Assembly: GCA_001404055.1 (NCBI GenBank)
Contig: CXTY01000035.1
Coordinates: forward strand, 124,001 to 188,000
Source of the DNA: Roseibium album
GTDB lineage: Bacteria > Pseudomonadota > Alphaproteobacteria > Rhizobiales > Stappiaceae
DNA: 64,000 nt
Direction of reading: 5' to 3'
The position numbers and the translations under genes were made by a program. The notes under the pieces are model-generated. The model was given only the letters and a program-made list of their open reading frames with translations, was not told where the DNA came from and did no database searches. Numbering within the stretch: the stretch's first letter is position 1; each line of letters begins with the position of its first letter. Below are positions 1-64,000 of the stretch, one piece after another.

Positions 1-1335
1 CTGCCAGAACTTGCCAAATCGCGGCCGCCATTCATTTATCGTCCGGCGCATTACCTGAAGCAGTTCCACGAGAAATATGGCGATCCGGACCATATGGCCA
101 AGGAAGCAGCCAAGGTCAAAAAGCGCAGCTGGGCCCCCCTTCATGCCAAGAAAGACGACATGTACAACGGGCGCAATATCGAGCTCCCGACGTTGCAGCC
201 CTGGATTCGCAAGCGCAAAGACAGTGATCTGCGTTTTGTTCTCGAGCGCAATCCCTATTACCACCGGGTCGACGGCGCTGGACAGCAACTGCCCTACATT
301 GATCAGGTCATCATGACTGTTGCCGATGGCAAGCTGATCCCTGCCAAGGCTCAAGCTGGTGAAACTAATCTTCAGGCTCGCAACCTAAGCTTTTCGGACA
401 TTACCGTTCTGAAAAAGGGCGAAAAGCTGAATGATTACGTCACAGCGCTGTGGTCTAATACCAAGGGATCTGAGATCTCGATCCTGCCCAATATGACGGT
501 TAAAGATCCGGTCTGGCGCAAGTTGATGCGCGATACGCGTTTCCGCCACGCCCTGTCGCTTGGCATTGACCGCAATCTTTTGAACCGGGTTCTGTTTTTT
601 GGTTTGGGAACGCCCGGTAACGACACCGTTTTGGCTACCAGCCCGCTCTACAAGGCTGAGTACACGACGAAATGGGCCGAATTCGATCCCGATCAGGCTA
701 ATGCTCTTTTGGATGAAATCGGTCTGACCAAGCGCAACAAGGATGGTATCCGGTTGTTGCCGGACGGTCGTCCGCTTGAAATCATCGTCGAAACAGCTGG
801 TGAATCGCAGACCCAAATTGACGCCCTGGAGCTGGTCGGCGAGAACTGGCGCGCACTTGGAATCAAACTGTTTGCCAAGCCAAGCCAGCGTGACAACCTG
901 CGGGAACGCGCGATTACGGGTCAGCTTGTCATGTCAGTGTGGTGGGGTATGGAAAACGGTATTCCAACGTCTGAGATGCGGCCCGATGATCTTGCTCCGG
1001 TCCGTGGTGATTTCCTGGGCTGGCACGCCTGGGGGGATTACTACGAAACTGATGGTGAGGGTGGTGAAAAGCCTGATTGGGCACCAGCGGCGAAGCTCAT
1101 GGAGCTCTATGAAGCCTGGCTCGTGTCCAAGACGCCTGAAGAGCGCACCAAGATCTGGGACGAAATGCTGCAAATAAATGCAGAAGAAACAATTCGTATC
1201 GGTCTTGTGTCCGGCGTCCGTCAACCGGTCGTGATTAAAAACGTCGAAAATGTTCCTTTGGAAGGCATTTACGGTTGGGATCCCGGCGCACATTTTGGCA
1301 TTCATCGCATGGATGAATTTTACATGTCAGAGTAA
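1..1335 (+). CDS. ABC transporter substrate-binding protein, family 5 (5' end outside window)
   Basis: The frame is open from base 1, so this is the C-terminal ~444 residues of a periplasmic solute-binding protein of the peptide/opine/nickel family (SBP_bac_5). Family-like stretches are RNPYYHRVD, the FRHALSLGIDR segment and the hinge region with YEAWLVSKTPEERTKIWDEM near the end. It should capture a peptide or similar solute for the two permeases encoded at 2122-4325. The signal peptide and true start lie upstream of the window. The ligand cannot be read from the sequence. The family assignment is firm. Confidence 0.9.
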   Translation: MPELAKSRPPFIYRPAHYLKQFHEKYGDPDHMAKEAAKVKKRSWAPLHAKKDDMYNGRNIELPTLQPWIRKRKDSDLRFVLERNPYYHRVDGAGQQLPYIDQVIMTVADGKLIPAKAQAGETNLQARNLSFSDITVLKKGEKLNDYVTALWSNTKGSEISILPNMTVKDPVWRKLMRDTRFRHALSLGIDRNLLNRVLFFGLGTPGNDTVLATSPLYKAEYTTKWAEFDPDQANALLDEIGLTKRNKDGIRLLPDGRPLEIIVETAGESQTQIDALELVGENWRALGIKLFAKPSQRDNLRERAITGQLVMSVWWGMENGIPTSEMRPDDLAPVRGDFLGWHAWGDYYETDGEGGEKPDWAPAAKLMELYEAWLVSKTPEERTKIWDEMLQINAEETIRIGLVSGVRQPVVIKNVENVPLEGIYGWDPGAHFGIHRMDEFYMSE

Positions 1336-1382
1336 GCTGCGGCTGAAGCTTCAAGAGATTCCCGGATTAGCGCGGAGGAACC

Positions 1383-2045
1383 ATGGCCGACCGGTTGGAG
1401 ATGACGACAGACCTGATTGACTATGTTTGCCAACACGGTACTCGGGAATCCAATGCGTTGGAAAAACTCCGTCGACATACGCAAAACCTGCCTGAAGCAG
1501 ATATGCGCGTGCCGCAGGAGCAGGGACAGCTTCTATATTTTCTGATCAAGACCTTGAACGCCAGGAAGGTCATGGAACTTGGCGTTTTCACCGGCTACAG
1601 CACTTTGTGGATGGCGTCTGCCTTGCCTGCGGATGGGCGATTGATCGCTATCGACAAACGCAACGATTGGCAGGAAGTTGCAGAAACACATTGGGAGGAA
1701 GCTGGTGTGCGCGCAAAGATCGACTTCAGGGTCGGGCGAGCTGAGCACACGATGCGGAATTTGGTCGATGCGGGGGAAGAAGGAACGTTCGATCTGATTT
1801 ACATCGACGCCGATAAAAAAAGCTACACAACCTACTATGAACTTGCACTGCAGCTGCTGCGGACTGGCGGGATTATGGTGTTTGACAATATGCTGCGTCT
1901 TGGAGATGTGATTGATCCGGCTGTTCACGATCCGGCTGTTGATGATATTCGTGCACTCAACGGGCGTTTGCGTGAGGACTATCGTGTCGTAATTTCCATG
2001 TTGCCGTTTTCGGACGGTCTGACTCTCGTTTTGAAAACAACATAA
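1383..2045 (+). CDS. O-methyltransferase, family 3 (CCoAOMT-like)
   Basis: A 220-residue SAM-dependent methyltransferase. The SAM-binding loop VMELGVFTGYSTLWMA, the acidic end of strand 2 (LIAIDKR) and the metal/catalytic motif FDLIYIDADK followed by GGIMVFDN are typical of the caffeoyl-CoA/catechol O-methyltransferase family. These use a divalent cation and methylate a hydroxyl of small phenols or polyketide-like substrates. The ATG is preceded by GCGGAGG. It sits between a binding-protein gene and its permeases, which is an odd place for an enzyme and hints that the imported compound may be its substrate (inference). Confidence 0.88.
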   Translation: MADRLEMTTDLIDYVCQHGTRESNALEKLRRHTQNLPEADMRVPQEQGQLLYFLIKTLNARKVMELGVFTGYSTLWMASALPADGRLIAIDKRNDWQEVAETHWEEAGVRAKIDFRVGRAEHTMRNLVDAGEEGTFDLIYIDADKKSYTTYYELALQLLRTGGIMVFDNMLRLGDVIDPAVHDPAVDDIRALNGRLREDYRVVISMLPFSDGLTLVLKTT

Positions 2046-2121
2046 CGTTGAAACGAAAGTCGATTTGTTAAGTGAGTAAGTGAGCGCTTCTCAGGAAGTT
2101 TTGGGGCAAAGGGGAGTTTAG

Positions 2122-3147
2122 GTGCTCTATTATATTATCCGCCGGATCTTGATGATGGTCCCGACGTTGTTGGTGATCAGCCTGATGACGTTCTTCATTA
2201 TTGAACTTCCAACCGGCGATTACATTTCCAACCAGATTGCAGCACTGAAAGCCACTGGCGAGCAATCCTCCATCGCGAAACTCGAGTTTCAACTCAAAGA
2301 GTTTTCGCTCGACCGTCCGTTTTTTGAGCGTTACCTGATCTGGGTCGGTCTTTGGCCAGGGCCTCACGGTCTTGACGGTCTTATCCAGGGTAACTGGGGC
2401 TGGTCGTTCGAGTTTGACAAACCGGTTGATGAGGTGGTCGGACCAACTCTGCCTTTGACCATTGTGCTCAACTTCGCAACCATTCTGTTTGTTTACATCG
2501 TTTCATTCCCTATCGGGATCTATTCTGCCACGCGCCAATATTCCTGGGGCGACTATGGGTTCACGTTTATTGGCTATTTTGGCCTCGCAACACCGAACTT
2601 CTTGCTCGCGCTCATCCTGCTTTATCTGTTTAACCAGTGGTTCGGACTTTCCGTGGGCGGATTGATGGCGCCGGAGTATATCGATCAGCCGTGGAGCTTC
2701 GCCAAGGCGATGTCGGTGCTCGGTCATCTAATCGTGCCGACGATCGTCATAGGAACGTCCGGAACAGCGGCGATGATCCGACGATTACGTGCCAATCTCC
2801 TGGACGAATTGCACAAGCAATATGTCACCACTGGACGAGCGAAAGGCCTGAAAGAAGGCCAGCTCCTTGTAAAATATCCACTTCGGATGGCGATCAACCC
2901 GTTCATCGCCGATATAGGAAACCTCATTCCCTCTCTTGTATCCGGGTCGGTGATTGTGTCCGTTGTCATGAGCCTGCCAACCGTTGGGCCGGTTTTGTTA
3001 TCTGCCCTGCAGTCGCAGGACCAGTTCCTGTCCGGCTTCATCCTGCTCTTTGTCGCCGTTCTCACCTTGATCGGAATGCTGATTTCCGACTTGCTTCTTG
3101 CGGTTCTTGATCCCCGTATTCGTCTTGGCGGGAGGGCTTCGTCATGA
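2122..3147 (+). CDS. ABC transporter permease, DppB/OppB type
   Basis: A 341-residue inner-membrane permease starting at a GTG that has GGGGAG five bases upstream. It opens with the usual MLYYIIRRILMMVPTLLVIS transmembrane start of DppB-type proteins. The cytoplasmic coupling loop (TTGRAKGLKEGQLLVKYPLRMAINPFI region) is the EAA-like motif that contacts the ATPase. About six membrane segments are visible. It overlaps the next permease by four bases, so the two are translationally coupled. It forms the channel with that permease for the binding protein at 1-1335. Neither ATPase gene is in the window downstream. Confidence 0.93.
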   Translation: MLYYIIRRILMMVPTLLVISLMTFFIIELPTGDYISNQIAALKATGEQSSIAKLEFQLKEFSLDRPFFERYLIWVGLWPGPHGLDGLIQGNWGWSFEFDKPVDEVVGPTLPLTIVLNFATILFVYIVSFPIGIYSATRQYSWGDYGFTFIGYFGLATPNFLLALILLYLFNQWFGLSVGGLMAPEYIDQPWSFAKAMSVLGHLIVPTIVIGTSGTAAMIRRLRANLLDELHKQYVTTGRAKGLKEGQLLVKYPLRMAINPFIADIGNLIPSLVSGSVIVSVVMSLPTVGPVLLSALQSQDQFLSGFILLFVAVLTLIGMLISDLLLAVLDPRIRLGGRASS

Positions 3148-4325
3148 GCATGGATGTGGAGGAAAACAAGACGTCCCGCAAGGTTGAGCATTACGTCGAC
3201 CCGACACCGTTCAATCCTGCCGTTACCGAGGAAATGACACCTGAACAGGAACGCTATTTCCAAGCGTCCCAGTGGCAGATCATGTGGTGGAAGTTCAAGC
3301 GCCACAAGCTTGCGGTCTGGTCGGGTGTCATCCTGATCCTGTTCTATCTTTGTGTTCCATTTGCTGAAGTAATTGCGCCATACACAGCAAATTCCCGCGA
3401 TAGCTTGCACCTCTTTGCGCCACCGCAGAAATTGCATCTCTTTGATGATGGCAAATTCGTTGGTCCGTTTGTCTATGGCATGACATCGGAAATCGACATG
3501 GAAACCCTGCAATGGGTGTTCGAGGACAATCCGGACCAGGTACAACCGATCCGCTATTTCTGCCGGGGGGCGAACTACAAATTCTGGAATTTGTTCACGG
3601 CGGACTTTCACCTGTTCTGCCCTGCCAAGGGTGGAACTCTGTTTCTGCTTGGCACAGATCGTTTGGGTCGCGATCAGTTGTCCGGTCTTGTCTATGGCGC
3701 ACGGCTCTCGCTCACTGTGGGTTTGATCGGTGTCACAATTTCCATCGTACTCGGCCTGTTTTTTGGCGGTATCGCGGGCTATTTCGGCGGCATACTCGAC
3801 AGTGCGATTCAGCGTATGATCGAAATCATCCGTTCCATGCCCGAGTTACCGCTCTGGATGGCGCTTTCAGCCGCACTGCCAGTCACATGGGCGCCTGTCT
3901 GGATCTATTTTGGGTTGACCATCATTCTGGGTCTCTTGGACTGGCCTGGGCTTGCGCGCGCCGTCAGGTCAAAACTGCTTTCCTTGCGCGAAGAGGAATA
4001 CGCCAAGGCGGCCGTGCTGATGGGGGCAAAACCGAAAAGAGTGATCACCCGACACCTGTTGCCGGGATTCACCAGTCACATCATTGCCTCGGCAACCCTG
4101 TCGATACCGTCGATGATCCTGGGTGAAACCGCTCTGTCCTACCTCAATCTCGGATTACGTCGCCCGTCCGTCTCCTGGGGTGTTCTGTTGAACGAAGCCC
4201 AGAACATTTCGGTTGTGACGATATACCCGTGGCTGATGGCGCCGGTTATCCCGATCATTATCGTCGTTCTGGCGTTTAATTTCCTAGGCGATGGTTTGCG
4301 CGACGCGGCAGATCCATATAAGTGA
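3144..4325 (+). CDS. ABC transporter permease, DppC/OppC type, long form
   Basis: A 393-residue partner permease whose ATG overlaps the preceding stop. After TM1 (VWSGVILILFYLCVPFAEVIAPY) there is a ~100-residue periplasmic stretch before the conserved LGTDRLGRDQLSGLVYGARLSL motif, longer than in classical DppC. The EAA loop (EEEYAKAAVLMGAKPKRVITRHLLPG) and the C-terminal GDGLRDAADP signature are present. Expected partners are the DppB-like permease, two ATPases (not in this window) and the family 5 binding protein. The extended loop is a family variant rather than a fusion. Confidence 0.93.
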   Translation: MSMDVEENKTSRKVEHYVDPTPFNPAVTEEMTPEQERYFQASQWQIMWWKFKRHKLAVWSGVILILFYLCVPFAEVIAPYTANSRDSLHLFAPPQKLHLFDDGKFVGPFVYGMTSEIDMETLQWVFEDNPDQVQPIRYFCRGANYKFWNLFTADFHLFCPAKGGTLFLLGTDRLGRDQLSGLVYGARLSLTVGLIGVTISIVLGLFFGGIAGYFGGILDSAIQRMIEIIRSMPELPLWMALSAALPVTWAPVWIYFGLTIILGLLDWPGLARAVRSKLLSLREEEYAKAAVLMGAKPKRVITRHLLPGFTSHIIASATLSIPSMILGETALSYLNLGLRRPSVSWGVLLNEAQNISVVTIYPWLMAPVIPIIIVVLAFNFLGDGLRDAADPYK

Positions 4326-4351
4326 TGAGCTAGAATTTGTATCTGTTTCGG

Positions 4352-4368
4352 CGGGCCGTTTTGGCCCG
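4352..4368 (+). terminator. small GC hairpin after the permease operon
   Basis: CGGGCC and GGCCCG form a 6-bp stem around GTTTT just downstream of the second permease. The following bases are only moderately T-rich (TCTCTGCTGT), so it may be a weak terminator or an mRNA 3' stabiliser rather than a strong intrinsic terminator. Confidence 0.35.
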
Positions 4369-4390
4369 TCTCTGCTGTCAGGAAAACACC

Positions 4391-4984
4391 ATGTCTAAAA
4401 ATGCCTCCACCGCTCAGGGCTGGGATGAAGAATATGAAGCCGGGCGCTGGGCGTTCCTGCGGTCTCTGCCGGAAAGCGGCCGCTACGGTATCATCGGCAT
4501 GTGGCTCTCCCTGACAGAAACCATGGACGAAGTCCTGGATATCGGCTGCGGTGAGGGGCTCTTGTACGAGCGTCTGCAGCCAATGGGCATCAAACGTTAC
4601 GTCGGCATGGACCTTTCCCCAGCTTCGCTCGAGATCGCCAATGTAGATCCGGCAATTGCTTCTCTGCGGGCTGGAGATATGCATTCATTTGAACCCAGAG
4701 ACGGTGAGAAATTCTCCGCAATCGTTTTCAATGAGGTTCTTCACTTCGCTGACGATCCGGCAGCTGTCGTCAGCCGTTACGTGCCATTTCTTAAGGATGA
4801 TGGCATCATCGCGTTGTCCATGTATTCCCCGAAAAAGCCGGAATCCGGTGCAAATAAACTGATTGCCAAGCTGTGGGAATCAACGGACGACGAGAGCAAA
4901 TGGGAAGTCCTCGATGACTACCGTCTGGTGTCAGAAAAAAAGGGCGTCACCTGGCGCATGCGGCTTGTGAAGCCGGTGAGCTAA
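4391..4984 (+). CDS. class I SAM-dependent methyltransferase
   Basis: A 197-residue Rossmann-fold methyltransferase. Motif I is VLDIGCGEGLLYERL, motif II has YVGMDLSPASLEIA, and motif IV/post-I is SAIVFNEVLHFADDPAAVV. The ATG at 4391 is chosen over the in-frame upstream TTG because homology-like sequence begins there and GGAAAA lies just upstream. The substrate is unknown. The WDEEYEAGRWAFL opening is common to methyltransferases found with surface-glycan or small-molecule genes. It is likely its own transcription unit after the transporter operon. Confidence 0.85.
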   Translation: MSKNASTAQGWDEEYEAGRWAFLRSLPESGRYGIIGMWLSLTETMDEVLDIGCGEGLLYERLQPMGIKRYVGMDLSPASLEIANVDPAIASLRAGDMHSFEPRDGEKFSAIVFNEVLHFADDPAAVVSRYVPFLKDDGIIALSMYSPKKPESGANKLIAKLWESTDDESKWEVLDDYRLVSEKKGVTWRMRLVKPVS

Positions 4985-5020
4985 AACCGGATTTCGAAAA
5001 GGAAAATGCGGGTTCTCATT

Positions 5021-5139
5021 GTCATCCCGGTTTGTCACTCTGCGGCAAGACCGGGATCTGGTATTCCGTGTAGTTCGCGTTGAGCAAGAGCAAATCCGCT
5101 CGGCGTTTACTGGAACCCAGCCTTCGCTGGGATCACAAT
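5021..5139. repeat. two-hairpin palindromic intergenic repeat (copy 1)
   Basis: Two inverted repeats about 60 bases apart: GTCATCCCGG ... ACCGGGATC (5021-5057) and CCCAGCC-TTCG-CTGGG (around 5115-5131). The same order, spacing and flanking words occur at 13191-13309, so this is a dispersed repeat family. It lies between a plus-strand methyltransferase gene and a minus-strand DUF1330 gene. Confidence 0.7.
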
Positions 5140-5227
5140 TTTAATACATCGTTTTAAGTAGCTGCACGGCCTTTCTTGACTTTGAATTTCGGCAAACTAT
5201 CGCTCGTAGAACAAATAAACAAAGGCG

Positions 5228-5260
5228 AAAATAAGCAGCCCTGACGGTTCAGGGCTGCCT
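5228..5260 (-). terminator. intrinsic terminator of the DUF1330 gene
   Basis: GCAGCCCTGA and TCAGGGCTGC form a perfect 10-bp stem with a 4-base loop (5235-5258). Read on the minus strand it is followed by TTATTTT. It lies eight bases beyond the stop of the minus-strand gene at 5267. Confidence 0.8.
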
Positions 5261-5266
5261 AGAATA

Positions 5267-5554
5267 TCAGCTCGGCAATACAACAATCGTCGATTTGCCG
5301 CCTTTGTTCCGCAACGCATGAACATCCGTCAGCGAAGGATCTTCCCGCCAGGCTTTGGCAGCTTCAACCGTTGGGAACGACAGCAGCGCTGCGAGGTCTG
5401 GTTTGTCTGAAGCAGCTTCAAGGACAAGTGGTGCCGGGTCGGCTGCAACAACACTGCCGCCATGTTTGGCGAGGGCCTCGGCGGCTCTTTCGCGATAGGC
5501 ACCTAGGGTTTCCTTGTCGGTCACGGTGATCATGGCAAAAGCTTGTACGGGCAT
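5267..5554 (-). CDS. DUF1330 domain protein
   Basis: A 95-residue protein with the dimeric alpha+beta barrel pattern of DUF1330: a start like MPVQAFAMITVTD, then YRERAAEALAKHGG, and the C-terminal FPTVEAAKAWREDPS. No catalytic role is established for the family. AACTCCTC upstream on the plus strand gives a GAGGAGTT ribosome site for this start. It is divergent from the LysR gene at 5644, a typical regulator-target arrangement, and it ends in its own terminator. Confidence 0.85.
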   Translation of the reverse strand: MPVQAFAMITVTDKETLGAYRERAAEALAKHGGSVVAADPAPLVLEAASDKPDLAALLSFPTVEAAKAWREDPSLTDVHALRNKGGKSTIVVLPS

Positions 5555-5643
5555 CTGGTAACTCCTCTGATTAAGATGCCTGGACGCTATCCGAAAAAGC
5601 GAATGCTAAAAATTCATCAAATTTTCAACTCATATGTGCAAAA

Positions 5644-6543
5644 ATGCACAACATGAATAATTGGGATGACTTGAAATTTGTACTGGCCATTGCCAAGGCG
5701 GGCGGCCTTGCCAAGGCGGCGAGAGGGCTGGGGGTCACACACTCGACTGTTTCCCGGCGTTTGTCTTCTTTGGAAACGCAGATGGGAACCCGGCTCTTTG
5801 AACGTTTGCCGGAAGGGCTGACGCCAACGTCTGCGGGTGAAGAGGCTGTGACAGCGGCAAAGCGCATGGAAGCCGAAGTTCTGGCACTGGATACGCGGAT
5901 CGCTGGCCAGGATGCTGAATTGGAAGGGCCGCTACGCGTGACGGCGGCTCAGCTCCTGTTTCAGGTCCAGCTGGCTGATGTATTGCAAAAGTTCTCAGCG
6001 CGACATCCGCGTATCGAACTTGAAATGATTGCCGCCAATGAAAAACTGAGCCTGCATCGCCGAGAGGCTGATGTGGCTGTGCGCGTGACGGACAATCCCG
6101 ACGAGAACCTGTTTGGTCGACTGGCGTGCGGTCAAAATCGTGCTTTCTATATGTCTCGTGATTTTGCTCGTAAATTCCGGGAAACCATGTCGGTCAGTCA
6201 TGACACAGCGCCGTTATCCTGCGTCGCCTTCAAGTGGTGGGGCCGGGGTGTTCCCAAGGAAATACGGGCACGCTATCCCGGTGCATTCATATCTCTGGTT
6301 ACGGATGACATGATCGCCAAAAAAGCCGCCGTCCTGGCTGGAATGGGGATCGGTCGTCTGCCCTGTTTCCTGGGGGATCCTGACCCGGAACTGGTCCGGG
6401 TGCCGGGGCTGGAACCGACGCGGTATCTGGATATCTGGATCCTGACCCATCCGGATTTGAAACACGTTGCCAAGATCAGGTCGTTTCTGCGTTTCACGGC
6501 AGATGCTTTCAAGGCAAAAAGTAGCCTATATCTGGGGCTTTGA
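5644..6543 (+). CDS. LysR-family transcriptional regulator
   Basis: A 299-residue regulator. The N-terminal winged helix-turn-helix is WDDLKFVLAIAKAGGLAKAARGLGVTHSTVSRRLSSLE, followed by a linker helix and a periplasmic-binding-like effector domain (ADVAVRVTDNPDENLFGRLACG). ATG codons at 5644 and 5653 are both possible starts. It is divergent from the DUF1330 gene with only ~90 bases between, so it probably controls that gene. The effector is unknown. Confidence 0.92.
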   Translation: MHNMNNWDDLKFVLAIAKAGGLAKAARGLGVTHSTVSRRLSSLETQMGTRLFERLPEGLTPTSAGEEAVTAAKRMEAEVLALDTRIAGQDAELEGPLRVTAAQLLFQVQLADVLQKFSARHPRIELEMIAANEKLSLHRREADVAVRVTDNPDENLFGRLACGQNRAFYMSRDFARKFRETMSVSHDTAPLSCVAFKWWGRGVPKEIRARYPGAFISLVTDDMIAKKAAVLAGMGIGRLPCFLGDPDPELVRVPGLEPTRYLDIWILTHPDLKHVAKIRSFLRFTADAFKAKSSLYLGL

Positions 6544-6553
6544 AACTATCGTT

Positions 6554-7006
6554 TCAGAACCAGCGGCGGACTTTGGACAAATACTCCAGATAGGATGAGC
6601 CAAAAATTTCCTTCAGACTTTCCTCCTCAGGCTTGATTTGAAACTCGGTCATGTACCAGACAAAAAGAGGCAAGATGACGAATGCGGTCAGCGTGCCCCA
6701 ATAGATCGACAGGGCAAGCAGAAGGCAAAGCATGCCCAGATACATTGGATTACGGCTGAATCGGTAGATGCCCTCTGTGACAAGCTTTGTCGCTGTTTCA
6801 GGAGCCATCGGATTGACAGTTGTCTTGCTTTGAACGAAAGAGCGGATCGCCTGGCCTCCTGGAAGAATGCCGACAAAAACAAACATGATGGCAAGGAGCA
6901 TTTGTCCGGGAAAGGAAACGCTCAGCTGCGGCAATAGCCGGGCCCCGGCAAACAACAGCAGCATGGCGACAATGAGAACGGCGACCGGCGGAACTTTCAA
7001 CTGCAT
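6554..7006 (-). CDS. isoprenylcysteine carboxyl methyltransferase-like membrane protein
   Basis: About 150 residues with four hydrophobic segments and the SAM-binding signature GIYRFSRNPMYLG followed by a C-terminal EEESLKEIFGSSYLEYLSKVRRWF. This is the bacterial ICMT/PEMT-like family of integral membrane methyltransferases. The ATG at 7006 lies one base beyond the stop of the nitrile hydratase accessory gene, so it is probably the last gene of that operon. The substrate in bacteria is unknown, and no link to nitrile metabolism is established. Confidence 0.82.
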   Translation of the reverse strand: MQLKVPPVAVLIVAMLLLFAGARLLPQLSVSFPGQMLLAIMFVFVGILPGGQAIRSFVQSKTTVNPMAPETATKLVTEGIYRFSRNPMYLGMLCLLLALSIYWGTLTAFVILPLFVWYMTEFQIKPEEESLKEIFGSSYLEYLSKVRRWF

Positions 7007-7007
7007 C

Positions 7008-7370
7008 TCAACGACCAATTCTGCTCAGCTCAATCGGATCACCATGCGGTGTCGCACGCGCAGCTTCATCCCAGGCTTTCTTGAGCTCTGCCAACTGGTG
7101 TGCTCCTGTGACATCCTTGGCAGTCAATATTTTCTCAAACGCATTCAGCCAATGATCATAGTAGTTCAGGGGGTTTGTATCGGCCGGATCGTCTTTCGCC
7201 AGTTCTGCTCCCAGTGTCTCCGCCCATTCGCCCCATGAAAACAAGCCCGCCTGATGCGCCTTGAGGGTCATCGCGAATACTCTGGCTTCCCAGGGAGCAG
7301 TAAACACTGGCCCGCCGTCCTGGTCCAGTGGAAGGCGCGGGGTGGCTTGCACTGCGTCAGGCAGGGTCAA
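7008..7370 (-). CDS. nitrile hydratase accessory protein
   Basis: About 120 residues resembling the N-terminal half of the nitrile hydratase beta subunit (DGGPVFTAPWEARVFAMTLKAHQAGLFSWGEWAETLGAEL, and NYYDHWLNAFEKIL). This is the pattern of the small activator/accessory proteins that help deliver metal to the alpha subunit. The frame runs upstream inside nthB, but family similarity begins near TTG 7370 or GTG 7352. Either start makes a short overlap with the nthB stop. The order alpha-beta-accessory is standard for cobalt-type clusters. Confidence 0.8.
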   Translation of the reverse strand: MTLPDAVQATPRLPLDQDGGPVFTAPWEARVFAMTLKAHQAGLFSWGEWAETLGAELAKDDPADTNPLNYYDHWLNAFEKILTAKDVTGAHQLAELKKAWDEAARATPHGDPIELSRIGR

Positions 7371-8016
7371 GATAGGGCTCCCACAGGTCAATGCGCAGGG
7401 TAAGTTTCGGGTCGCTTTCCGGTCCCCAGATGTCGGTGCCCTTGAAGACAACACCGTAGAGCCAGGTCGGCTGTTCACCTTTTCCCTGGGCGTTGGTGTC
7501 GGGAAAAACATGAACGCCGTGCACGGTTTCAATTTTGCCAACAGTGTCGCGCGCATAACGCGGCAGGCGCGTGTGGTGTTCAGGATGCATACGTTTTGTC
7601 CGAATGGCATCACCAACCTTGAAACGTGCCGGTTGCCGCTCTGCCCGGTCAGCCGGACCTCCCTTGGCCAGAATACTCGCAACATCCGCAGCTTTCATCA
7701 CGCGTTTGACAGGCTTTGACTCAGAAGTCGCTTCGGCTTGCTGCAGTTCGTCGCGGGTTACAAGGCCGTTTTCTACCACCAGTTTCTCAAGTCCTCTGGT
7801 CCATATCTCGTAGTAGCTGGAAGAGAGGTAAATTGCCGGTGGTAACGTCTCGCGGGCAAAGCGTGAGGTATCGATTGTCCAGCTGCCTGTCGCGCCCATA
7901 GCCAGAGTGAGGGCAAAGGCCCGCTCTTCCCACTTTGCGTGAAAGTTTGGTTCGTTTTCTTCCAGTTCAACAGGGCCAAAACCCATCTGGCCACCAAGAT
8001 CCTGAGCTCCGTTCAC
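7357..8016 (-). CDS. nthB: nitrile hydratase beta subunit
   Basis: A 219-residue beta subunit starting [16 protein letters not shown], the diagnostic N-terminus. The C-terminal SH3-like barrel has [29 protein letters not shown] and [14 protein letters not shown]. It pairs with the alpha subunit to hydrate nitriles to amides in the cytoplasm. Its ATG overlaps the nthA stop by four bases, so the two are translationally coupled. Length is normal for the family. Confidence 0.95.
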
Positions 8017-8639
8017 GCCGTTTCCTCCTGGTTCGAAGGATCAAGCGCAAGCGCGGTGCCTATCATGCTGTTGCGGGTGACAAGTTCTGAAAGCCGTTCT
8101 TCGCTCCAGCCCTCGGTTCCCTTCGGTCGACGTGGGATAACCAGATAACGAACTTCGGCGGTCGAATCCCAGACCTTGATCTCTGTTTCTTCAGGAAGCG
8201 TCACCCCGAATTCCTTAAGGACCCCACGCGGGTCCCGAACGGCACGGGAGCGGTAAGGGGCAGATTTGTACCAGACAGGGGGCAAGCCAAGCACTGTCCA
8301 TGGATAGCAGGAGCAAAGTGTGCATACGACCATGTTGTGAACACCACTTGTGTTCTCGACTGCCACCATGTGCTCGCCCTGCCGGCCTGTGAAGCCCAGC
8401 TCGGCGATTGCAGATGTGGCGTCGCTCATGAGGCGGGCGTGATAGTCCGTATCAGTCCAGGCTTTGGCGACAACCCGGGCGCCATTCTTCGGACCAATTT
8501 TTGTTTCGTAGGTTTCTATCAATTCGTCCAGAGCCGGTGGGTCAATATAGCCCTTCTCGGTCAGGAGCGTTTCCAGCGCCCGCACCCGCAGCTCAATGTC
8601 GGACAGCTCTGAATGATCGTGATCATGGTCGTGGGACAT
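8013..8639 (-). CDS. nthA: nitrile hydratase alpha subunit, cobalt type
   Basis: A 208-residue catalytic subunit. The metal claw [10 protein letters not shown] has C106, C109 and C111; Thr rather than Ser after the first Cys is the pattern of the non-corrin cobalt type. The N-terminus is a short Asp/His repeat (MSHDHDHDH). A CAGGAG site precedes the ATG. It heads the operon nthA-nthB-accessory-ICMT-like. No amidase follows, so the amide product must be handled elsewhere or excreted. It is divergent from the VOC/monooxygenase operon. Confidence 0.96.
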
Positions 8640-8768
8640 GGGGGCTCCTGAGGTGTGCGGACACCCATATGACGCGGTGGATTTCAGCCTGTCAATTCCC
8701 GCGATCAGCTCGGTCTCGAAAGCCCCGCGGAGCGCAGTATCCAGTGATCCTTGAACAAATAACTTGAT

Positions 8769-8843
8769 TAGTTACAAACGTAACCAATTGACCTGTGTCA
8801 AAGCATGCTGTATGTGTTTCGTATATAGTTACATATGTAACTA
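8769..8843 (+). promoter_or_regulatory. promoter flanked by two palindromic operators
   Basis: Two related palindromes: GTTACAAACGTAAC (8771-8784) and the perfect 18-base TAGTTACATATGTAACTA (8826-8843), with centres 57 bp apart. Between them is a possible sigma-70 promoter, TTGACC (8788-8793), 17 bp, TATGTG (8811-8816), reading into the VOC gene. The second palindrome is just upstream of the AGGAGG ribosome site. The pattern fits a TetR- or MarR-type repressor; no such gene is in the window. Confidence 0.7.
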
Positions 8844-8864
8844 ATTATCAGGAGGAGCACACAC

Positions 8865-9407
8865 ATGAAAATCGAGCAGATGCATCACGTTGCTTATCGC
8901 TGCAAGGACGCCAAGGAAACGGTCGAGTGGTACGGCAAGATGTTGAACATGGATTTCATCCTGGCAATTGCCGAGGACCATGTGCCCTCCACACATGAGC
9001 CGGACCCTTATATGCACCTCTTCCTGGATGCCGGGAATGGCAACGTTCTGGCGTTCTTTGAGCTTCCCACCAAACCTGAAATGGGCTTTGACCCAAACAC
9101 GCCGCGGTGGGTTCAGCATATCGCTTTCAAGGTGAAGGATCGGGATGAGCTGATCGAATTCAAGGAACATCTTGAGAAAAACGGCGTCGACGTTCTCGGT
9201 GTTACCGATCACTCGATATTCCACTCCATCTATTTCTTTGATCCGAATGGTCACCGCGTTGAATTGGCCTGCCCGGATCCGAAGGAAGAAGAACTGCTCG
9301 CCAAACTGGATGACGTGAAATGGGAAATGCTGGAGGAGTGGTCAAAAACCAAAAAGGCGCCCAAACACGCCGACTGGCTGCACGCCAAAGAGTTGGCTGA
9401 TGTGTAA
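8865..9407 (+). CDS. VOC (glyoxalase/dioxygenase superfamily) protein
   Basis: A 180-residue vicinal-oxygen-chelate protein with two beta-alpha-beta-beta-beta modules: MHHVAYRCKDAKETVEWYGKML and VQHIAFKVKDRDELIEFKEHLEKNGV, ending in the metal-ligand segment YFFDPNGHRVELACP. Candidate metal ligands are the His of each module and the Glu of RVELA. A strong AGGAGG site precedes the ATG. It is the first gene of an operon with an FAD monooxygenase, so a ring-cleavage or isomerase step on an aromatic compound is plausible (inference). Confidence 0.85.
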   Translation: MKIEQMHHVAYRCKDAKETVEWYGKMLNMDFILAIAEDHVPSTHEPDPYMHLFLDAGNGNVLAFFELPTKPEMGFDPNTPRWVQHIAFKVKDRDELIEFKEHLEKNGVDVLGVTDHSIFHSIYFFDPNGHRVELACPDPKEEELLAKLDDVKWEMLEEWSKTKKAPKHADWLHAKELADV

Positions 9408-9481
9408 CGGCAACGATTGCACCAATTGTGGAAAGTGCGACACCTTCGAAGTTATCTCGGCAGGCCCGGGAGGAGAGCTTG

Positions 9482-11092
9482 ATGTTTCAGACCTATCAAT
9501 ATCCGGAGTACGACTACCAGCAGTCGGAAGAACAGAAGACAGGGACGGTCAAACGCCACCCCATGGTGGTAATAGGAGCCGGACCGATCGGCCTGACCGC
9601 CGCGCTTGATTTTGCCAAACGCGGCATTCCAACGATTGTTCTGGACGACAACAATACCGTTTCCATCGGGTCAAGGGCCGTTTGTTACGCAAAGAGGCCA
9701 CTGGAAATCTGGGACCGGCTTGGTTGCGCCGGACCCATGATCGAAAAGGGCATCGAGTGGAAGGTCGGCAAGGTCTTTTTCAAGGATGACTTGGCCTACT
9801 CCTTTGATCTGCTTCCCGAGGAAGGCCACAAGATCCCTGCATTCATCAACCTCCAGCAATATTATCTGGAGGAGTACATGGTCGATGAATGCATGAAGTC
9901 GAACCTCATCGATCTCCGCTGGAAACACAAGCTCATCAACCTGAGCCATGACGATGACGGCGCGTCGCTGACCATCGAGACGCCAGATGGCGTGTTCACC
10001 ATGGAAGCTGACTGGGTGCTTGCCTGCGACGGTGCCAATTCTGACGCCCGAAAAATGGTTGACGCGGGTTTCTCCGGCCAGTTTTTCCAGGATCGCTTTC
10101 TCATTGCCGACATCATCATGAAGGCGGATTTTCCAACCGAGCGCTGGTTCTGGTTCGACCCTCCGTTCCACAAAGGTCAGTCGGCTTTGTTGCACAAGCA
10201 GTGCGATGATGTCTGGCGACTGGACTTCCAGCTGGGATGGAACGCTGATCCGGAAGAAGAGAAAAAGCCGGAAAACATCATCCCGCGGGTGAAGGCGATG
10301 CTCGGTGAGGACACAGAATTTGAGCTGGAATGGGCTTCCGTCTACCAGTTCGCCTGTCGCCGGATCGACAATTTCCGCTATGGCCGTGTTCTATTCGCTG
10401 GCGATGCGGCGCATCAGGTCTCTCCCTTCGGAGCTCGCGGGGCCAACACCGGTGTGCAGGACATAGATAATCTGGCATGGAAGCTGAAACTGGTGATGGA
10501 CGGCGACGCTCCCGAAAGCCTGATCGACAGCTATCACGAAGAACGTGCCTTTGCTGCAGACGACAACCTGCTGAATTCAACCCGTTCGACGGACTTCATC
10601 ACACCCAAGAGTGAAGCCTCCCGCCGGTTCCGCGATGCGGTTCTGGATCTGGCCGAGGTCAGCGAATTCGCCAAGCCACTGGTGAACTCCGGACGGCTCT
10701 CAACACCGACGCCCTATCAGGAAAGCTCGTTGAACACGGTTGATGAATCAAGCTTTGCCTGCAAGATACAGCCAGGGACCTGCTGTTCCGATGCGCCTGT
10801 GCGCATCAACGGAGAGGATGCCTGGTTTCTCAATCAGGTTGGTGAGGCTTTCACGCTACTTGTCTTTGGCGACGAAGAGGCTCGAGACGTCGACGTTGGC
10901 AATGTCAGGGCACATGTTTTGCGGGTTGGCAAAGATGTGGATGATGCGGACGGGATGCTTGCCGCACGCTATGACGGTCAACCCGGCACAGTCTACTTGA
11001 TCCGGCCTGACCAGCATATTGCTGCCCGTTGGCGCTATTTCAACGACAACAAGGTGGAAGCTGCCCTGAAAACCGCGATTGGAGGCGTGTGA
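9482..11092 (+). CDS. FAD-dependent aromatic monooxygenase (PheA/TfdB type)
   Basis: A 536-residue flavoprotein hydroxylase. The N-terminal dinucleotide fold is VVIGAGPIGLTAALDFAKRGI, the FAD/NADPH motif is DWVLACDGANSDARKM, and the second FAD motif is RVLFAGDAAHQVSPFGARGANTGVQDIDNLAWKL. A C-terminal thioredoxin-like region follows. ATG 9482 is chosen because GGAGGAGAG lies just before it; the in-frame upstream ATG at 9428 has no ribosome site and adds unrelated residues. It should hydroxylate a phenolic ring using NAD(P)H and O2. Operon partners are the VOC protein and DUF2783. Confidence 0.93.
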   Translation: MFQTYQYPEYDYQQSEEQKTGTVKRHPMVVIGAGPIGLTAALDFAKRGIPTIVLDDNNTVSIGSRAVCYAKRPLEIWDRLGCAGPMIEKGIEWKVGKVFFKDDLAYSFDLLPEEGHKIPAFINLQQYYLEEYMVDECMKSNLIDLRWKHKLINLSHDDDGASLTIETPDGVFTMEADWVLACDGANSDARKMVDAGFSGQFFQDRFLIADIIMKADFPTERWFWFDPPFHKGQSALLHKQCDDVWRLDFQLGWNADPEEEKKPENIIPRVKAMLGEDTEFELEWASVYQFACRRIDNFRYGRVLFAGDAAHQVSPFGARGANTGVQDIDNLAWKLKLVMDGDAPESLIDSYHEERAFAADDNLLNSTRSTDFITPKSEASRRFRDAVLDLAEVSEFAKPLVNSGRLSTPTPYQESSLNTVDESSFACKIQPGTCCSDAPVRINGEDAWFLNQVGEAFTLLVFGDEEARDVDVGNVRAHVLRVGKDVDDADGMLAARYDGQPGTVYLIRPDQHIAARWRYFNDNKVEAALKTAIGGV

Positions 11093-11095
11093 TCA

Positions 11096-11299
11096 ATGTA
11101 TCTTGATTTGAATAGAAACCTCGATGATCCGGACGGCTTTTACGAGTATCTGGTGACCAGTCAACGCCACATGAGCGATGAGGAAGCCAACCGGATGAAT
11201 GCCAGGCTGATCCTGATCCTGTCCAACCAGGTTGGTGATATGGACACATTGAAATCAGCGATTGATATGGCGGCAAATCCGAAGGCCGCTGCTGCTTGA
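11096..11299 (+). CDS. DUF2783 protein
   Basis: A 67-residue small protein. The pattern LDDPDGFYEYLVTSQRHMSDEEANRMNARLILILSNQVGD matches DUF2783, a family regularly encoded right after this type of FAD monooxygenase. It starts three bases after the monooxygenase stop. Function is unknown; a small accessory or regulatory subunit of the monooxygenase is an attractive guess only. Confidence 0.85.
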   Translation: MYLDLNRNLDDPDGFYEYLVTSQRHMSDEEANRMNARLILILSNQVGDMDTLKSAIDMAANPKAAAA

Positions 11300-11348
11300 G
11301 GATTAGAGGTTTTGGCAAGCCTAAGCTTCTAATCCTACACACACTTTC

Positions 11349-11384
11349 GTCATCCCGGCTCACGCTGTGCTTGGCCGGGATGAC
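11349..11384. repeat. palindromic repeat GTCATCCCGGC
   Basis: Perfect 11-bp arms GTCATCCCGGC (11349-11359) and GCCGGGATGAC (11374-11384) around a 14-base loop. The left arm shares its first ten bases with the dispersed repeat at 5021. It may serve as a transcript end for the monooxygenase operon. The surrounding 11300-11598 stretch otherwise shows no gene. Confidence 0.7.
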
Positions 11385-11598
11385 AAACGAAAACGCCACA
11401 ACCGTTCTCAATAACCTTGGCATTCAGGCCGTCTCGGTCCCAGGAGTTTGGGTTTAGTCCGGCACTGAGGTGACAGCTCGGGAGTTTGCAACCGCGCCCG
11501 GTTAATTCGGCTTTTGCCACAAAAAGCCTGTTGCCTGATCTTGCCTTTCGGCGCTCCTGGCGAGACCATCGGCCTTTAACAGGCATTGGGCGTTTCAA

Positions 11599-12096
11599 AT
11601 GAAGATCGGGCTGGGCGGTGGGTGCCATTGGTGCACTGAAGCCGTTTTTCAGGCAGTTGCAGGCATTTCGAAAGTGGACCAGGGCTTTATTTGTTCCGAT
11701 CCGCCGGATGAAAGCTGGTCGGAAGCTGTTGTCGTGACTTTCGATCCGGTCGATTTGCCGATCGAAGTGCTGATTGAAGTCCATTTGCGCACCCATTCCA
11801 GCACCTCTCACCATAAGATGCGCGGCAAATACCGAAGCGCCATCTATGTTTATGACGCCGGAACCGCCGTGAAAGTCGGGCGCATTTTGCGTAAGCTGCA
11901 GCACGGCTTCGACGACCCGCTGGTAACGAAAGTGCTGCGGCTCGCCGATTTCAAAGCCTCGGACGAGCGCTTCCAGAACTATTACGCCAACGCGCCTGAA
12001 CGCCCTTTCTGCAAAACCTATATTGACCCAAAACTGACATTACTCCGCAAGCAATACGGATCCGCGCTCCGGGAGACCGCTGCAGCGGCGGAATAG
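11599..12096 (+). CDS. msrA: peptide-methionine (S)-S-oxide reductase, MsrA family
   Basis: A 165-residue MsrA. The active-site segment is GGGCHWCTEAVFQ, with the nucleophilic Cys at residue 9. The usual GCFWG motif is altered to GCHWC, so Phe is replaced by His and Gly by Cys. The family-typical HLRTHSSTSHH and YRSAIYVY follow; in canonical MsrA these read H..HDPT and YRS.IY. It should reduce methionine-S-sulfoxide in proteins. No clear ribosome site precedes the ATG. The motif changes leave activity likely but not certain. Confidence 0.82.
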   Translation: MKIGLGGGCHWCTEAVFQAVAGISKVDQGFICSDPPDESWSEAVVVTFDPVDLPIEVLIEVHLRTHSSTSHHKMRGKYRSAIYVYDAGTAVKVGRILRKLQHGFDDPLVTKVLRLADFKASDERFQNYYANAPERPFCKTYIDPKLTLLRKQYGSALRETAAAAE

Positions 12097-12287
12097 TTGT
12101 TCAAGCTGCCTTCGTCTGTAAGCTCTGATCCATGCTCCCTTTTTGAGCCTCTCCCGAAAACTGCTTCGAAATTCAGCCCTAAAAAAGTGCTCCGAGCGAC
12201 AATTTACCGTGGTATGCCTTGTTTAATTGTGGGGCGTGCTGGGCAACATTTGACCTGGAACTGATTTCAGAATGGGGGGAGTTCGGA

Positions 12288-12704
12288 ATGGAAGCAGAAA
12301 TCCTGGCCACTTTAGAGGAGTATGCAAGCGCATATTGTGCCAAGGATCTGGATCGATTGATGGCGTTGTTTGACGAAGGTGATGACATTTCCATCATCGG
12401 GACGGGTGCAGATGAGCTTTGTGCGGGCAGGGCTGCGATCAGAGAGTTGTTCGCACGAAATTTTGCAGAAGCAACAGCTGAAAAATTCGAATGGCATTGG
12501 ACGAAGGTAACTGTCCGCGGGGACACAGCTGTCGTTGCAACAACGCTCACTATTTACCTCGTCCTGGACGGCGAGAAAATCCAGGTGCCAATCCGATGGA
12601 CCGTTGCGCTTTGCAGGAAAAGCAGCGGCTGGCTCTGGCTGCACCGGCATGCTTCGGCTGCTGCAGGTGGACAGGATGAGGGAACGGCCTATCCGACCAA
12701 GTAG
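12288..12704 (+). CDS. NTF2-like / SnoaL-like domain protein
   Basis: About 138 residues in the cone-shaped NTF2-like fold: EILATLEEYASAYCAKDLDRLMALFDEGDDISIIGTG, then GRAAIRELFARNFAEA, and strands around WLWLHRHASAA. Such DUF4440/SnoaL-like proteins may bind small ligands or be isomerases; no catalytic residues can be assigned. The ATG at 12288 is preceded by GGGGGAG; the frame extends upstream without such a signal. Monocistronic. Confidence 0.75.
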   Translation: MEAEILATLEEYASAYCAKDLDRLMALFDEGDDISIIGTGADELCAGRAAIRELFARNFAEATAEKFEWHWTKVTVRGDTAVVATTLTIYLVLDGEKIQVPIRWTVALCRKSSGWLWLHRHASAAAGGQDEGTAYPTK

Positions 12705-12744
12705 GTGTTTGACTGATATTGGCTGGTTATTGTGCGGGTCATGA

Positions 12745-13050
12745 TCAGGGGTGCGGGAGAGGAAACCCATGCCGCTTGGTCAAGGCCTTCAGTATTTCGT
12801 CTTTTTCGTTGATGAACCCACCCTCAGTGAGGATCAGAACAGGCAGGCTTTGGTTCTCCTCACCTAAAACCTCAACGAGTTCCTGACGCGGTCGTGGCCA
12901 TGCAATCCGCCGAACATCGAGATTGCTGGCAAGGTTCGGAAAAGAGGCCAAGACGCCTTCCATCAGCGCGCAGTGCCAGCAGTAGAAGGTCTCTCCGGGA
13001 TATGCCGGGTCTTCAAATCCCGGAGCAAGAAGAAAAAGCGTATCCCGCAT
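12745..13050 (-). CDS. DUF3088 protein
   Basis: A 101-residue protein starting MRDTLFLLAPGFEDPAYPG and carrying YCWHCALMEGVLASFP, the signature of DUF3088. The CxxC and the thioredoxin-like layout (LPVLILTEGG) suggest a redox-like fold, but no function is known. Single gene; downstream is convergent with the NTF2-like gene. Confidence 0.85.
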   Translation of the reverse strand: MRDTLFLLAPGFEDPAYPGETFYCWHCALMEGVLASFPNLASNLDVRRIAWPRPRQELVEVLGEENQSLPVLILTEGGFINEKDEILKALTKRHGFPLPHP

Positions 13051-13120
13051 TTCTGATTTCCATCTGTTGGGTTCAAGATACTTGAAGCGTTCCAGAAATC
13101 AGGTGATTCAAGAGCAAAGC

Positions 13121-13309
13121 GGCACTGGTCCCGGATCAAGTCCGGGACGGCGTAGCCTGGTAAGCACAGAATGGCAACCTTGCACGGTTGTCGTCCCGGT
13201 TTGGCGCAGCCAAGACCGGGATCCAGTGCCCCGCAGTGCCGAGATTCAAATTCGGAGACCGATGGTTACTGGTTCCCGGATCTCCGCTTCGCTGGGTCCG
13301 GGATGACAA
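13121..13309. repeat. three-hairpin palindromic intergenic repeat (copy 2 family)
   Basis: Hairpin a: GTCCCGGA-TCAAG-TCCGGGAC (13128-13148). Hairpin b: TCCCGGT ... ACCGGGA (about 13193-13221). Hairpin c: CCCGGA ... TCCGGGATGAC with a TTCGCTGG centre (about 13274-13306). Hairpins b and c reproduce the order and spacing of the repeat at 5021-5139, including the words AAGACCGGGATC and CTTCGCTGG. The 290-base gap 13051-13340 holds nothing else I can support. Confidence 0.7.
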
Positions 13310-13340
13310 TAGTTATTGAGGAACCGTCTCAAAGCGAACT

Positions 13341-14150
13341 TCATCCGCGTTCAAACATCCCCTTTACCCTCGGCCATTCCGCCCCCTCGTGATGCGCCGC
13401 GATTTCCAGAAACGTCTGCAGAAACTCAAAGCAGCCTTCGTCGTGCGCCAGATGATGCGTTAAAATGCCGACCGGTTCGAAAATCGAATTCCGCCGCCGG
13501 GTCAGCTGCAGGTCGAAGCGCAAGCGCGCGCTTTCCCAACCGATAAAGCGCACCTGTTTTTTCCATTTCAGGATGTCTATATGCGACTGGACCTGGTGAG
13601 TGCGCGGGAAATTGTGCCATGTGAATGTGGACAGGCCGGATAGACCGATGCCCGGAAGGCGCCGGGAAATTTCCGGTGCGATCCGATTCCAGGGCGGCAC
13701 CATGGCCGGGATAAACTTTTCACCGAAGAGTTTCTCAAGCCGCGCCTTGCCGTCAACAAGTTGAGCCATCAATTCATTCGGATCGCGGCGGGTACCGAGC
13801 TCAGCAGCCTTTTCGCCCTTATCCTTGCGCTGAAAGTTCTTGTGCTGCCATCCGTGTTGCAGGATCCAGGCATGGTGTTCGGCTGCGAGCCGGTCCGCGA
13901 GTGCATGGGTTGCGTCTTTAGGGATAACGGCTAGCGCAATGTCGACCTCGTGCTGATTGGCAAGCGAAAGCAATCGGTCGAGCAAATGTGTTGGTTCAAT
14001 TGCATCATCGTCCCGCCACCAGAAACGGACCTTTCGTCCACGCTCGGCGAACCAGTCGAGATGGGTCGTCAACTCGTCTTTGAAGCGTTGCAATTCAGAA
14101 GAAGAAGAGGGTGAAGTCAACAAATCGTTCCGGATTAATGATCTGGGCAA
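13341..14150 (-). CDS. polysaccharide deacetylase-like protein
   Basis: A 269-residue NodB/WalW-like protein. KVRFWWRDDDAIEPTHLL contains the paired Asp of the deacetylase metal site. LQHGWQHKNF supplies the His motif, and FIPAMVPPWNRIAPEI the later loop. VGILTHHLAHDE near the C-terminus is also typical. Probably removes an acyl group from a glycan. Its start overlaps the end of the methyltransferase gene by 16 bases, so it is the last gene of the minus-strand glycan operon. Confidence 0.82.
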   Translation of the reverse strand: MPRSLIRNDLLTSPSSSSELQRFKDELTTHLDWFAERGRKVRFWWRDDDAIEPTHLLDRLLSLANQHEVDIALAVIPKDATHALADRLAAEHHAWILQHGWQHKNFQRKDKGEKAAELGTRRDPNELMAQLVDGKARLEKLFGEKFIPAMVPPWNRIAPEISRRLPGIGLSGLSTFTWHNFPRTHQVQSHIDILKWKKQVRFIGWESARLRFDLQLTRRRNSIFEPVGILTHHLAHDEGCFEFLQTFLEIAAHHEGAEWPRVKGMFERG

Positions 14151-14941
14151 ATGGCGGAAAACAAAAAGTAGCTTATTGTGGCGAAGATCTGACCTTCCCG
14201 TTGCAAACTGTCAATGCCGTTCTGCCACTCTGTGAGTTCATCGTCTGAAATTACGTGGGCTTCCTTGGCATGGTCTCCAACGTTGTTGAAATATCCAGCG
14301 GCGAGGTCCTGCGGAAATATCAGAACCCTGGTCGAGACTTCAATGTCCTCAAAACCAAGATCATTCAACGACGACAAAAGGGGACCTGGCAACCAGCCCT
14401 GTTCCACCGCCTGGGATACTTCATGGTCAATGACGCGGCGCACCAAATCCCGGTTTGGGAGGTTGATTGTATTGGTGGAGAAGTCCGGTTCGATCAGGGA
14501 CAGCCTGCCTCCAGGTCTGAGGACTCGTTTCATTTCTGAAAGCGCAAGTTGGTAATCCCTCAGGTAGATCAGAATTCTTTCGGCGCGTACATGGTCAAAG
14601 CGGTTGTCAGCGTAGGGGAGATCTTGTGCCGCTCCGGTCGCGTAGTCGATACCAAGATCGGACAATGCAGCCCGTTTTCTTGCTTCATCGATAAAGGCTG
14701 AGCTCAGGTCGAGGCCCGAGATGGCACCATTGGGTTGAACTAGTTTCGCGAGGCGGGTGGTCTCCAGTCCGAAACCGCACCCGACATCAAGAACCTTGTC
14801 ACCTTGCGAAATACCACTTTTTTTCCGTGCAACTGCCTTGAGTTCCTGGAGTTGAGGAATGCTGTCAAAAGCCTCCAGCGCCGAAACATAATCTTCTGTT
14901 TCCGAGACCTTGTTCAAAGACTTGAAATGTCGAAGTTCCAT
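14135..14941 (-). CDS. class I SAM-dependent methyltransferase
   Basis: A 268-residue methyltransferase. Motif I VLDVGCGFGLETTRLAK, motif II SGLDLSSAFIDEARKRA, ALPYADN-like DLPYADNRFDHVRAERILIYL, and VLRPGGRLSLIEPDF are all clear. The UbiE/type-11 group methylates lipids, quinones, sugars or antibiotics. Its place among four glycosyltransferases suggests modification of the glycan or its lipid carrier (inference). Confidence 0.87.
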   Translation of the reverse strand: MELRHFKSLNKVSETEDYVSALEAFDSIPQLQELKAVARKKSGISQGDKVLDVGCGFGLETTRLAKLVQPNGAISGLDLSSAFIDEARKRAALSDLGIDYATGAAQDLPYADNRFDHVRAERILIYLRDYQLALSEMKRVLRPGGRLSLIEPDFSTNTINLPNRDLVRRVIDHEVSQAVEQGWLPGPLLSSLNDLGFEDIEVSTRVLIFPQDLAAGYFNNVGDHAKEAHVISDDELTEWQNGIDSLQREGQIFATISYFLFSAICPDH

Positions 14942-15009
14942 AGCGTGCGCCTTGAAAAACCGTTCTGTTGGTGCGGGGCTCAGCCTAGCAGGTCCAATCA
15001 GTCTCTCTG

Positions 15010-16152
15010 TTAACTCAGATCGTCAATAAGAATTTCAGCGCTTTTCTCGGCACCACCAAGTCGTACCTGGTTCTGCTTGCGAGGCAGGGCAAGAGCATCG
15101 TCGACCGCAGCGGCAAGACGTTCTGGTGTCAATCCTGCTTCTGATGTCACGACGGCGCGACCATGAGCCGCCAGAGCTTCGGCACGTTGCGTCTGTTCTG
15201 TCTCGTTTGCCTGCGCGAACGGTACGAATACGGCTGGCACGCCTGCCACCAGAATATCCAGCACCGTGTTGTAGCCTGCCTGACTGACGGAAAGCCTTGC
15301 CCGTTTCAGAAGTTCCGGAAAATCCCGGCGCGCCCGCTCAACGATAATGCCTTCGCCCGCGCTCATCTTGTAAATGGCAAAGGCATCTTCCGAGATGTCG
15401 TGACCAATCAGAATACGCCAGCGGGCATCTTCTGCGCGCCTGGAAAGGGGACGGGCTTCCAGCGCTGCGGACAGCAGGTTTTCAGCAACCGCACCTCCGC
15501 CACAGGAAATGATCACTTCATCGTCGCCGTCGGGCCCCTCGGCTTCCGGACGGTTGCCGCCACCGACATAGCCGGTATAGCGCACCAGATGATCGACCCG
15601 TTCAGCAAAGGGGAAGCTGTCACCGAGCTGAATGAAGTCCGGGTCTGAATGGATGAGAATACGATCATAAAACCTGAGCGCCTGATTGGCCATCCATTCC
15701 TCTTTCCAGAGCTCTTTCTTACGCACAAGAATATCGCGGATGGATGTGGCGACTAGCGGCGGTTTTGATTTCGCCTTCGCGGTCTCCAGAAGTGGTGTCA
15801 GCTCAAAATCGAGCTGCCGTCTGCCAAAGGGATAGGTTTCGGTCAGGAGCAGATCGTAATCTTCTGCGTGAAGTGCTTGAATCGATGCATTAACGCGAGC
15901 TGATTTCCAAGCATCGTCAATATCTTCATTGTCTAAAGTAACGAGTTTCTTGAAGTTTGCATCGGGGCTTTTGCATGCCGGTAGTGCGATAATTTTGAGC
16001 GGTCCGGTGTCCAATGTCGGCGGTATCTTGTTGCCACTGGCAAGCGTCACTTCCACACCCCGTGCAGCGAGGGCTTTGCCTATGCTGGCGGCCCGGACAA
16101 CGTGGCCCGTACCCAGAAGATGTTGCACATGAATGAAGGCCTTGACGCTCAA
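15010..16152 (-). CDS. MurG-like glycosyltransferase (GT28-type fold)
   Basis: A 380-residue GT-B protein. The opening MSVKAFIHVQHLLGTGHVVRAASIGKAL and the C-terminal nucleotide-sugar site VIISCGGGAVAENLL and SVSQAGYNTVLDILVAGVPAVFVPFAQANETEQTQRAEAL are MurG-like. The genuine MurG would sit in the cell-wall cluster, so this is a paralogue for another glycan. Its ATG overlaps the stop of the GT4 gene upstream by four bases. Confidence 0.83.
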   Translation of the reverse strand: MSVKAFIHVQHLLGTGHVVRAASIGKALAARGVEVTLASGNKIPPTLDTGPLKIIALPACKSPDANFKKLVTLDNEDIDDAWKSARVNASIQALHAEDYDLLLTETYPFGRRQLDFELTPLLETAKAKSKPPLVATSIRDILVRKKELWKEEWMANQALRFYDRILIHSDPDFIQLGDSFPFAERVDHLVRYTGYVGGGNRPEAEGPDGDDEVIISCGGGAVAENLLSAALEARPLSRRAEDARWRILIGHDISEDAFAIYKMSAGEGIIVERARRDFPELLKRARLSVSQAGYNTVLDILVAGVPAVFVPFAQANETEQTQRAEALAAHGRAVVTSEAGLTPERLAAAVDDALALPRKQNQVRLGGAEKSAEILIDDLS

Positions 16153-17276
16153 GATATGTGCGCCTCTTGTCGGTGTTTGTGGTTCTGGATGGCTTTGTGA
16201 ACAAATGCATCCAGCCGCTCAGCACCTGCTACCAAAGTGTGTTTCTGTTCGATGTGCCTTGCAGCTGCCTGGCCCAGTTTAACGGCTAATGAAGGTTCCA
16301 TAAGTACCCGTCGCAGATTGGCGGCAAAAGCTTCCGGGTCGCCCTCGGGCGACAAAAACCCCGACACGCCATCGCGGACAATGTCCGGTACGCCAAATGT
16401 ATCACCAGCAACAACACCAGTTCCAGTCGCCTGAGCTTCCAAAAAAACCAGACCGAAGGCCTCGCGAATGGCCGGCCAGACCAGAAGGTTATGGCTGGCG
16501 TATTGAGCAGGGAGTTGATCAGATGGCAAAGCGCCAAGCCAGTTGATCTTCTCTTGCGGAAAAAGCTGAAGGATATGATCCCTGTTTGGACCGTCACCTA
16601 CGATCGTCAAGGTCCAAGGAAGATCAATAACCAGGGCGAGCGCCCGAGCCAAAACTTCATAGGAACTTGTCTTGTCGCCTTCCCGCATCATGCCGACGGC
16701 TAGCAGTTTGAGAGGCGGTGAAGCTGGTGATTTGCGTGACCTTGCAGCCTGCTGAAAGGGAGAGGCATCCAAAAACGGTAGCAACACGTCTAGTCTTTCA
16801 TCGGAAACAACAGCCTGCAGGCATGCCACATCAGCATTATGAATAGCCGCGACCGCATCAGCTCTTTCAAGTGCCTGGTCAGCGGCGGCAAAACCAAAAG
16901 CCCATTTGCCTTTCTGGCGCTTTGGAGCGCGGCTGGCTTCAACAATGGCGTAGGGCAGGTCAAATTGATCGGCAAGGTACGACCCGATCCAGTCGGGTGC
17001 CTTGTGATAAAGGTGATATGTCAGAAACAAATCTGGTCGGTAGCCAGACTGCACCCAGTGGTCAGCCACTTTTGCTGCCTCGTTGAGCGCGAGGCTCTTG
17101 ACCTCTGCCTGGATCTGATCGCTGCCTTCTTTGCGCCAGGACTTGAATGTGCTTGCAATCTGCACGTCGTGTCCGGCTCTCTCCAGAGCTTTCACAATCA
17201 GGCGTCCCATGGTCCTATCACCGGACGGGACCGGGTGATCCAGAGGTTTCATGGGTGCGGTGAAGGCGATTTTCAT
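16149..17276 (-). CDS. glycosyltransferase family 4
   Basis: About 375 residues. ATG 17276 (MKIAFTAPMKPLDHPVPSGDRTMGRL) is chosen because the frame upstream runs into the preceding gene and is not family-like. The GT4 donor site is LVWPAIREAFGLVFLEAQATGTGVVAGDTFGVPDIVRDGVSGF, with the E-x7-E arrangement of retaining GT-B enzymes. Coupled to the MurG-like gene by a four-base overlap. Confidence 0.9.
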   Translation of the reverse strand: MKIAFTAPMKPLDHPVPSGDRTMGRLIVKALERAGHDVQIASTFKSWRKEGSDQIQAEVKSLALNEAAKVADHWVQSGYRPDLFLTYHLYHKAPDWIGSYLADQFDLPYAIVEASRAPKRQKGKWAFGFAAADQALERADAVAAIHNADVACLQAVVSDERLDVLLPFLDASPFQQAARSRKSPASPPLKLLAVGMMREGDKTSSYEVLARALALVIDLPWTLTIVGDGPNRDHILQLFPQEKINWLGALPSDQLPAQYASHNLLVWPAIREAFGLVFLEAQATGTGVVAGDTFGVPDIVRDGVSGFLSPEGDPEAFAANLRRVLMEPSLAVKLGQAAARHIEQKHTLVAGAERLDAFVHKAIQNHKHRQEAHIS

Positions 17277-17295
17277 AGTCGGTCCTGGGGTGCTT

Positions 17296-18519
17296 TCAAA
17301 GCACCTTACGAAATTTTTCCGCAAGGCGGTCAAGGCCCGGGTTGGATGAAAATGCACTGCGGACGTGTTTTGAAGCAGCCATACCCAATTCAAAGCGTCG
17401 CTTCGGATCCCTGATAAGGCCGACCAGCGCTTCAGATAATTGGTCAGGTGCGCCAGGATCAACTAGAACGCCCGTTTCTGCGTCCTGGATCAACTCCGGT
17501 ATTGCCGAAACCTTGGTGGAGAGGCAACAAAGCCCCATCGACTGGGCTTCCATCAGGACATTGGGCAAGCCATCCCGGTCACCGGTTTTGGCGAGTTTGG
17601 ACGGCAATACGAACAAGTCGGCTTGCTGGCAAGTCGAAATGACTTTTTCTCTTGGCTGGGCTCCGCACCATGTGATCCTGTCGGACAGGCCAAGTCTGGC
17701 AGCTTCTTTTTTCAGAACGTCTGAAAGCTCGCCACCACCGATGTGGGTAAAATGCCAGTTGAGGTCTTTCGGGATATCTGCGAGCGCTGCAAGCAGGTCA
17801 TCATAACCTTTTTTCTCAACAGCTCTGCCAACCGAAACCAGTCGGACGGGCTCACCGCTGCCATCACGCGGTGAAGCCGATGATTCAGGCTCAGGAAAGC
17901 CGGAGAAATCGAGTCCGTGATAGAGCAGTTCAACCTTTTCAGGATTGTCAGCCAACCCCTTCAGATGTTTGACATTCACACCAGTGCAGGTCACGCCCCA
18001 TGCCGCATCATCGATCTTTGTGCGCAGGTCCCATTCCGGGCTTGTCCAGATGTCCTTCGCATGCGCGGAGAACGACCACTTCCGTCCGGAAAGATGCGCG
18101 GCGTAGCGGGCTGCAGAGCACGGCGTATGGAGATAATGAGTGTAAATCCAGGTGATGTCCTCTGGCAGTTCATGGGCAAAGACACAGCCTTGCGACCAGC
18201 GACGTTGTCGGTCTGCATTGGGCTGTTTTGCGAAATCCGCATCAAACAATGCTTTCGCAGCTTCATAGGTCGGTTGTTTTTCCGCCCAGCGTTTTGCCCG
18301 CGCGACCCGGGCCGGATCATCTTTCACGTATTCCGGCAGATACATGACATCGGCAGAAATCTGCCGGTGCAATTCATGGATAAACGGATCATAGGGTTTG
18401 CGCAGCGCAACGATCAGAATCTCTATGCCGCGTTGTTCCAGCCCGAGAATTTCCTGGGCAATAAACGTTTCGGACAGGCGTGGGTAGCCTTTGACCACAA
18501 CGGCAATTCTGGACATCAA
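17296..18519 (-). CDS. glycosyltransferase family 4, colanic-acid-type
   Basis: A 407-residue retaining GT-B enzyme. RIAVVVKGYPRLSETFIAQEILGLEQRG is the start typical of WcaL/ExpE7-like exopolysaccharide transferases. RLVSVGRAVEKKGYDDLLAA begins the donor domain, and DGLPNVLMEAQSMGLCCLSTKVSAIPELIQDAETGVLVDPG gives the catalytic E-x7-E region. It lies 19 bases from the next GT4. It should add a sugar to a surface or lipid-linked glycan. Confidence 0.9.
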   Translation of the reverse strand: MMSRIAVVVKGYPRLSETFIAQEILGLEQRGIEILIVALRKPYDPFIHELHRQISADVMYLPEYVKDDPARVARAKRWAEKQPTYEAAKALFDADFAKQPNADRQRRWSQGCVFAHELPEDITWIYTHYLHTPCSAARYAAHLSGRKWSFSAHAKDIWTSPEWDLRTKIDDAAWGVTCTGVNVKHLKGLADNPEKVELLYHGLDFSGFPEPESSASPRDGSGEPVRLVSVGRAVEKKGYDDLLAALADIPKDLNWHFTHIGGGELSDVLKKEAARLGLSDRITWCGAQPREKVISTCQQADLFVLPSKLAKTGDRDGLPNVLMEAQSMGLCCLSTKVSAIPELIQDAETGVLVDPGAPDQLSEALVGLIRDPKRRFELGMAASKHVRSAFSSNPGLDRLAEKFRKVL

Positions 18520-18568
18520 TCTGCTTTCAAACTCGGGTATGTATGAAGGGAAGGTGCCCGCTGGCTAA

Positions 18569-19786
18569 TCAGAAATTGACTAGTTTGCGGTCGTCTTCAG
18601 AAGCCTGATCTTCAAATATTTCGCCAACGCGCGTGGAAATTACATCCAGACCACCCAGAAGGTTGTCTACGCCGGCAGAGGAAGGCGCGGCCATTTGCGG
18701 CAGCTCGGACAGGGCGATCGCCATCAGATCCGGGTCCGGGTAGCGATCGATTGGGAGAACCTTCAGGAGACCACTCTTTTCAGCCCGTTCGGCGCGTATG
18801 GCCTGCTCACGCCGTGGGATTACACGGGGAACCATCAATGTTGGCTTGTCGAATGACAGGATCTCGCAGAACGTGTTGTAGCCTCCCATGCCGACAATGG
18901 CCGTGGCGCTTGCCAGGTAAGGTTCAATCTGCGGTGTAAAGCGGATGATCTCGACGTCGCGCAGGTGTTCCGCGCGCTCGCTGAACTGTGCCGCCGCTGC
19001 TGCTGGCATGAACGGCCCGAGGACGATCAGTGCCGGAAACAACGGTCGCTGCCGTGCCTCATAGGCACGCATGACCCAGTCGACCATCTCAACGCCATCG
19101 CCGCCACCGCCAGGTGTGACGAGGATGTAGGGTTCTTCACCAAAAGGCGTGGGGGGTGGTTGATCCTGTACAGAGCCCGGCAACTCACGTCTGAGGTAGC
19201 CTGTGTAACGCATTTTTTTAGTGACGCCTTCTGGAAGGGCTATACCCTCCAACGGGTCACAAATGTCTTCCGGTCCATACACCCAGATTTCGTCGTAAAG
19301 GTCTTTCAAAGCAGGGTAGACGTTCTTGCGATCCCACTCTTCACTCAGCACTGCCGGATCATCCATCACATCACGGAGCCCAAGCACGAGGCGGGTGTCG
19401 CGTTCTTTCAGGGCTTCCAGCGTGCCGAGCACCTCTCCGCGGAGACCGAGCGGTTCCTTGTCGACAATAAAGATGTCCGGATCGAAAACCTTGGCGGTAT
19501 GTTCAATAATGGACGAGCGTATCGCGAGCGTATGGTCGATATTGATGTGCAGAGACAGCGGTGTGTATTCACCATTACGAAGCTTGATGACACCGGGAAT
19601 GCGGACAAAATCCACGCGTGCCCGGAATTCGAAACTGCCGATAATCGGAGAGCCAGACAGAATAAGGACGGACAGGGTGTCAAAGTCGCCGACGAGAGAT
19701 TGCGCGATAGCGCGGCATCGTCTGAGATGGCCCAACCCGAAGGAGTCATGGCTGTAAATAAGGATCTTCGGCGTTTTGGAACTCAT
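18569..19786 (-). CDS. MurG-like glycosyltransferase family protein
   Basis: A 405-residue protein, first gene of the minus-strand operon. ILIYSHDSFGLGHLRRCRAIAQSL opens a GT-B fold. ILVTPGGGGDGVEMVDWVMRAYEA and ATAIVGMGGYNTFCEILSFDKPTLMVPRVIPRREQAIRAERAEKSGL form the donor-binding half. It is clearly a paralogue of the 15010-16152 product in fold but not in close sequence. Substrates unknown. It is divergent from the ABC exporter at 20018, sharing the ~230-base control region. Confidence 0.82.
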   Translation of the reverse strand: MSSKTPKILIYSHDSFGLGHLRRCRAIAQSLVGDFDTLSVLILSGSPIIGSFEFRARVDFVRIPGVIKLRNGEYTPLSLHINIDHTLAIRSSIIEHTAKVFDPDIFIVDKEPLGLRGEVLGTLEALKERDTRLVLGLRDVMDDPAVLSEEWDRKNVYPALKDLYDEIWVYGPEDICDPLEGIALPEGVTKKMRYTGYLRRELPGSVQDQPPPTPFGEEPYILVTPGGGGDGVEMVDWVMRAYEARQRPLFPALIVLGPFMPAAAAAQFSERAEHLRDVEIIRFTPQIEPYLASATAIVGMGGYNTFCEILSFDKPTLMVPRVIPRREQAIRAERAEKSGLLKVLPIDRYPDPDLMAIALSELPQMAAPSSAGVDNLLGGLDVISTRVGEIFEDQASEDDRKLVNF

Positions 19787-20017
19787 ACTGCCCCTGAATT
19801 TGTAATGCTGCCCCGTGGGCCTTATGTCTCAAGTTAACGGCTTTTGTCACGCCCTGATATGTCTTGACACGTGACTTTCTACAATGAAGGGTCAGCAAAC
19901 CCTTTTAAAGTGGTTGTGGCAAATGCTAATCCTTGGTAGCGCATCGATATTGGACCGCTAGTATACCAAATATGATCTGCATGCATATAATTGATCCATG
20001 TCTGTTCGGATGAAATA

Positions 20018-22600
20018 ATGGAAAAAAGCCTTTTTCGCTTTATTTGGAAATACAGCTCCCGACAGCAGATCTACATACTTCTGGTCACCGTACTTTCCTA
20101 CCCAGTTGTCTATTTCCTGCTTGAACTGCCAAAACTCATTGTCAATGACGCTGTTCAGGGCGATAATTTTCCAAAGAGCGTGTTTGGGTTTGACTTCGAC
20201 CAAATTCCCTATCTGGTGTTGCTCTGCTTTACTTTTCTCGGCCTTGTCGTGGTTTCAAACGGGCTGAAATTCTATCTGAATGTTTACAAAGGTCGATTGG
20301 GCGAAAGGATGCTTCGGCGTCTGCGCTTTGAGCTTTTCCAGCGCGTCCTTCGTTTCCGGCTTCCTCATTTCAGAAAAGTCAGTTCGGGTGAAATTATCCC
20401 GATGATCACTTCCGAAGTTGAGGATGTTGGCGGATTTATTGGGGAAGCCTTTGCACTGCCTGCATACCAGGGTGGCATGCTGATTGTGCAACTTGGCTTT
20501 ATTTTCATGCAGGATCCGCTGCTCGGACTGGCCGCTGTCGCGTCCTACCCTGTTCAGGGGTATGTCATCCCGATGCTGCAAAAAAGGGTCATCATTCTTT
20601 CCCGGAAACGGGTCAAGAATGTACGCCTGATTGCCGACAAGGTCGGTGAAAGCATTACCGGTGTTGCTGAAATCCATGCCAACGATGCCGCTGCATTCCA
20701 TTCAGCAGACATTTCCGATCGCCTTTATGAGAACTTCAAGATCCGATACGAGATCTTTAACCGGAAGTTCCTCATCAAGTTCCTGAATAACTTCATGAAC
20801 CAGCTGACGCCGTTCTTCTTTTACCTGATCGGCGGGTATCTGGTGATCGAAGGAAACCTGAGTATTGGTGCCCTTCTTGCGGTTATTGCGGCCTACAAGG
20901 ATCTGGCTGGCCCGTGGAAACTGTTGTTGTCCTTCTACCAGATGACGGCCGATGTCAGCGTCAAGTATCAGACAGTTGTCGAGAACTTTGACCCGAAAGA
21001 CATTTATGACACTGACCGTCTGACTTCTGATGAAAATGTAAAGCTCACCGGCGACGTCAAGTTCGACAATGTGAGTTTCTCTGGTGGTGCGGCCGGTCAG
21101 GAGGTCATGGATATATCCCTGAAAGTGCCCAGCGGCGAGGCCTGCGCCATTGTCGGGCCTGATGGATCCGGTCGATCTGAGGTGTTGCAGCTTGCTGCGG
21201 GCCTTGTATCTGCGTCCACCGGAAAGGTCTTTATCGGCGAACATGACCTGGACAAATTGACCGATTCCACACTTGGCCGCGAAATCGCCTATGTCGGTGG
21301 AGCGGTGCACGTGTGGTCCGGAACCATTCGGGACAATCTTTATTACGGCCTGCGGCACAGACCTCTCGTTCTTCCGAAACGCGAAGGTGAGGATCTGAAA
21401 AACTACAAGCGGCGTGTCAGCGAAGCCAATGAGACCCGCAATCCGGTTTATGATCTGGCAGCAGACTGGGACGATCTGGAAGCTGCGGGTGTGAGCAGCG
21501 TTACCGAACTTGACGAAAAAGCGCTGGAGCTTCTAGAGGCAGTCCAACTCAGCAAGGACATATACCGCCTCGGACTTCAGTCGCGGTTCGATCCTTCCAT
21601 GAATGATACGTTTGCAGAAAAAATCCTGAGTGTCCGGCAAAACCTGGCTGAGCGGATCGTGAATGAACCTGCCCTCGGCGGTCTCGTCGAGCTCTGGCAT
21701 CAGGATCGTTTCAATGCCAGCGCCAGCCTCGCGGATAACTTGTTCTTTGCGGTCCCCTCCGATCCGGAAATCACGATGGATCAGGTTCCGGACCTGGAGG
21801 AAGTCAAGACCTTCCTGTCTGAAACCGGGTTTGACCAGAAGCTCCAACAGATCGGGTTGAAAATCGCCGAAACCATGTTGGAACTGTTTTCGAACGTTTC
21901 CGGAGACAGCGGTCTTTTGGGGTCGTATTCATTCATCAATCAGGATGAGCTACCGGAATTCGAACGGATCGTTCGTGTTGCCAAGTCCGGACAACAACGG
22001 CCGGGCCTGAGCGATGCGGACCGGTCCAGGCTTACCGGGCTTGCCTTCAAACTGGTGCCGGCGCGTCACCGTCTCGGCGTGATGACCGATGAACTCAAGG
22101 AAGAAATCATCGGCGCGCGCAAACGGTTCCTTGAAGGCGTTGTCAAGAACAGCGGCAGCTTTGTTGCCTTCGATCCGGATGTCTATCTGCCACCGCTTAC
22201 GATTGAGGATAATCTGCTCTTCGGGCGCGCAAGGGTTGACCGCAGGGATGCGAGACGCAGGATCGATGACGTCATTCGCGCGATCGTAGAAGAAACAGGC
22301 CTAAGGCGTCCGATTATCTATGCCGGCTTCGGCTATCATGTAGGTGTGTCCGGCTCAAGACTATCGGCTGGGCAGCGTCGACGCATAGCACTTGTCCGAG
22401 GTCTTCTGAAAAACGCAAAAATCACCATATTGGATGATATAGCGACAGGAATGACTGAAGACGACAAAGCATTGCGTGATGGTCTGCGAAATATACTTGC
22501 AGGAAAGACATTCCTGTTCGGAACGTTCAACGCCGACATTGCTGCTGAATTTGACCAACGCATTGTTTTGGATCAGGGACGGATATCAGATAAAGGGTAA
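20018..22600 (+). CDS. ABC exporter fusion (TMD-NBD) with long NBD insertion and altered catalytic motifs
   Basis: About 860 residues from ATG 20018 (an in-frame TTG at 19991 is less likely). Residues ~1-330 are a six-helix exporter domain (YILLVTVLSYPVVYFLLELP; GGYLVIEGNLSIGALLAVIAAYKDL). The ATPase domain starts near 350. Walker A reads GPDGSGRS (380-387), with Arg386 in place of the invariant Lys. The Q-loop Gln is Gly (AYVGGAVHVWSG). A ~300-residue insertion precedes the signature LSAGQRRR (782-789). Walker B is ITILDD, with Asp807 in place of the catalytic Glu, and no H-loop His is seen (FLFGTFNAD). The post-Q-loop word xxxDNLxxG appears three times (436, 570, 728). It is followed by cyclic-nucleotide-binding and MBL genes, and divergent glycosyltransferase genes suggest a glycan or lipid-linked substrate (inference). 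Confidence 0.85.
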   Translation: MEKSLFRFIWKYSSRQQIYILLVTVLSYPVVYFLLELPKLIVNDAVQGDNFPKSVFGFDFDQIPYLVLLCFTFLGLVVVSNGLKFYLNVYKGRLGERMLRRLRFELFQRVLRFRLPHFRKVSSGEIIPMITSEVEDVGGFIGEAFALPAYQGGMLIVQLGFIFMQDPLLGLAAVASYPVQGYVIPMLQKRVIILSRKRVKNVRLIADKVGESITGVAEIHANDAAAFHSADISDRLYENFKIRYEIFNRKFLIKFLNNFMNQLTPFFFYLIGGYLVIEGNLSIGALLAVIAAYKDLAGPWKLLLSFYQMTADVSVKYQTVVENFDPKDIYDTDRLTSDENVKLTGDVKFDNVSFSGGAAGQEVMDISLKVPSGEACAIVGPDGSGRSEVLQLAAGLVSASTGKVFIGEHDLDKLTDSTLGREIAYVGGAVHVWSGTIRDNLYYGLRHRPLVLPKREGEDLKNYKRRVSEANETRNPVYDLAADWDDLEAAGVSSVTELDEKALELLEAVQLSKDIYRLGLQSRFDPSMNDTFAEKILSVRQNLAERIVNEPALGGLVELWHQDRFNASASLADNLFFAVPSDPEITMDQVPDLEEVKTFLSETGFDQKLQQIGLKIAETMLELFSNVSGDSGLLGSYSFINQDELPEFERIVRVAKSGQQRPGLSDADRSRLTGLAFKLVPARHRLGVMTDELKEEIIGARKRFLEGVVKNSGSFVAFDPDVYLPPLTIEDNLLFGRARVDRRDARRRIDDVIRAIVEETGLRRPIIYAGFGYHVGVSGSRLSAGQRRRIALVRGLLKNAKITILDDIATGMTEDDKALRDGLRNILAGKTFLFGTFNADIAAEFDQRIVLDQGRISDKG

Positions 22601-22691
22601 AACGGTTTTGGGTTTGGGAGAACGACCGTTTGCGGACACGACAAATGAACAAAGACAAACAAACTAGAAAAATAATGTGCGGGAGGGAATT

Positions 22692-23150
22692 ATGACGCTG
22701 GAAACCGAGGTCGAAGCCCTCCGCAAAGTGCCGCTGTTTCATGGCATCGATGAAACAAAGCTGCGGTTGCTGGCATTCATCAGCGACAGAACGGAATACC
22801 CGGCTGGCGAACGCCTGTGTTCGCAAGGCGAAGAAGGAGATTGCGCCTTTATCATTCTTTCCGGCGCTGCAGACGTCCTTGTTGATACACCTGACGGCCA
22901 AAAGAAGGTCGCAGAAACTTCCGAAAATTCCATTGTTGGTGAAATCGCCATTCTTTGTGATGTGCCTAGAACCGCGACACTGGTTGCTGTGAACAACATG
23001 GATGTTTTAACCGTATCAAAAGATGATTTTTTGAAACTCTTGAAAGAATTTCCGGATATCTCACTTGAAGTGATGCGGACATTGGCTTTGAGGCTTGAAC
23101 GAACAACCCGTGATCTGGCTGCGGCGCGCCAGGGCGCAGCCGGCAGCTAG
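22692..23150 (+). CDS. cyclic nucleotide-binding domain protein
   Basis: A 152-residue stand-alone CNB domain. VPLFHGIDETKLRLLAFISDRTEYPAGERLCSQGEEGD is the N-terminal beta-roll. The phosphate-binding cassette GEIAILCDVPRTATL (residues 83-97) keeps Glu84 and Arg93, as needed for cAMP or cGMP binding. No DNA-binding domain follows, so it is not a CRP-type regulator. ATG 22692 follows GGGAGGGA; an upstream in-frame GTG at 22677 is less likely. It lies between the ABC exporter and an MBL-fold gene and probably regulates one of them by protein contact (inference). Confidence 0.88.
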   Translation: MTLETEVEALRKVPLFHGIDETKLRLLAFISDRTEYPAGERLCSQGEEGDCAFIILSGAADVLVDTPDGQKKVAETSENSIVGEIAILCDVPRTATLVAVNNMDVLTVSKDDFLKLLKEFPDISLEVMRTLALRLERTTRDLAAARQGAAGS

Positions 23151-23160
23151 GGAGTAACTC

Positions 23161-23985
23161 GTGGCAGAAGAATTTTCGCTTCGTTGCTGGGGCGCCAGGG
23201 GATCCACGCCGACACCGGGCGCAAGTACACTGCGATACGGTGGCGAGACCTCGTGTTTCGAAATCCGTGCCGGAGATGCATTGGTGCTCGTGGATTGTGG
23301 GTCAGGTGCACGAAACCTCGGCATGGAACTCTGCAAGCGCGGAGCGCGCTCTTTCGATCTTCTGTTTACCCACACGCATCTGGATCACATTTGCGGGTTG
23401 CCATTTTTCAAACCTGCATACGACCCGAGTTTTGAGGTTACTGCCTGGGCTGGGCATTTTCAGGATGACACTGATCTGGTCGAAATCGTCAGCCGCATCA
23501 TGTCTCCGCCGATCTTTCCGGTCGCTGCCAAAACCCTGAAAGCAGTTGAATTCAAGACCTTTACTGCAGGCAAGCAAATTCCCCGCAGTGATGATCTGGT
23601 TATCAAGACGACGCGTCTCAATCATCCTGGTGGCGCTTGCGGTTTTCGATTTGAATATCAGGGCAAGTCAATTTGCATCATCACGGATCATGAACACGGT
23701 GATCCCGAGGTCGATGCAGCCTTGCCGGAATTCGTACGGGACACGGATATCATGATCTATGATGCCATGTTCACGGACGACGAATACGAGACTTACAAGG
23801 GGTGGGGACATTCCACCTGGCAAAAGGCCGTGCAACTTGCCAAAGAAGGAAGTGTCAAAACCCCGGTCCTGTTTCATCACGACCCGCGCCGCTCGGATGA
23901 TGACCTGGACGAAATCGGGTTGGCTGCACAAAAAGCTTATCCTGGGACACTTGTGGCCAGTGAAGGCATGCTTCTGAAACCTTGA
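23161..23985 (+). CDS. metallo-beta-lactamase-fold hydrolase
   Basis: A 274-residue MBL-fold protein starting at a GTG ten bases after the CNB stop, with GGAGTAA upstream. It has LVDCGSGARNLG, the dinuclear-metal motif FTHTHLDHICGLPFF, TRLNHPGGACGFRF, IITDHEHGD, IYDAMFTDDEY, and the final ligand in VLFHHDPRRSDD. The sequence type is related to the RNase Z/PhnP-like phosphodiesterase branch. A role in cyclic nucleotide or cyclic phosphodiester cleavage would fit its neighbours, but this is only inference. Confidence 0.88.
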   Translation: MAEEFSLRCWGARGSTPTPGASTLRYGGETSCFEIRAGDALVLVDCGSGARNLGMELCKRGARSFDLLFTHTHLDHICGLPFFKPAYDPSFEVTAWAGHFQDDTDLVEIVSRIMSPPIFPVAAKTLKAVEFKTFTAGKQIPRSDDLVIKTTRLNHPGGACGFRFEYQGKSICIITDHEHGDPEVDAALPEFVRDTDIMIYDAMFTDDEYETYKGWGHSTWQKAVQLAKEGSVKTPVLFHHDPRRSDDDLDEIGLAAQKAYPGTLVASEGMLLKP

Positions 23986-24012
23986 GCAATCGAAACGCTC
24001 TCGGTGTGCAGC

Positions 24013-24045
24013 AAAAAAAAGGCGGCCAAACGGCCGCCAAAAAAA
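24013..24045 (-). terminator. strong GC hairpin with U-tract on the minus strand
   Basis: GGCGGCC-AAAC-GGCCGCC (24021-24038) is flanked on the plus strand by A8 upstream and A7 downstream. Only a minus-strand transcript would meet a U-tract after the stem, yet no minus-strand gene lies to its right before 24293. The rest of the 307-base gap 23986-24292 is AT-rich and holds no gene I can support. It may end an unannotated antisense or small RNA. Confidence 0.5.
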
Positions 24046-24292
24046 GCAATCTTAAAAAATTATCGTCCGCCGGATACAGGATTGCGGGAAACCCTTGATT
24101 GCACCCGAGATGCGGCCAGCTGCAACTTGAAAAAAACGTTGAAACCAACCCCCAATACGATCATTAGTTGTTTACAGGGTGTATACATTATTTGCATGAT
24201 CCATTTGGACTATGTCTCGTAAAAAGTGTTTTTGAGGACATTGCTATTTTTGCCTGAGGGCGAAAAAACTGTAGAAATGGCAGGGGGTTAGT

Positions 24293-25444
24293 GTGGTCAT
24301 TTCCGCAGAGAAACAAATTGGGCTCTCCAGCCTCGCTGTCGCCGCAGCGATGGATCCTGCGCAGTGGCAGCCGTTTCTGGACGAAATGGGGCAGATTCTA
24401 GGAACACGCGTGTGTACTCAGCTGATTGGCTATGACCAGCTTACCAAAGCTGCGCCGTTGGCTTATTCTTCGGGATACGACCCTGATATATTACGCCTTT
24501 ATGAAACCCACTATGCAGACAGGAATCCTTTCGCAGCAAATTTTCAAAACTGCGGAATTGGCGAATCAATTTCGGCCCATGAGCTTTGTGCACCTGAGAA
24601 ATTGAAGAAGACGGATTTTTACGCGGACCTTCTAAAGCCCATGGAAGATATTTGCGGCGGTGGCGGTTCGATGATTGCGTTGGATGCCAAACGGATGTTT
24701 CTGATCGGTGGAAACATAAGGGCAAAAGATCGCGAAACTTACGAAGATGACTGGCTCCGGCTTTGTGTTGGGCTCGCGCCTGTTATTTGTCAATCTCTTG
24801 AGATCAACCGCGCCATCTCAGGACTGTCCTTTGAAAAATGGGCAGCTGAACAGCACCTGCTTGGAACCGGGACGGCTATCTTCGTAGTCGATCCAACGAC
24901 GATGATCCACTACACCTGCAAGGAAGCCGAGAAACTTCTCGGGCTGGGGGGCGTAGTCAAAACCGGTATTGATCGCCGCCTCAGGTTCCCGTCCGAGGAA
25001 GCGCAAAACAGGTTTCTCTCCCTCTCCCGCGCGCAGGCCAGGGGGCAGATTAATGTTTTGAACAGCTGGCGCCTGACAGACACGTCAGGGCAGGGTTGGA
25101 CCTGTCGGGTAATGGGGATGCGTCTCGGCGATTTGGACCGTTCACCTTTTCAGGCATTTATAACCAAGTCCATTTCTGCTGTCCTGCTGGCAATCAAACC
25201 GGATGTTGCAGCGTCCTCATTCCAGGCAGATCTTCAAAATGCTCTTGGATTGAGCGGGGCTGAAACGACTTCAGCGCTGATGCTTTCTGACGGGCAGTCG
25301 CTTGCCGAGATTGCAACAACACGGCGCGTGAGCATTTATACAGTTCGAAATCAGATCAAATCCGCCATGGCCAAAACAGGTTGTCGGCGACAAAGCGAAT
25401 TGGTTCGGAAAATTGAACAGCTGCGGCTGCAAGGCGGCGGGTAA
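24293..25444 (+). CDS. LuxR-family regulator with N-terminal sensor region
   Basis: A 383-residue protein starting at GTG 24293 behind CAGGGGG. The last ~60 residues form a LuxR-type helix-turn-helix: GLSGAETTSALMLSDGQSLAEIATTRRVSIYTVRNQIKSAMAKTGCRRQSELV. The N-terminal ~300 residues look like a PAS/autoinducer-like sensor (AIFVVDPTTMIHYTCKEAEKLLG resembles a PAS segment). The ligand is unknown. It is followed by a cyclase gene after ~100 bases, which it may control. Confidence 0.85.
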   Translation: MVISAEKQIGLSSLAVAAAMDPAQWQPFLDEMGQILGTRVCTQLIGYDQLTKAAPLAYSSGYDPDILRLYETHYADRNPFAANFQNCGIGESISAHELCAPEKLKKTDFYADLLKPMEDICGGGGSMIALDAKRMFLIGGNIRAKDRETYEDDWLRLCVGLAPVICQSLEINRAISGLSFEKWAAEQHLLGTGTAIFVVDPTTMIHYTCKEAEKLLGLGGVVKTGIDRRLRFPSEEAQNRFLSLSRAQARGQINVLNSWRLTDTSGQGWTCRVMGMRLGDLDRSPFQAFITKSISAVLLAIKPDVAASSFQADLQNALGLSGAETTSALMLSDGQSLAEIATTRRVSIYTVRNQIKSAMAKTGCRRQSELVRKIEQLRLQGGG

Positions 25445-25548
25445 CACTCTTAGATTTACTGATCACAGCAAGTCACATTCCCTTGCAGCCCGTTGCGCAT
25501 TCCATTCCAACGGTGGAAACTTGGATCTCCTATGGAAGCTGGATCAAC

Positions 25549-26904
25549 ATGAGCTCATTTCAGGATAAATTACGCTACATCTTCCGCGGCGGTCCGCCAG
25601 TATCTGGTATCCCTGATCGCGTGCGCGCCGAAATCCGCTCCAGGGAAGCTTCGTCCGAACGACTGATCAGTTGGGTGCAGTTGGGGTTGGTTTTGTTTTT
25701 TTCCACGCTCTACGCCATTGCACCGCGTGCTGAGGGCTCAGCGGGGTTCAACTTCGTACCCATCGCTCTTGGTGCGTATTTTCTCTTTACGGTGCTAAGG
25801 TTGGTCCTTTCCTACCGGTTCGAGCTGCCACAATGGTACCTGTTGATTTCGATTGGCGTGGATATGGCGCTTCTGGTCGGACTGATCTTTTCGTTTCATA
25901 TCCAGTATGATCAGCACCCGTCGTTCTACCTTAAAACGCCAACACTGATGTATGTGTTCATCTTCATAGGATTGAGGGCGCTTCGGTTTGATCCGCGTTT
26001 TGTCCTGACCACCGGGCTAGTTGCAATGGTCGGCTGGCTGGGCCTTGTGTTTTATGCCGCTTTTGCCGACATGGACGGCATGCGCGTTACCCGGAATTAC
26101 GTGGAGTATCTGACTGCTAACTCAATCTTGATTGGCGCAGAACTGGACAAGACGATGGTAATTCTTGCCGTCACCATAATTCTGTCAGTGGCGCTATACC
26201 GAGGCCGTTCGTTGTTGTTTGAAGCGACACGCGACCATGCAGCCGCCATGGATCTGCGCCGCTTTTTCACGCCCGAAGTTGCTGCGTCCATCACTAATGC
26301 AGATTCCGAACTTCAGGCAGGCGAGGGAAGTTTGCGGGACGCCGCGATCCTTTTTCTGGATATCCGTTCATTTACGTCAACTTCAGCGAAGTTGCCACCT
26401 GAAACCGTCCTGACAATCCTGGCCGAATACCAGAACCTCGCGGTCGAGGTCATCAATCAGGAAGGGGGACGGGTCGACAAATTCCTTGGGGACGGGATCC
26501 TGGCGACCTTTGGTGCGGTCCATCCTTCCAAGTCATATGCCGCTGATGCGCTCAGGGCGGCATCCCGTTTGGTTGAAAGCGTGGAGGCTGGACAGGCGCG
26601 TTTTCAAACCGCAGGTTGGACAGGTAAACTCGAAGTTGGCGTGGCAGTCGCTGCCGGTCCCGTGACAGTTGGGGTGATTGGCTCCAAGAACCGACTGGAA
26701 TTCACGGTCATCGGAGATGCCGTCAACAGGGCGGCGAAGCTGGAAGATGCCAACAAGGTGCAAAAAACCAGAGCACTGACGGACGATGTCACGTGGGAAC
26801 TTGCACAGGCTCAAGGTTATCACTCCATACACGCAGAAATGCGGCCGGGCTCTGAAGTGGCAGGCGTAAACAGATGTCTCGATCTGGTGGTTCTTGCCCA
26901 ATAG
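25549..26904 (+). CDS. membrane-anchored class III adenylate/guanylate cyclase
   Basis: About 451 residues from ATG 25549; the frame extends upstream to a TTG at 25483. Residues ~38-225 carry about six membrane segments. The catalytic domain starts near 255: AAILFLDIRSFTS with metal-binding Asp271, VDKFLGDGILATFG with Lys311 and Asp315, and RLEFTVIGDAVNRAAKLE with Thr386. Lys plus Thr in the purine-specifying positions matches class IIIb cyclases, which usually make cAMP. A CNB protein is encoded 2.4 kb upstream on the same strand, a possible receiver for its product (inference). Confidence 0.9.
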   Translation: MSSFQDKLRYIFRGGPPVSGIPDRVRAEIRSREASSERLISWVQLGLVLFFSTLYAIAPRAEGSAGFNFVPIALGAYFLFTVLRLVLSYRFELPQWYLLISIGVDMALLVGLIFSFHIQYDQHPSFYLKTPTLMYVFIFIGLRALRFDPRFVLTTGLVAMVGWLGLVFYAAFADMDGMRVTRNYVEYLTANSILIGAELDKTMVILAVTIILSVALYRGRSLLFEATRDHAAAMDLRRFFTPEVAASITNADSELQAGEGSLRDAAILFLDIRSFTSTSAKLPPETVLTILAEYQNLAVEVINQEGGRVDKFLGDGILATFGAVHPSKSYAADALRAASRLVESVEAGQARFQTAGWTGKLEVGVAVAAGPVTVGVIGSKNRLEFTVIGDAVNRAAKLEDANKVQKTRALTDDVTWELAQAQGYHSIHAEMRPGSEVAGVNRCLDLVVLAQ

Positions 26905-27073
26905 AACGGCACATCGCGACGACACCCACTTTCAGCCCAAGAGCAGTCCAATTGTACCAATTTACTTGACCTCACTGTCATTCTCGGCCATTTTGACTTT
27001 CAGATTGACGTTTAAGTCAATTAAGAAAATAAAATCCATTAAATTCAATGGATTATAAATTTGGATAGTTGTG

Positions 27074-27841
27074 ATGAAACTCGATTCAACTTTGTCCGCA
27101 GTCGTGACTGGGGGTGCATCCGGACTTGGTGCGGCAACTGCGAGAATGTTGGCGGCACAGGGCGTGAAAGTTACCCTGTTTGACCGGAATGCCGCCCAGG
27201 GTGAAGAACTTGCCTCCGACATAAAAGGTGTGTTTGCAAATGTGGACGTGACCGATCAAGCCAGCGTCGAAGCTGGTTTTGAAAAAGCGCGTGCTGCCCA
27301 TGGGCAGGAAAGGGTCCTGGTCAATTGCGCAGGAATAGCTCCTGTCGCCAAAACCACGTCCCGTGGTGAGCCGCATCCAATGGACATGTTCGAGAAGGTG
27401 ATTGCAGTCAATCTGGTTGGTTCCTTTCGTTGTCTGTCGATATCTGCAACCGGCATGGCCGGGCTTGACCCGATTACCGTTGATGGTGGCCGCGGGGTTA
27501 TTGTTTCAACCGCGTCTGTTGCCGCTTTCGATGGACAGATAGGGCAGGTGGCATATGCGTCGTCCAAGGCCGGGGTCGCCGGAATGACCTTGCCGGTAGC
27601 CAGAGACCTTTCCAAGTCCGGTATTCGCGTCATGACGATCGCACCTGGCACCTTCGAGACACCAATGTTGCTTGGCCTGTCACAGGATGTTCAGGATTCG
27701 CTTGGCCAACAAGTTCCGTTCCCATCCCGTCTCGGCAAGGCAGTGGAATACGCGCAGCTGGTGAGGTCAATCTGCGAAAATGACATGCTCAATGGTGAAA
27801 CAATCCGACTGGACGGGGCTATTCGCATGGCTCCCAGATAA
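27074..27841 (+). CDS. short-chain dehydrogenase, 3-hydroxyacyl-CoA dehydrogenase type
   Basis: A 255-residue SDR. The cofactor loop is VVTGGASGLGAATARMLAAQG, with Asp after strand 2 (LFDRNAAQGEE) favouring NAD. NCAGIAP, the catalytic Ser in IVSTASVAAFDGQIGQVAYASSKAG and the Y-x3-K pair are intact. The C-terminal region FETPMLLGLSQDVQDSLGQQVPFPSRLGKAVEYA is typical of 17-beta-HSD10-like 3-hydroxyacyl-CoA or 2-methyl-3-hydroxybutyryl-CoA dehydrogenases. GTG 27071 directly precedes the chosen ATG. The 169 bases upstream are AT-rich. Confidence 0.9.
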   Translation: MKLDSTLSAVVTGGASGLGAATARMLAAQGVKVTLFDRNAAQGEELASDIKGVFANVDVTDQASVEAGFEKARAAHGQERVLVNCAGIAPVAKTTSRGEPHPMDMFEKVIAVNLVGSFRCLSISATGMAGLDPITVDGGRGVIVSTASVAAFDGQIGQVAYASSKAGVAGMTLPVARDLSKSGIRVMTIAPGTFETPMLLGLSQDVQDSLGQQVPFPSRLGKAVEYAQLVRSICENDMLNGETIRLDGAIRMAPR

Positions 27842-28000
27842 ATGATTTGATGGTGGTGCGCGTTACCGGTGCATCACCGCCTCCCATATAGTGTCCCACC
27901 GCAGCTATTTTTTGCACCAGTCCGTCAATATACTTATTAAGGTAACGCCGCGTTGCCTGCCCTGTCAGGTTGTGCGTTACAGGTTATAAGGGAGAGACGA

Positions 28001-28510
28001 ATGACTGATACCGCGCATGAACTTGCGCCCCATCACTTGCCACCATTCATACCGGCGGCTGATGGGAGTGACCCATTGATGACGGTCATGCTGGTTACGC
28101 TCATTGTTGGCGTTGTCCTCCTGGGTACGTTTTATCTGCATTTGCATTCGTTACCGGAACGGTTGGCCCATAAACACGGACGCATGCAGTTCGAACTTGT
28201 AGCCATACTCGGACTTTTGGCTCTCTTCACCCACAACAACGTTTTTTGGGTCGCAGCACTGTTATTGGCTTTCATTCAGCTTCCCGACTTTACAACGCCT
28301 TTGGAAACGATCGCTTCCTCTTTGGGCAAGATCGCCAAAAGGTATGAAACCGAAGGGTGCGACGAAAAAAATGACGGCAGTGATGCAACAACAGCAGTTG
28401 TGTCGCCTTTGGAAGCTGTAGCTGCGGAACAAGCTGGAGAGATTTCCGAAGGTAAACCGCAAGAGACCACGGCAGCAGTTGCAGCCGATACAGCGAAGAA
28501 GGACGGATAA
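28001..28510 (+). CDS. small inner-membrane protein paired with HlyD
   Basis: A 169-residue protein with two membrane segments (MTVMLVTLIVGVVLLGTFYLHLH and VAILGLLALFTHNNVFWVAALLLAFI) and an acidic, Ala/Glu-rich cytoplasmic tail of ~70 residues. The topology and the HLHSLPERLAHK loop recall the DUF3302/YiaW type that is encoded beside YiaV-like HlyD proteins; this is a resemblance, not a firm assignment. ATG 28001 follows GGGAGAGACG. The next gene begins at the base after its stop. Confidence 0.75.
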   Translation: MTDTAHELAPHHLPPFIPAADGSDPLMTVMLVTLIVGVVLLGTFYLHLHSLPERLAHKHGRMQFELVAILGLLALFTHNNVFWVAALLLAFIQLPDFTTPLETIASSLGKIAKRYETEGCDEKNDGSDATTAVVSPLEAVAAEQAGEISEGKPQETTAAVAADTAKKDG

Positions 28511-29752
28511 ATGTTTGAACTTATTTTCTGTTCCTTGCTCACTGTCTTGCCTGACTACTTGATCCGCAGATATGGGCAGGGCAAGCGCATTGGCTATGAG
28601 ATCACGCTCTATTCGGTCTGGTACGAGCTTCGCTACGGCATCGTGACATGCTTGATGCTTACCGTTTCCCTGATCACATTGATCTTTTACTATCACCCCA
28701 CCGCGACGAGCGCGGTGTCTGCCTTTCGGACGGTTCCGATCCTACCGGAAGGCATAGGCAGGGTCGAAGAGACCTTTGTCCCGCTTGGACTTGAATCTGA
28801 AGTTAAGGCTGGTGACAAACTCTTCACACTGGACAGCAGTCGTCAGGAAGCCGATGTGGTGACTGCCAAGCAGCGGATTGCGGAAGTCCAGGGTGAGATT
28901 GCGTTGGCCCAAGGTGAGTTGTCGGTTGCTACGGCGCAGGTTGAACAGGCCGAGGCATTGCTCAAACAGGCACAGGACGAACTCGATACCAAGCAGGAAC
29001 TCTACGATCGTAATGCAAACGTCGTTAGCGAGCGCGATCTTGAAAAACTGCAGAATACGGTTGCGGCTAGGCAAGGGTCTCTCAAGGCAGCACAGGCAAA
29101 TCAGGCGCTCGTGGAAACCAAGATAAATGTTTCACTTCCAGCAAGTTTGGACAGTGCAGAAGCTCAATTGGAAGAAGCGGAAGTTGAACTGGAGAAAATG
29201 ACCCTATATGCGGGGTTTGATGGCACGGTCAGCCAATTTACGCTGCGGCCAGGAGATATCGTCAATCCAATGATGCGACCTGCCGGCGTCCTGATTCCGG
29301 AAGATGCTCAAAACGAGAAGATCCTTGCAGGATTTGGACAGATCGAAGCTCAAGTAATCAAGCCCGGTATGGTGGCGGAGGCATTCTGTGCTGCAGTTCC
29401 GTTCAAGGTCATTCCGCTTGTGATTTCGGAAGTGCAGACCCAAATTGCTTCAGGTCAAGTCAGCACCGGAAGTCAGCTCTTCGATACAAATCAGGCAGTA
29501 AAGCCAGCATCTATCACCACGATTCTCCTGCCCCTGTATGAGGGGGGCTTGGAAGAATTGCCACCAGGTGCCAACTGCATCGTCAACGCTTATACGAGCA
29601 ACCATGATCGGTTGACGTCTGGTGAACCGCTCGGCACGGGGCAATTCATATTTCTACATGCGGTCGACACGGTTGGCCTGGTACATGCAATGCTTTTGCG
29701 TATTCAGGCCTTGTTGTTCCCAGTACAACATCTGGTTCTCTCAGGTCACTGA
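28511..29752 (+). CDS. HlyD-family membrane fusion protein
   Basis: A 413-residue periplasmic adaptor. An N-terminal membrane anchor (YGIVTCLMLTVSLITLIFYY) is followed by a lipoyl half-motif, a ~110-residue coiled coil (QRIAEVQGEIALAQGELSVATAQVEQAEALLKQAQDEL ... LEKLQNTVAARQGSL), the second half (YAGFDGTVSQFTLRPGDIV) and a beta-barrel. It should bridge an inner-membrane pump and an outer channel. No pump gene is adjacent; only the small membrane protein at 28001 is. This matches the YiaW-YiaV style of pair. Confidence 0.88.
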   Translation: MFELIFCSLLTVLPDYLIRRYGQGKRIGYEITLYSVWYELRYGIVTCLMLTVSLITLIFYYHPTATSAVSAFRTVPILPEGIGRVEETFVPLGLESEVKAGDKLFTLDSSRQEADVVTAKQRIAEVQGEIALAQGELSVATAQVEQAEALLKQAQDELDTKQELYDRNANVVSERDLEKLQNTVAARQGSLKAAQANQALVETKINVSLPASLDSAEAQLEEAEVELEKMTLYAGFDGTVSQFTLRPGDIVNPMMRPAGVLIPEDAQNEKILAGFGQIEAQVIKPGMVAEAFCAAVPFKVIPLVISEVQTQIASGQVSTGSQLFDTNQAVKPASITTILLPLYEGGLEELPPGANCIVNAYTSNHDRLTSGEPLGTGQFIFLHAVDTVGLVHAMLLRIQALLFPVQHLVLSGH

Positions 29753-29770
29753 TCTGGTGAAGGACGAGAA

Positions 29771-29791
29771 CGGGCGGCCAATGGCCGCCCG
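29771..29791. terminator. bidirectional hairpin between convergent genes
   Basis: CGGGCGGCC-AAT-GGCCGCCCG is a perfect 9-bp stem with a 3-base loop between the stops of the HlyD gene (29752, plus) and the VOC gene (29799, minus). T-tracts are weak on both sides, but the position fits a shared transcript end. Confidence 0.65.
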
Positions 29792-29798
29792 TATCTGT

Positions 29799-30188
29799 TC
29801 AATCGTCATAACTCACGATTTCAAATTCAATTCCATCATCATCATTGAAATAGAAGCGACGCCCAGGCTCGTAGTCTGCATGATTGCGGGTCTTGTATCC
29901 ACCTGCCTTGATGCGCTCTTCGGCAGCGTCCAGATCTTCAACGACGACCGCGATATGGTTGAGGCCACCATGATGACTGTAGCTTTCATCTCTTACAGCT
30001 GAGGTCGCCTTTGGGGGTGTGTAGGCGGCGATGTAGCTGGTGTCATTGCCAATGTGGTAAGTCGTGCCACCACCGAGGCTGTCGCCTTTCCAGCGAACTT
30101 TCCAGCCGAACCAGTCGTCCAGCCGTTTCGCTGTAGCATCCGGGTCGCTGACTGTTACGTTCACATGTTCCAGAAATGCGGTTGTCAT
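29799..30188 (-). CDS. VOC-family protein, predicted SoxR target
   Basis: A 129-residue single-module glyoxalase/bleomycin-resistance-type protein: FLEHVNVTVSDPDATAKRLDDWFGWKVRWKGDS, GGLNHIAVVVEDLDAAEERIKAGGY, and RRFYFNDDDGIEFEIVSYD, with His and Glu in metal-ligand positions. ATG 30188 is preceded by AGAGGA; the frame begins at 30203. A 19-bp-spacer promoter with a SoxR box lies 39-69 bases upstream, so it is probably induced by redox-cycling compounds and may bind or convert them (inference). Confidence 0.87.
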   Translation of the reverse strand: MTTAFLEHVNVTVSDPDATAKRLDDWFGWKVRWKGDSLGGGTTYHIGNDTSYIAAYTPPKATSAVRDESYSHHGGLNHIAVVVEDLDAAEERIKAGGYKTRNHADYEPGRRFYFNDDDGIEFEIVSYDD

Positions 30189-30226
30189 GTCATGTCCTCT
30201 CAAGGTTTGACTTCAAGTGGACACTG

Positions 30227-30257
30227 GAGATAATTCCTCAAGTTAAGTTGAGGTCAA
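30227..30257 (-). promoter_or_regulatory. SoxR-activated promoter (19-bp spacer) with SoxR box
   Basis: On the minus strand: TTGACC (30257-30252), a 19-bp spacer, TATCTC (30232-30227). The spacer contains the near-palindrome read on the plus strand as CCTCAAGTTAAGTTGAGG (30236-30253). It differs by one base from the symmetric SoxR box of the enterobacterial soxS promoter. The overlong 19-bp spacer is the hallmark of MerR/SoxR-activated promoters. It drives the VOC gene and can also control the divergent soxR. Confidence 0.88.
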
Positions 30258-30287
30258 GAGGGAAAAGAAAATATTTTGGAGAAGGTT

Positions 30288-30761
30288 ATGAAAGCCAATG
30301 ATCTTCTTACGATTGGGGAGTTGGCAGATCGCACGGGCCTGTCCGTATCGGCTATCCGGTTTTACGAGGAAAAAGGCCTTGTTCACCCGAGGCGGAATGC
30401 AGGCGGGCAGAGAAGATTTCTGCGGGCTGATATCCGGCGCCTGTCATTCGTGCTCGTGGCACAGGAATTCGGATTTTCGATCACGGAGATTGCCGCACAA
30501 TTGAGGCGGTTGCCGGAAGGGCGTGCGCCGACAAAGGCGGACTGGAGTAGGATCAGTAGAGATTTCAGGGCTCATCTTGACGAGCGCATCAAGCGCATGA
30601 CTGCTTTGCGAGACAAGCTCGACGCTTGCATTGGCTGTGGTTGTCTGTCCATGAAAGTCTGCAGGCTCTATAACGCTGGTGATGCGGCCTCTCGGCATGG
30701 CAGGGGGCCGAGATACCTAATGGGTGATCTTCCTGATATGGCCGACCAAGAAGAGACCTGA
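30288..30761 (+). CDS. soxR: redox-sensing transcriptional activator SoxR
   Basis: A 157-residue MerR-family regulator. The HTH is LTIGELADRTGLSVSAIRFYEEKGLV, followed by the RNAGGQRRF wing and a dimerisation helix. The [2Fe-2S] cluster motif is CIGCGCLSMKVC, with C114, C117, C119 and C125, the exact spacing of SoxR. ATG 30288 follows GGAGAAGG. Oxidation of the cluster by redox-active compounds switches on target promoters. The box at 30236-30253 lies directly upstream. Confidence 0.94.
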   Translation: MKANDLLTIGELADRTGLSVSAIRFYEEKGLVHPRRNAGGQRRFLRADIRRLSFVLVAQEFGFSITEIAAQLRRLPEGRAPTKADWSRISRDFRAHLDERIKRMTALRDKLDACIGCGCLSMKVCRLYNAGDAASRHGRGPRYLMGDLPDMADQEET

Positions 30762-30800
30762 CACCGTAAATCCTTGCCGAAAAATAAATGATGGCAGGGC

Positions 30801-30831
30801 AGTGTCTCCCGGCATGAAGCCAGGAGACACT
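30801..30831. terminator. hairpin downstream of soxR
   Basis: AGTGTCTCC (30801-30809) pairs with GGAGACACT (30823-30831) around CCGGC-type inner pairing. No U-tract follows, so it may be a Rho-assisted or weak terminator between soxR and the convergent YjhX gene. Confidence 0.5.
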
Positions 30832-30896
30832 ATTGAAATCGGCTGAAAAGCCGCGTGAGCGACCTTAATGGATGGAAAGACAAGCCGATGAATTTG

Positions 30897-31154
30897 TCAT
30901 CGGTTGTCCAATTGCGACCGCACGCGTTTCAAGCCTAATAGGGTGATCCGGTAGGGGCCGCTATTTTTTGACGCGATGAAGCGTTTGTATTTGAGTTTTC
31001 GAAACAGATGCTGTGAACACCCGGCCCAGTACCAGCCATCCCTGGTTATTGTTTCCTGGTTTACTATTCGGCCTTCCTCGTTCTTTTGCACGAGAATATA
31101 GCCACCTTGAGCGAGCAGGTGCAGAACCCGTTGCTCGGCTTTTGATATGTCCAT
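30897..31154 (-). CDS. yjhX: YjhX family protein (UPF0386)
   Basis: About 85 residues from MDISKAEQRVLHLLAQGG. The pattern AEQRVLHLLAQGG, ITRDGW, FRKLKYKRFI and YRITLLGLKRVRSQLDNR matches E. coli YjhX along its whole length. YjhX has been described as a putative toxin paired with the acetyltransferase-like YjhQ. No such partner is adjacent here, so a toxin role in this genome is doubtful. The frame extends 19 codons further upstream, but the family begins at 31154. Confidence 0.88.
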   Translation of the reverse strand: MDISKAEQRVLHLLAQGGYILVQKNEEGRIVNQETITRDGWYWAGCSQHLFRKLKYKRFIASKNSGPYRITLLGLKRVRSQLDNR

Positions 31155-31235
31155 TGATTTTGAGAAACCTGAATTTGAATGCAAAAACCCCGTCACTGCA
31201 GCAAATCGCATGCAGTGCTGTTGTGCATTACCCCA

Positions 31236-31247
31236 GCTGACGTCAGC
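31236..31247. other. palindrome GCTGACGTCAGC inside a longer inverted repeat
   Basis: The 12-base palindrome is flanked by CCCC and GGGG, making a 22-base inverted repeat with one mismatch (31231-31252). It lies between the YjhX start and the zinc-ribbon gene. It could be an operator for yjhX or a transcript end for the minus-strand gene at 31447. Confidence 0.4.
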
Positions 31248-31446
31248 CGGGGACTATCAGGACTCGCGTGAACCGCGCATAAAACCTCTCAATAAGTCAC
31301 CCGCCAAGTAACACGCCTGTTGGCGTCCATCAACAAGCAGGAGCGTTGAGAAGCCCCTGTAAGCGATGATTTGCATCACGTGTTGCAAATTTGCGTGACA
31401 GAGGAAAACCCGGGAATGCGACAGGTGGTTCTGAAAAATGTGCAGA

Positions 31447-31704
31447 TCAGCTGTGCTCAGCGGGCCAATAGCCGTTTTCTGGATTTCTGGAAACAGCAAC
31501 TGCTTTGACATCGTCTGAATGACATGTCCCGCACTTGAGTTTCTTGCTCACGCTTGAAACAGTTTGGTCCTTGTCAAACCGCGAAGAGTTCAAATAACGG
31601 AAGCGCCCGCAGGAGCTACACAGTATTGCGAGCCGCCGATCAGTTTTACCGAGGGTTTCAATAGTCGGATCGTCGGCCTCAAGAGGATTTAACAATGGGA
31701 TCAC
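31447..31704 (-). CDS. small hypothetical protein with zinc-ribbon-like Cys pairs
   Basis: 85 residues, unrecognised. Two CxxC pairs (CSSCGRFRYLN and LKCGTCHSDDVKAV), ~30 residues apart, resemble a zinc ribbon. The sequence ends VSRNPENGYWPAEHS. Similar short Cys-pair proteins are common hypotheticals in Hyphomicrobiales. No operon partner. Coding status is likely from the conserved-looking ribbon, but function is unknown. Confidence 0.6.
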   Translation of the reverse strand: MIPLLNPLEADDPTIETLGKTDRRLAILCSSCGRFRYLNSSRFDKDQTVSSVSKKLKCGTCHSDDVKAVAVSRNPENGYWPAEHS

Positions 31705-31802
31705 GTTTCATTTGATTGAAATAAATACCGACGGGACGTAGGCGGATATGTATCACTGCTATAACAAACGTTATCATAAAAACGTAATATTACCAACTGC
31801 GA

Positions 31803-31884
31803 CTACTTTAGTAGGTCGGATTAATATTAATGGCTGGAGGTTTAATTGATCAATTCTTGAAGAATAGAGTCTACTATTAAGTAG
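31803..31884. promoter_or_regulatory. paired CTACT...AGTAG palindromes in AT-rich region
   Basis: CTACT-TT-AGTAG (31803-31814) and CTACT-ATTA-AGTAG (31871-31884), 68-70 bases apart, in the AT-rich gap 31705-31991 between a minus-strand and a plus-strand gene. The repeated half-site suggests a shared regulator, but spacer lengths differ (2 and 4). No regulator is adjacent. Nothing else is seen in this gap. Confidence 0.4.
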
Positions 31885-31991
31885 TATTCAAGATACTAAG
31901 CCGTACTAATAAAAATGGCCAAATTTGTGCGAGAATCGCAGTCAGTCGATTACCACTCGCTTTTTGATAAACCTGAGAGTAAGAGACGGCC

Positions 31992-32294
31992 ATGACGATG
32001 CTTTCCGATACTTGGCTCGACCTATTTGGGTTTTCGGGCCTATTGAACCCTTTTGCACTACTTATCGGCGGATATCTGGGATGGCGAGCGGATCAGTCCC
32101 GCAAGCTCTGGATAGCAGGCTTTGCAGCTGCTGCCTTGTCGCTCATGCTTGAAGCCGCCGTTGGCATGCTTCAGCTGCCGCTACCAATTTCCCAGGATGC
32201 GGGTGCCTTGGCGATGTTTCCGTTCAGGTTTTTGGGCGGCAGCTTGGCGGGCAGTTTGACATACTGGCTAAACCGGAATCGTCGCGCCAGCTAA
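31992..32294 (+). CDS. small membrane protein, hypothetical
   Basis: 100 residues with about three hydrophobic segments (LNPFALLIGGYLGW; LWIAGFAAAALSLMLEAAVGML; MFPFRFLGGSLAGSLTYWL) and a basic C-terminus NRNRRAS. AAGAGACGG precedes the ATG. No family name can be given with confidence. It is convergent with the DUF6455 gene. Confidence 0.7.
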   Translation: MTMLSDTWLDLFGFSGLLNPFALLIGGYLGWRADQSRKLWIAGFAAAALSLMLEAAVGMLQLPLPISQDAGALAMFPFRFLGGSLAGSLTYWLNRNRRAS

Positions 32295-32306
32295 ACCACG
32301 AGAAAG

Positions 32307-32558
32307 TCAGACGTTCAGCCAACCGTTGAACAAGGTGGCGTTTGGGCAATGAGACGGGGCTTTTGCAGCACCCTCCGGATGATCCCCAAGCCAGGTCTTG
32401 CAAGATTCGATATCTCGGCAATTGATGCATCGGATTGCAGCTGAACGCAGTTCGGAGTCCGTTTGCATGACCGTCGGTATGTTGTCCAGGGCACCAATAG
32501 TATCGAGCATTTTTCCCATGAGCTCAGCGCGCTCATTAAGTCGATCCATCCAGTTCAC
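32307..32558 (-). CDS. DUF6455-like protein
   Basis: About 83 residues. The pattern MGKMLDTIGA, LRSAAIRCINCRDIESCKTWL and a C-terminal CPNATLFNGWL matches the alphaproteobacterial DUF6455 family, with four Cys that could bind metal or heme-like groups. GTG 32558 is chosen because AAAGGAG lies seven bases upstream; ATG 32549 is the alternative. Function unknown. Confidence 0.82.
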   Translation of the reverse strand: MNWMDRLNERAELMGKMLDTIGALDNIPTVMQTDSELRSAAIRCINCRDIESCKTWLGDHPEGAAKAPSHCPNATLFNGWLNV

Positions 32559-32793
32559 GCGAATTCTCCTTTTTCTGGGACTGCGGGCGTGGGGTGTCTG
32601 GTACGGTCCCATGATATTTGCTGAGGTTTCGTCAGGTGATTACCAAGCAAATTTGAACCAGAATGACAGGGTTCTTCCGTTGAAGCTTTGATCCGTGTCA
32701 ACTCTGGGCAAGCCTATGGAAACCGTTCATACTCACCCATAGTGATTCCTGTGAAAGTGCAAACACCACTGAAGGTGTGCCGGAGAAGATGTG

Positions 32794-35283
32794 ATGGTCG
32801 AGACGGTGAACGCACAAACGCTCCCGCAGAGCGCAAGTGGCAGTTCGTCCGTTAAAGGGCTGGAGCCGGGAGCAGAAATAAAGGCGAAGGTCGAAACAAA
32901 TCTATCAGGTGGTGTAGTCCGCCTGGCGACGGAAAGCGGAAAGATCGATCTGCGCGTTCCCAATCCACTGCCCGTTGGAGCCGATGTGTCAGTCACTGTG
33001 ACCGGCACCAAACAGCATCCTTCCATTCAGATCACCAATATAAAATCACCGGATCAGGCAACTCAGCCATCTCAGCAAGTTGCAAAGGCGTCAGCTAACC
33101 CGGGGACTTCTCAAACTGCGGGCAATCCGCAAAGCGGATCCTTGCAAAGTGGTGCAGCAGCGGCAATCAGGCCTTCGCCTGCATTGACCCATCTTTTCCA
33201 GGCAGGCAACGCTTCGCCGCAAGCGACTGCTCCGGGAGCCAGTGCAAGCAGTCTGGCTAACTCAGGAACGGGTACTGTACTTGCCCCAAATTTGAGCGCG
33301 GGCCAGGGCGGTGCAGGTCGTGGTGCAGCTACGGCAGTGAACAGTTTACCTCCAGGGCCGAGCCCGTCTTTAGCGACAGGCACGACTTTGCAGGGAACCA
33401 GCATTCCCTCAGGTGCCGTGAAGACAATTCCGCCCATGCCGGTCTCTGGCGTAGCAGGCGCTGGAGTAGGCGCTAACGCCCAGACATCCCTTCCGTCGAG
33501 AACCTCATCCGACGCTGCGCAATTTCCGCTTGCACCAAGAGCATCAGAAACCGGGGCTCCTCTACCACCATCGGCTGCGCGCACTTCGGAAACTGCGCCA
33601 CTTCAGGCAGGCAGGGTATCCACACCACCGCCGCAGGCCACAGGTTCGGCTGGAACACCATCTGCATCATCTGGTAACGCGCCTCAGGTTTCAGTCGGCA
33701 ATGTGTCAACAGGGCAGGCGCAGCCCTCATCGATACCATCCGGACGCGGACCGATTGTTGCGCAGCCATCCGGCTCTGCGCCACTTTCCAGCCCGGCCCA
33801 GCCCCCGTCGATTGCCCAGACGGTTTCAGGGTCTCCACAGCCAGTCACCGGGACTGGTGCCCCTGCGAGCCAGGCATCTTCGGCGCCATTACCACCTGCA
33901 ACAAACCCGACCGGGCAAGCACCACTTCAGCCCGCTCCTCCTGGGCAAAGAGGTAGTGCGCCAGCAGTTGCCGGGGCCAGCTCGCAAGCACCATCGTCAG
34001 TGTCACATTCGGCGACCGAGGCAAGAGTTGTCCCCGCTGGCCAGGCTTCCGGTGCCGCGGCCGGTAGTGTGACGCCCGCTGCGGGGCAGAGCGGTGCAAA
34101 TCTCACTTCTTCTCTTTCCGGCCAGCAAGGAGTTGGTTCAACACCAACGGTGTCCTCAACGGCAATTCCGGCTTCGACCACTTCGACAGCAAGCTCGGTA
34201 CGCGCAGAGATTCCATCAGCACCAAACCTGCCGAATTCGCCAGCAACGCGTGCGATCCCGCCGCAACCTTATCCGGCCAGCCGAGACATGGCACCGCCCG
34301 CATCCAACCGGTCTTCCGCTGCAGGCAATGCTGTCGTGACACAACAATCGCCCGCGCAGCAGGCGGCATCCGTGCTGAAAGGACCGCTTGCCGAGCAGCA
34401 GGCCGGACTTGGAAACATGTTTGCACAAGTAGGAACACTGGCCGCGGCGCAGGCGACCGGCAAGGTTTCCATGCCGGACCCGGTGGTAAAAGCCATGCAA
34501 CAAATTCTGGGATTGCGCCTGAATACGGCCCAGATGCCAACCGGCAAGGATTTTCAACAGGCTGTCCGTTTTTCGGGCCAGTTCAGGGAAGCGCAACTGG
34601 CATTGCCATCAGGTGGAACACAGCCGCTCCCTGATTTGAAATCCATGTTGATTTCCTTCAAGTCCCTGCTGCAAAAGCTGGGAGCAGAAGCCCAGCTTTC
34701 AAAACCTGCAAACCAGCCAGCGATTCCTACGCGGCAAGGAGGACCGCAAAGTCAGGCACAGCAAATGACGGGAGGTTTTTTAAGCACGGTAGCGCAGCAA
34801 AACCTGCAATCCCTTTTAAAGGAAACAGATTCAGCTCTTGCCCGGATCCGGCTAACCCAACTGGTGAACTCCGGCATGACAGGAGACGACCGTCCACAGG
34901 CAACTACTCGTCCGATGGATCTCGTCGTTGAACTGCCTCTGTCGCTCGGACAGGAAACAGCCTTGATGCAAATGCAGATCGGCCGGGATGGGAGTGGTTC
35001 TGATAGTGAAGACGAAGACGAGCAGGCCTGGCGCTTGCGTTTCTCACTTGATCTGACTGCGACTGGGCCTTTGGAAGCTGCGATCAGTCTGCGCGGGGGC
35101 GGGACATTTGCCAGCTTGTGGGTTGATCGCAAGGAGACTTTTGACAATTTGAATGCCGTTCGTGAAACCATGGAAGCTGCCTTTGCAGATGCGGGACTGG
35201 ACTTGCAGGAACTTCGTCTTATCCGTGGTCTTCCTCCTAAAACCGCCGCCAAATACGGTGCGCTGATTAACCGCCAGTCCTAG
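32794..35283 (+). CDS. FliK-like hook-length control domain protein
   Basis: 829 residues. Residues ~25-75 form a small beta domain (AEIKAKVETNLSGGVVRLATESGKIDLRVP). About 400 residues of low-complexity Pro/Ala/Ser/Gln/Gly sequence follow. The C-terminal ~150 residues resemble the FliK Flg_hook domain (LVVELPLSLGQETALMQMQIGRD ... WRLRFSLDLTATGPLEAAISLRGG ... LREL-type LQELRLIRG). GGAGAAG precedes the start; GTG 32791 is an alternative. It is followed at once by an FlhB C-terminus-like gene. The pair sits outside any flagellar cluster, so it may act as a second ruler/switch pair or with another exporter. Confidence 0.82.
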   Translation: MVETVNAQTLPQSASGSSSVKGLEPGAEIKAKVETNLSGGVVRLATESGKIDLRVPNPLPVGADVSVTVTGTKQHPSIQITNIKSPDQATQPSQQVAKASANPGTSQTAGNPQSGSLQSGAAAAIRPSPALTHLFQAGNASPQATAPGASASSLANSGTGTVLAPNLSAGQGGAGRGAATAVNSLPPGPSPSLATGTTLQGTSIPSGAVKTIPPMPVSGVAGAGVGANAQTSLPSRTSSDAAQFPLAPRASETGAPLPPSAARTSETAPLQAGRVSTPPPQATGSAGTPSASSGNAPQVSVGNVSTGQAQPSSIPSGRGPIVAQPSGSAPLSSPAQPPSIAQTVSGSPQPVTGTGAPASQASSAPLPPATNPTGQAPLQPAPPGQRGSAPAVAGASSQAPSSVSHSATEARVVPAGQASGAAAGSVTPAAGQSGANLTSSLSGQQGVGSTPTVSSTAIPASTTSTASSVRAEIPSAPNLPNSPATRAIPPQPYPASRDMAPPASNRSSAAGNAVVTQQSPAQQAASVLKGPLAEQQAGLGNMFAQVGTLAAAQATGKVSMPDPVVKAMQQILGLRLNTAQMPTGKDFQQAVRFSGQFREAQLALPSGGTQPLPDLKSMLISFKSLLQKLGAEAQLSKPANQPAIPTRQGGPQSQAQQMTGGFLSTVAQQNLQSLLKETDSALARIRLTQLVNSGMTGDDRPQATTRPMDLVVELPLSLGQETALMQMQIGRDGSGSDSEDEDEQAWRLRFSLDLTATGPLEAAISLRGGGTFASLWVDRKETFDNLNAVRETMEAAFADAGLDLQELRLIRGLPPKTAAKYGALINRQS

Positions 35284-35297
35284 GAGGAGGGGAGATC

Positions 35298-35582
35298 GTG
35301 AGCGAGGAAAAACCGGTTAAGAAAATTGCCGTAGCGCTTCAATACGAAGACGATGGCGCTCCTATTGTCACTGCAAAAGGCGCAGGCACGGTTGCCGAGC
35401 AGATTGAGAAGGTCGCGAAAGAAGCAGGCGTTCCCATCGAGGAAAATCCGATGATGGCAGAAGCGCTTTCTCAGATCGAACTGGATGAAGAAATCCCGAT
35501 TGAACTTTATCAGGCCGTGGCGGTTCTCATTGGATTCATTATGCGTACGGGGCAGGCGCAAAATAATCCATCCCCGGAGTAG
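35298..35582 (+). CDS. FlhB C-terminal domain homologue (export switch paralogue)
   Basis: 94 residues starting at GTG 35298 with GGAGGAGGGG upstream. KIAVALQYEDDGAPIVTAKGAGTVAEQIEKVAKEAGVPIEENPMMAEALSQIELDEEIPIELYQAVAVLIGFI aligns with the cytoplasmic domain of FlhB/YscU after the autocleavage site. The NPTH cleavage motif itself is absent. Known relatives (FhlB/FlhX/YlqH) can partly replace FlhB. It is encoded 14 bases after the FliK-like gene, a conserved pairing. Confidence 0.9.
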   Translation: MSEEKPVKKIAVALQYEDDGAPIVTAKGAGTVAEQIEKVAKEAGVPIEENPMMAEALSQIELDEEIPIELYQAVAVLIGFIMRTGQAQNNPSPE

Positions 35583-35899
35583 TCACCCGTTTGGTTAGCG
35601 TTAAATGTGTAATTGGCAGCAGTTGATTGCGCTTAATATTTCTTTATTTCAGGCCCTCCAGTTCAACCTCTTCAGCGGACGTGATTATCGGGATTTCGAG
35701 TTATAACCAGAAAGCGCGACAAAAAGTCAGCAGCTAGCAGGGCGGTGTCTGTGCGAAAGAATGGTTTTTGGGCAAGGAAAACCTTGCAGGAAACGCAATT
35801 CCCGACTAGGCATCAACCGGCTACAAATTCGCGCTGCAGCAATTCTTGTCGGCTGCCAAATCAAGCGCGGGACAGACTTAGAACAGGATTTTTAACGCA
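35583..35899. other. 317-base intergenic region upstream of gatB
   Basis: No open frame or RNA gene recognised. It is AT-rich near 35600-35650 and probably contains the gatB promoter. No operator-like repeat stands out. Confidence 0.5.
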
Positions 35900-37381
35900 A
35901 TGACGCTTGTCGACGTACGCACACCCGATCCGAAGAAATTCATCAAGGGCGCGACCGGCGACTGGGAAATCGTGATCGGCATGGAAGTTCATGCGCAGGT
36001 CACCTCGGAAGCCAAGCTCTTTTCCGGTGCCTCAACTGAATTTGGCAAGGACCCGAACGATAATGTCAGTCTTGTTGATGCTGCCATGCCGGGCATGCTG
36101 CCTGTTATCAACGAGGAATGCGTCCGTCAGGCGATCCGTACAGGTCTGGGCCTCAAGGCAGAGATCAATCTGAAGTCTGTTTTCGACCGCAAGAACTATT
36201 TCTATCCTGATCTGCCGCAGGGCTATCAGATCTCCCAGTTCAAGCAGCCAATTGTCGGTGAGGGCGAGATCCTTCTCGACATGCCTGAAGAGCAGGTTGA
36301 GATCGGGGTCGAGCGCCTGCACCTTGAACAGGATGCCGGTAAGTCCCTGCATGATCAACATCCGACCATGTCCTTCGTCGATCTGAACCGCTCCGGCGTT
36401 GCGCTGATGGAAATCGTCTCCAAGCCGGATTTGCGATCTTCCGACGAAGCCAGGGCTTATCTCACCAAGCTGCGCACCATCCTGCGGTATCTGGGCACTT
36501 GCGACGGCAACATGGATCAAGGTTCCATGCGGGCCGACGTCAACGTGTCCGTTCGCCGCCCTGGTGGTGAATTTGGCACACGCTGTGAGATCAAGAACGT
36601 CAACTCGATCCGCTTTGTCGGTCAGTCAATCGAATTTGAAGCGCGTCGTCAGGTTGCAATCCTGGAAGACGGTGGTTCGATCGATCAGGAAACGCGCCTG
36701 TTTGATGCGGTCAAAGGCGAAACCCGCTCCATGCGCTCCAAGGAAGAAGCGCATGACTACCGCTATTTCCCGGATCCTGACCTGCTGCCGCTGGAATTCA
36801 CGCAGGAGTTTGTCGACGAACTGGGCGCGGATTTACCGGAACTTCCGGACGAAAAGAAAAATCGTTTCATCAACGACTATGGTCTGACGGCGTATGATGC
36901 CGACATCCTTGTTGTCGAAAAAGCCTCTGCAGATTTCTTCGAGGAAGTCGCTAAGGGCCGCGATGCAAAACTGGCTGCCAACTGGGTGATTAATGAGTTT
37001 TTCGGTCGTCTCAACAAGGAAGGCACCGACCTTGCCGACAGCCCGATCTCTGCGGCTCAACTCGGTTCGATTGTAGACCTCATCAAGGATGGCGTCATTT
37101 CCGGCAAGATCGCCAAGGACCTCTTCGAGATCGTCTGGACCGAAGGTGGTGACCCGGCCAAGATCGTTGAAGACCGTGGCATGAAACAGGTTACGGACCT
37201 GGGCGCGATTGAGGCAATCGTGGATGAAATCATCACCGCCAACCCCGAGAAAGTAGAGCAGGCGAAATACAAGCCAGGCCTGCTTGGCTGGTTCGTCGGT
37301 CAGGTAATGAAAGCATCTAGAGGCAAGGCCAACCCGCAGGCCGTCAGCGACATGCTGAAATCCAAGATTGGCATTGACTAA
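35900..37381 (+). CDS. gatB: Asp-tRNA(Asn)/Glu-tRNA(Gln) amidotransferase subunit B
   Basis: 493 residues, normal length. [54 protein letters not shown] and [11 protein letters not shown] are GatB signatures covering the kinase-like catalytic core. The C-terminal ~150 residues form the helical and YqeY-like tRNA-binding domains ([27 protein letters not shown]). With GatA and GatC (not in window) it amidates mischarged Glu-tRNA(Gln) or Asp-tRNA(Asn). A single chromosomal housekeeping gene, followed three bases later by a GFA gene. Confidence 0.97.
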
Positions 37382-37384
37382 GAG

Positions 37385-37780
37385 ATGGCTGAAGAGGAGA
37401 CATCTCAAAACGTTCAGCTGCCGATCAGCGGCTCCTGTCATTGCGGCGCAGTAACTTATGAAATGAAGGTACAGCCCCGCTTTGCCGTGGAGTGCAATTG
37501 CACTATTTGCCGTAGTCTGGGCACTGTCTGGGGCCACGGCTCCTCGGAAGAAATCTCTGTAACCGCTGCTCCGGGCGCAACCCTGAGCTACTCCCGCGGC
37601 GACAAGGAACTTGCATTCCACACCTGCAAGACTTGCGGTTCTTCAACCCATTGGGAAGGGATCGAAGGCGATTCCGTGGGACGCATGGCCGTCAATTTGC
37701 GGCTGGCAATTCCAGGCGCCGTTGAGGCCATCGGTCACCGCCATTTCGATGGTGCAGATACCTGGAAGTTTCTGGATTGA
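37385..37780 (+). CDS. GFA / CENP-V domain protein
   Basis: 131 residues of the glutathione-dependent formaldehyde-activating (GFA) fold. SGSCHCGAVTYEM, CNCTICRSLGTVWGH and FHTCKTCGSSTHW supply the Cys zinc ligands. Despite the family name, a formaldehyde role is unproven for most members. It starts three bases after the gatB stop and is probably co-transcribed. A 7-bp hairpin GATCAAA...TTTGATC at 37781-37802 follows. Confidence 0.9.
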   Translation: MAEEETSQNVQLPISGSCHCGAVTYEMKVQPRFAVECNCTICRSLGTVWGHGSSEEISVTAAPGATLSYSRGDKELAFHTCKTCGSSTHWEGIEGDSVGRMAVNLRLAIPGAVEAIGHRHFDGADTWKFLD

Positions 37781-37802
37781 GATCAAAGACGAACGTTTGA
37801 TC
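37781..37802. terminator. short hairpin between convergent genes
   Basis: GATCAAA and TTTGATC form a 7-bp stem with an 8-base loop starting right after the GFA stop and facing the GIY-YIG stop. No U-tract follows; the call is weak. Confidence 0.35.
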
Positions 37803-37821
37803 TGTCGCTGATTTCGGTTGG

Positions 37822-38112
37822 TTAGGAATTCAGAAATCTCTTCAGATCAAACCACTCAGGGTTCATCGTTTCGATCAGATCGATCTTCCACTTCCTTGGC
37901 CAGGATTTGATCGCCTTTTCCCGGGCGATTGCTTGTCCCGCGATCGGGTGCTCCTCATACCAGACCAATCGTAATGCACCATAGCGCAAGGTAAATTTGG
38001 ATCCACTTCCGTTCTCATGTTCGAAAATCCTTCGAACAAGGTCATTCGTGACACCGGTATAAAGTGTCCCATTTTTGCGGCTGGCAAGAATATAGACCCA
38101 GTAAAGCTTCAT
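37822..38112 (-). CDS. GIY-YIG nuclease-domain protein
   Basis: 96 residues, UPF0213-like. The two motif parts are WVYILAS and LYTGVTNDLVRRIFEHENG, followed by the catalytic Arg region (AREKAIKSWPRKWKIDLIETMNPEW) with Glu. Such single-domain proteins often occur in many copies per genome and near palindromic repeats. Here the two-hairpin repeat 38131-38237 lies immediately upstream of the start. Cellular role unknown. Confidence 0.92.
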   Translation of the reverse strand: MKLYWVYILASRKNGTLYTGVTNDLVRRIFEHENGSGSKFTLRYGALRLVWYEEHPIAGQAIAREKAIKSWPRKWKIDLIETMNPEWFDLKRFLNS

Positions 38113-38130
38113 AAGCAGATTGGAAACGGC

Positions 38131-38237
38131 ATGGATTGCAAGGTCAAGCCTTGCAATGACGGAGTGTGTTTATTCATCCGCAAATACGCTTCAAACTCCA
38201 CCCTGTCATGCCATGGCTCGACCATGGCATCCATGCC
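38131..38237. repeat. two-hairpin palindromic repeat upstream of GIY-YIG gene
   Basis: Hairpin 1: ATTGCAAGG-TCAAG-CCTTGCAAT (38135-38157), followed by GACGG. Hairpin 2: TGCCATGG-CTCGA-CCATGGCA (38209-38229). Architecture (two hairpins ~50 bases apart) and the TCAAG loop match the elements at 5021 and 13121, although the stem sequences differ, as if stems change by compensated substitutions. Confidence 0.7.
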
Positions 38238-38457
38238 GTGACTTAGCGAAACTGCGCTGCGTCCAGTATTGAAAACAGGGCGTTCCAGTGGAAGCCGATT
38301 ACCTTTCAAAAATATGCGCTGGTCGAAAGCTGTGCAGATACTGGAAGTAACTCCAATATTTCCGAAGTCGAAGCATTGACCTGAACACATGCGATGCTGG
38401 GCTTTTTCACCAGGATGGGCTAAATGGCTGGACGATAAGAAATCACGTTTGAGCCGA

Positions 38458-39999
38458 ATGATAGCTTCCAACAAAATCCAATCTGACGAAACGCCTTTCT
38501 ACGCTACTTCACTGGGCGTATGGGCTATCGTCGCCCTTTGGGGGCTCTCACACATATTGTTGCGTGCGCTGTCGACGCCGGTGCTCGGCACCGACGACAT
38601 GTTTGAAAATGTGCTCGTGCAGACCCTGGAAGCGGGATACATGCTCCGCCAGCCGCCGCTTTATGAGTGGCTGCTCTGGTCTGCACAGCAAGTCTTTGGA
38701 CCAACCATATGGGCGGCGCTTTCCGTCAAATATAGCCTGATATCATTAGCGGCGCTGTTCCTGTTCCTGATCGCGCGCAAGGCAATTTCAAATCCGCGTC
38801 TGGCTGCACTCTGTGCATTTTCCTATTCGCTCTATTACCAGTTCGGTTGGAACCTGCATGAAGGGGTAACCCACACGGTCGTGCTCACAACGGCCTGTGC
38901 CGCCAGCGCGTTTTTCTTCATCAAGGCGCTGGAGACAGGGAAGCTTGGGTTCTACCTGGTGTTTGGCGCGGTCGCAGGTGCCGGACTACTCGGAAAGCAC
39001 TCCTATCCGATTTTTGTGCTTGCCTTGTTGATCGCAGCGGCGAGCGATCCGGTCTGGCGGAAGAGAATTCAGCCCCTGGGTATCTTGCTGGTGCCGGTTG
39101 CCGCCGCATTGGTCTACAGCCCTTATGCCTATTGGATCCTGAGCGAAGGCCTGAAGCTGCTTTCTTCTGTCTCGCAGACCATGGGTGTTACGGCAGAGAC
39201 GTCGCATGTAATGCGCGCGGGCGAGGGGCTTGGCAAACTCGCCTTCGGGTTGCTCGGTTTTTCCGTGCCACTCCTGCCTATTCTGCTGCTGCTCTTCTGG
39301 CCGCGTTACATCAGGCGCAAGACGGCAACAGAGCTTGCGGTCAATGAAGTTGCCCGGCTATGCGGGCGTACGGTGCTCATGATGGTTCTGTTGACCGGGC
39401 TGATGATCCTTGTGACAGGTGCAACCTACGTCAAGGAACGGCATATGCATCCGTTGATGCTATTGCTGCCGATCTTTCTGTTTGCAGATCTTGAGCGGTT
39501 CGGTTTCGAAAAACAGTGGCGCTGGCTTGGGGCGATCATTATTGCTCTTGTCGCTGTTGTGTTCCTTGCTCGTGTGCCAGGCATCCTGGCTCCAGACAGG
39601 TTCTGGTGCGGCGGCAAGTGCCGTCATATGAAACCCTATGCAGATCTGAAAACGCCGCTTACAGAGTTGGGGGCAGCCAACGCGACGCTGATTGCCGATA
39701 ATGGCTACACAGGTGGCAACTTGCGGGTGCTCTTTCCGAGCGCTCGGGTTGTCACCAATGCCATTCCGGCACGAACGACGCCACGTGATAAGTGTTTTTA
39801 CATCTGGGAGCAGGGCGAGATTGAACCACAGGTAGAGGCAGTAGAACGGTTCAAATCGGTGGCTTTTTGGGATGCAGAGCAACCAGTCGCAGCCTCTTAC
39901 AAAACAGGAAGTTGGTCGCATCTCTGGAAGGAGCCGGATTGGCGCACGACCTGGTGGGGTGTTGCAGAGCTGGATCCGGGCAATCCGATTTGCCGCTAA
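38458..39999 (+). CDS. glycosyltransferase family 39 (ArnT/PMT-like) membrane protein
   Basis: About 513 residues with ten or more membrane segments. The early luminal motif has TDDMFENVLVQTLEAGYMLRQPPLYEWLLWSAQQVFG, where the acidic pair is the proposed catalytic site of GT39. The loop LHEGVTHTVVL and the KERHMHPLMLLLPIFLFADLERFG region are also typical. It should transfer a sugar from a polyprenyl phosphate to a lipid or protein on the periplasmic side. ATG 38458 is chosen over 38389; neither has a good ribosome site. Confidence 0.85.
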   Translation: MIASNKIQSDETPFYATSLGVWAIVALWGLSHILLRALSTPVLGTDDMFENVLVQTLEAGYMLRQPPLYEWLLWSAQQVFGPTIWAALSVKYSLISLAALFLFLIARKAISNPRLAALCAFSYSLYYQFGWNLHEGVTHTVVLTTACAASAFFFIKALETGKLGFYLVFGAVAGAGLLGKHSYPIFVLALLIAAASDPVWRKRIQPLGILLVPVAAALVYSPYAYWILSEGLKLLSSVSQTMGVTAETSHVMRAGEGLGKLAFGLLGFSVPLLPILLLLFWPRYIRRKTATELAVNEVARLCGRTVLMMVLLTGLMILVTGATYVKERHMHPLMLLLPIFLFADLERFGFEKQWRWLGAIIIALVAVVFLARVPGILAPDRFWCGGKCRHMKPYADLKTPLTELGAANATLIADNGYTGGNLRVLFPSARVVTNAIPARTTPRDKCFYIWEQGEIEPQVEAVERFKSVAFWDAEQPVAASYKTGSWSHLWKEPDWRTTWWGVAELDPGNPICR

Positions 40000-40044
40000 G
40001 CGGGTTCCTGTCCCTTTTGTCAGAACTCGGAAGTTGGTGTCTAA

Positions 40045-40509
40045 ATGAGTCAATCCATTCAGATCATAAAAGCCTGCCCTGAGCACCTCCGAGAGATTAT
40101 TGCGGTCATCAATGCGGGAGCAGTGAGTGTTCGCATAGGTAAGGAATTTGAGAGCTGGGAAGCGTACCGGCCAGCTTTCGATGCGCTGTCCGCAGCACCC
40201 GAAGTTGATATTTATGTTGCCCTGAACGAAGCCGGTGAAGTGATCGGTACTTACCAGGTTCATTTCATGCGCGGCATCACTTACAAGGGGCGTCCGCGTA
40301 TTGAAATCGAGAGCGTACATGTGCGGTCCGATCAACGCGGAACCGGGGTCGGTCGACAAATGATGGATCACGCCGAGGCTTTGGCACGCGCCGTGAACGC
40401 CTGCATGATCCAGCTCACGTCCAACCGGGAGCGCGAAGGCTCACACCACTTTTACCAACGTCTCGGCTATGACCAGAGCCACCTAGGCTACAAGAAGATG
40501 CTGGTCTGA
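40045..40509 (+). CDS. GNAT-family N-acetyltransferase
   Basis: 154 residues. IEIESVHVRSDQRGTGVGRQMMDHAEALARAVNACMIQLTSN is the acetyl-CoA-binding core (R-x-x-G-x-G variant), ending HHFYQRLGYDQSHLGYKKML as in the PhnO-like/RimI-like group. The substrate cannot be told. It lies just upstream of the glutathione transferase gene with a 28-base gap. Confidence 0.9.
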   Translation: MSQSIQIIKACPEHLREIIAVINAGAVSVRIGKEFESWEAYRPAFDALSAAPEVDIYVALNEAGEVIGTYQVHFMRGITYKGRPRIEIESVHVRSDQRGTGVGRQMMDHAEALARAVNACMIQLTSNREREGSHHFYQRLGYDQSHLGYKKMLV

Positions 40510-40537
40510 AATGATCGAAGGCGCTCAAGGAGAAATC

Positions 40538-41251
40538 ATGACTGTTTCGCAGGAAAAGCCGATCGAGTTCTATTACTGGCCGACGCCCAATGGTTGGAAA
40601 GTCTCGATCATGCTGGAAGAACTCGGCGTCCCCTATGATCTGAAACTGGTCAACATAGGCAAGGGAGACCAGTTCGAGCCCTCGTTTCTTGCCATTGCTC
40701 CGAACAACCGGATGCCTGCAATCGTCGATCCCGAAGGTCCTGACTGCGACCCGATCACTGTCTTTGAATCCGGTGCGATCCTGCAATATCTTGGCCGGAA
40801 ATTCGGCAAATTCTATCCGCAGGACGAGCGAAAACGCGTGGAAACCGAAGAATGGCTCATGTGGCAGATGGGTGGTTTTGGTCCGATGCTGGGGCAAAAC
40901 CATCACTTTCGCCATTATGCGCCGGAACAGGTTCCTTACGCCCTTGACCGATACTTCAACGAAACCCACCGTCTCTACGGCGTTTTGAACCGCCGTCTGG
41001 AGGGACGTGATTTTGTTGCTGCTGGTCAATACACGATTGCCGACATGGCTATCTTTGGCTGGGCGCAGCGTTGGCAACGGCAGGGGATCGACCTGACCGA
41101 ATTCCCGAATGTAAGAACCTGGCGAGAGCAAATGGAGGCACGTGACGCGGTTCAAAGGGGACTGGCTGTCGGCGAAGACCAGCAAAAGACGCTGGTTATC
41201 GAAGACGACAAGGAAGCCCAAAGCGTTCTATTCGGCCAAAAGGCGCGCTAG
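40538..41251 (+). CDS. glutathione S-transferase (YfcG/Ure2p-like)
   Basis: 237 residues. The thioredoxin-like N-domain is IEFYYWPTPNGWKVSIMLEELGVPYDLKLVNIGKGDQFEPSFLAIAPNNRMPAIVD, and the glutathione site is VFESGAILQYLGRKFGKFYP. The helical C-domain includes WLMWQMGGFGPMLGQNHHF and YTIADMAIFGW. The N-P-N/Asn pattern is that of the Nu/YfcG class with disulfide-reductase activity. ATG 40538 follows AAGGAG. Confidence 0.93.
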   Translation: MTVSQEKPIEFYYWPTPNGWKVSIMLEELGVPYDLKLVNIGKGDQFEPSFLAIAPNNRMPAIVDPEGPDCDPITVFESGAILQYLGRKFGKFYPQDERKRVETEEWLMWQMGGFGPMLGQNHHFRHYAPEQVPYALDRYFNETHRLYGVLNRRLEGRDFVAAGQYTIADMAIFGWAQRWQRQGIDLTEFPNVRTWREQMEARDAVQRGLAVGEDQQKTLVIEDDKEAQSVLFGQKAR

Positions 41252-41340
41252 GCCCGCTGCGGTGCCCGCTCTGTCGCCGCTTCTGAAAATGGTGCCGACA
41301 GGTGAAACCAACTGACGGGCGTAGAGAGAGGCAAAAAGGC

Positions 41341-42789
41341 CTAAAGGGGATGGAGGCGTGACACCAGGATACGGTTCGGGTCATAGGTCGCTGCGGTCTC
41401 GGCAAGGCGGTTTGCGTTTTCCCCCCACCAGTTCTGCGGCGTGTCTAGCTGGTCAGCGTAGTTCAAGTAGCGACCCCCGGTTATAGCGGAGCTGAGACGG
41501 GTCCGCAGACGTCCAAGTAGTTGGTCAAGACGCGTCATTACATCGTCTGTTACTTCCACCGGATGGATCATTTCCCATTGCGCCAGCAGAAAAGCATTCC
41601 GATGAGGGAAGGCTGTGTCTGAGGTGGCGCGGGAACAGACGGCTATGTCGGCAGGCTCAAGCAACGCGCAACCACCCCAGAAATCCGGCGAATACTGAAC
41701 GGCTTCAACGAATTCAACGAACGCATCGATTTGGTCAGGACTGAGTTTTCTGGCAACGAAGTCGCTGGCGACACGCAGTGGCCGGACATTGTCCGGCGCC
41801 GCTTCGTTCAGGCTCGGCACCGGAATGAGGTCGATCATGGCCTCAAAGTAGCTTTCCTCACGGATGACAACCTGATTGAGCGCTGGGTTGTTCAGCAACG
41901 GGGCCAAAAGGGTTTCAGCATCTTCCTTGGTACCGTGAAACTGACCGTCAACATGAACGAATGGTTCTCCCGACGTGCATCCTTCGGGACCGCAGGAATT
42001 CACATCCAGAAAGCGATCCGGCCCGGTTGACCGGATTTTCAGCTTCAGATCAAGCTCGGCAGGCGCCGCCATCAGCAGGTCCTGGTAGGCCGCGACAATT
42101 TCATGGGCTGACTGCCATTTGAAACCCAGTCCGAAGCCGGTCACTTTCTCGACTGGAAAGCTGCGGATGAGAAATTCAGTAGCGATGCCTGCGGTTCCAC
42201 CGCCTCCGACTGCGGCCCAAAAAAGGTCTGGCTGGTGGCTTCTGCTTGCCCGAATGATGTCTCCACCGCCTGTAACAATTGTTGCCTCCGCAACGCTGTC
42301 TATGGTGAGGCCCAGTTTTCGAGACGCGTAGCCAAAGCCTCCACCCGAGAGTAGCCCACCCATTGCAACAGTCCCGCAGTCGCCTGTTGGCAGCGCCCGC
42401 CCTTTTGGCGAAAAGGCTTCTGCCAGTCGTTGCACGCGGGCACCCGGCTGCAAATGTGCAACCCCTTCGTTGTCGAGACTGGCATCATCCAACAGAGAAA
42501 GGTCCACAAGAAGCGTGTCAGGTTGAACGGGAAAGCCATCGAAGCTATGGCCACCCGATCGTGCCGAAACCCGCAATCCTTCCTTGCCCGCCCAGCGAAG
42601 TGTCCGGGCGACGTCCTGAGTGCCTGTAGGCCGGACAACTGCCAGCGGTGACCGATGGCGCGCCTGCTTGTTCCAGACGCCACGTCCGGCTTCATATGCG
42701 GTGCTGCCAATATGGCCGACAGAACAGGTCAGTTCATTTTCAAGCAGGGTGTAATCTGGAGATTGTCCCGCGGTCGTTTTTTGAGGCAT
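41341..42789 (-). CDS. berberine-bridge-type FAD oxidoreductase
   Basis: 482 residues of the vanillyl-alcohol-oxidase fold. VRPTGTQDVARTLRWAGKEGLRVSARSGGHSFDGF carries His81, the expected 8-alpha-histidyl FAD link. TGDCGTVAMGGLLSGGGFGYASRKLGL carries Cys138, the expected second covalent link, so bicovalent flavin is likely. The C-terminal BBE motif NYADQLDTPQNWWGENANRLAE is present. It oxidises an alcohol, sugar or amine with O2; substrate unknown. It is divergent from the ATP-grasp gene. Confidence 0.9.
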   Translation of the reverse strand: MPQKTTAGQSPDYTLLENELTCSVGHIGSTAYEAGRGVWNKQARHRSPLAVVRPTGTQDVARTLRWAGKEGLRVSARSGGHSFDGFPVQPDTLLVDLSLLDDASLDNEGVAHLQPGARVQRLAEAFSPKGRALPTGDCGTVAMGGLLSGGGFGYASRKLGLTIDSVAEATIVTGGGDIIRASRSHQPDLFWAAVGGGGTAGIATEFLIRSFPVEKVTGFGLGFKWQSAHEIVAAYQDLLMAAPAELDLKLKIRSTGPDRFLDVNSCGPEGCTSGEPFVHVDGQFHGTKEDAETLLAPLLNNPALNQVVIREESYFEAMIDLIPVPSLNEAAPDNVRPLRVASDFVARKLSPDQIDAFVEFVEAVQYSPDFWGGCALLEPADIAVCSRATSDTAFPHRNAFLLAQWEMIHPVEVTDDVMTRLDQLLGRLRTRLSSAITGGRYLNYADQLDTPQNWWGENANRLAETAATYDPNRILVSRLHPL

Positions 42790-43016
42790 GTGCGACGGAA
42801 CTCCGAAACGTGTGAAAAGGCAATGACTTGAACTTGAAGGTCGAAGCTTTCGAATGACACCTTAAAAGCGCATGGGAGCCGTAACAAGTCGGCTAGCGTG
42901 ATCGGCTGGACCGGGCTTGCAGTACGGGGCTGCACATCCCTCGATTGCGCGCAATGCCGTGGCTGCCTATGGTTCGGGGAGGTCAGGCGCAGATGTCATG
43001 ACAGAAGGAGACAGAC

Positions 43017-44324
43017 GTGATTGGAATCTATGGCCATGGCAGCGCACGAGATCAGATCTGTTGTCTCAGACTTGTGGAAGAGTTGGGAGACGACTTCAAG
43101 TTTTATGATGGTGGTACCAACCCGGCCCTGGCACGTGCGGCCTGGTCCGTTCCAGCACAACAGATGTCGGCTCATGACCTCGCGCAGGCCTGCAAGGCCG
43201 ACGGGATCTCGTTGATGTTTGTCACCGATGCACTGGTCCTTCAGGCCGACACAGTGGACATTCTGGCCAAAGAGGGAATTCAGATTCTCGCGCCTTCCCG
43301 TCATGCGGCGCTTCTAGAGGGACGCAAAAGCCTGATGAAGAAACTAATGGTAGAAGCCGGTGTGCCGACACCGGACGCCTGGATCGCCAGTTCTGCAGAC
43401 CAGGCCAAGGCTCTGTTGCGCGAAAACTGGCGCGACGGCCATCGATATGTCGTCAAGACCGACCCGCTGATCACCGATGCAATCCATAGAGCGATGGTGC
43501 CGGAAACTCTGATCGAGAGTTTGCAGGACGTTGATGAAGAAATGGAGGCGCTGCATTTGGCGCATGCTCCCGAGCAGGTTCTGATCGAGCAACGTATCGA
43601 CGGGTTCGAGACGTCAGTTCACGTGATCTGGGACGGTGAAACATACGTGTTGATGCCGCCGGTTCGCGATTACAAGCGGGTTGGCGACGGGGATACAGGC
43701 CCAAATACCTATGGCGCTGCCTCCGTCGCCTGTGGACGTGGTTTCGCGCCGGAGCTGGACCGTCAGTTGCGCGAACGCATTATCGAGCCGGCGCTCAATC
43801 ACATCCGGAATGCAGGGTACGCTTATCGAGGATTTGTCTATTTCGGAGTGATGTTGTGTGACGATGGTCCGGTTCTGCTGGAGATCAATGTAAGGCCAGG
43901 AAATCCGGAGTTTTTGGCACTCCTGGGACTACTCAAATCGGATTTTGCCGACCTGATCCGACACGCTGCCAATGGAAACCTGGCAGTGGCCGATATTCGC
44001 TGGCACGAGGACAGCTATTGCGGAGCGGTTTTCGCCATGGGTGAGGGGTACCCGCAGACAATGACCCCGCCCCGGGCCATTATCAGTGGGCTGGAGCAGG
44101 CTCTATCAGAAGGTTACACGGTTGTTGAAGACGTTGCGGCAACGGACGATGGCGCGTTTGTGGTGAGCGGCGGCCGGGTCGCGGCGACTGTCGCGTTGGG
44201 CTCCAGCCTTGAGGAAGTCCGTTTGAAGGTGCTCGACCGATTGTCAGCGATCGAGTTCAAGGGAAAACACTTTCGCAGCGATCTTGGATACGGCATTGCT
44301 GACGAGCTGTTTGCTTCAGCTTAG
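43017..44324 (+). CDS. PurD-like ATP-grasp ligase, orphan paralogue
   Basis: 435 residues with the three-domain layout of phosphoribosylamine-glycine ligase: an N-terminal pre-ATP domain ending LEGRKSLMKKLMVEAGVPTPDAWI, an ATP-grasp core (YVVKTDPLITDAIHRAM; VLIEQRIDGFETSVHVIWDG; FVYFGVMLCDDGPVLLEINVRPGNPEF) and a C-terminal domain. The N-terminus lacks the GxGGREHAL motif of true PurD (it reads IYGHGSARDQ). GTG 43017 follows AAGGAG. Probably not the purine enzyme; it may join an amino acid to another amine or carboxylate. No purine neighbours. Confidence 0.82.
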   Translation: MIGIYGHGSARDQICCLRLVEELGDDFKFYDGGTNPALARAAWSVPAQQMSAHDLAQACKADGISLMFVTDALVLQADTVDILAKEGIQILAPSRHAALLEGRKSLMKKLMVEAGVPTPDAWIASSADQAKALLRENWRDGHRYVVKTDPLITDAIHRAMVPETLIESLQDVDEEMEALHLAHAPEQVLIEQRIDGFETSVHVIWDGETYVLMPPVRDYKRVGDGDTGPNTYGAASVACGRGFAPELDRQLRERIIEPALNHIRNAGYAYRGFVYFGVMLCDDGPVLLEINVRPGNPEFLALLGLLKSDFADLIRHAANGNLAVADIRWHEDSYCGAVFAMGEGYPQTMTPPRAIISGLEQALSEGYTVVEDVAATDDGAFVVSGGRVAATVALGSSLEEVRLKVLDRLSAIEFKGKHFRSDLGYGIADELFASA

Positions 44325-44363
44325 ATGGTGAAGCGCTGATCCTGACGTCGATGGTGCAAGGAG

Positions 44364-44837
44364 CTACTTGACCCTTTGCCAGATCTCTTTTTCACAGACA
44401 TTGAAAACGACCCGAACACAGCCCTGAATTTCCAGAGCGGCATTACCTTTTTTGCGTACGGTCGCATTCGCACTGAAACCGCGTCTTGGGTCGTATACGC
44501 GCCCTTTCCAGTTGTTTGAGCCTGGTTTCAGGCGCCAGAGCACCTTTAAACCGAGAACCTTCCGCTTCTTCTTTGAAGCGTCCTTGTTGTTCGCATCAGG
44601 CGTGGTTTTCATCGTGTAGCCCTTGGGAGGCTTGAAGCGGACGATCTGGCCGCAAGGAGCGTTGCCGCAGTTTCTGATCTGAATAACTGCACCAGCGGGC
44701 GTCCGCCAGTTTCCGGTAATGTCTGGCGCAGCGTGAGCTGGACTGCCGTTGGCCAGAAGCAGGCTGGTCAATAGTGCAATCAGAGCAAGCCGTGCCCCTG
44801 TTCTTTTTGGTTCAAAAGCAATTTTAAATATCCGCAA
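44364..44837 (-). CDS. DUF2147 secreted protein
   Basis: 157 residues with a clear signal peptide (basic start, then LALIALLTSLLLANGSPAHA, cleavage near APDI). The mature part DITGNWRTPAGAVIQIRNCGNAPCGQIVRF and LWRLKPGSNNWKGRVYDPRRGFSANATV matches DUF2147, a lipocalin-like fold seen in envelope proteins. Two Cys pairs may form disulfides in the periplasm. No partner gene. Confidence 0.88.
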   Translation of the reverse strand: MRIFKIAFEPKRTGARLALIALLTSLLLANGSPAHAAPDITGNWRTPAGAVIQIRNCGNAPCGQIVRFKPPKGYTMKTTPDANNKDASKKKRKVLGLKVLWRLKPGSNNWKGRVYDPRRGFSANATVRKKGNAALEIQGCVRVVFNVCEKEIWQRVK

Positions 44838-45029
44838 GGAAGCCCCCGGTCGCTATTCCAATCGTCAATGCCCTGCACACTGATCGGAAAATGCGACGGT
44901 GCGATGGCCAAATCAACTGGATTTGGCAAACTGGCGTTCGACTGCGCGTTGTTTCAAAAGAGTCCAGCAGCAGCGACAAAACATTGCCAATCCACAAGAG
45001 GTGGCCCGGAACTGAGAAGCCTTTACTGG

Positions 45030-45803
45030 CTAGAGGCTGTTTTTCTCAAGCCACGCAGCGCAGACATCAGCAATCTCACGCCACTTGGGTTCCAGCGTGA
45101 GATAATGACCATACCCCTTTGCTTCATGAAACGTTGCCAAATCTCCATAACGCGCAGCAATCGTTCGCGATGTGCTGGGCGGAATGGCGAGGTCTTCGGT
45201 TCCGGACACAAACAGAAGGGGGCAGGTCACGGCTTCACATGGGATGTTGGTGGTCTGGTTGACGTCATACATCCAGAAAAACAACTCAAACAGCACACGC
45301 CCGGACTCTGGCCCGAGCCTGTCAAAGACGCGGTGTTGGTCATCTTCTGCAAGCATGTTGAGGCCGTATTTGGTCATTGTTTCAAAGTCAGGCAACAATG
45401 TGCCTTCCCAGAAAGGACCGGCGGACATGAAAGCCTTGCCGAGGCTTCGTTCCTCATCAGTTGTTGGCAGCGCGCCGTGAATGACGCTTCCGTTGAGCAG
45501 TACGGCGCCTGCTGCCAAACCCTTTGCAGCTATCCACTGTGCCACCACGCCTCCCAGCGAGTGCCCAATCACAACTGGCTTTCTGTCAAGCGTTCTCACG
45601 AATTGCTCGATATCAGCCACATAGTCAGCGATGCTCAGCCCGAGAAGAGCGTCTGTTTGAGCCTGGCTGACCGGTTCATCATGGTGCCGGTAAGCAGGCG
45701 AGTGGCACTCATACCCAAGACCGGAGAAATGCGATGAAAAGTTCTCCATCGTCCAGGGACCTGCGTTGGTACCGTGAACGAGAACGATAGGCGGTTTTGT
45801 CAT
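45030..45803 (-). CDS. alpha/beta hydrolase
   Basis: 257 residues. PIVLVHGTNAGPWTMENF gives the oxyanion region, GHSLGGVVAQWIA the Ser nucleophile elbow, LFVSGTEDLAIPP the Asp segment and AKGYGHYLTLEPKW the catalytic His. A lid region spans ~140-190. Esterase or lactonase-like; substrate unknown. Single gene. Confidence 0.9.
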   Translation of the reverse strand: MTKPPIVLVHGTNAGPWTMENFSSHFSGLGYECHSPAYRHHDEPVSQAQTDALLGLSIADYVADIEQFVRTLDRKPVVIGHSLGGVVAQWIAAKGLAAGAVLLNGSVIHGALPTTDEERSLGKAFMSAGPFWEGTLLPDFETMTKYGLNMLAEDDQHRVFDRLGPESGRVLFELFFWMYDVNQTTNIPCEAVTCPLLFVSGTEDLAIPPSTSRTIAARYGDLATFHEAKGYGHYLTLEPKWREIADVCAAWLEKNSL

Positions 45804-46221
45804 TCGCTTGTTTTCCTTGGAAAGCCCATGTGGTGGTCATTCGCCATGTTTGAAATAAGTTTGAAAATCTCGTCTTAGTGAACAGAGTGTTTATTCCACT
45901 TGTCAAATTTTCGGGGAATGTCATTGATTTTTATGAGGAAATCGCAAGCATATGATTACCATCAAGTAAATTTCAGACTTATTTAAATTTTTGTTCGGAT
46001 TACGTTAAACCTACATTTTAACTTGCCATTTAACTGCGCCTGATCAAGTGAAAATCAAGAAACGACGGGGAAAGCTTGTGCAAAGCTAGCGTTTCCAGAT
46101 CGGTGTCTTCCGGGCCTGGCCTTTAGGAAAAGCTGATCGTTTTCAGGGTGACGGAGCATCTGACGCAATTAAACGCAGGATGCTTCGGGAAGTCTAACAG
46201 AGGTTTGAAAGGGGACTACAA
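45804..46221. other. 418-base AT-rich intergenic region
   Basis: Divergent control region between the hydrolase (minus) and the Sel1-like gene (plus). The part 45930-46030 is strongly AT-rich. No reliable ORF or RNA gene seen. The inverted pair AAAGCTT...AAGCTAG near 46070-46090 is imperfect. Confidence 0.45.
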
Positions 46222-46491
46222 GTGGCACGTTTTGAAATTAATTCGGCCGACATGGCCATCATGGGCGAAAAGCCTGTTACCGCTGACATTCTGTTTCAGA
46301 TGGGGCTGGACAGTGCTTGCGGTCGCCACGGCAGCACGGATCTTGTAACCGCGCACAAGTGGTTCAATATTGCCGCTCTTAAAGGAAATTCTGAAGCCAG
46401 CCGTTACCGCAAGGAAATTTCAGGTGAAATGAGTTCGTCCGAGATTGCAGAAGCACAGCGCTCTGCTCGTGAATGGTTGTCAATGCATTGA
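46222..46491 (+). CDS. Sel1-like repeat protein
   Basis: 89 residues starting at GTG 46222 behind AAAGGGGA. DILFQMGLDSACGRHGSTDLVTAHKWFNIAALKGNSEASRYRKEISGEM is one Sel1/TPR-like helical repeat and a half, followed by EIAEAQRSAREWL. This short form is a conserved single-gene family in Hyphomicrobiales. Probably a protein-protein interaction module. Confidence 0.88.
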   Translation: MARFEINSADMAIMGEKPVTADILFQMGLDSACGRHGSTDLVTAHKWFNIAALKGNSEASRYRKEISGEMSSSEIAEAQRSAREWLSMH

Positions 46492-46542
46492 GGTTCATCA
46501 AGGCTGTCGGCCCTACGGCACCTGAACCTGGCGATTTCTTCT

Positions 46543-46574
46543 GACGCGGCAGCAATTACGATTTCTGCCGCGTC
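46543..46574. terminator. 10-bp hairpin between convergent genes
   Basis: GACGCGGCAG (46543-46552) and CTGCCGCGTC (46565-46574) are perfect arms with a 12-base loop, between the Sel1-like stop and the DUF930 stop. T-tracts are weak; a shared Rho-independent-like end is plausible. Confidence 0.5.
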
Positions 46575-46611
46575 CAGACTTCAAGATTATCGTTTTCACA
46601 GGCCATTTCGG

Positions 46612-47355
46612 CTAGTGGACAGGGGCGAGACCTAATTCGTCCCAGAGCATGCGCTCAATCGGTGCGCCCAAGGCAAATTCGAAGCTGCGGATTTCTGTTC
46701 CAGCAGCTGTCAGTTCGCACTTATAGGCAATCTCATACCAGACCCTGTTGCTTCGCAGCGCTGCTGCAGGAGCGTGAAGGACGTTTTCCTTTTTACGGGA
46801 ATTCCGTAATGCATGGGGCGCCAGGCGCGTCGGTCGGAACTCCGGCTTATGTCGACGAACCTGCTCCATTGCTTCCAACGCGCAAAGTTGTTCCCGCTGG
46901 TCCATACCAGTCAGGCTGATGAGAGCCGCGCGCGCCTGCGCCGATCTTGGATCATTCAGGACATCATTGGCGTGAAACGACGTTGCGGTTACCCAATTGG
47001 GTCGATTGGGAGGTGCCTCTGTGACCGGTTTTTCGTTCTTTGGTGGTATCGGTGAAGGTGTAGCACCAGAAAATCGTTCAGGTGCCTGCAGTGCAGCTTG
47101 CTTGCCAGCTTGAAAATCTCTCGTTGAATTTTCAGCACGCGCAACGGTTCTGGATTTTTGACCAGATGAGGCAGGCGAAGGCACTATTTCGACTGAGATG
47201 GGTTCCTGAAGTGCCCTATCGACCAACATCGGGGCCGACACCCCGGCAACAAGTGCAAAAAGACCAAGATGGAGCCAAAGCGCGCAGATCCATGGAAATC
47301 TGGTCAGAATAAAATCGTTGAACCCTGCAGCGCCCGCATAACCCACCGGAAACAC
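46612..47355 (-). CDS. DUF930 protein, single-pass membrane
   Basis: 247 residues: one N-terminal membrane segment (WICALWLHLGLFALVAGVSAPML), a Pro/Ala-rich linker, and a C-terminal DUF930 domain (LISLTGMDQREQLCALEAMEQVRRHKPEFRPTRLAPHAL ... WYEIAYKCELTAAGTEIRSFEFALG). The layout resembles TonB-like periplasm-spanning proteins with an anchored linker, but the function is unknown. Confidence 0.85.
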   Translation of the reverse strand: MFPVGYAGAAGFNDFILTRFPWICALWLHLGLFALVAGVSAPMLVDRALQEPISVEIVPSPASSGQKSRTVARAENSTRDFQAGKQAALQAPERFSGATPSPIPPKNEKPVTEAPPNRPNWVTATSFHANDVLNDPRSAQARAALISLTGMDQREQLCALEAMEQVRRHKPEFRPTRLAPHALRNSRKKENVLHAPAAALRSNRVWYEIAYKCELTAAGTEIRSFEFALGAPIERMLWDELGLAPVH

Positions 47356-47483
47356 CCTTCAGCACCCGCACAATCATGGGCTGTAGTTCAAGCGGAGCAC
47401 TATGTTCATTTTGTGGACGCCGAGGCGCTGCAGATGTCTGAAGTCCGGTAATTTCCTGATTTCTTTGTTTGTCGACAATGGGC

Positions 47484-48368
47484 TTATGAGGAGACCGATC
47501 TTTCAGCCAAGGTTCTGCGGGCAACGTCCATGAATGTCCGGATCAGTTTCACCTCGCGTCTCTGCGCCAGATGAACGAGGGTCTCGCTCATGTTGAGGTC
47601 TGCATCTGACAGGCTGATCTGCATCAGGCGGTCATCGTGACCGAACTCGGCCTTTGAGACAAAACCGATACCTGCGCCCGAGGCGACGACTTCTCGCACC
47701 GCCTCGCGGCCTTCCGCCACGATTGAAGGTTTCAGATCAATACCTTGCAGAGCCGCAGCTTCAACCAACTTGGCGCGCGTCTTGGACCCTTCCTCGCGAA
47801 AAATCAGGGGCAGGTCGGCAAGCTCTTTCATGCTGAGGCTGTGTTTCGATGCAAGCAATAGCCCTCGTGCGGCGAAGGCGGTGATTTCCGTGGCCCCGAG
47901 GCTGAGCGTTTCCATGTCCTTGCCCGGATCCACACTACCCGCGATGCCAATTTCAGCGTTGTAGGCGCGAAGCTCCTCGACAATCTCCTTGGTGTTACCG
48001 ACGCGCAGGGAGACGGTCACATTGGGGTACTTCTTGCGGAATTCTGTGAGAATGCCGGTCACGTGGTGGGCGGAGTCCGCGACGATGCGAAGTTCACCGT
48101 CAATTGTGGTGCTGGTCTCGGACATGTATTCCTCGATCTGCTGTTCGATCTCAAAATACTGCTTGGTCAGGTGGAAAAGTTTTTCTCCGGCATCAGTCAG
48201 GCGTACACGCTTGCGCTCGCGGTGAAACAGGAGAACGTCGTGGTCCTGTTCCAACTTTCTTACTTGTTCGGAAATGGCTGGCTGTGTGTGGCACAGTGCC
48301 TCAGCAGCGCGGGAGAAGCCGCCGAGAAGAGCCACGTGATAAAAGGCTTTCAACTGACTATGGCGCAC
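47484..48368 (-). CDS. LysR-family regulator of the phosphonate cluster
   Basis: 294 residues. HTH: LKAFYHVALLGGFSRAAEALCHTQPAISEQVRKLEQ. The effector domain begins near residue 90 (GELRIVADSAHHVTGIL) and includes AEIGIAGSVDPGKDM. It is divergent from phnW with a 121-base shared region, the arrangement known for PhnR-type LysR activators of AEP catabolism in alphaproteobacteria. The inducer is probably AEP or a product of it (inference). Confidence 0.92.
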   Translation of the reverse strand: MRHSQLKAFYHVALLGGFSRAAEALCHTQPAISEQVRKLEQDHDVLLFHRERKRVRLTDAGEKLFHLTKQYFEIEQQIEEYMSETSTTIDGELRIVADSAHHVTGILTEFRKKYPNVTVSLRVGNTKEIVEELRAYNAEIGIAGSVDPGKDMETLSLGATEITAFAARGLLLASKHSLSMKELADLPLIFREEGSKTRAKLVEAAALQGIDLKPSIVAEGREAVREVVASGAGIGFVSKAEFGHDDRLMQISLSDADLNMSETLVHLAQRREVKLIRTFMDVARRTLAERSVSS

Positions 48369-48489
48369 GGAGTGCTCCCTTTCTTTTAGCTATAAGTTGA
48401 GCCTATATTTCGATTGAAAATAGCAATTTCCCATATGGGTATAACTGCTGCAAAGGTATTCGGGAACCACCAATCTTGGAGAGTTTCCG
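48369..48489. promoter_or_regulatory. divergent control region lysR/phnW
   Basis: 121 bases between the LysR start and phnW start, AT-rich in the middle. A 10-base palindrome CCCATATGGG (48430-48439) lies ~50 bases before phnW and is a candidate operator half. GGAGAG at 48478-48483 is the phnW ribosome site. No clear -35/-10 pair can be fixed by eye. Confidence 0.5.
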
Positions 48490-49677
48490 ATGAACGCCCA
48501 TACCACACGGATCGAGCCGCCGCGCCTGGGTGAACCTTATCTGCTGACACCTGGCCCACTGACAACCTCCTATGCTGTCAAAGAGGCCATGTTGAAGGAC
48601 TGGGGTAGCTGGGACGGCGACTTCCGCGCCATGACGCGCGATATGCGCTCGCGCCTGGTGGCCATGTTGGGCGATGGTTCGGAAGATTTTGACTGTGTGC
48701 CGATGCAGGGTTCGGGAACGTTTTCCGTCGAAGCGATGCTGGCCTCATTCCTCCCCCGTGACGGAAAGGCCCTAGTGCTCGCAAATGGTGCCTACGGAAT
48801 GCGGGCCGCGCAGACGCTTGAATATCTGGGGCGGGACTTCACCTTGCTGGACAAAGGTGATTATCTTCCTCCGCGTGGCTATGAGGTCGCTCAGATCCTT
48901 GCGGAAGATCCTGCGATTTCTCATGTGGTTGCGATCCATTGTGAAACCTCTTCGGGCATCCTCAATCCTGTTGAAGAAATCTCGGAGGTTGTCTACGCGG
49001 CAGGGCGCAAGCTGCTGATCGACAGCATGTCGGCGTTTGGAGCGATCCCGCTTGAAGTCTCAAAAGTACGCTATGAGGCAATGGTCAGTTCCGCCAACAA
49101 GTGTATTGAAGGCGTTCCGGGCTTCGGTTTCATCATTGCTAAAAAGGATGAACTTGAAGCGGCGAAAGGAAACAGCCATTCAATGAGCCTTGATGTCCAC
49201 GCCCAGTGGGCACACATGAACAAGACCGGTCAGTGGCGCTTTACGCCGCCAACCCATGTGGTGGCGGCTTTCCTCGAAGCGCTTCGCGCACATGAGGTTG
49301 AGGGCGGTGTGGCCGGGCGTGGCAGACGCTATACCCGCAATCGCGACGTAATGGTTTCCGGCATGCGAGAACTCGGGTTTGAAACCCTGCTCGACAATCG
49401 CTGGCTATCGCCAATCATCGTGACTTTCTTCTGCCCGGTGGATCCGAATTTTGTCTTCGATCGCTTCTATGAGCTCATGAAGGAAAAAGGCTTCATCATC
49501 TATCCGGGCAAACTGACCGCTGTCGACAGCTTCCGCGTCGGCTGCATAGGTCAGATGGATGAACACATCATGCGGCAGGTCGTAACTGCCGCCAGTGAAA
49601 CGCTGGCTGAGATGGGAGTGGCATCGGCTCTCCCGCCCGCTGCAGCACTTGAAGAACGCGCCAAGCTGGCCTCCTGA
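48490..49677 (+). CDS. phnW: 2-aminoethylphosphonate:pyruvate transaminase
   Basis: 395 residues, PLP-dependent class V fold. YLLTPGPLTTSYAVKEAMLKDWGSWDGDF is the PhnW N-terminus. HCETSSGILNPVEEI and DSMSAFGAIPLEV hold the substrate and PLP Asp. SSANKCIEGVPGFGFIIAKK carries the Schiff-base Lys204. It moves the amino group of AEP to pyruvate, giving phosphonoacetaldehyde and alanine in the cytoplasm. First gene of the phnW-phnA-phnY run. With no phnX nearby, phosphonoacetaldehyde is routed to oxidation. Confidence 0.96.
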   Translation: MNAHTTRIEPPRLGEPYLLTPGPLTTSYAVKEAMLKDWGSWDGDFRAMTRDMRSRLVAMLGDGSEDFDCVPMQGSGTFSVEAMLASFLPRDGKALVLANGAYGMRAAQTLEYLGRDFTLLDKGDYLPPRGYEVAQILAEDPAISHVVAIHCETSSGILNPVEEISEVVYAAGRKLLIDSMSAFGAIPLEVSKVRYEAMVSSANKCIEGVPGFGFIIAKKDELEAAKGNSHSMSLDVHAQWAHMNKTGQWRFTPPTHVVAAFLEALRAHEVEGGVAGRGRRYTRNRDVMVSGMRELGFETLLDNRWLSPIIVTFFCPVDPNFVFDRFYELMKEKGFIIYPGKLTAVDSFRVGCIGQMDEHIMRQVVTAASETLAEMGVASALPPAAALEERAKLAS

Positions 49678-49694
49678 ATAACAAGGACTACATC

Positions 49695-50939
49695 ATGACA
49701 ATTCATACTCCTGTCGAAGCAAACGAGCGCGTCTATCCCAGCCCGAAGGTGCCTGCCGTTGCTATCTGTCTGGACGGGTGCGAGCCGGAATATCTTGAGG
49801 TAGCCATTGCCAAAGGCCTGATGCCGACGCTCAAGAGAATGCGTGAAGAAGGTACGGACCGCCTTGCCCATTCCGTGATCCCATCGTTCACCAACCCGAA
49901 CAATCTGTCCATCGCCACGGGACGCCCGCCGATTGTGCACGGCATATGCGGAAACTACCTGATCGACCCGGACACCGGGGAAGAAGTGATGATGAATGAC
50001 GTACGTTTTCTGCGCGCGCCGACGCTTTTCTCAAAATTCTACGAGGCAGGTGCCCGGGTGGCGGTTGTGACCGCAAAGGACAAATTGCGTGCACTTCTGG
50101 GTGCTGGTCTGAAATTCGACGAAGGCCGCGCGATCTGCTTCTCATCCGAGAAGTCAGATCAGGCAACCAAGGCAGAAAACGGCATCGACAACGCCTCGAA
50201 ATGGCTTGGCATGGACGTTCCGGAAGTCTATTCGGCCGAACTGTCCGAATTCGCCTTTGCTGCCGGTGTAAAGTTGCTGAGAGAGTTCAAGCCGGATGTA
50301 ATGTATCTGTCGACCACGGACTACATCCAGCACAAGTTCGCGCCCGATCAGAAAGGTGCACTCGACTTCTACGAAATGTTCGACAGGTACTTGACAGAGC
50401 TGGACGAATTGGGTGCAGCGATCGTTGTCACCGCAGACCATGGCATGAAGCCCAAGCACCTTGCTGATGGTTCACCCGCTGTGGTCTATCTGCAGGACTT
50501 TATGGATGAGTGGCTGGGCGAGGGCAAGGCTCGTGTGATCCTGCCGATCACCGACCCTTACGTGGTGCATCACGGGGCTCTGGGTTCATTTGCGACTGCC
50601 TACCTGCCTGAAGGCGCGGATCAAGCCGACATCATTGCCAAACTTCGTGCGACCGAGGGCATCACCCATGTTCTGACCAAGGAAGAAGCTATCAAGGAAT
50701 TCGAGCTTCCTGGCGACAGGATCGGCGATCTGGTTTTGGTCTCCGGCGAGAATATCTGCATCGGCACTTCTGAACACCGTCACGATCTGGCAGCGCTGAA
50801 GGAGCCTCTTCGCAGCCATGGCGGTTTGACCGAGCAGGTTGTTCCTTTCATCGTAAACCGCAAGGTCGATCTGCCTGACGCGCCTGTTCTGCGCAATTTT
50901 GATGCATTCTACTTTGCAACCACTGCGGCGGCACTCTGA
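49695..50939 (+). CDS. phnA: phosphonoacetate hydrolase
   Basis: 414 residues of the alkaline-phosphatase superfamily. [11 protein letters not shown] gives metal Asp27, and [16 protein letters not shown] gives the nucleophile Thr66. [23 protein letters not shown] and [10 protein letters not shown] supply the remaining two-zinc ligands. It cleaves the C-P bond of phosphonoacetate to acetate and phosphate. The start lies 17 bases after phnW, and its stop is one base from phnY. All key residues appear present. Confidence 0.96.
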
Positions 50940-50940
50940 G

Positions 50941-52392
50941 ATGAATATTAACGTTGAAATCCGGAATGAAGGAATGCGTATCGGTGGCGAGGTGGTGTTC
51001 ACCGACGACGTCGTTCCGGTGCATTATCCCTACACCAACGAGATGGTCGGCACAGTGCCAGCCGGCAAGGCTGAACACGCTGCCCGGGCCTTTGAAATTG
51101 CGGCAAACTACAAGCCGACCCTGACCCGCTACGAGCGCCAGCAGATCCTGTTCCGTGCTGCGGAGCTGATCCGCGAAAAACGCGATTGGCTGGCAAAGTG
51201 GCTGACACTCGAATTGGGCATCTGCCATCAGCACGCCCTTTACGAAACCGGCCGGGCGTATGATGTCTTCACACTTGCCGGGCAAATGGCGATCCTCGAT
51301 GATGGCCAGATCTTCTCCTGCGACCTGACCCCGCAGGGCAAGGATCGCAAGATCTTCACCAAGCGTGAGCCAGTGAAGGCAATCTCGGCAATCACACCGT
51401 TCAATCACCCGCTCAACATGGTCTCGCACAAGATCGCGCCTGCCATTGCGACCAACAACTGTGTGGTCTGCAAGCCGACGGAACTGACACCGCTGACGGC
51501 AATTGCTCTGGCTGACATTCTGTATGAGGCTGGGCTGCCACACGAAATGTTCCAGATCGTTACCGGTTGGCCGAAGGACATTGGTGACGAGATGATCACC
51601 AATGACAACATCGACATCATCACCTTCACCGGCGGTGTGCCGGTAGGCAAGATGATCGCGGGAAAAGCCGGTTACAAACGCACTGCACTGGAACTGGGCG
51701 GCAATGATCCCTTGATCATCTTGAACGACCTGTCTGATGCTGACCTGGAAAAGGCGGCGACGATTGCTGTTGCCGGAGCCACCGGCAATTCCGGGCAACG
51801 TTGCACGGCAGTCAAAAGAATTCTCGTTCAGGAAAGCGTGGCAGATCGCTTCGTGCCGTTGGTTCTGGAAAAAGCCAAGGGCATCAGGTTTGGAGATCCC
51901 ATGGATCCCGAGACCCAGCTTGGATGCGTCGTCCATGCGCAGGCTGCCGAGCTGTTTGAAAAGCGTGTCTTCATGGCCGAGGAGCAGGGGGCGGAGATCC
52001 TTTATCATCCGGGTCGGAATGGGGCGCTGTTGCCGCCAATCGTCGTCGACAAGGTGCCACACGGCTCAGAACTGGTGATGGAAGAGACATTTGGCCCCAT
52101 CGTGCCCATTGTTCGCGTTCCCGACAATGATGCGGAAGTCATGGCGATTTCCAACTCAACCGAGTTCGGTCTGAGTTCCGGCGTCTGCACAAACGATCTG
52201 AACCGGGCAATCGCCTATATCAATGGTCTGGACGTGGGCACTTGCAACATCTGGGAGCAGCCGGGCTATCGCATTGAAATGTCGCCGTTTGGTGGCATCA
52301 AGGACAGTGGCAATGCAGTCAAGGAAGGCGTTCTGGAGGCAATGAAGTTCTTCACCAACGTCAAGACTTACTCACTGCCCTGGCCGCGTTGA
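50941..52392 (+). CDS. phnY: phosphonoacetaldehyde dehydrogenase
   Basis: 483 residues of the aldehyde dehydrogenase superfamily. [32 protein letters not shown] forms the cofactor site, [12 protein letters not shown] the general base Glu, and [12 protein letters not shown] the catalytic Cys288. ATG 50941 sits one base after the phnA stop; the frame extends into phnA but the family begins here. It oxidises phosphonoacetaldehyde to phosphonoacetate with NAD, linking PhnW (and PbfA) to PhnA. Confidence 0.95.
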
Positions 52393-52483
52393 ACCAGTAC
52401 CAGGTCTGAGGATGCGTGAATTTGAAATGCCCCTGAAAGTGGCCCTTAACATGCCACCTTTGCCAATATATTGAGGACTGACC

Positions 52484-53836
52484 ATGGCTCAACTCGTCCA
52501 TACAGAAGGCGAATCCAACACGTCCAGTGCACGCAAAGCCTGGTTGAAAAAGTCCATCGGTCAGAATTCGGCACCGCTGCTGGAGCGGGACGCAAACGTG
52601 TTCCTGCATCAATCGCTGTCGTCGCCGTGCGTGTCGACAATTGCCAAGGCCGAGGGCATCTGGATTGAGGATATGGATGGCCGCCGTTACATGGATTTCC
52701 ATGGTAATTCGGTTCATCACATTGGTTATGGCCATCCCCGTCTGGTCGCGGCAATCAAGGCGCAGCTGGACGACCTGTCTTTTGCACCGCGTCGGTTTAC
52801 CAACGACCCTGCGGTGGGACTCGCGGAAAAACTGGCAGAAATCGCGCCAGGCGATTTGAACAAGGTGTTGTTCACGACTGGTGGTTCTGATGCCAACGAA
52901 GTCGCGTTGAAAATTGCGCGGGCTGCTACACAGCGTTTCAAGACGGTCAGTTTCTGGGATGCTTTCCATGGAGCTGGTTTTGGTGCTGCCAGTGTTGGCG
53001 GCGAAGCAACGTTCCGCAGTCACATTGCAGGACCACTGCTGCCAGGAACCGAGCACGTGGCTCCGTTTGCCTGCTATCGCTGCCCTTATAATCATCCGGG
53101 TCCTGAAACCTGCGGACTGGCCTGTGCGAAGATGGTCGATTACGTGCTGGAGCGAGAAGGCGATGTGGCAGCGGTAATAGCCGAACCGATGCGCGCCGTG
53201 CCCTATGTACCGCCTCCCGGTTTCTGGAAGGCCGTACGGGAAGCCTGCAACCGGCGCGGCGCATTGCTGATCATGGACGAGATTCCAACTGGTCTCGGCA
53301 AAACAGGGCGTATGTTCGCGTTTGAACACGATGAAATCATCCCGGACATTGTGACAGTCGGAAAGGCTCTGGGAGGAGGTATCCTGCCGATTGCCGCATG
53401 TGTTGCGCGCAGTGATCTTGATGTCTGCGGGGATTTCGCCATCGGTCACTATACGCATGAGAAAAACCCGGTGACTTCGCGTGCCGCCTTGACCACCATC
53501 CAGATCATCGAAGAGGAAGGTCTGGTTGCTCGATCTGCTGAACTTGGCGATCACGCTATTTCCCGTTTGAATAACGAGCTTCAAAACGTATCAATCGTGG
53601 GCGACATTCGCGGGCGCGGATTGATGTTCGGTGTCGAAATCGTTGACGATCGATCCGAAAAGACCCCCGGTATCGAGCGCGCTGAGCAGATTTATTACGC
53701 CTGTCTGGAAGCCGGCCTAAGTTTCAAGATCTCTCAAGGCTGTGTGTTGACCCTGTCACCACCGCTGACGATTGAAAAGTCTGATCTGGACCAGGCGCTG
53801 GACATTGTCATCAGCGCAATCAAAGAGGCAAAGTGA
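52484..53836 (+). CDS. pbfA: (R)-1-hydroxy-2-aminoethylphosphonate ammonia-lyase, PbfA-like
   Basis: 450 residues of the class III aminotransferase fold. VLFTTGGSDANEVALKIARA is the PLP phosphate site, LIMDEIPTGLGKTGRMFAFEHD the PLP Asp region, and VTVGKALGGGILPIAACVA carries Lys294. Databases often call it aspartate aminotransferase family. Next to phnWAY the best fit is PbfA, which eliminates ammonia from (R)-1-hydroxy-AEP to give phosphonoacetaldehyde, widening substrate range. The start has TTGAGGA upstream, 91 bases after phnY. Its stop overlaps the transporter gene. Confidence 0.85.
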   Translation: MAQLVHTEGESNTSSARKAWLKKSIGQNSAPLLERDANVFLHQSLSSPCVSTIAKAEGIWIEDMDGRRYMDFHGNSVHHIGYGHPRLVAAIKAQLDDLSFAPRRFTNDPAVGLAEKLAEIAPGDLNKVLFTTGGSDANEVALKIARAATQRFKTVSFWDAFHGAGFGAASVGGEATFRSHIAGPLLPGTEHVAPFACYRCPYNHPGPETCGLACAKMVDYVLEREGDVAAVIAEPMRAVPYVPPPGFWKAVREACNRRGALLIMDEIPTGLGKTGRMFAFEHDEIIPDIVTVGKALGGGILPIAACVARSDLDVCGDFAIGHYTHEKNPVTSRAALTTIQIIEEEGLVARSAELGDHAISRLNNELQNVSIVGDIRGRGLMFGVEIVDDRSEKTPGIERAEQIYYACLEAGLSFKISQGCVLTLSPPLTIEKSDLDQALDIVISAIKEAK

Positions 53837-54672
53837 CCACCGGCGTCGCTCTGATAGTTTTAACAGCCGCGTTATTTCACGCGGTCTGGAATGCTCTCGT
53901 TAAAGGGGCCGAAGACCGGGTGATCATGCTTGGTCTCATCGCCCTTGGGCATATTCCAGCCGGTCTTCTGCTTGTCTTCATGTTTCCACTTCCGAATCCT
54001 TCCGTTTGGCCGTGGTTGGTCGCCTCAGTCGTTGTGCACTGGGGGTATTTCTGGCTACTCAACGTTGCCTATAGGCTGGGTGATCTCAGCCTGATTTATC
54101 CGGTCGCGCGGGGGCTCGCGCCAGTGTTGGTGGCCCTTATCGCTCAGGTGTGGCTGGGCGAAGTTCTGCCACCTTTGGCTTGGGCTGGCGTAATTTTGGT
54201 GTCGATTGGTATTCTGGTGCTGGCCCGGGACGCATTTACAGGCGCATTGCCAGCCGCAGGGCTCATTGCCGCGCTTGCGGTGGGTGTTTCTGTCAGTGCC
54301 TATTCCCTGATAGACGGGATCGGCGTGCGTCTGTCAGGAAGTGCTGCGGCGTATATCGGGTGGCTGTTTTCTGCCAAGATCCTCATCGTTCTCTACGTAT
54401 TTCCAACGCGCATGGACAGGTTCCGCGCTATCCCTGCCAAACAACTCTGGATTGGGTTTGCTGGTGGATTGGTGTCGGGTGCCGCCTATGCGCTCGTGCT
54501 TTATGCAAAAACATTGGCGCCGCTGGGACTGGTCAGTGCCTTGCGGGAAACGTCTGTCATTTTCGCTGCTTTGATTGGTGTGATCTGGTTCCGCGAAGGA
54601 CCAAGAGGACGGCGCATTCTCGCCTCTGTCATTGTTTCAGCAGGCATAGTTGTGATTGGAGCCACGGCATGA
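53833..54672 (+). CDS. EamA/DMT-family transporter
   Basis: 279 residues, ten membrane helices in two EamA repeats (ALFHAVWNALVKGAEDRVIMLG and the second half from LPAAGLIAALAVGVSVSAYSLIDG). SLIYPVARGLAPVLVALIAQVWLGE is typical. GTG 53833 overlaps the pbfA stop by four bases. It could export or import an AEP-related metabolite such as an amine or 2-hydroxy compound; direction and substrate are not evident. Confidence 0.88.
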   Translation: MTTGVALIVLTAALFHAVWNALVKGAEDRVIMLGLIALGHIPAGLLLVFMFPLPNPSVWPWLVASVVVHWGYFWLLNVAYRLGDLSLIYPVARGLAPVLVALIAQVWLGEVLPPLAWAGVILVSIGILVLARDAFTGALPAAGLIAALAVGVSVSAYSLIDGIGVRLSGSAAAYIGWLFSAKILIVLYVFPTRMDRFRAIPAKQLWIGFAGGLVSGAAYALVLYAKTLAPLGLVSALRETSVIFAALIGVIWFREGPRGRRILASVIVSAGIVVIGATA

Positions 54673-56159
54673 TTTCCGACAACTCCAACCATTTTGATGT
54701 CGCGATTGTCGGTGGCGGGATCAACGGCGCCAGCGCTGCGCAACATCTCGCGGCAGCTGGTTACCGGGTTTTCTTGGCCGAAAGTGGGGACTTTGCGAAT
54801 GGCGCAAGTGCGCGCTCGTCGCGCCTGCTTCATTGCGGATTGCGGCACCTGGCCGATGGCACCTCTCCAGCCGAGATAATCCGTAATCCGCTGCGTCTGT
54901 TCCGTGCATTGAACACAGTTCGCGAAGACATGATCGCGCGCGACGAAATCGTTCAGAGTATTCCGGACCGTGTGAAGCCGATGACGTTCTGTCTGCCGGT
55001 CTACCGGCAAGATACCTACCGTCCCTGGCATATGGGTCTGGCGTTTTCCGTGCTGCGCATGACAAGCCCTCGAGGTGTGGCGCTGGACTATCAGCGCTAT
55101 CGGCCTGATGCCGCAAACCTGCCACCGCTTTCTCGTCATTTGCGCGCCGCAGATCAGTTGTCGGGAATGGTTTCGTTCCGCGAGTACATGTTCGACTGGC
55201 CTGAGCGAATTGCACTTGATGCGCTGAACGATGCGCGTCATCTGGGGGCAGAGCTGCGCAACTATGCGAAGGTCACAAGATTACAGCGGGATAACGGGCT
55301 TTGGTGCCTGACGCTGCAGGATGGAAGCCAGGTCTCGTCACCTGTGGTGCTGAACCTTGCCGGAGCCTGGGTAGACAGCGTTTCAGCAAGCGCTGGAAGC
55401 AATGCTGCCGCAAGATGCCAGCCGATCAGTGGTGTTCATATCGCATTGAAATTACCCGAAGAATTCGACGGTCATGGTGTGTTTGCATTCAATCGTCTTG
55501 GCGAACCGCTGTACTGTCTTCCCTGGCGGGGGCATCACTATGTTGGTCTCACCAGGCGACCGCATTCTGGTGATCGAGCCGAGATCACGGCTACGGACGA
55601 AGAAATCGACTGGCTGCTTGCTGAGACAAATCATTGTTTCCCGTGCCTTGGTCTCACCCGAAAAGACGTTCTCTATTCATGGGCAGGCGTGAACCCGCTA
55701 ACTGCTGATCCCGCAGAGCCACTGGGAAGCCGGGAAATCAAGATACATGATCTGGAGGCAGACGGGCTGCCCGGCATCTTTTCCTTGACCGGCGGCCCGA
55801 TCATGACTCATAGGCGTGTCGCGCGTCGTCTTGTGGCGCGGGTTAGAGAACGCCTGAAACCATCGCGCCCTGAGCAATCACCGACCTATGACAGGCGCCG
55901 CGTTTCCGGCGATGCTGAAATTCTACAGGCCGCAACAGAAGCGCCGCGCAGCCTCGCGGACCTGATGATGCGCCGACTGGGTTACGGTTGGGACCCCGAT
56001 CAGGGATTGTCCCGCGCACGGCACGTTGCCGAGACCGCTGCCCCTGCACTGGGGTGGGGCAGGTCAAGGGTCGAGCAGGAAATCGAGGATTACATCAATC
56101 ACCTCAAGGATGCTCGCCGCCGACCTTCGGCCGAAGCCCCAAGTCAGGAACACAACTGA
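54669..56159 (+). CDS. GlpD-like FAD-dependent oxidoreductase in phosphonate cluster
   Basis: 496 residues. FDVAIVGGGINGASAAQHLAAAGYRVFLAESGDFANGASARSSRLLHCGLRHL is the N-terminal FAD fold of the glycerol-3-phosphate dehydrogenase/D-amino acid oxidase superfamily. GLPGIFSLTGGPIMTHRRVA and a ~100-residue helical C-terminal domain follow. ATG 54669 overlaps the transporter stop. Related FAD enzymes that recur in AEP clusters (the PbfC/PbfD type) oxidise AEP or N-methyl-AEP; which reaction applies here cannot be told. Given the GlpD likeness, a phosphonate alcohol or amine is a fair guess. Confidence 0.82.
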   Translation: MISDNSNHFDVAIVGGGINGASAAQHLAAAGYRVFLAESGDFANGASARSSRLLHCGLRHLADGTSPAEIIRNPLRLFRALNTVREDMIARDEIVQSIPDRVKPMTFCLPVYRQDTYRPWHMGLAFSVLRMTSPRGVALDYQRYRPDAANLPPLSRHLRAADQLSGMVSFREYMFDWPERIALDALNDARHLGAELRNYAKVTRLQRDNGLWCLTLQDGSQVSSPVVLNLAGAWVDSVSASAGSNAAARCQPISGVHIALKLPEEFDGHGVFAFNRLGEPLYCLPWRGHHYVGLTRRPHSGDRAEITATDEEIDWLLAETNHCFPCLGLTRKDVLYSWAGVNPLTADPAEPLGSREIKIHDLEADGLPGIFSLTGGPIMTHRRVARRLVARVRERLKPSRPEQSPTYDRRRVSGDAEILQAATEAPRSLADLMMRRLGYGWDPDQGLSRARHVAETAAPALGWGRSRVEQEIEDYINHLKDARRRPSAEAPSQEHN

Positions 56160-57172
56160 TGAAAATCGTTCGAACGGATATGGAATTGCAGCTTCCGAGC
56201 GTTGATGCAGCTCTTCGGGAACTCGGTCACGAGTTGGTTCTTTTGCCTGACGGAGTTTCAGAACGGGAACTTATCCGGGAAACGGCCGACGCAGACCTTC
56301 TCATGATGTGTTACGCGCGCATTTCGCGGCAGGTGATTGAGGCGGCTCCCAAACTGCGCGGTATCGTGAAATATGGGGTCGGTGTTGATGCGATAGATAT
56401 TCCTGCTGCAATTGAGCACGGGGTACCGGTCGTCAACATCCCGGAATATGCAGAGGAAACAGTGGCCGAAGGCGCTTTTGCCCTGATGATCTCGCTTGCA
56501 AAACGACTGCCGGCGTTGAGGCGGCAGATGCAGACGCGAGGGTGGGCCTGGCCTGAAGCTGAATGGATCGGCAGCGATCTGGCCGAAAGCACCGTCGGTC
56601 TCATTGGCCTGGGCAAGATCGGACGCAGCATGGCCCGAATGGCTGGAGCCGGTTTCCGAGCGCGCGTCGTGGCTTATAACCCGGGGATGTCAGCGGCTGA
56701 AATGGCATCGCGCGGTGCTGAAAAATGCGAAAGTCTCGAGGAGTTGCTGTCACAATCGGACTTTGTTTCGATCCACACGGTTCTGAATGAAAAAACGCGC
56801 CACCTTGTGGGTGAAGCCGAGCTGAGAGCAATGAAATCCACCGCCTGTCTCATCAACGTGTCGCGTGGTGCCATTGTTGACGAAGCTGCATTGATCCGGG
56901 CATTGGACGAGGGATGGATCGCCGGAGCCGGGCTTGATGTTTTCAGCAGTGAACCGCTGGCTTTGAACGATCATCATTTGGACACTCTGTTTGGCCGGGA
57001 CAATGTCATTCTGACTCCCCACCTGACTTTCTACACTGAGCAGGCAATGGAACGGCTGGAAACCGAGACACTGGAACGGTGCCGGGAAATGCTGGAAGGA
57101 CGACCGGTTCTGGTGAAATCGCACGATCCGAGATTGCGCGCGCAATCCAAAGGTGTTGTTTTCGGAAACTAA
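56159..57172 (+). CDS. D-isomer 2-hydroxyacid dehydrogenase
   Basis: 337 residues. The substrate domain includes IVKYGVGVDAIDIPAAIEHGVPVVNIPEYAEETVAEGAFALMISLAKRLP. The NAD site is VGLIGLGKIGRSMARMA, with INVSRGAIVDEAALIRAL (catalytic Arg region), AGLDVFSSEPL (Glu) and LTPHLTFYTEQA, where the catalytic His is present in PHLTF. The start ATG overlaps the preceding stop (TGATG). It ends the run pbfA-DMT-FAD-2HADH, so it may reduce or oxidise a 2-hydroxy acid or a phosphonate analogue such as phosphonolactate (inference). Confidence 0.88.
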   Translation: MKIVRTDMELQLPSVDAALRELGHELVLLPDGVSERELIRETADADLLMMCYARISRQVIEAAPKLRGIVKYGVGVDAIDIPAAIEHGVPVVNIPEYAEETVAEGAFALMISLAKRLPALRRQMQTRGWAWPEAEWIGSDLAESTVGLIGLGKIGRSMARMAGAGFRARVVAYNPGMSAAEMASRGAEKCESLEELLSQSDFVSIHTVLNEKTRHLVGEAELRAMKSTACLINVSRGAIVDEAALIRALDEGWIAGAGLDVFSSEPLALNDHHLDTLFGRDNVILTPHLTFYTEQAMERLETETLERCREMLEGRPVLVKSHDPRLRAQSKGVVFGN

Positions 57173-57288
57173 CAGGATCTACGTTTCTTTGGCTGTGGTC
57201 TTTGACAAAAATGCGCTTAGGCTATGCTGACTGAATTTGTCTGTTCTGACTAATGCAAAGTTGGTATTGCAGTTTCCTTGCTTGGTTT

Positions 57289-57315
57289 GGCAAAATTTGG
57301 CAAATTATCGCAAAT
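57289..57315. promoter_or_regulatory. 10-bp-phased direct repeats upstream of deoR-1
   Basis: Three copies at exactly 10-bp steps: GCAAAATTTG (57290), GCAAATTATC (57300), GCAAATGACT (57310), ending just before the DeoR start. One-turn-spaced direct repeats are the usual operator type for DeoR regulators. A related set lies right after the gene at 58091-58128. Confidence 0.75.
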
Positions 57316-57320
57316 GACTC

Positions 57321-58088
57321 GTGAAAGTGCCTACCATGCTGTTAGATGAAAGATACGCCATCATCCTCGACGAGGTGCGCCATCGGCCGGCTGTTTCCAT
57401 TCGGTCTTTGACGGAACGGCTGGGCGTGTCGCGTGAAACGGTACGCAAGGACATTGAGACGCTGGCCGGGCAGGGCAAGCTGATGCAAATCAGGGGGGGA
57501 GCTGCACCGATCGTAACGCAGGAGCCTCCGATATCGGATCGCGTACAGACGAACGCCAAAGGCAAGGCGAAGATTGCGGCGCATGTTGCTAGGCAGATCC
57601 CGGATGGTGCCTCTCTCATCATTGACAATGGTTCGACCACTCTAGAAGTCGCACGCGCTCTGGTCGGGCGCTGTAAGGGGCTCCGCGTTTGCACAAATGA
57701 TCTTCAATTGGCTGAGGTCATCGGCCCGGCGTGCAAAGAAATCGTTGTTCTCGGCGGGAGATTGGACCAGGCTGAGTTGGCTACATTCGGATTGGAAGTT
57801 GTCGAAAATCTATCCCGGTACAGAGCCGAGTTTGCCCTGATTAGCGCAGGAGGGATCAGCGCCCGCGCAGGACTTACAGATTTCACCAGGGAAGCTGCAG
57901 ATCTACGCGCGCAGATGTTGGCCCAGGCGGAAACGCCGATGATCCTTGCCGATCACTCCAAGTTCGGTGTGATAGGCCAGGTCGTCATGCAAGCCTGCAG
58001 TCCGGGCACGGTCCTGGTTTCTGATGAACAACCGTCCGATGAAATCGTAAGCGCTCTGGAAAATACGCGGGTTGAAATCGCGATTTAG
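57321..58088 (+). CDS. DeoR-family regulator 1
   Basis: 255 residues (start GTG 57321; ATG 57336 is an alternative). The winged HTH is RYAIILDEVRHRPAVSIRSLTERLGVSRETVRKDIETLAGQGKLMQIRGGAAPI. The C-terminal DeoRC sensor domain (KIAAHVARQIPDGASLIIDNGSTTLEVARAL, VVLGGRLDQ) binds a phosphorylated sugar or similar ligand. In this island the ligand may be a phosphonate or its product. The phased repeats on both sides of the gene suggest autoregulation and control of the following FAD gene. Confidence 0.92.
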   Translation: MKVPTMLLDERYAIILDEVRHRPAVSIRSLTERLGVSRETVRKDIETLAGQGKLMQIRGGAAPIVTQEPPISDRVQTNAKGKAKIAAHVARQIPDGASLIIDNGSTTLEVARALVGRCKGLRVCTNDLQLAEVIGPACKEIVVLGGRLDQAELATFGLEVVENLSRYRAEFALISAGGISARAGLTDFTREAADLRAQMLAQAETPMILADHSKFGVIGQVVMQACSPGTVLVSDEQPSDEIVSALENTRVEIAI

Positions 58089-58090
58089 AA

Positions 58091-58128
58091 ACGCAAAATT
58101 ACGAAAATAATTGCAAAATTTTGCCAAG
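58091..58128. promoter_or_regulatory. 10-bp-phased repeats between deoR-1 and the FAD/GcvT gene
   Basis: GCAAAATTAC (58093), GAAAATAATT (58103), GCAAAATTTT (58113), GCCAAGTGTG (58123): the same half-site and phase as at 57290. GCAAAATTTTGC (58113-58124) is also a 12-base palindrome. It sits between the deoR stop and the start of the dehydrogenase-like gene. Confidence 0.75.
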
Positions 58129-58177
58129 TGTGAAAATCTCACGTCATCAGAATATTCAGGCTGGCGGAGTTCTTGGT

Positions 58178-60634
58178 ATGGCCGAAATGCAACTTCCTCA
58201 AAGAGCGCAATATGTAATTATCGGTGGCGGCATCGTGGGATGCTCGGTTGCCTATCATCTGGCAAAAATGGGGCACACGGATATCGTGCTTCTGGAACAG
58301 GGCCAGCTGAGTTGCGGCACCACCTGGCACGCTGCCGGCTTGGTCGGCCAGTTGCGCAGTACGCCGGCCATGACAAATCTCATTCGTTATTCAACGCAGC
58401 TCTATTCCGAACTTGAAGCCGAAACCGGACTGGCAACAGGTTGGATGGAATGCGGCTCGGTTACGGTCGCGCGCAGTGATGACCGTATGACAATGCTGCT
58501 GCGCACAGCTGCAGCGGCCAGGGCGCAGGGTGTTGACGTTGAAGTTATCTCGCCGCAGGAGGCCAGCGAAAAATGGCCCGTGATGCAGGTCGATGACCTG
58601 AAAGGCGGACTTTGGATGCCGGGTGACGGCAAGGCCAATGCGACTGACTTGACCCAGTCCCTGGCGCGTGGCGCTCGACTGCGCGGAACAAAGGTGGTTG
58701 AGGGGATAAAGGTTACCGACATTCTGACCCGGAACGGCAGCGTAACGGGTGTCGTAACCGATCAAGGGCATATCGAAGCAGACGTCGTCGTCAACTGTGC
58801 TGGCCAATGGGCGCGAAATATCGGCAAGATGTGCGGGGTCAGTGTTCCCCTTCATTCTGCTGAACACATGTATATCGTGACCGAGAATATTGCGGGCGTC
58901 AGGCCTGACTTGCCGGTACTGCGTGATCCGGATGGATATATCTATTTCAAGGAAGAAACCGGCGGTCTCGTCATGGGCGGGTTTGAGCCCGAAGCCAAAC
59001 CCTGGGGCATGGATGGCATTCCGGACAATTTCTTTTTCCAGCTCCTGCCTGACGACTGGGACCAGTTTGAAATCCTTTTGGAAAATGCCCTGGTGCGCGT
59101 GCCGCAAATGGCTGATACCGGCGTGCGTAGTTTTTATAACGGCCCCGAGAGCTTCACGCCTGACAACAATTACCTGTTGGGCGAAGCCCCGGAGCTGAAG
59201 AATTTTTTTGTCGGTGCGGGATTCAACTCAATGGGGATTGCCAGTGCAGGTGGCGCAGGAAAAGCGCTCGCTGAGTGGATCGTCGAGGGTGCGCCGACAA
59301 TGGATCTGTTTGCTGTAGACATTCGTCGCTTTGCCGGCTTCAACAACAACCCTGCCTGGTTGCACGATCGGGTGAAGGAAGTGCTGGGTCTGCATTACGC
59401 AATGCCCTGGCCCAACCGCGAACTTGAAAGTGGAAGGCCCTTCCGCCGGTCGGCACTCTATGATCGGTTGGCGGCCAATAATGCGGTGTTTGGGTCAAAA
59501 ATGGGCTGGGAACGCGCGAACTATTTTGCTGGCGAAACCGGGCAGGGCACCAGATACAGTTTTGACCGGCAGAATTGGCATGACGCAGTCGCTGACGAGC
59601 ATAGAGCTGTGCGTGAAGGTGTCGCGCTTTTTGACCAAAGCTCCTTTGCCAAACTGCTCGTGCAGGGACGCGATGCGTGTAGTCAACTAAACCGGATTTG
59701 CGCTGGCAACGTTGATGTCGAGGTCGGTCAAACCGTCTATACAGGCCTGTTGAACCGACGGGGTGGCTATGAGAGTGACTTGACGGTGCTACGCCTGAAG
59801 CATGACGAGTTCCTGCTGATCACGGGCTCTGCTCAAGCTATGCGCGATGCTGATTGGCTACGCAGGAATTTCAATGATGACGCCCATGTATTTCTAACCG
59901 ATGTAACCGGAGCATGGTCGGTGCTGGCGCTCATGGGGCCAAAGTCTCGCGAGGTTCTTTCCAAGCTCACCAAGGCCGATCTCTCCAATGACGCATTTCC
60001 ATTTGGAACAGTACAGAAAATCGATCTGGGTTACGCAAGCGTCCTCGCCAACCGCATGACTTATGTAGGCGAACTTGGTTGGGAGCTTATTGTTCCAGTT
60101 GAATTCACGGTGGGTGTTTATGAAGACCTGATGCAGGCTGGTGAAACCAACGGTATTCGTGATGCCGGGTATTACGCCCTGGAAGGTCTTCGTATCGAGA
60201 AAGGTTTCCGTGCGTGGAGCCGCGAGCTGACACCGGACATCACGCCCTTGCAAGCCGGGATGAGCTTTGCTGTCGATTTTGAAAAGCCGGATGGGTTTAT
60301 CGGTAAGGAGCAGCTTTTGGCTGCAAAGGTCGATCCTTCTCACTTGAACACCCGTATCGTTCAAATGGTTCTGAGGGATAGCGCCCCGCAGCTCTGGGGT
60401 GGTGAATCGGTATTGTGTGACGGTGTCGAAGTAGGTGAGGTCCGCTCTGCCGCTTACGGTCACACGCTGGGCGCCGCAGTTGCATTGGTTCAACTTAATG
60501 CGCCGCAAAAAATCACGACGGAATACCTGGCTGGTCACGCGTGGGAGATTGATCTAGCGGGCGTCAGGTTTGCTGCCCGGGCCTCGCTGCGAACACCCTA
60601 TGATCCGCGCAACGAGCGCCCCAGGGCCGGGTGA
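58178..60634 (+). CDS. dimethylglycine/sarcosine dehydrogenase-like FAD + GcvT fusion
   Basis: 818 residues. The N-terminal ~400 form an FAD amine dehydrogenase (YVIIGGGIVGCSVAYHLAKMG; SCGTTWHAAGLVGQLR, where the His is the usual covalent FAD site). The second half is a GcvT/folate-binding module (YFAGETGQGTRYSFDRQNW; VALFDQSSFAKLLVQG; YVGELGWELIVPVEF; RIEKGFRAWSRELTPD). Such fusions demethylate N-methyl amines and pass C1 to tetrahydrofolate. In this island an N-methylated AEP is a likely substrate (inference). ATG 58178 follows GGCGGAG; the frame extends to 58121. Confidence 0.9.
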   Translation: MAEMQLPQRAQYVIIGGGIVGCSVAYHLAKMGHTDIVLLEQGQLSCGTTWHAAGLVGQLRSTPAMTNLIRYSTQLYSELEAETGLATGWMECGSVTVARSDDRMTMLLRTAAAARAQGVDVEVISPQEASEKWPVMQVDDLKGGLWMPGDGKANATDLTQSLARGARLRGTKVVEGIKVTDILTRNGSVTGVVTDQGHIEADVVVNCAGQWARNIGKMCGVSVPLHSAEHMYIVTENIAGVRPDLPVLRDPDGYIYFKEETGGLVMGGFEPEAKPWGMDGIPDNFFFQLLPDDWDQFEILLENALVRVPQMADTGVRSFYNGPESFTPDNNYLLGEAPELKNFFVGAGFNSMGIASAGGAGKALAEWIVEGAPTMDLFAVDIRRFAGFNNNPAWLHDRVKEVLGLHYAMPWPNRELESGRPFRRSALYDRLAANNAVFGSKMGWERANYFAGETGQGTRYSFDRQNWHDAVADEHRAVREGVALFDQSSFAKLLVQGRDACSQLNRICAGNVDVEVGQTVYTGLLNRRGGYESDLTVLRLKHDEFLLITGSAQAMRDADWLRRNFNDDAHVFLTDVTGAWSVLALMGPKSREVLSKLTKADLSNDAFPFGTVQKIDLGYASVLANRMTYVGELGWELIVPVEFTVGVYEDLMQAGETNGIRDAGYYALEGLRIEKGFRAWSRELTPDITPLQAGMSFAVDFEKPDGFIGKEQLLAAKVDPSHLNTRIVQMVLRDSAPQLWGGESVLCDGVEVGEVRSAAYGHTLGAAVALVQLNAPQKITTEYLAGHAWEIDLAGVRFAARASLRTPYDPRNERPRAG

Positions 60635-60678
60635 TCGGATTTTCTGCATGAATTGATCCGTTCTAGCCGGTTATATGT

Positions 60679-60697
60679 CTGCTCAGCAATTGAGCAG
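60679..60697 (+). terminator. hairpin after the FAD/GcvT gene
   Basis: CTGCTCA-GCAAT-TGAGCAG, a 7-bp stem with ATTGCTTTAAATT after it, 45 bases beyond the stop. A weak intrinsic terminator. Confidence 0.5.
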
Positions 60698-60861
60698 ATT
60701 GCTTTAAATTCAATCGTTTGACGACGGTCTTTGTCTACTCAGTGCCGGAATTGTATTAGTTTCAGTGCTTAGCCGGCGTAGCATAGGCTGTGCTTATGAA
60801 GTGGTAGACATAATCGACTTTTCTTGAGCCGAGAACGTGCCAAACTGCTTTCATAAGAAAA

Positions 60862-61042
60862 GGAAACACAGAATTTCCAAAGAACAATCCAATACCTGAC
60901 AGGGGAGTACGTGAGGATGAAAAGCAAGATCCTTCAGAGGGAACGTGACAATCCGCAGGCCGATCTGCCTGCCGGATCGCAGCAAGCAATCGGCGCAACG
61001 CGCGGATAGTCGCTTAGGGCACTTTCCTGCGGGCAATCGTAT
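60862..61042 (+). pseudogene. remnant of a second AEP-binding-protein gene
   Basis: The upstream motif GGAAACACAGAATTTCC (60862-60878) nearly repeats the one before the intact binding-protein gene (62817-62833; 15 of 17 bases). A start ATG at 60917 opens a 30-codon frame (to 61009) whose residues 9-16 are ERDNPQAD, identical to a stretch of the intact protein. All five differences over those 24 bases are synonymous. Further on, GGGCACTTTCCTGCGGGC encodes HFPAG, found near the C-terminus of the intact protein. The rest is deleted. The gap 60635-61218 otherwise holds T-rich, roughly 10-bp-phased repeats (61133-61181) before deoR-2. Confidence 0.75.
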
Positions 61043-61132
61043 CAGAATTCCCAAGTAAAATGGCCTTCGGGCTCGATAATACAAATTCGTTTTCGAGGCA
61101 GCTTGAGCGCACACTTTGTTTAAGTATGAGGG

Positions 61133-61181
61133 GTTTTGTGGTAATTTTCGGTTTTTAGTTGCGTGTTTGTGGGTTTTATGG
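61133..61181. promoter_or_regulatory. T-rich phased repeats upstream of deoR-2
   Basis: GTTTTGTGG (61133), ATTTTCGG (61144), GTTTGTGG (61165) and GTTTTATGG (61173) recur at roughly 10-11-bp steps in the 80 bases before the second DeoR gene. They are less regular than the deoR-1 repeats, so operator status is tentative. Confidence 0.4.
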
Positions 61182-61218
61182 GTAGATTTATTGAAAATCG
61201 AAGGTTGAGGTTGGCTTA

Positions 61219-62013
61219 ATGATCACCCATTCCCATAGGGAACTGGAGCTTTTGAGTGTTTTGCGTCGCCTGGGAGGGTCGGCACGCAACGCTGATCTCG
61301 CAAAGTCGCTCGAGGTGTCAGAGGAAACGGTGCGGCGTACCGTAAAAGGCCTCTCGAAAAACGGTACTGTTTCACGCGTTCACGGTGGCGCGTACCTGGT
61401 GGGAACTCAGAGTGATCCCAGTTTCTTTCACCGGATTTCCCTGCACAAAAACGAAAAGCGAAGGATTGCGGTCCGGGTGGCCGAACACGTGCAGGACGGT
61501 ATGTGCCTGTTTCTGGATGTAGGAACGACCACGGCTTTTATTGCTGAAGAATTGCGGGCGTGCGCGCGCTTGACCGTTGCGACCAATTCGATCGGTGTTG
61601 CTCAGGTTCTGGTGAACCACAATGGCAACAAAGTGCATCTGCTAGGTGGTGAAATGCAGCAGGATGAATGCGGCACATTCGGCTCGATTACGGAAGAACA
61701 GGTCAAAGGTTTTGTATTTGACCTGGCAATCCTGAGTGCGGACGGTCTTTCTGAAAATTTCGGATTGCTCTTTTTGAATGCAGGCGAAGCAAAACTAGCC
61801 ACCGTAGCGGCTGAATGCAGTGAAAGTGTTCTGGTTGCACTCGATCATTTCAAATTTGGGAAGCGTGCGCCCCATCGCGGACTTGAGGCGGAGCTTGTGG
61901 ATTGCCTTGTGACTGATGTGGCTCCGGAGGGCGCGTTGAAGCGATCGCTTGACGATGCGGGAGTGACAATTGATCTTGCACAGGCGAATGATGACGGGGC
62001 GAAAAATGACTGA
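61219..62013 (+). CDS. DeoR-family regulator 2
   Basis: 264 residues. HTH: LLSVLRRLGGSARNADLAKSLEVSEETVRRTVKGLSKNGTVSRVHGGAYL. The sensor domain includes RRIAVRVAEHVQDGMCLFLDVGTTTAFIAEEL and VHLLGGEMQQDECGTFG. It overlaps the monophosphatase gene by eight bases, so the two form an operon that probably continues into the binding protein. It is only distantly similar to DeoR-1 and probably controls uptake. Confidence 0.92.
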   Translation: MITHSHRELELLSVLRRLGGSARNADLAKSLEVSEETVRRTVKGLSKNGTVSRVHGGAYLVGTQSDPSFFHRISLHKNEKRRIAVRVAEHVQDGMCLFLDVGTTTAFIAEELRACARLTVATNSIGVAQVLVNHNGNKVHLLGGEMQQDECGTFGSITEEQVKGFVFDLAILSADGLSENFGLLFLNAGEAKLATVAAECSESVLVALDHFKFGKRAPHRGLEAELVDCLVTDVAPEGALKRSLDDAGVTIDLAQANDDGAKND

Positions 62014-62770
62014 CTACGGCGTTCATGCATCGCATATCGCAGATATCGCCGCACAGGCCGCGCGCAACTTTTTCCGCAGCCCGCTCAGTGTCGAATTTAA
62101 GGCAGATGAAAGTCCAGTGACCCAGGCCGACAAGGCCATTGAAACCGAGTTGCGGGCCTATTTGACCGAGCAGTTTCCTGATGACGGGATATTTGGTGAA
62201 GAGCACGGTATCGAGGGTGAACAGTCAGACAATTTGTGGGTCATTGATCCGATCGACGGCACACGGTCCTTTCTTGCTGGACATCCGCTTTTTGGATTTT
62301 TGCTCGGGCATCTGGTGCAGGGAGAAGCCTGTCTTGGTGTCATCGGTATGCCTGCTCTGAACGAGACTTTCGTGGGAATAAAGGGTGAGGGCGCCACTTT
62401 GAATGGTGAGGAGATCCACGCTTCCAGCCAGACAAGACTCGACCAGGCCATCTTGTTTATCAATGAAGGCGAAAAGCTTTTTCAGGACAAACCGGAGTTG
62501 TTCGGCCGTTTGGTTAAGTCGGGCCAAACGCGAAGGCTGGCCTATGATTGCTATCCGCATGCTCTGCTGGCGGCAGGTCATGTGGATGTTGTCGTGGACT
62601 ACGACTTGCAGCCCTATGACTTTCTTCCTGTTGCTGCCGTGATCGAAGCCGCGGGCGGTATCATGACCGATTGGCAAGGCCGTCCTTTAACAATGGACTC
62701 AGAAGGAGCCGTGATCTCTTCCGCGACTGCGGAACTGCATGCCCAGATGCTGGAACTTGTGGGTAATTGA
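62006..62770 (+). CDS. inositol-monophosphatase-family phosphatase (HisN-like)
   Basis: 254 residues. ADESPVTQADKAIE, IFGEEHGIEGEQ and VIDPIDGTRSFLAGHPLFGFLLG supply the Mg-binding Glu and Asp residues; DYDLQPYDFLPVAAVIEAAGG supplies the last Asp, although the usual W-D-x-A-A is Q-P-Y-D-F-L-P. ATG 62006 overlaps the deoR-2 stop. Between a DeoR regulator and an AEP-type binding protein it may hydrolyse a phosphate ester related to imported organophosphorus compounds; a histidinol-phosphatase role is the alternative. Confidence 0.88.
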   Translation: MTDYGVHASHIADIAAQAARNFFRSPLSVEFKADESPVTQADKAIETELRAYLTEQFPDDGIFGEEHGIEGEQSDNLWVIDPIDGTRSFLAGHPLFGFLLGHLVQGEACLGVIGMPALNETFVGIKGEGATLNGEEIHASSQTRLDQAILFINEGEKLFQDKPELFGRLVKSGQTRRLAYDCYPHALLAAGHVDVVVDYDLQPYDFLPVAAVIEAAGGIMTDWQGRPLTMDSEGAVISSATAELHAQMLELVGN

Positions 62771-62867
62771 GACGTGGCGCCAACCGTTGCCGCCACACTG
62801 AGCGGTTAATCAAGAAGGAAACGTAGAATTTCCGAAAACAACTAGCACCAAGATGGAGGAGTAAGTG

Positions 62868-63887
62868 ATGAAAAAGACAAAGACACTACTGGCGTCGGTC
62901 GCCGCAACTGTGTTGCTGACAGCAACGGTTGCTGCTGAAACGGAATTGACGGTTTATACAGCGGTCGAGGCGGAGGACCTCAAGCGCTACGCCGAAGAAT
63001 TCAACAAGACTAATCCGGACATCAAGATCAACTGGGTTCGCGATTCAACGGGGATCATCACAGCCAAGCTTCTGGCCGAGCGTGACAACCCGCAAGCGGA
63101 CTTGATCTGGGGCCTGGCAGCAACTTCACTTCTTCTGCTGAAATCCGAAGGCATGCTGGAGCCTTACGCACCAGCCGGCGTCGACAAGCTCGACCAGAAA
63201 TTCGTCGACGGTGACAATCCGCCTGCATGGGTCGGAATGGACGCCTGGGTGGCCTCGGTTTGTTACAACACGGTTGAAGCGGAAAAAGCTGGCCTGAAGC
63301 CACCGGCATCCTGGAAAGACCTGACCGATCCGATGTATGCCGGTCACGTCATCATGCCAAACCCGAATTCATCTGGAACGGGGTTCCTTGATGTTTCCAG
63401 CTGGCTGCAGATGTTCGGCGAAGAAGGCGGCTGGGAATACATGGATGGGCTGCACGACAATATCGCGCGATACACCCATTCCGGTTCCAAGCCTTGCAAG
63501 CTGGCCGCCGCCGGCGAAATTCCGATCGGCGTCTCGTTCGCGTTCCGCGGTGCCAAGTCCAAGGCTGCTGGTGCTCCGCTTGAAATCATCGTTCCGAGCG
63601 AAGGCGTAGGCTGGGACATGGAAGCATCGGCAATCGTTGCCGGTACTGCCAACCTGGAAGCTGCGCAGAAGGTGTTGGACTTCTCCGTCACCAAGGAAGC
63701 CAACGAGATGTATAACACTGGCTATGCCGTGGTAGCCTATCCGGGCGTTGCAAAGCCGGTTGAGCATTTCCCTGCGGGATTGCTGGAAGCGATGATCGAA
63801 AACGACTTCGAATTCGCTGCGAACAACCGCGCTGCTATTTTGAAAGAGTGGCAGTCACGCTACGACGGTAAGTCGGAAGCGAAGTAA
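62868..63887 (+). CDS. phnS2: ABC substrate-binding protein, 2-aminoethylphosphonate type
   Basis: 339 residues with signal peptide KKTKTLLASVAATVLLTATVAAETE. The mature part ELTVYTAVEAEDLKRYAEEFNKTNPDIKINWVRDSTGIITAKLLAERDNPQADLIWGLAATSLLLLKSEGML is the pattern of the PhnS2/AepX AEP-binding proteins (periplasmic-binding type 2, iron-binding-protein-like fold). GGAGGAG precedes the start; GTG 62865 is adjacent. It captures AEP in the periplasm for an ABC importer whose other genes should lie just beyond the window. A degraded copy is at 60862-61042. Confidence 0.9.
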   Translation: MKKTKTLLASVAATVLLTATVAAETELTVYTAVEAEDLKRYAEEFNKTNPDIKINWVRDSTGIITAKLLAERDNPQADLIWGLAATSLLLLKSEGMLEPYAPAGVDKLDQKFVDGDNPPAWVGMDAWVASVCYNTVEAEKAGLKPPASWKDLTDPMYAGHVIMPNPNSSGTGFLDVSSWLQMFGEEGGWEYMDGLHDNIARYTHSGSKPCKLAAAGEIPIGVSFAFRGAKSKAAGAPLEIIVPSEGVGWDMEASAIVAGTANLEAAQKVLDFSVTKEANEMYNTGYAVVAYPGVAKPVEHFPAGLLEAMIENDFEFAANNRAAILKEWQSRYDGKSEAK

Positions 63888-63899
63888 TCTGATGAAGAC

Positions 63900-63918
63900 G
63901 GGGGGCATGCTGCCCTCC
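63900..63918 (+). terminator. hairpin after the binding-protein gene
   Basis: GGGGGGCA-TGC-TGCCCTCC, an 8-bp stem with one G-T pair, 12 bases after the stop. Not followed by a U-run. In ABC operons such hairpins often raise the level of binding-protein mRNA relative to downstream permease genes. Confidence 0.5.
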
Positions 63919-63967
63919 GTTGCCCTCATTCGTCCTTCCCCTTCCACTTTGCCGACGCCGGATCGCC

Positions 63968-64000
63968 ATGAAGCACTATGACGTAGGGACATCAGCCGTG
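63968..64000 (+). CDS. possible start of next gene (truncated by window)
   Basis: ATG 63968 opens a frame (MKHYDVGTSAV) to the window end. By position it may be the ATPase or permease gene of the AEP importer, but eleven residues are too few to identify it, and no clear ribosome site precedes it. Confidence 0.3.
   Translation, partial: MKHYDVGTSAV

Follow-up and report, generated by a model that had tools for sequence, protein, structure and literature searches.

A family of ABC-exporter-fold proteins with a degenerate ATP site encoded beside a predicted cyclic-nucleotide-binding protein

What might an ABC exporter do once its ATP site has lost its canonical residues? The question is raised by a gene of Roseibium album that lies in the window analysed here, a stretch of 64,000 nucleotides (assembly GCA_001404055.1, contig CXTY01000035.1, positions 124,001 to 188,000 of the forward strand). 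The open reading frame starts with an ATG at position 20018 of the window, on the plus strand, ends with a stop at 22600 and encodes 860 amino acids, in which Pfam detected ABC_membrane (4e-18) and ABC_tran (7e-18), both above cut-off; the curated NCBIfam cut-offs for MsbA (174.8 vs 602 bits), PglK (60.7 vs 1000) and ChvA (97.2 vs 585.4) were missed. The AlphaFold2 model of the protein (pLDDT 83.8, pTM 0.77) had TM287 of TM287/288 (3qf4_A) as its top whole-chain structural match, with a Z of 25.3 and 4.5 Å over 416 residues spanning residues 1-860, and it matched the nucleotide-binding domain (NBD) of ComA with a Z of 24.9 and 2.5 Å over 221 residues. The protein is thus modelled as a type IV ABC exporter, with the six-helix membrane domain and the ABC ATPase fold of MsbA, TM287/288, Sav1866 and PglK, from which its family differs by a degenerate ATP site, 267 extra residues and a cyclic-nucleotide-binding (CNB) partner.

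The membrane domain (residues 1-322, positions 20018-20983) is followed by the first half of the ATPase core (residues 341-426, 21038-21295), whose Walker A, GPDGSGRS, is found at residues 380-387 (21155-21178) and has Arg386 at the place of the canonical lysine. A profile alignment to ordinary exporters put Gly428 at the canonical Q-loop position, within a degenerate Q-loop whose segment (21290-21346) also includes the first of three DNL words (see below). The signature LSAGQ (residues 782-786) belongs to the true helical subdomain (22154-22408), and the second half of the core (22409-22597) carries the Walker B and catalytic position in ILDD (residues 804-807, 22427-22438), with an aspartate at the Walker B position and Asp807 instead of the catalytic glutamate, and the H-loop position in GTFN (22520-22531), occupied by Phe837. 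These four substitutions and the presence of the signature agree with the original prediction, which had concluded from them that no canonical ATP site would be left.

Comparison of 110 family members (the window protein and 109 loci, from two overlapping collections) showed that none retained all six canonical residues of the ATP site, and the result was the same (0/90) after removal of rows that were at least 90% identical. The median was two residues, with none kept in 5 members, one in 22, two in 51, three in 27 and four in 5. In the control, made of the 30 best of 56 ordinary-exporter matches in 96 genomes, K, S/T, Q, D, E and H were each present in 30/30. Normal Lys, Glu or His in homologues had been named beforehand as a sign of local sequence error; these residues do recur singly (44, 60 and 38 of 110, respectively), but never within a full set, and glutamine was found at position 428 in 18/110. 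Judged by these alignments, the ATP site is degenerate throughout the family and this is not peculiar to the window protein. Walker A Gly385 and signature Gln786 were invariant (110/110 each), and ATP binding may still be possible because these two residues and the ATPase fold persist. The family is alphaproteobacterial, with a few relatives also in metagenome bins titled gammaproteobacterial.

The pattern of conservation is inverted relative to that of ordinary exporters. Mean pairwise identity was 60% in the membrane domain, the best conserved part of the protein, and 34-37% in the two halves of the ATPase core, the least conserved regions, whereas the ordinary exporter control gave 50% for the membrane domain and 62% for the NBD. 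Three glutamates of the membrane domain, E96, E133 and E135, were conserved in 17-18 of 18 rows; a glutamate ladder with proton coupling is a hallmark of the SLiPT proteins SbmA/BacA, discussed below. The helical/signature part, with 47% identity, is better conserved than the ATPase core, which counts against the explanation that we prefer below.

The insertion announced by the original prediction is real, although it measures 267 residues (approximately 446-712, positions 21353-22153) rather than about 300, and the three DNL words said to begin at residues 436, 570 and 728 exist three residues further on, at 439, 573 and 731. Their asparagines (N440, N574 and N732) showed no variation in either of the two family alignments, of 30 and 68 rows, and invariant residues are present within the extra segment as well. 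Comparisons by hhalign matched residues 557-712 (21686-22153), which contain the second word, to residues 713-806, which contain the third, at 97% (E 1e-11) between segments that do not overlap; one control pair reached 98%, a value explained solely by the built-in overlap of its segments. The true helical subdomain matched the ordinary ATPase domain at 99% (E 5e-20), and the region of the first word matched the Q-loop of ordinary exporters at 95% over 26 columns and the second and third copies over 23 columns only (81% and 69%), while residues 446-556 had no significant match to the ordinary ATPase domain (0.1%). A full internal triplication is supported in part only since residues 446-556 are unmatched; the first word belongs to the true Q-loop, with new sequence behind it, the second to the copy and the third to the true helical subdomain. 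The proposed duplication of the segment behind the Q-loop is therefore upheld for the second and third words and not for the first, and a helical subdomain copied inside the extra segment is supported by these profile matches.

Residues 446-724 were modelled alone with a pLDDT of 91.4 and contained no Pfam or NCBIfam family. Searches with this model returned nothing at E ≤ 0.001 with Foldseek and no Z ≥ 5 with VIA-align; five of the nine best VIA-align rows were ABC ATPase domains, aligned to model residues 79-272 with Z values of 2.8-4.2 that are too weak alone. A profile search of the PDB gave weak matches only, to CydC (E 0.4) and to ribosomal L14e (E 0.3).

The next gene on the plus strand (22677-23150) encodes a predicted CNB protein of 157 amino acids (Pfam cNMP_binding, 4e-21). 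Profile searches of all frames found a CNB relative at 81/81 family loci, directly behind the ABC frame at 73, fused to it at one and unclear or elsewhere at seven. Further fusions were found in L033 and L153, in L156, L157 and L158 (all three from one genome), and in L159 and L162, so that the CNB domain is fused to the ABC protein in at least eight cases. The GE ... PR motif, which we take to be the phosphate-binding cassette of such domains, was largely intact (Gly 80/81, Glu 79/81, Pro 80/81 and Arg 81/81), and this motif suggests that cyclic nucleotides may be bound. Two more genes of the plus strand encode a metallo-beta-lactamase-fold (MBL) hydrolase (23161-23985; Pfam Lactamase_B_2), present at 32/81 loci, and a class III adenylate/guanylate cyclase (25483-26904; Pfam Guanylate_cyc, 1e-12), found nearby at 31/81 loci.

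On the minus strand lies a cluster of four glycosyltransferase genes: GTa (18569-19786), a divergent MJ1255/GT28-like enzyme found at 76/81 loci, GTb (17296-18519) and GTc (16149-17462), two GT4 enzymes at 74/81 and 71/81 loci whose counts may cross-hit, and GTd (15010-16152), a MurG-like GT28 enzyme at 76/81. A weak match to a polysaccharide deacetylase (13341-14150, minus strand; Pfam E 0.0085, 16.5 bits against a cut-off of 23.1) was present at 63/81. All these neighbour counts come from profile searches of all frames at the 81 loci, which span at most 20 kb each and in some cases far less. The ABC gene was present in 58 of 190 genomes, GTa in 58 and both in 55 (Fisher p 3e-40), including genomes in which the two genes lie on separate contigs.

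The same genes were found in Sinorhizobium meliloti, where pSymB 822000-862000, in a record without locus tags, holds GTc, the deacetylase-like gene, MBL, cyclase, GTa, GTb, GTd, ABC and CNB. Because the order in strain R14 is ABC, CNB, FkbM, LacI and SM_b21272 is the LacI transcription factor, the ABC protein would, by counting genes, be SMb21269 and the CNB protein SMb21270, and the whole set probably lies within smb21252-smb21271. Passages of PMC10128002 call nine genes of this interval necessary for the phazolicin-protecting polysaccharide (PPP), a surface polysaccharide proposed as a shield against a peptide antibiotic in legume symbionts, and report that the phazolicin MIC fell from 1.47 to 0.18 µg/mL in two glycosyltransferase mutants, smb21252 and smb21265. 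These passages treat the polysaccharide and are silent on the ABC gene, its protein and the ATP site. A cAMP/Clr transcriptome places its cAMP-linked polysaccharide cluster at nodP2-smb21248, adjoining but outside smb21252-smb21271 (PMC5498481), which weighs against our preferred explanation.

Eleven relatives consist of the membrane domain alone, without an ATPase domain; L201 (G139), whose frame runs off the contig, was excluded from this count. They fall into one clade with the family (support 99/98; bootstrap not settled), within which they make up two clades that may have arisen once or twice, inside or beside the family, and they have gaps at the expected coupling regions. One of them is a gene of Sulfitobacter indolifex (L152, 9773-11077). 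Where annotated or scanned, their genes are surrounded by copper genes or pirin and not by a glycosyltransferase cluster of the window type; the neighbour of the G300 gene had no Pfam match. Since these relatives occur in other contexts, the membrane domain can apparently work without an adjacent NBD, which is not proof for the window protein. Passages on the SLiPT proteins SbmA/BacA describe ABC exporters that became gradient-driven carriers by loss of NBDs and coupling helices (PMC13316013). The family would resemble them by an ABC-exporter-type membrane domain that acts without ATP hydrolysis, and the membrane-only relatives also by lack of the NBD and by the gaps at the coupling regions; the window protein differs in keeping an inactive-looking NBD (ABC_tran), and both it and the scanned membrane-only relatives match Pfam ABC_membrane, with no SbmA_BacA match listed. 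Among the matches listed in open-licence full-text literature, we found no description of the family's ATP site or of the membrane-only relatives.

Taken together, the CNB partner, the glycosyltransferase cluster and the ATPase-less relatives favour a non-hydrolytic reading under cyclic-nucleotide control. The suggestion of a very slow, regulated or non-hydrolytic transporter had pointed in the right direction but overlooked these three elements. We propose that the family has given up ATP hydrolysis while its membrane domain keeps a working function, and that the ATPase domain, to which the copied helical subdomain has been added, would persist as a module for docking and gating that no longer catalyses. 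The CNB protein, encoded next door or fused at the C-terminus, would dock on this module and switch the membrane part, so that cAMP or a related nucleotide would take over the controlling role of ATP. The membrane part would move or hand over a surface-polysaccharide intermediate made by the neighbouring glycosyltransferases (that of PPP in S. meliloti), and the driving force would be a gradient or downstream assembly, as in SbmA/BacA, rather than ATP. We infer the lack of hydrolysis, the homodimer, nucleotide binding, docking and gating, and the direction and substrate; the explanation as a whole, in which a membrane protein of ABC descent takes part in surface-polysaccharide assembly under the control of a cyclic nucleotide and hydrolyses no ATP, seems to us evenly poised between right and wrong.

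A wider version is more doubtful and is offered tentatively. It holds that an ABC-exporter membrane-domain lineage has been freed from ATP, apart from SbmA/BacA, and is caught at several stages: a dead ATPase re-used as a cyclic-nucleotide-gated clutch, a dead ATPase with a diverging membrane domain (G211/G318/G326/G443), and the membrane domain alone (the copper-cluster and short forms). In its main form, the lineage would transport a surface-polysaccharide intermediate independently of ATP and under cyclic-nucleotide gating.

The protein could instead move nothing and serve as a receptor or scaffold: with the CNB protein as its sensor of the cyclic nucleotide, the ABC fold would arrange the glycosyltransferases at the membrane or turn them on and off. 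SUR is the model for such a non-transporting ABC protein. Catalytic decay beside a ligand-binding partner that looks intact would fit this role, as would the invariant residues of the extra segment; a pore or carrier fits better because conservation peaks in the membrane domain, which is also kept alone outside the glycosyltransferase cluster, and we regard the scaffold as unlikely. Somewhat less likely still is an unusual but working homodimeric ATPase, in which Arg, Asp and other substitutes permit hydrolysis at a low rate, or the cycle runs on ATP binding alone, under regulation by the CNB protein. The fold is intact in the model, with the good matches to TM287/288 and ComA, Gly385 and Gln786 are invariant, and Lys or Arg occupies the Walker A lysine position in 108/110 members. 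However, the Mg-coordinating S/T was lost in 83, the Walker B Asp in 72, the Q-loop Gln in 92 and the His in 72 of 110, different members lose different sets of residues, and the core halves are where conservation is lowest.

Slightly further down the scale of probability, we place a heterodimer in which the window protein supplies the degenerate half and a gene at another place in the genome the canonical one. Exporters in which one of the sites is degenerate are frequent (PMC7756269). TAP, TM287/288 and MsRv1273c/72c have likewise lost the catalytic Glu and His; TM287 is the best whole-chain match, and the genome of R. album itself holds several exporters with canonical motifs. In those systems, however, the partner restores one good site, whereas the window family loses more motifs, its Q-loop, Walker A and Mg ligand having decayed together, and no other full ABC exporter was found at any of the 81 loci (none longer than 20 kb, some considerably shorter).

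Of six Roseibium-group orthologues, five gave a whole-gene dN/dS of 0.033-0.053, with dS near saturation, and for the sixth the ratio was undefined; these values indicate that the gene is under strong purifying selection. No internal stop was found in the 64 matches listed in one genome search, and 79/80 of a second set were open, L043 holding one stop. A sequence error or a decaying pseudogene, which the joint alteration of several catalytic residues could have suggested, is thus hardly credible and was rejected on the orthologues, since the decay recurs across the family.

Returning to the ATP-independent protein controlled by a cyclic nucleotide, public records name many family members 'ABC transporter ATP-binding protein' or 'ABC transporter transmembrane domain-containing protein', labels that suggest ATP-driven export, whereas the family data indicate that the membrane domain and the cyclic-nucleotide cassette are maintained and the ATP site is not. 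The family's range of forms could be used to study how an ATP-driven exporter loses its ATPase, a question lately examined through SbmA/BacA (PMC13316013). If the proposal is true, a membrane protein involved in making surface polysaccharides would be a direct target of cyclic-nucleotide signalling in Alphaproteobacteria, legume symbionts among them.

The window protein (20018-22600, + strand, 860 residues) carries an ABC_membrane match at residues 54-290 and a split ABC_tran match (Pfam). Its AlphaFold2 model, built from a 68-row alignment, had a pLDDT of 83.8 and a pTM of 0.77; type IV exporters aligned along its length (3qf4_A: Z 25.3, 4.5 A over 416 residues) and its ATPase domain (NBD) aligned with ComA (3vx4_A: Z 24.9, 2.5 A over 221). 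The altered ATPase residues beside an intact LSAGQ signature, on which the original prediction rested, were borne out: Walker A reads GPDGSGRS, and Gly428, Asp807 and Phe837 occupy the Q-loop, catalytic and H-loop positions. The closest named relatives among the matches listed were Labrenzia/Roseibium proteins (85-90% identity). The window protein stops (22575-22600) about 20 residues short of most relatives (860 versus mostly 870-895 residues, alignment A1).

A search of 190 genomes from the class detected the ABC gene in 58 (E <= 1e-60; identity 32-59% across matched pieces), one scan yielding at least 80 named loci, and a phylum-wide profile search matched the family in 26 of 299 genomes, some matches being partial. 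Counts in 110 sequences (the window and 109 loci, from two overlapping collections) showed Lys in 44 and Arg in 64 at the Walker A position, Ser/Thr in 27 and Asp/Glu in 64 at the next, Asp in 38 and Asn in 50 at Walker B, and Glu in 60, Asp in 31 and Gln in 11 at the catalytic position, while the Q-loop Gln was kept in 18 and the H-loop His in 38. All six residues were kept in 0/110 sequences, the maximum being four. The control was an exporter of ordinary type encoded in the same genome: it had 56 matches in a set of 96 genomes, and in the best 30 orthologues each of the six residues was present in 30/30.

Mean pairwise identity in the family was 60% for the membrane domain, 37% and 34% for the ATPase core's two halves, 47% for the helical/signature part and 41% for the Q-loop and extra segment (33 of 68 rows, those less than 60% identical). 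In the control exporter (11 of 30 rows) the membrane domain averaged 50% and the NBD 62%, with 72% from Walker B onward, so that the conservation pattern of the family is the reverse of an ordinary exporter's. Whole-gene dN/dS was 0.033-0.053 against five of six Roseibium-group orthologues, with the sixth undefined and dS near saturation. The protein is maintained and its ATP site is not; a pseudogene is excluded by the family-wide decay of the site and by these ratios.

Residues 446-724 of the window protein had no match in Pfam or NCBIfam. The three DNL words of the post-Q-loop motif each lie three residues further on than predicted. Profile-profile comparison of non-overlapping pieces matched residues 557-712 to the true helical/signature piece 713-806 (97%, E 1e-11) and, at the corresponding place, to the ordinary ATPase domain (58%, E 1e-4). 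The true piece gave 99% (E 5e-20) with that domain, and residues 419-444, the Q-loop piece, gave 95% with the ordinary Q-loop; a membrane piece, as a control, reached 0.4% at most. Modelled by itself, the extra segment had a pLDDT of 91.4, and ABC proteins made up five of its nine best structural rows (ComA, TmrAB, MsbA, PglK and Rv1819c; Z 2.8-4.2), in ranges that we take to be their Q-loop-to-signature part. We conclude that the segment combines a single clear duplicate of the helical subdomain with a new piece. The proposed internal duplication thus held for one copy; three equal copies were rejected, since residues 446-556 matched the ordinary ATPase domain at 0.1%. A paralogue group (L139, L140, L141 and L142, in genomes G211, G326, G318 and G443) keeps the extra segment, but its ATPase core has decayed further still and its membrane domain is divergent.

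Neighbouring genes were counted at 81 loci (the window and 80 others). A relative of the cyclic-nucleotide-binding partner (CNB) was found in 81/81, immediately downstream of the ABC frame in 73 and fused to it in one (L093); in the other seven its place was obscured by a long open frame or it lay elsewhere (L105). Its cassette has the Glu in 79 and the Arg in all 81. Further ABC-CNB fusions occur at L033 and L153 (Pfam), at L156, L157 and L158 (three genes of one genome), and at L159 and L162. Other neighbours were divergently transcribed glycosyltransferases (71-76 loci), a weak relative of polysaccharide deacetylases (63), a metallo-beta-lactamase-fold (MBL) hydrolase (32) and a cyclase (31); these are minimum counts, given the short length of some contigs. 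A second full ABC exporter was found at 0/81 loci. In the window, a 383-residue ORF (24293-25444) separates the MBL gene from the cyclase; it lacks a Pfam match, looks LuxR-like by eye at its C-terminus and has relatives at 9/81 loci.

The neighbouring glycosyltransferase GTa was present in 58 of the same 190 genomes (E <= 1e-40), 55 of them with the ABC gene (Fisher p 3e-40); three had GTa without the ABC gene (G025, G070, G124) and three the reverse (G044, G071, G169). Linkage alone is insufficient for this co-occurrence, because the two lie on separate contigs in some genomes (e.g. G041, G080, G093, G105, G186).

Sinorhizobium meliloti pSymB holds GTc, the deacetylase-like gene, MBL, cyclase, an ABC importer operon, GTa, GTb, GTd, the ABC protein and CNB. 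Gene order in strain R14 (ABC, CNB, FkbM, LacI), with SM_b21272 described as the LacI regulator in a passage of PMC11387232, would make ABC SMb21269 and CNB SMb21270 by counting. Passages of Travin et al. (PMC10128002) report that nine genes of the smb21252-smb21271 interval are required for a surface polysaccharide, the phazolicin-protecting polysaccharide (PPP), that insertions in this region strongly lowered fitness under phazolicin, that the MIC for smb21252 and smb21265 mutants was 0.18 versus 1.47 ug/mL, and, citing two papers, that cAMP regulates genes potentially involved; the relevant passage of one of these (PMC5498481) names instead an adjoining cluster ending at smb21248. Seven of the nine PPP genes were up-regulated under Myxococcus attack, according to a passage of PMC10315480. 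The pSymB record of S. meliloti 1021 shows the ABC gene in two frames (L149, ~19667-22433), and the gene is intact in the strain of L147. At two rhizobial loci (L148, 256-6226; L150, 5382-11344) an operon for an ABC importer, comprising an ATPase, a substrate-binding protein and two permeases, adjoins the same glycosyltransferases, as does a nucleotide cyclase.

Eleven relatives consist of the membrane domain without an NBD. Three of the four longer ones (L151:12476-13969, - strand; L152:9773-11077, +, Sulfitobacter indolifex; L154:7540-8781, -) lie among copper-resistance genes (azurin-like, copper oxidase, PCuAC), and the fourth is on a 3-kb contig (L161:1-1149, +). Of these four, the S. indolifex (434 residues) and Phaeobacter gallaeciensis (497 residues) genes are amid annotated copper genes, that of G107 adjoins PCuAC and multicopper-oxidase genes, and the 3-kb contig, of G300, had no recognisable copper genes. 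The seven shorter ones (L194-L200; e.g. L194:5862-6866, +) span 336-383 residues stop to stop, three beside a pirin gene. The sole NBD-profile matches at membrane-only loci were at L194 (UvrA), L196 (a truncated frame of the same pattern) and L199 (a 313-residue ATPase frame at the contig end). All 18 rows compared, eleven from these proteins and seven from the family, share Q17, K84, E96, R103, E133, P148, G153, P185, Q188, R203, K250, N258, G272, G273, V276 and P299. The membrane-only proteins have alignment gaps at two places, presumably the coupling regions. They form one clade with the family against six ordinary exporters (99/98; bootstrap unsettled), with a weak backbone inside it.

Less likely rival readings are a scaffold, an unusual ATPase and one half of a heterodimer. 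The decay of the ATP site, the CNB partner, the glycosyltransferase neighbours, the PPP phenotype and the ATPase-less relatives together lead us to favour a hydrolysis-free protein set by cyclic nucleotide. It would form a homodimer on which the CNB partner may dock, and its cycle would proceed without hydrolysis, with a gradient or downstream assembly as putative driving force and a surface-polysaccharide intermediate as candidate substrate; a passage on SbmA/BacA (PMC13316013) offers a precedent that such a change is possible. The favoured reading is thus of an ABC-derived membrane protein, no longer dependent on ATP hydrolysis and controlled through its CNB partner, that would have a role in surface-polysaccharide production.
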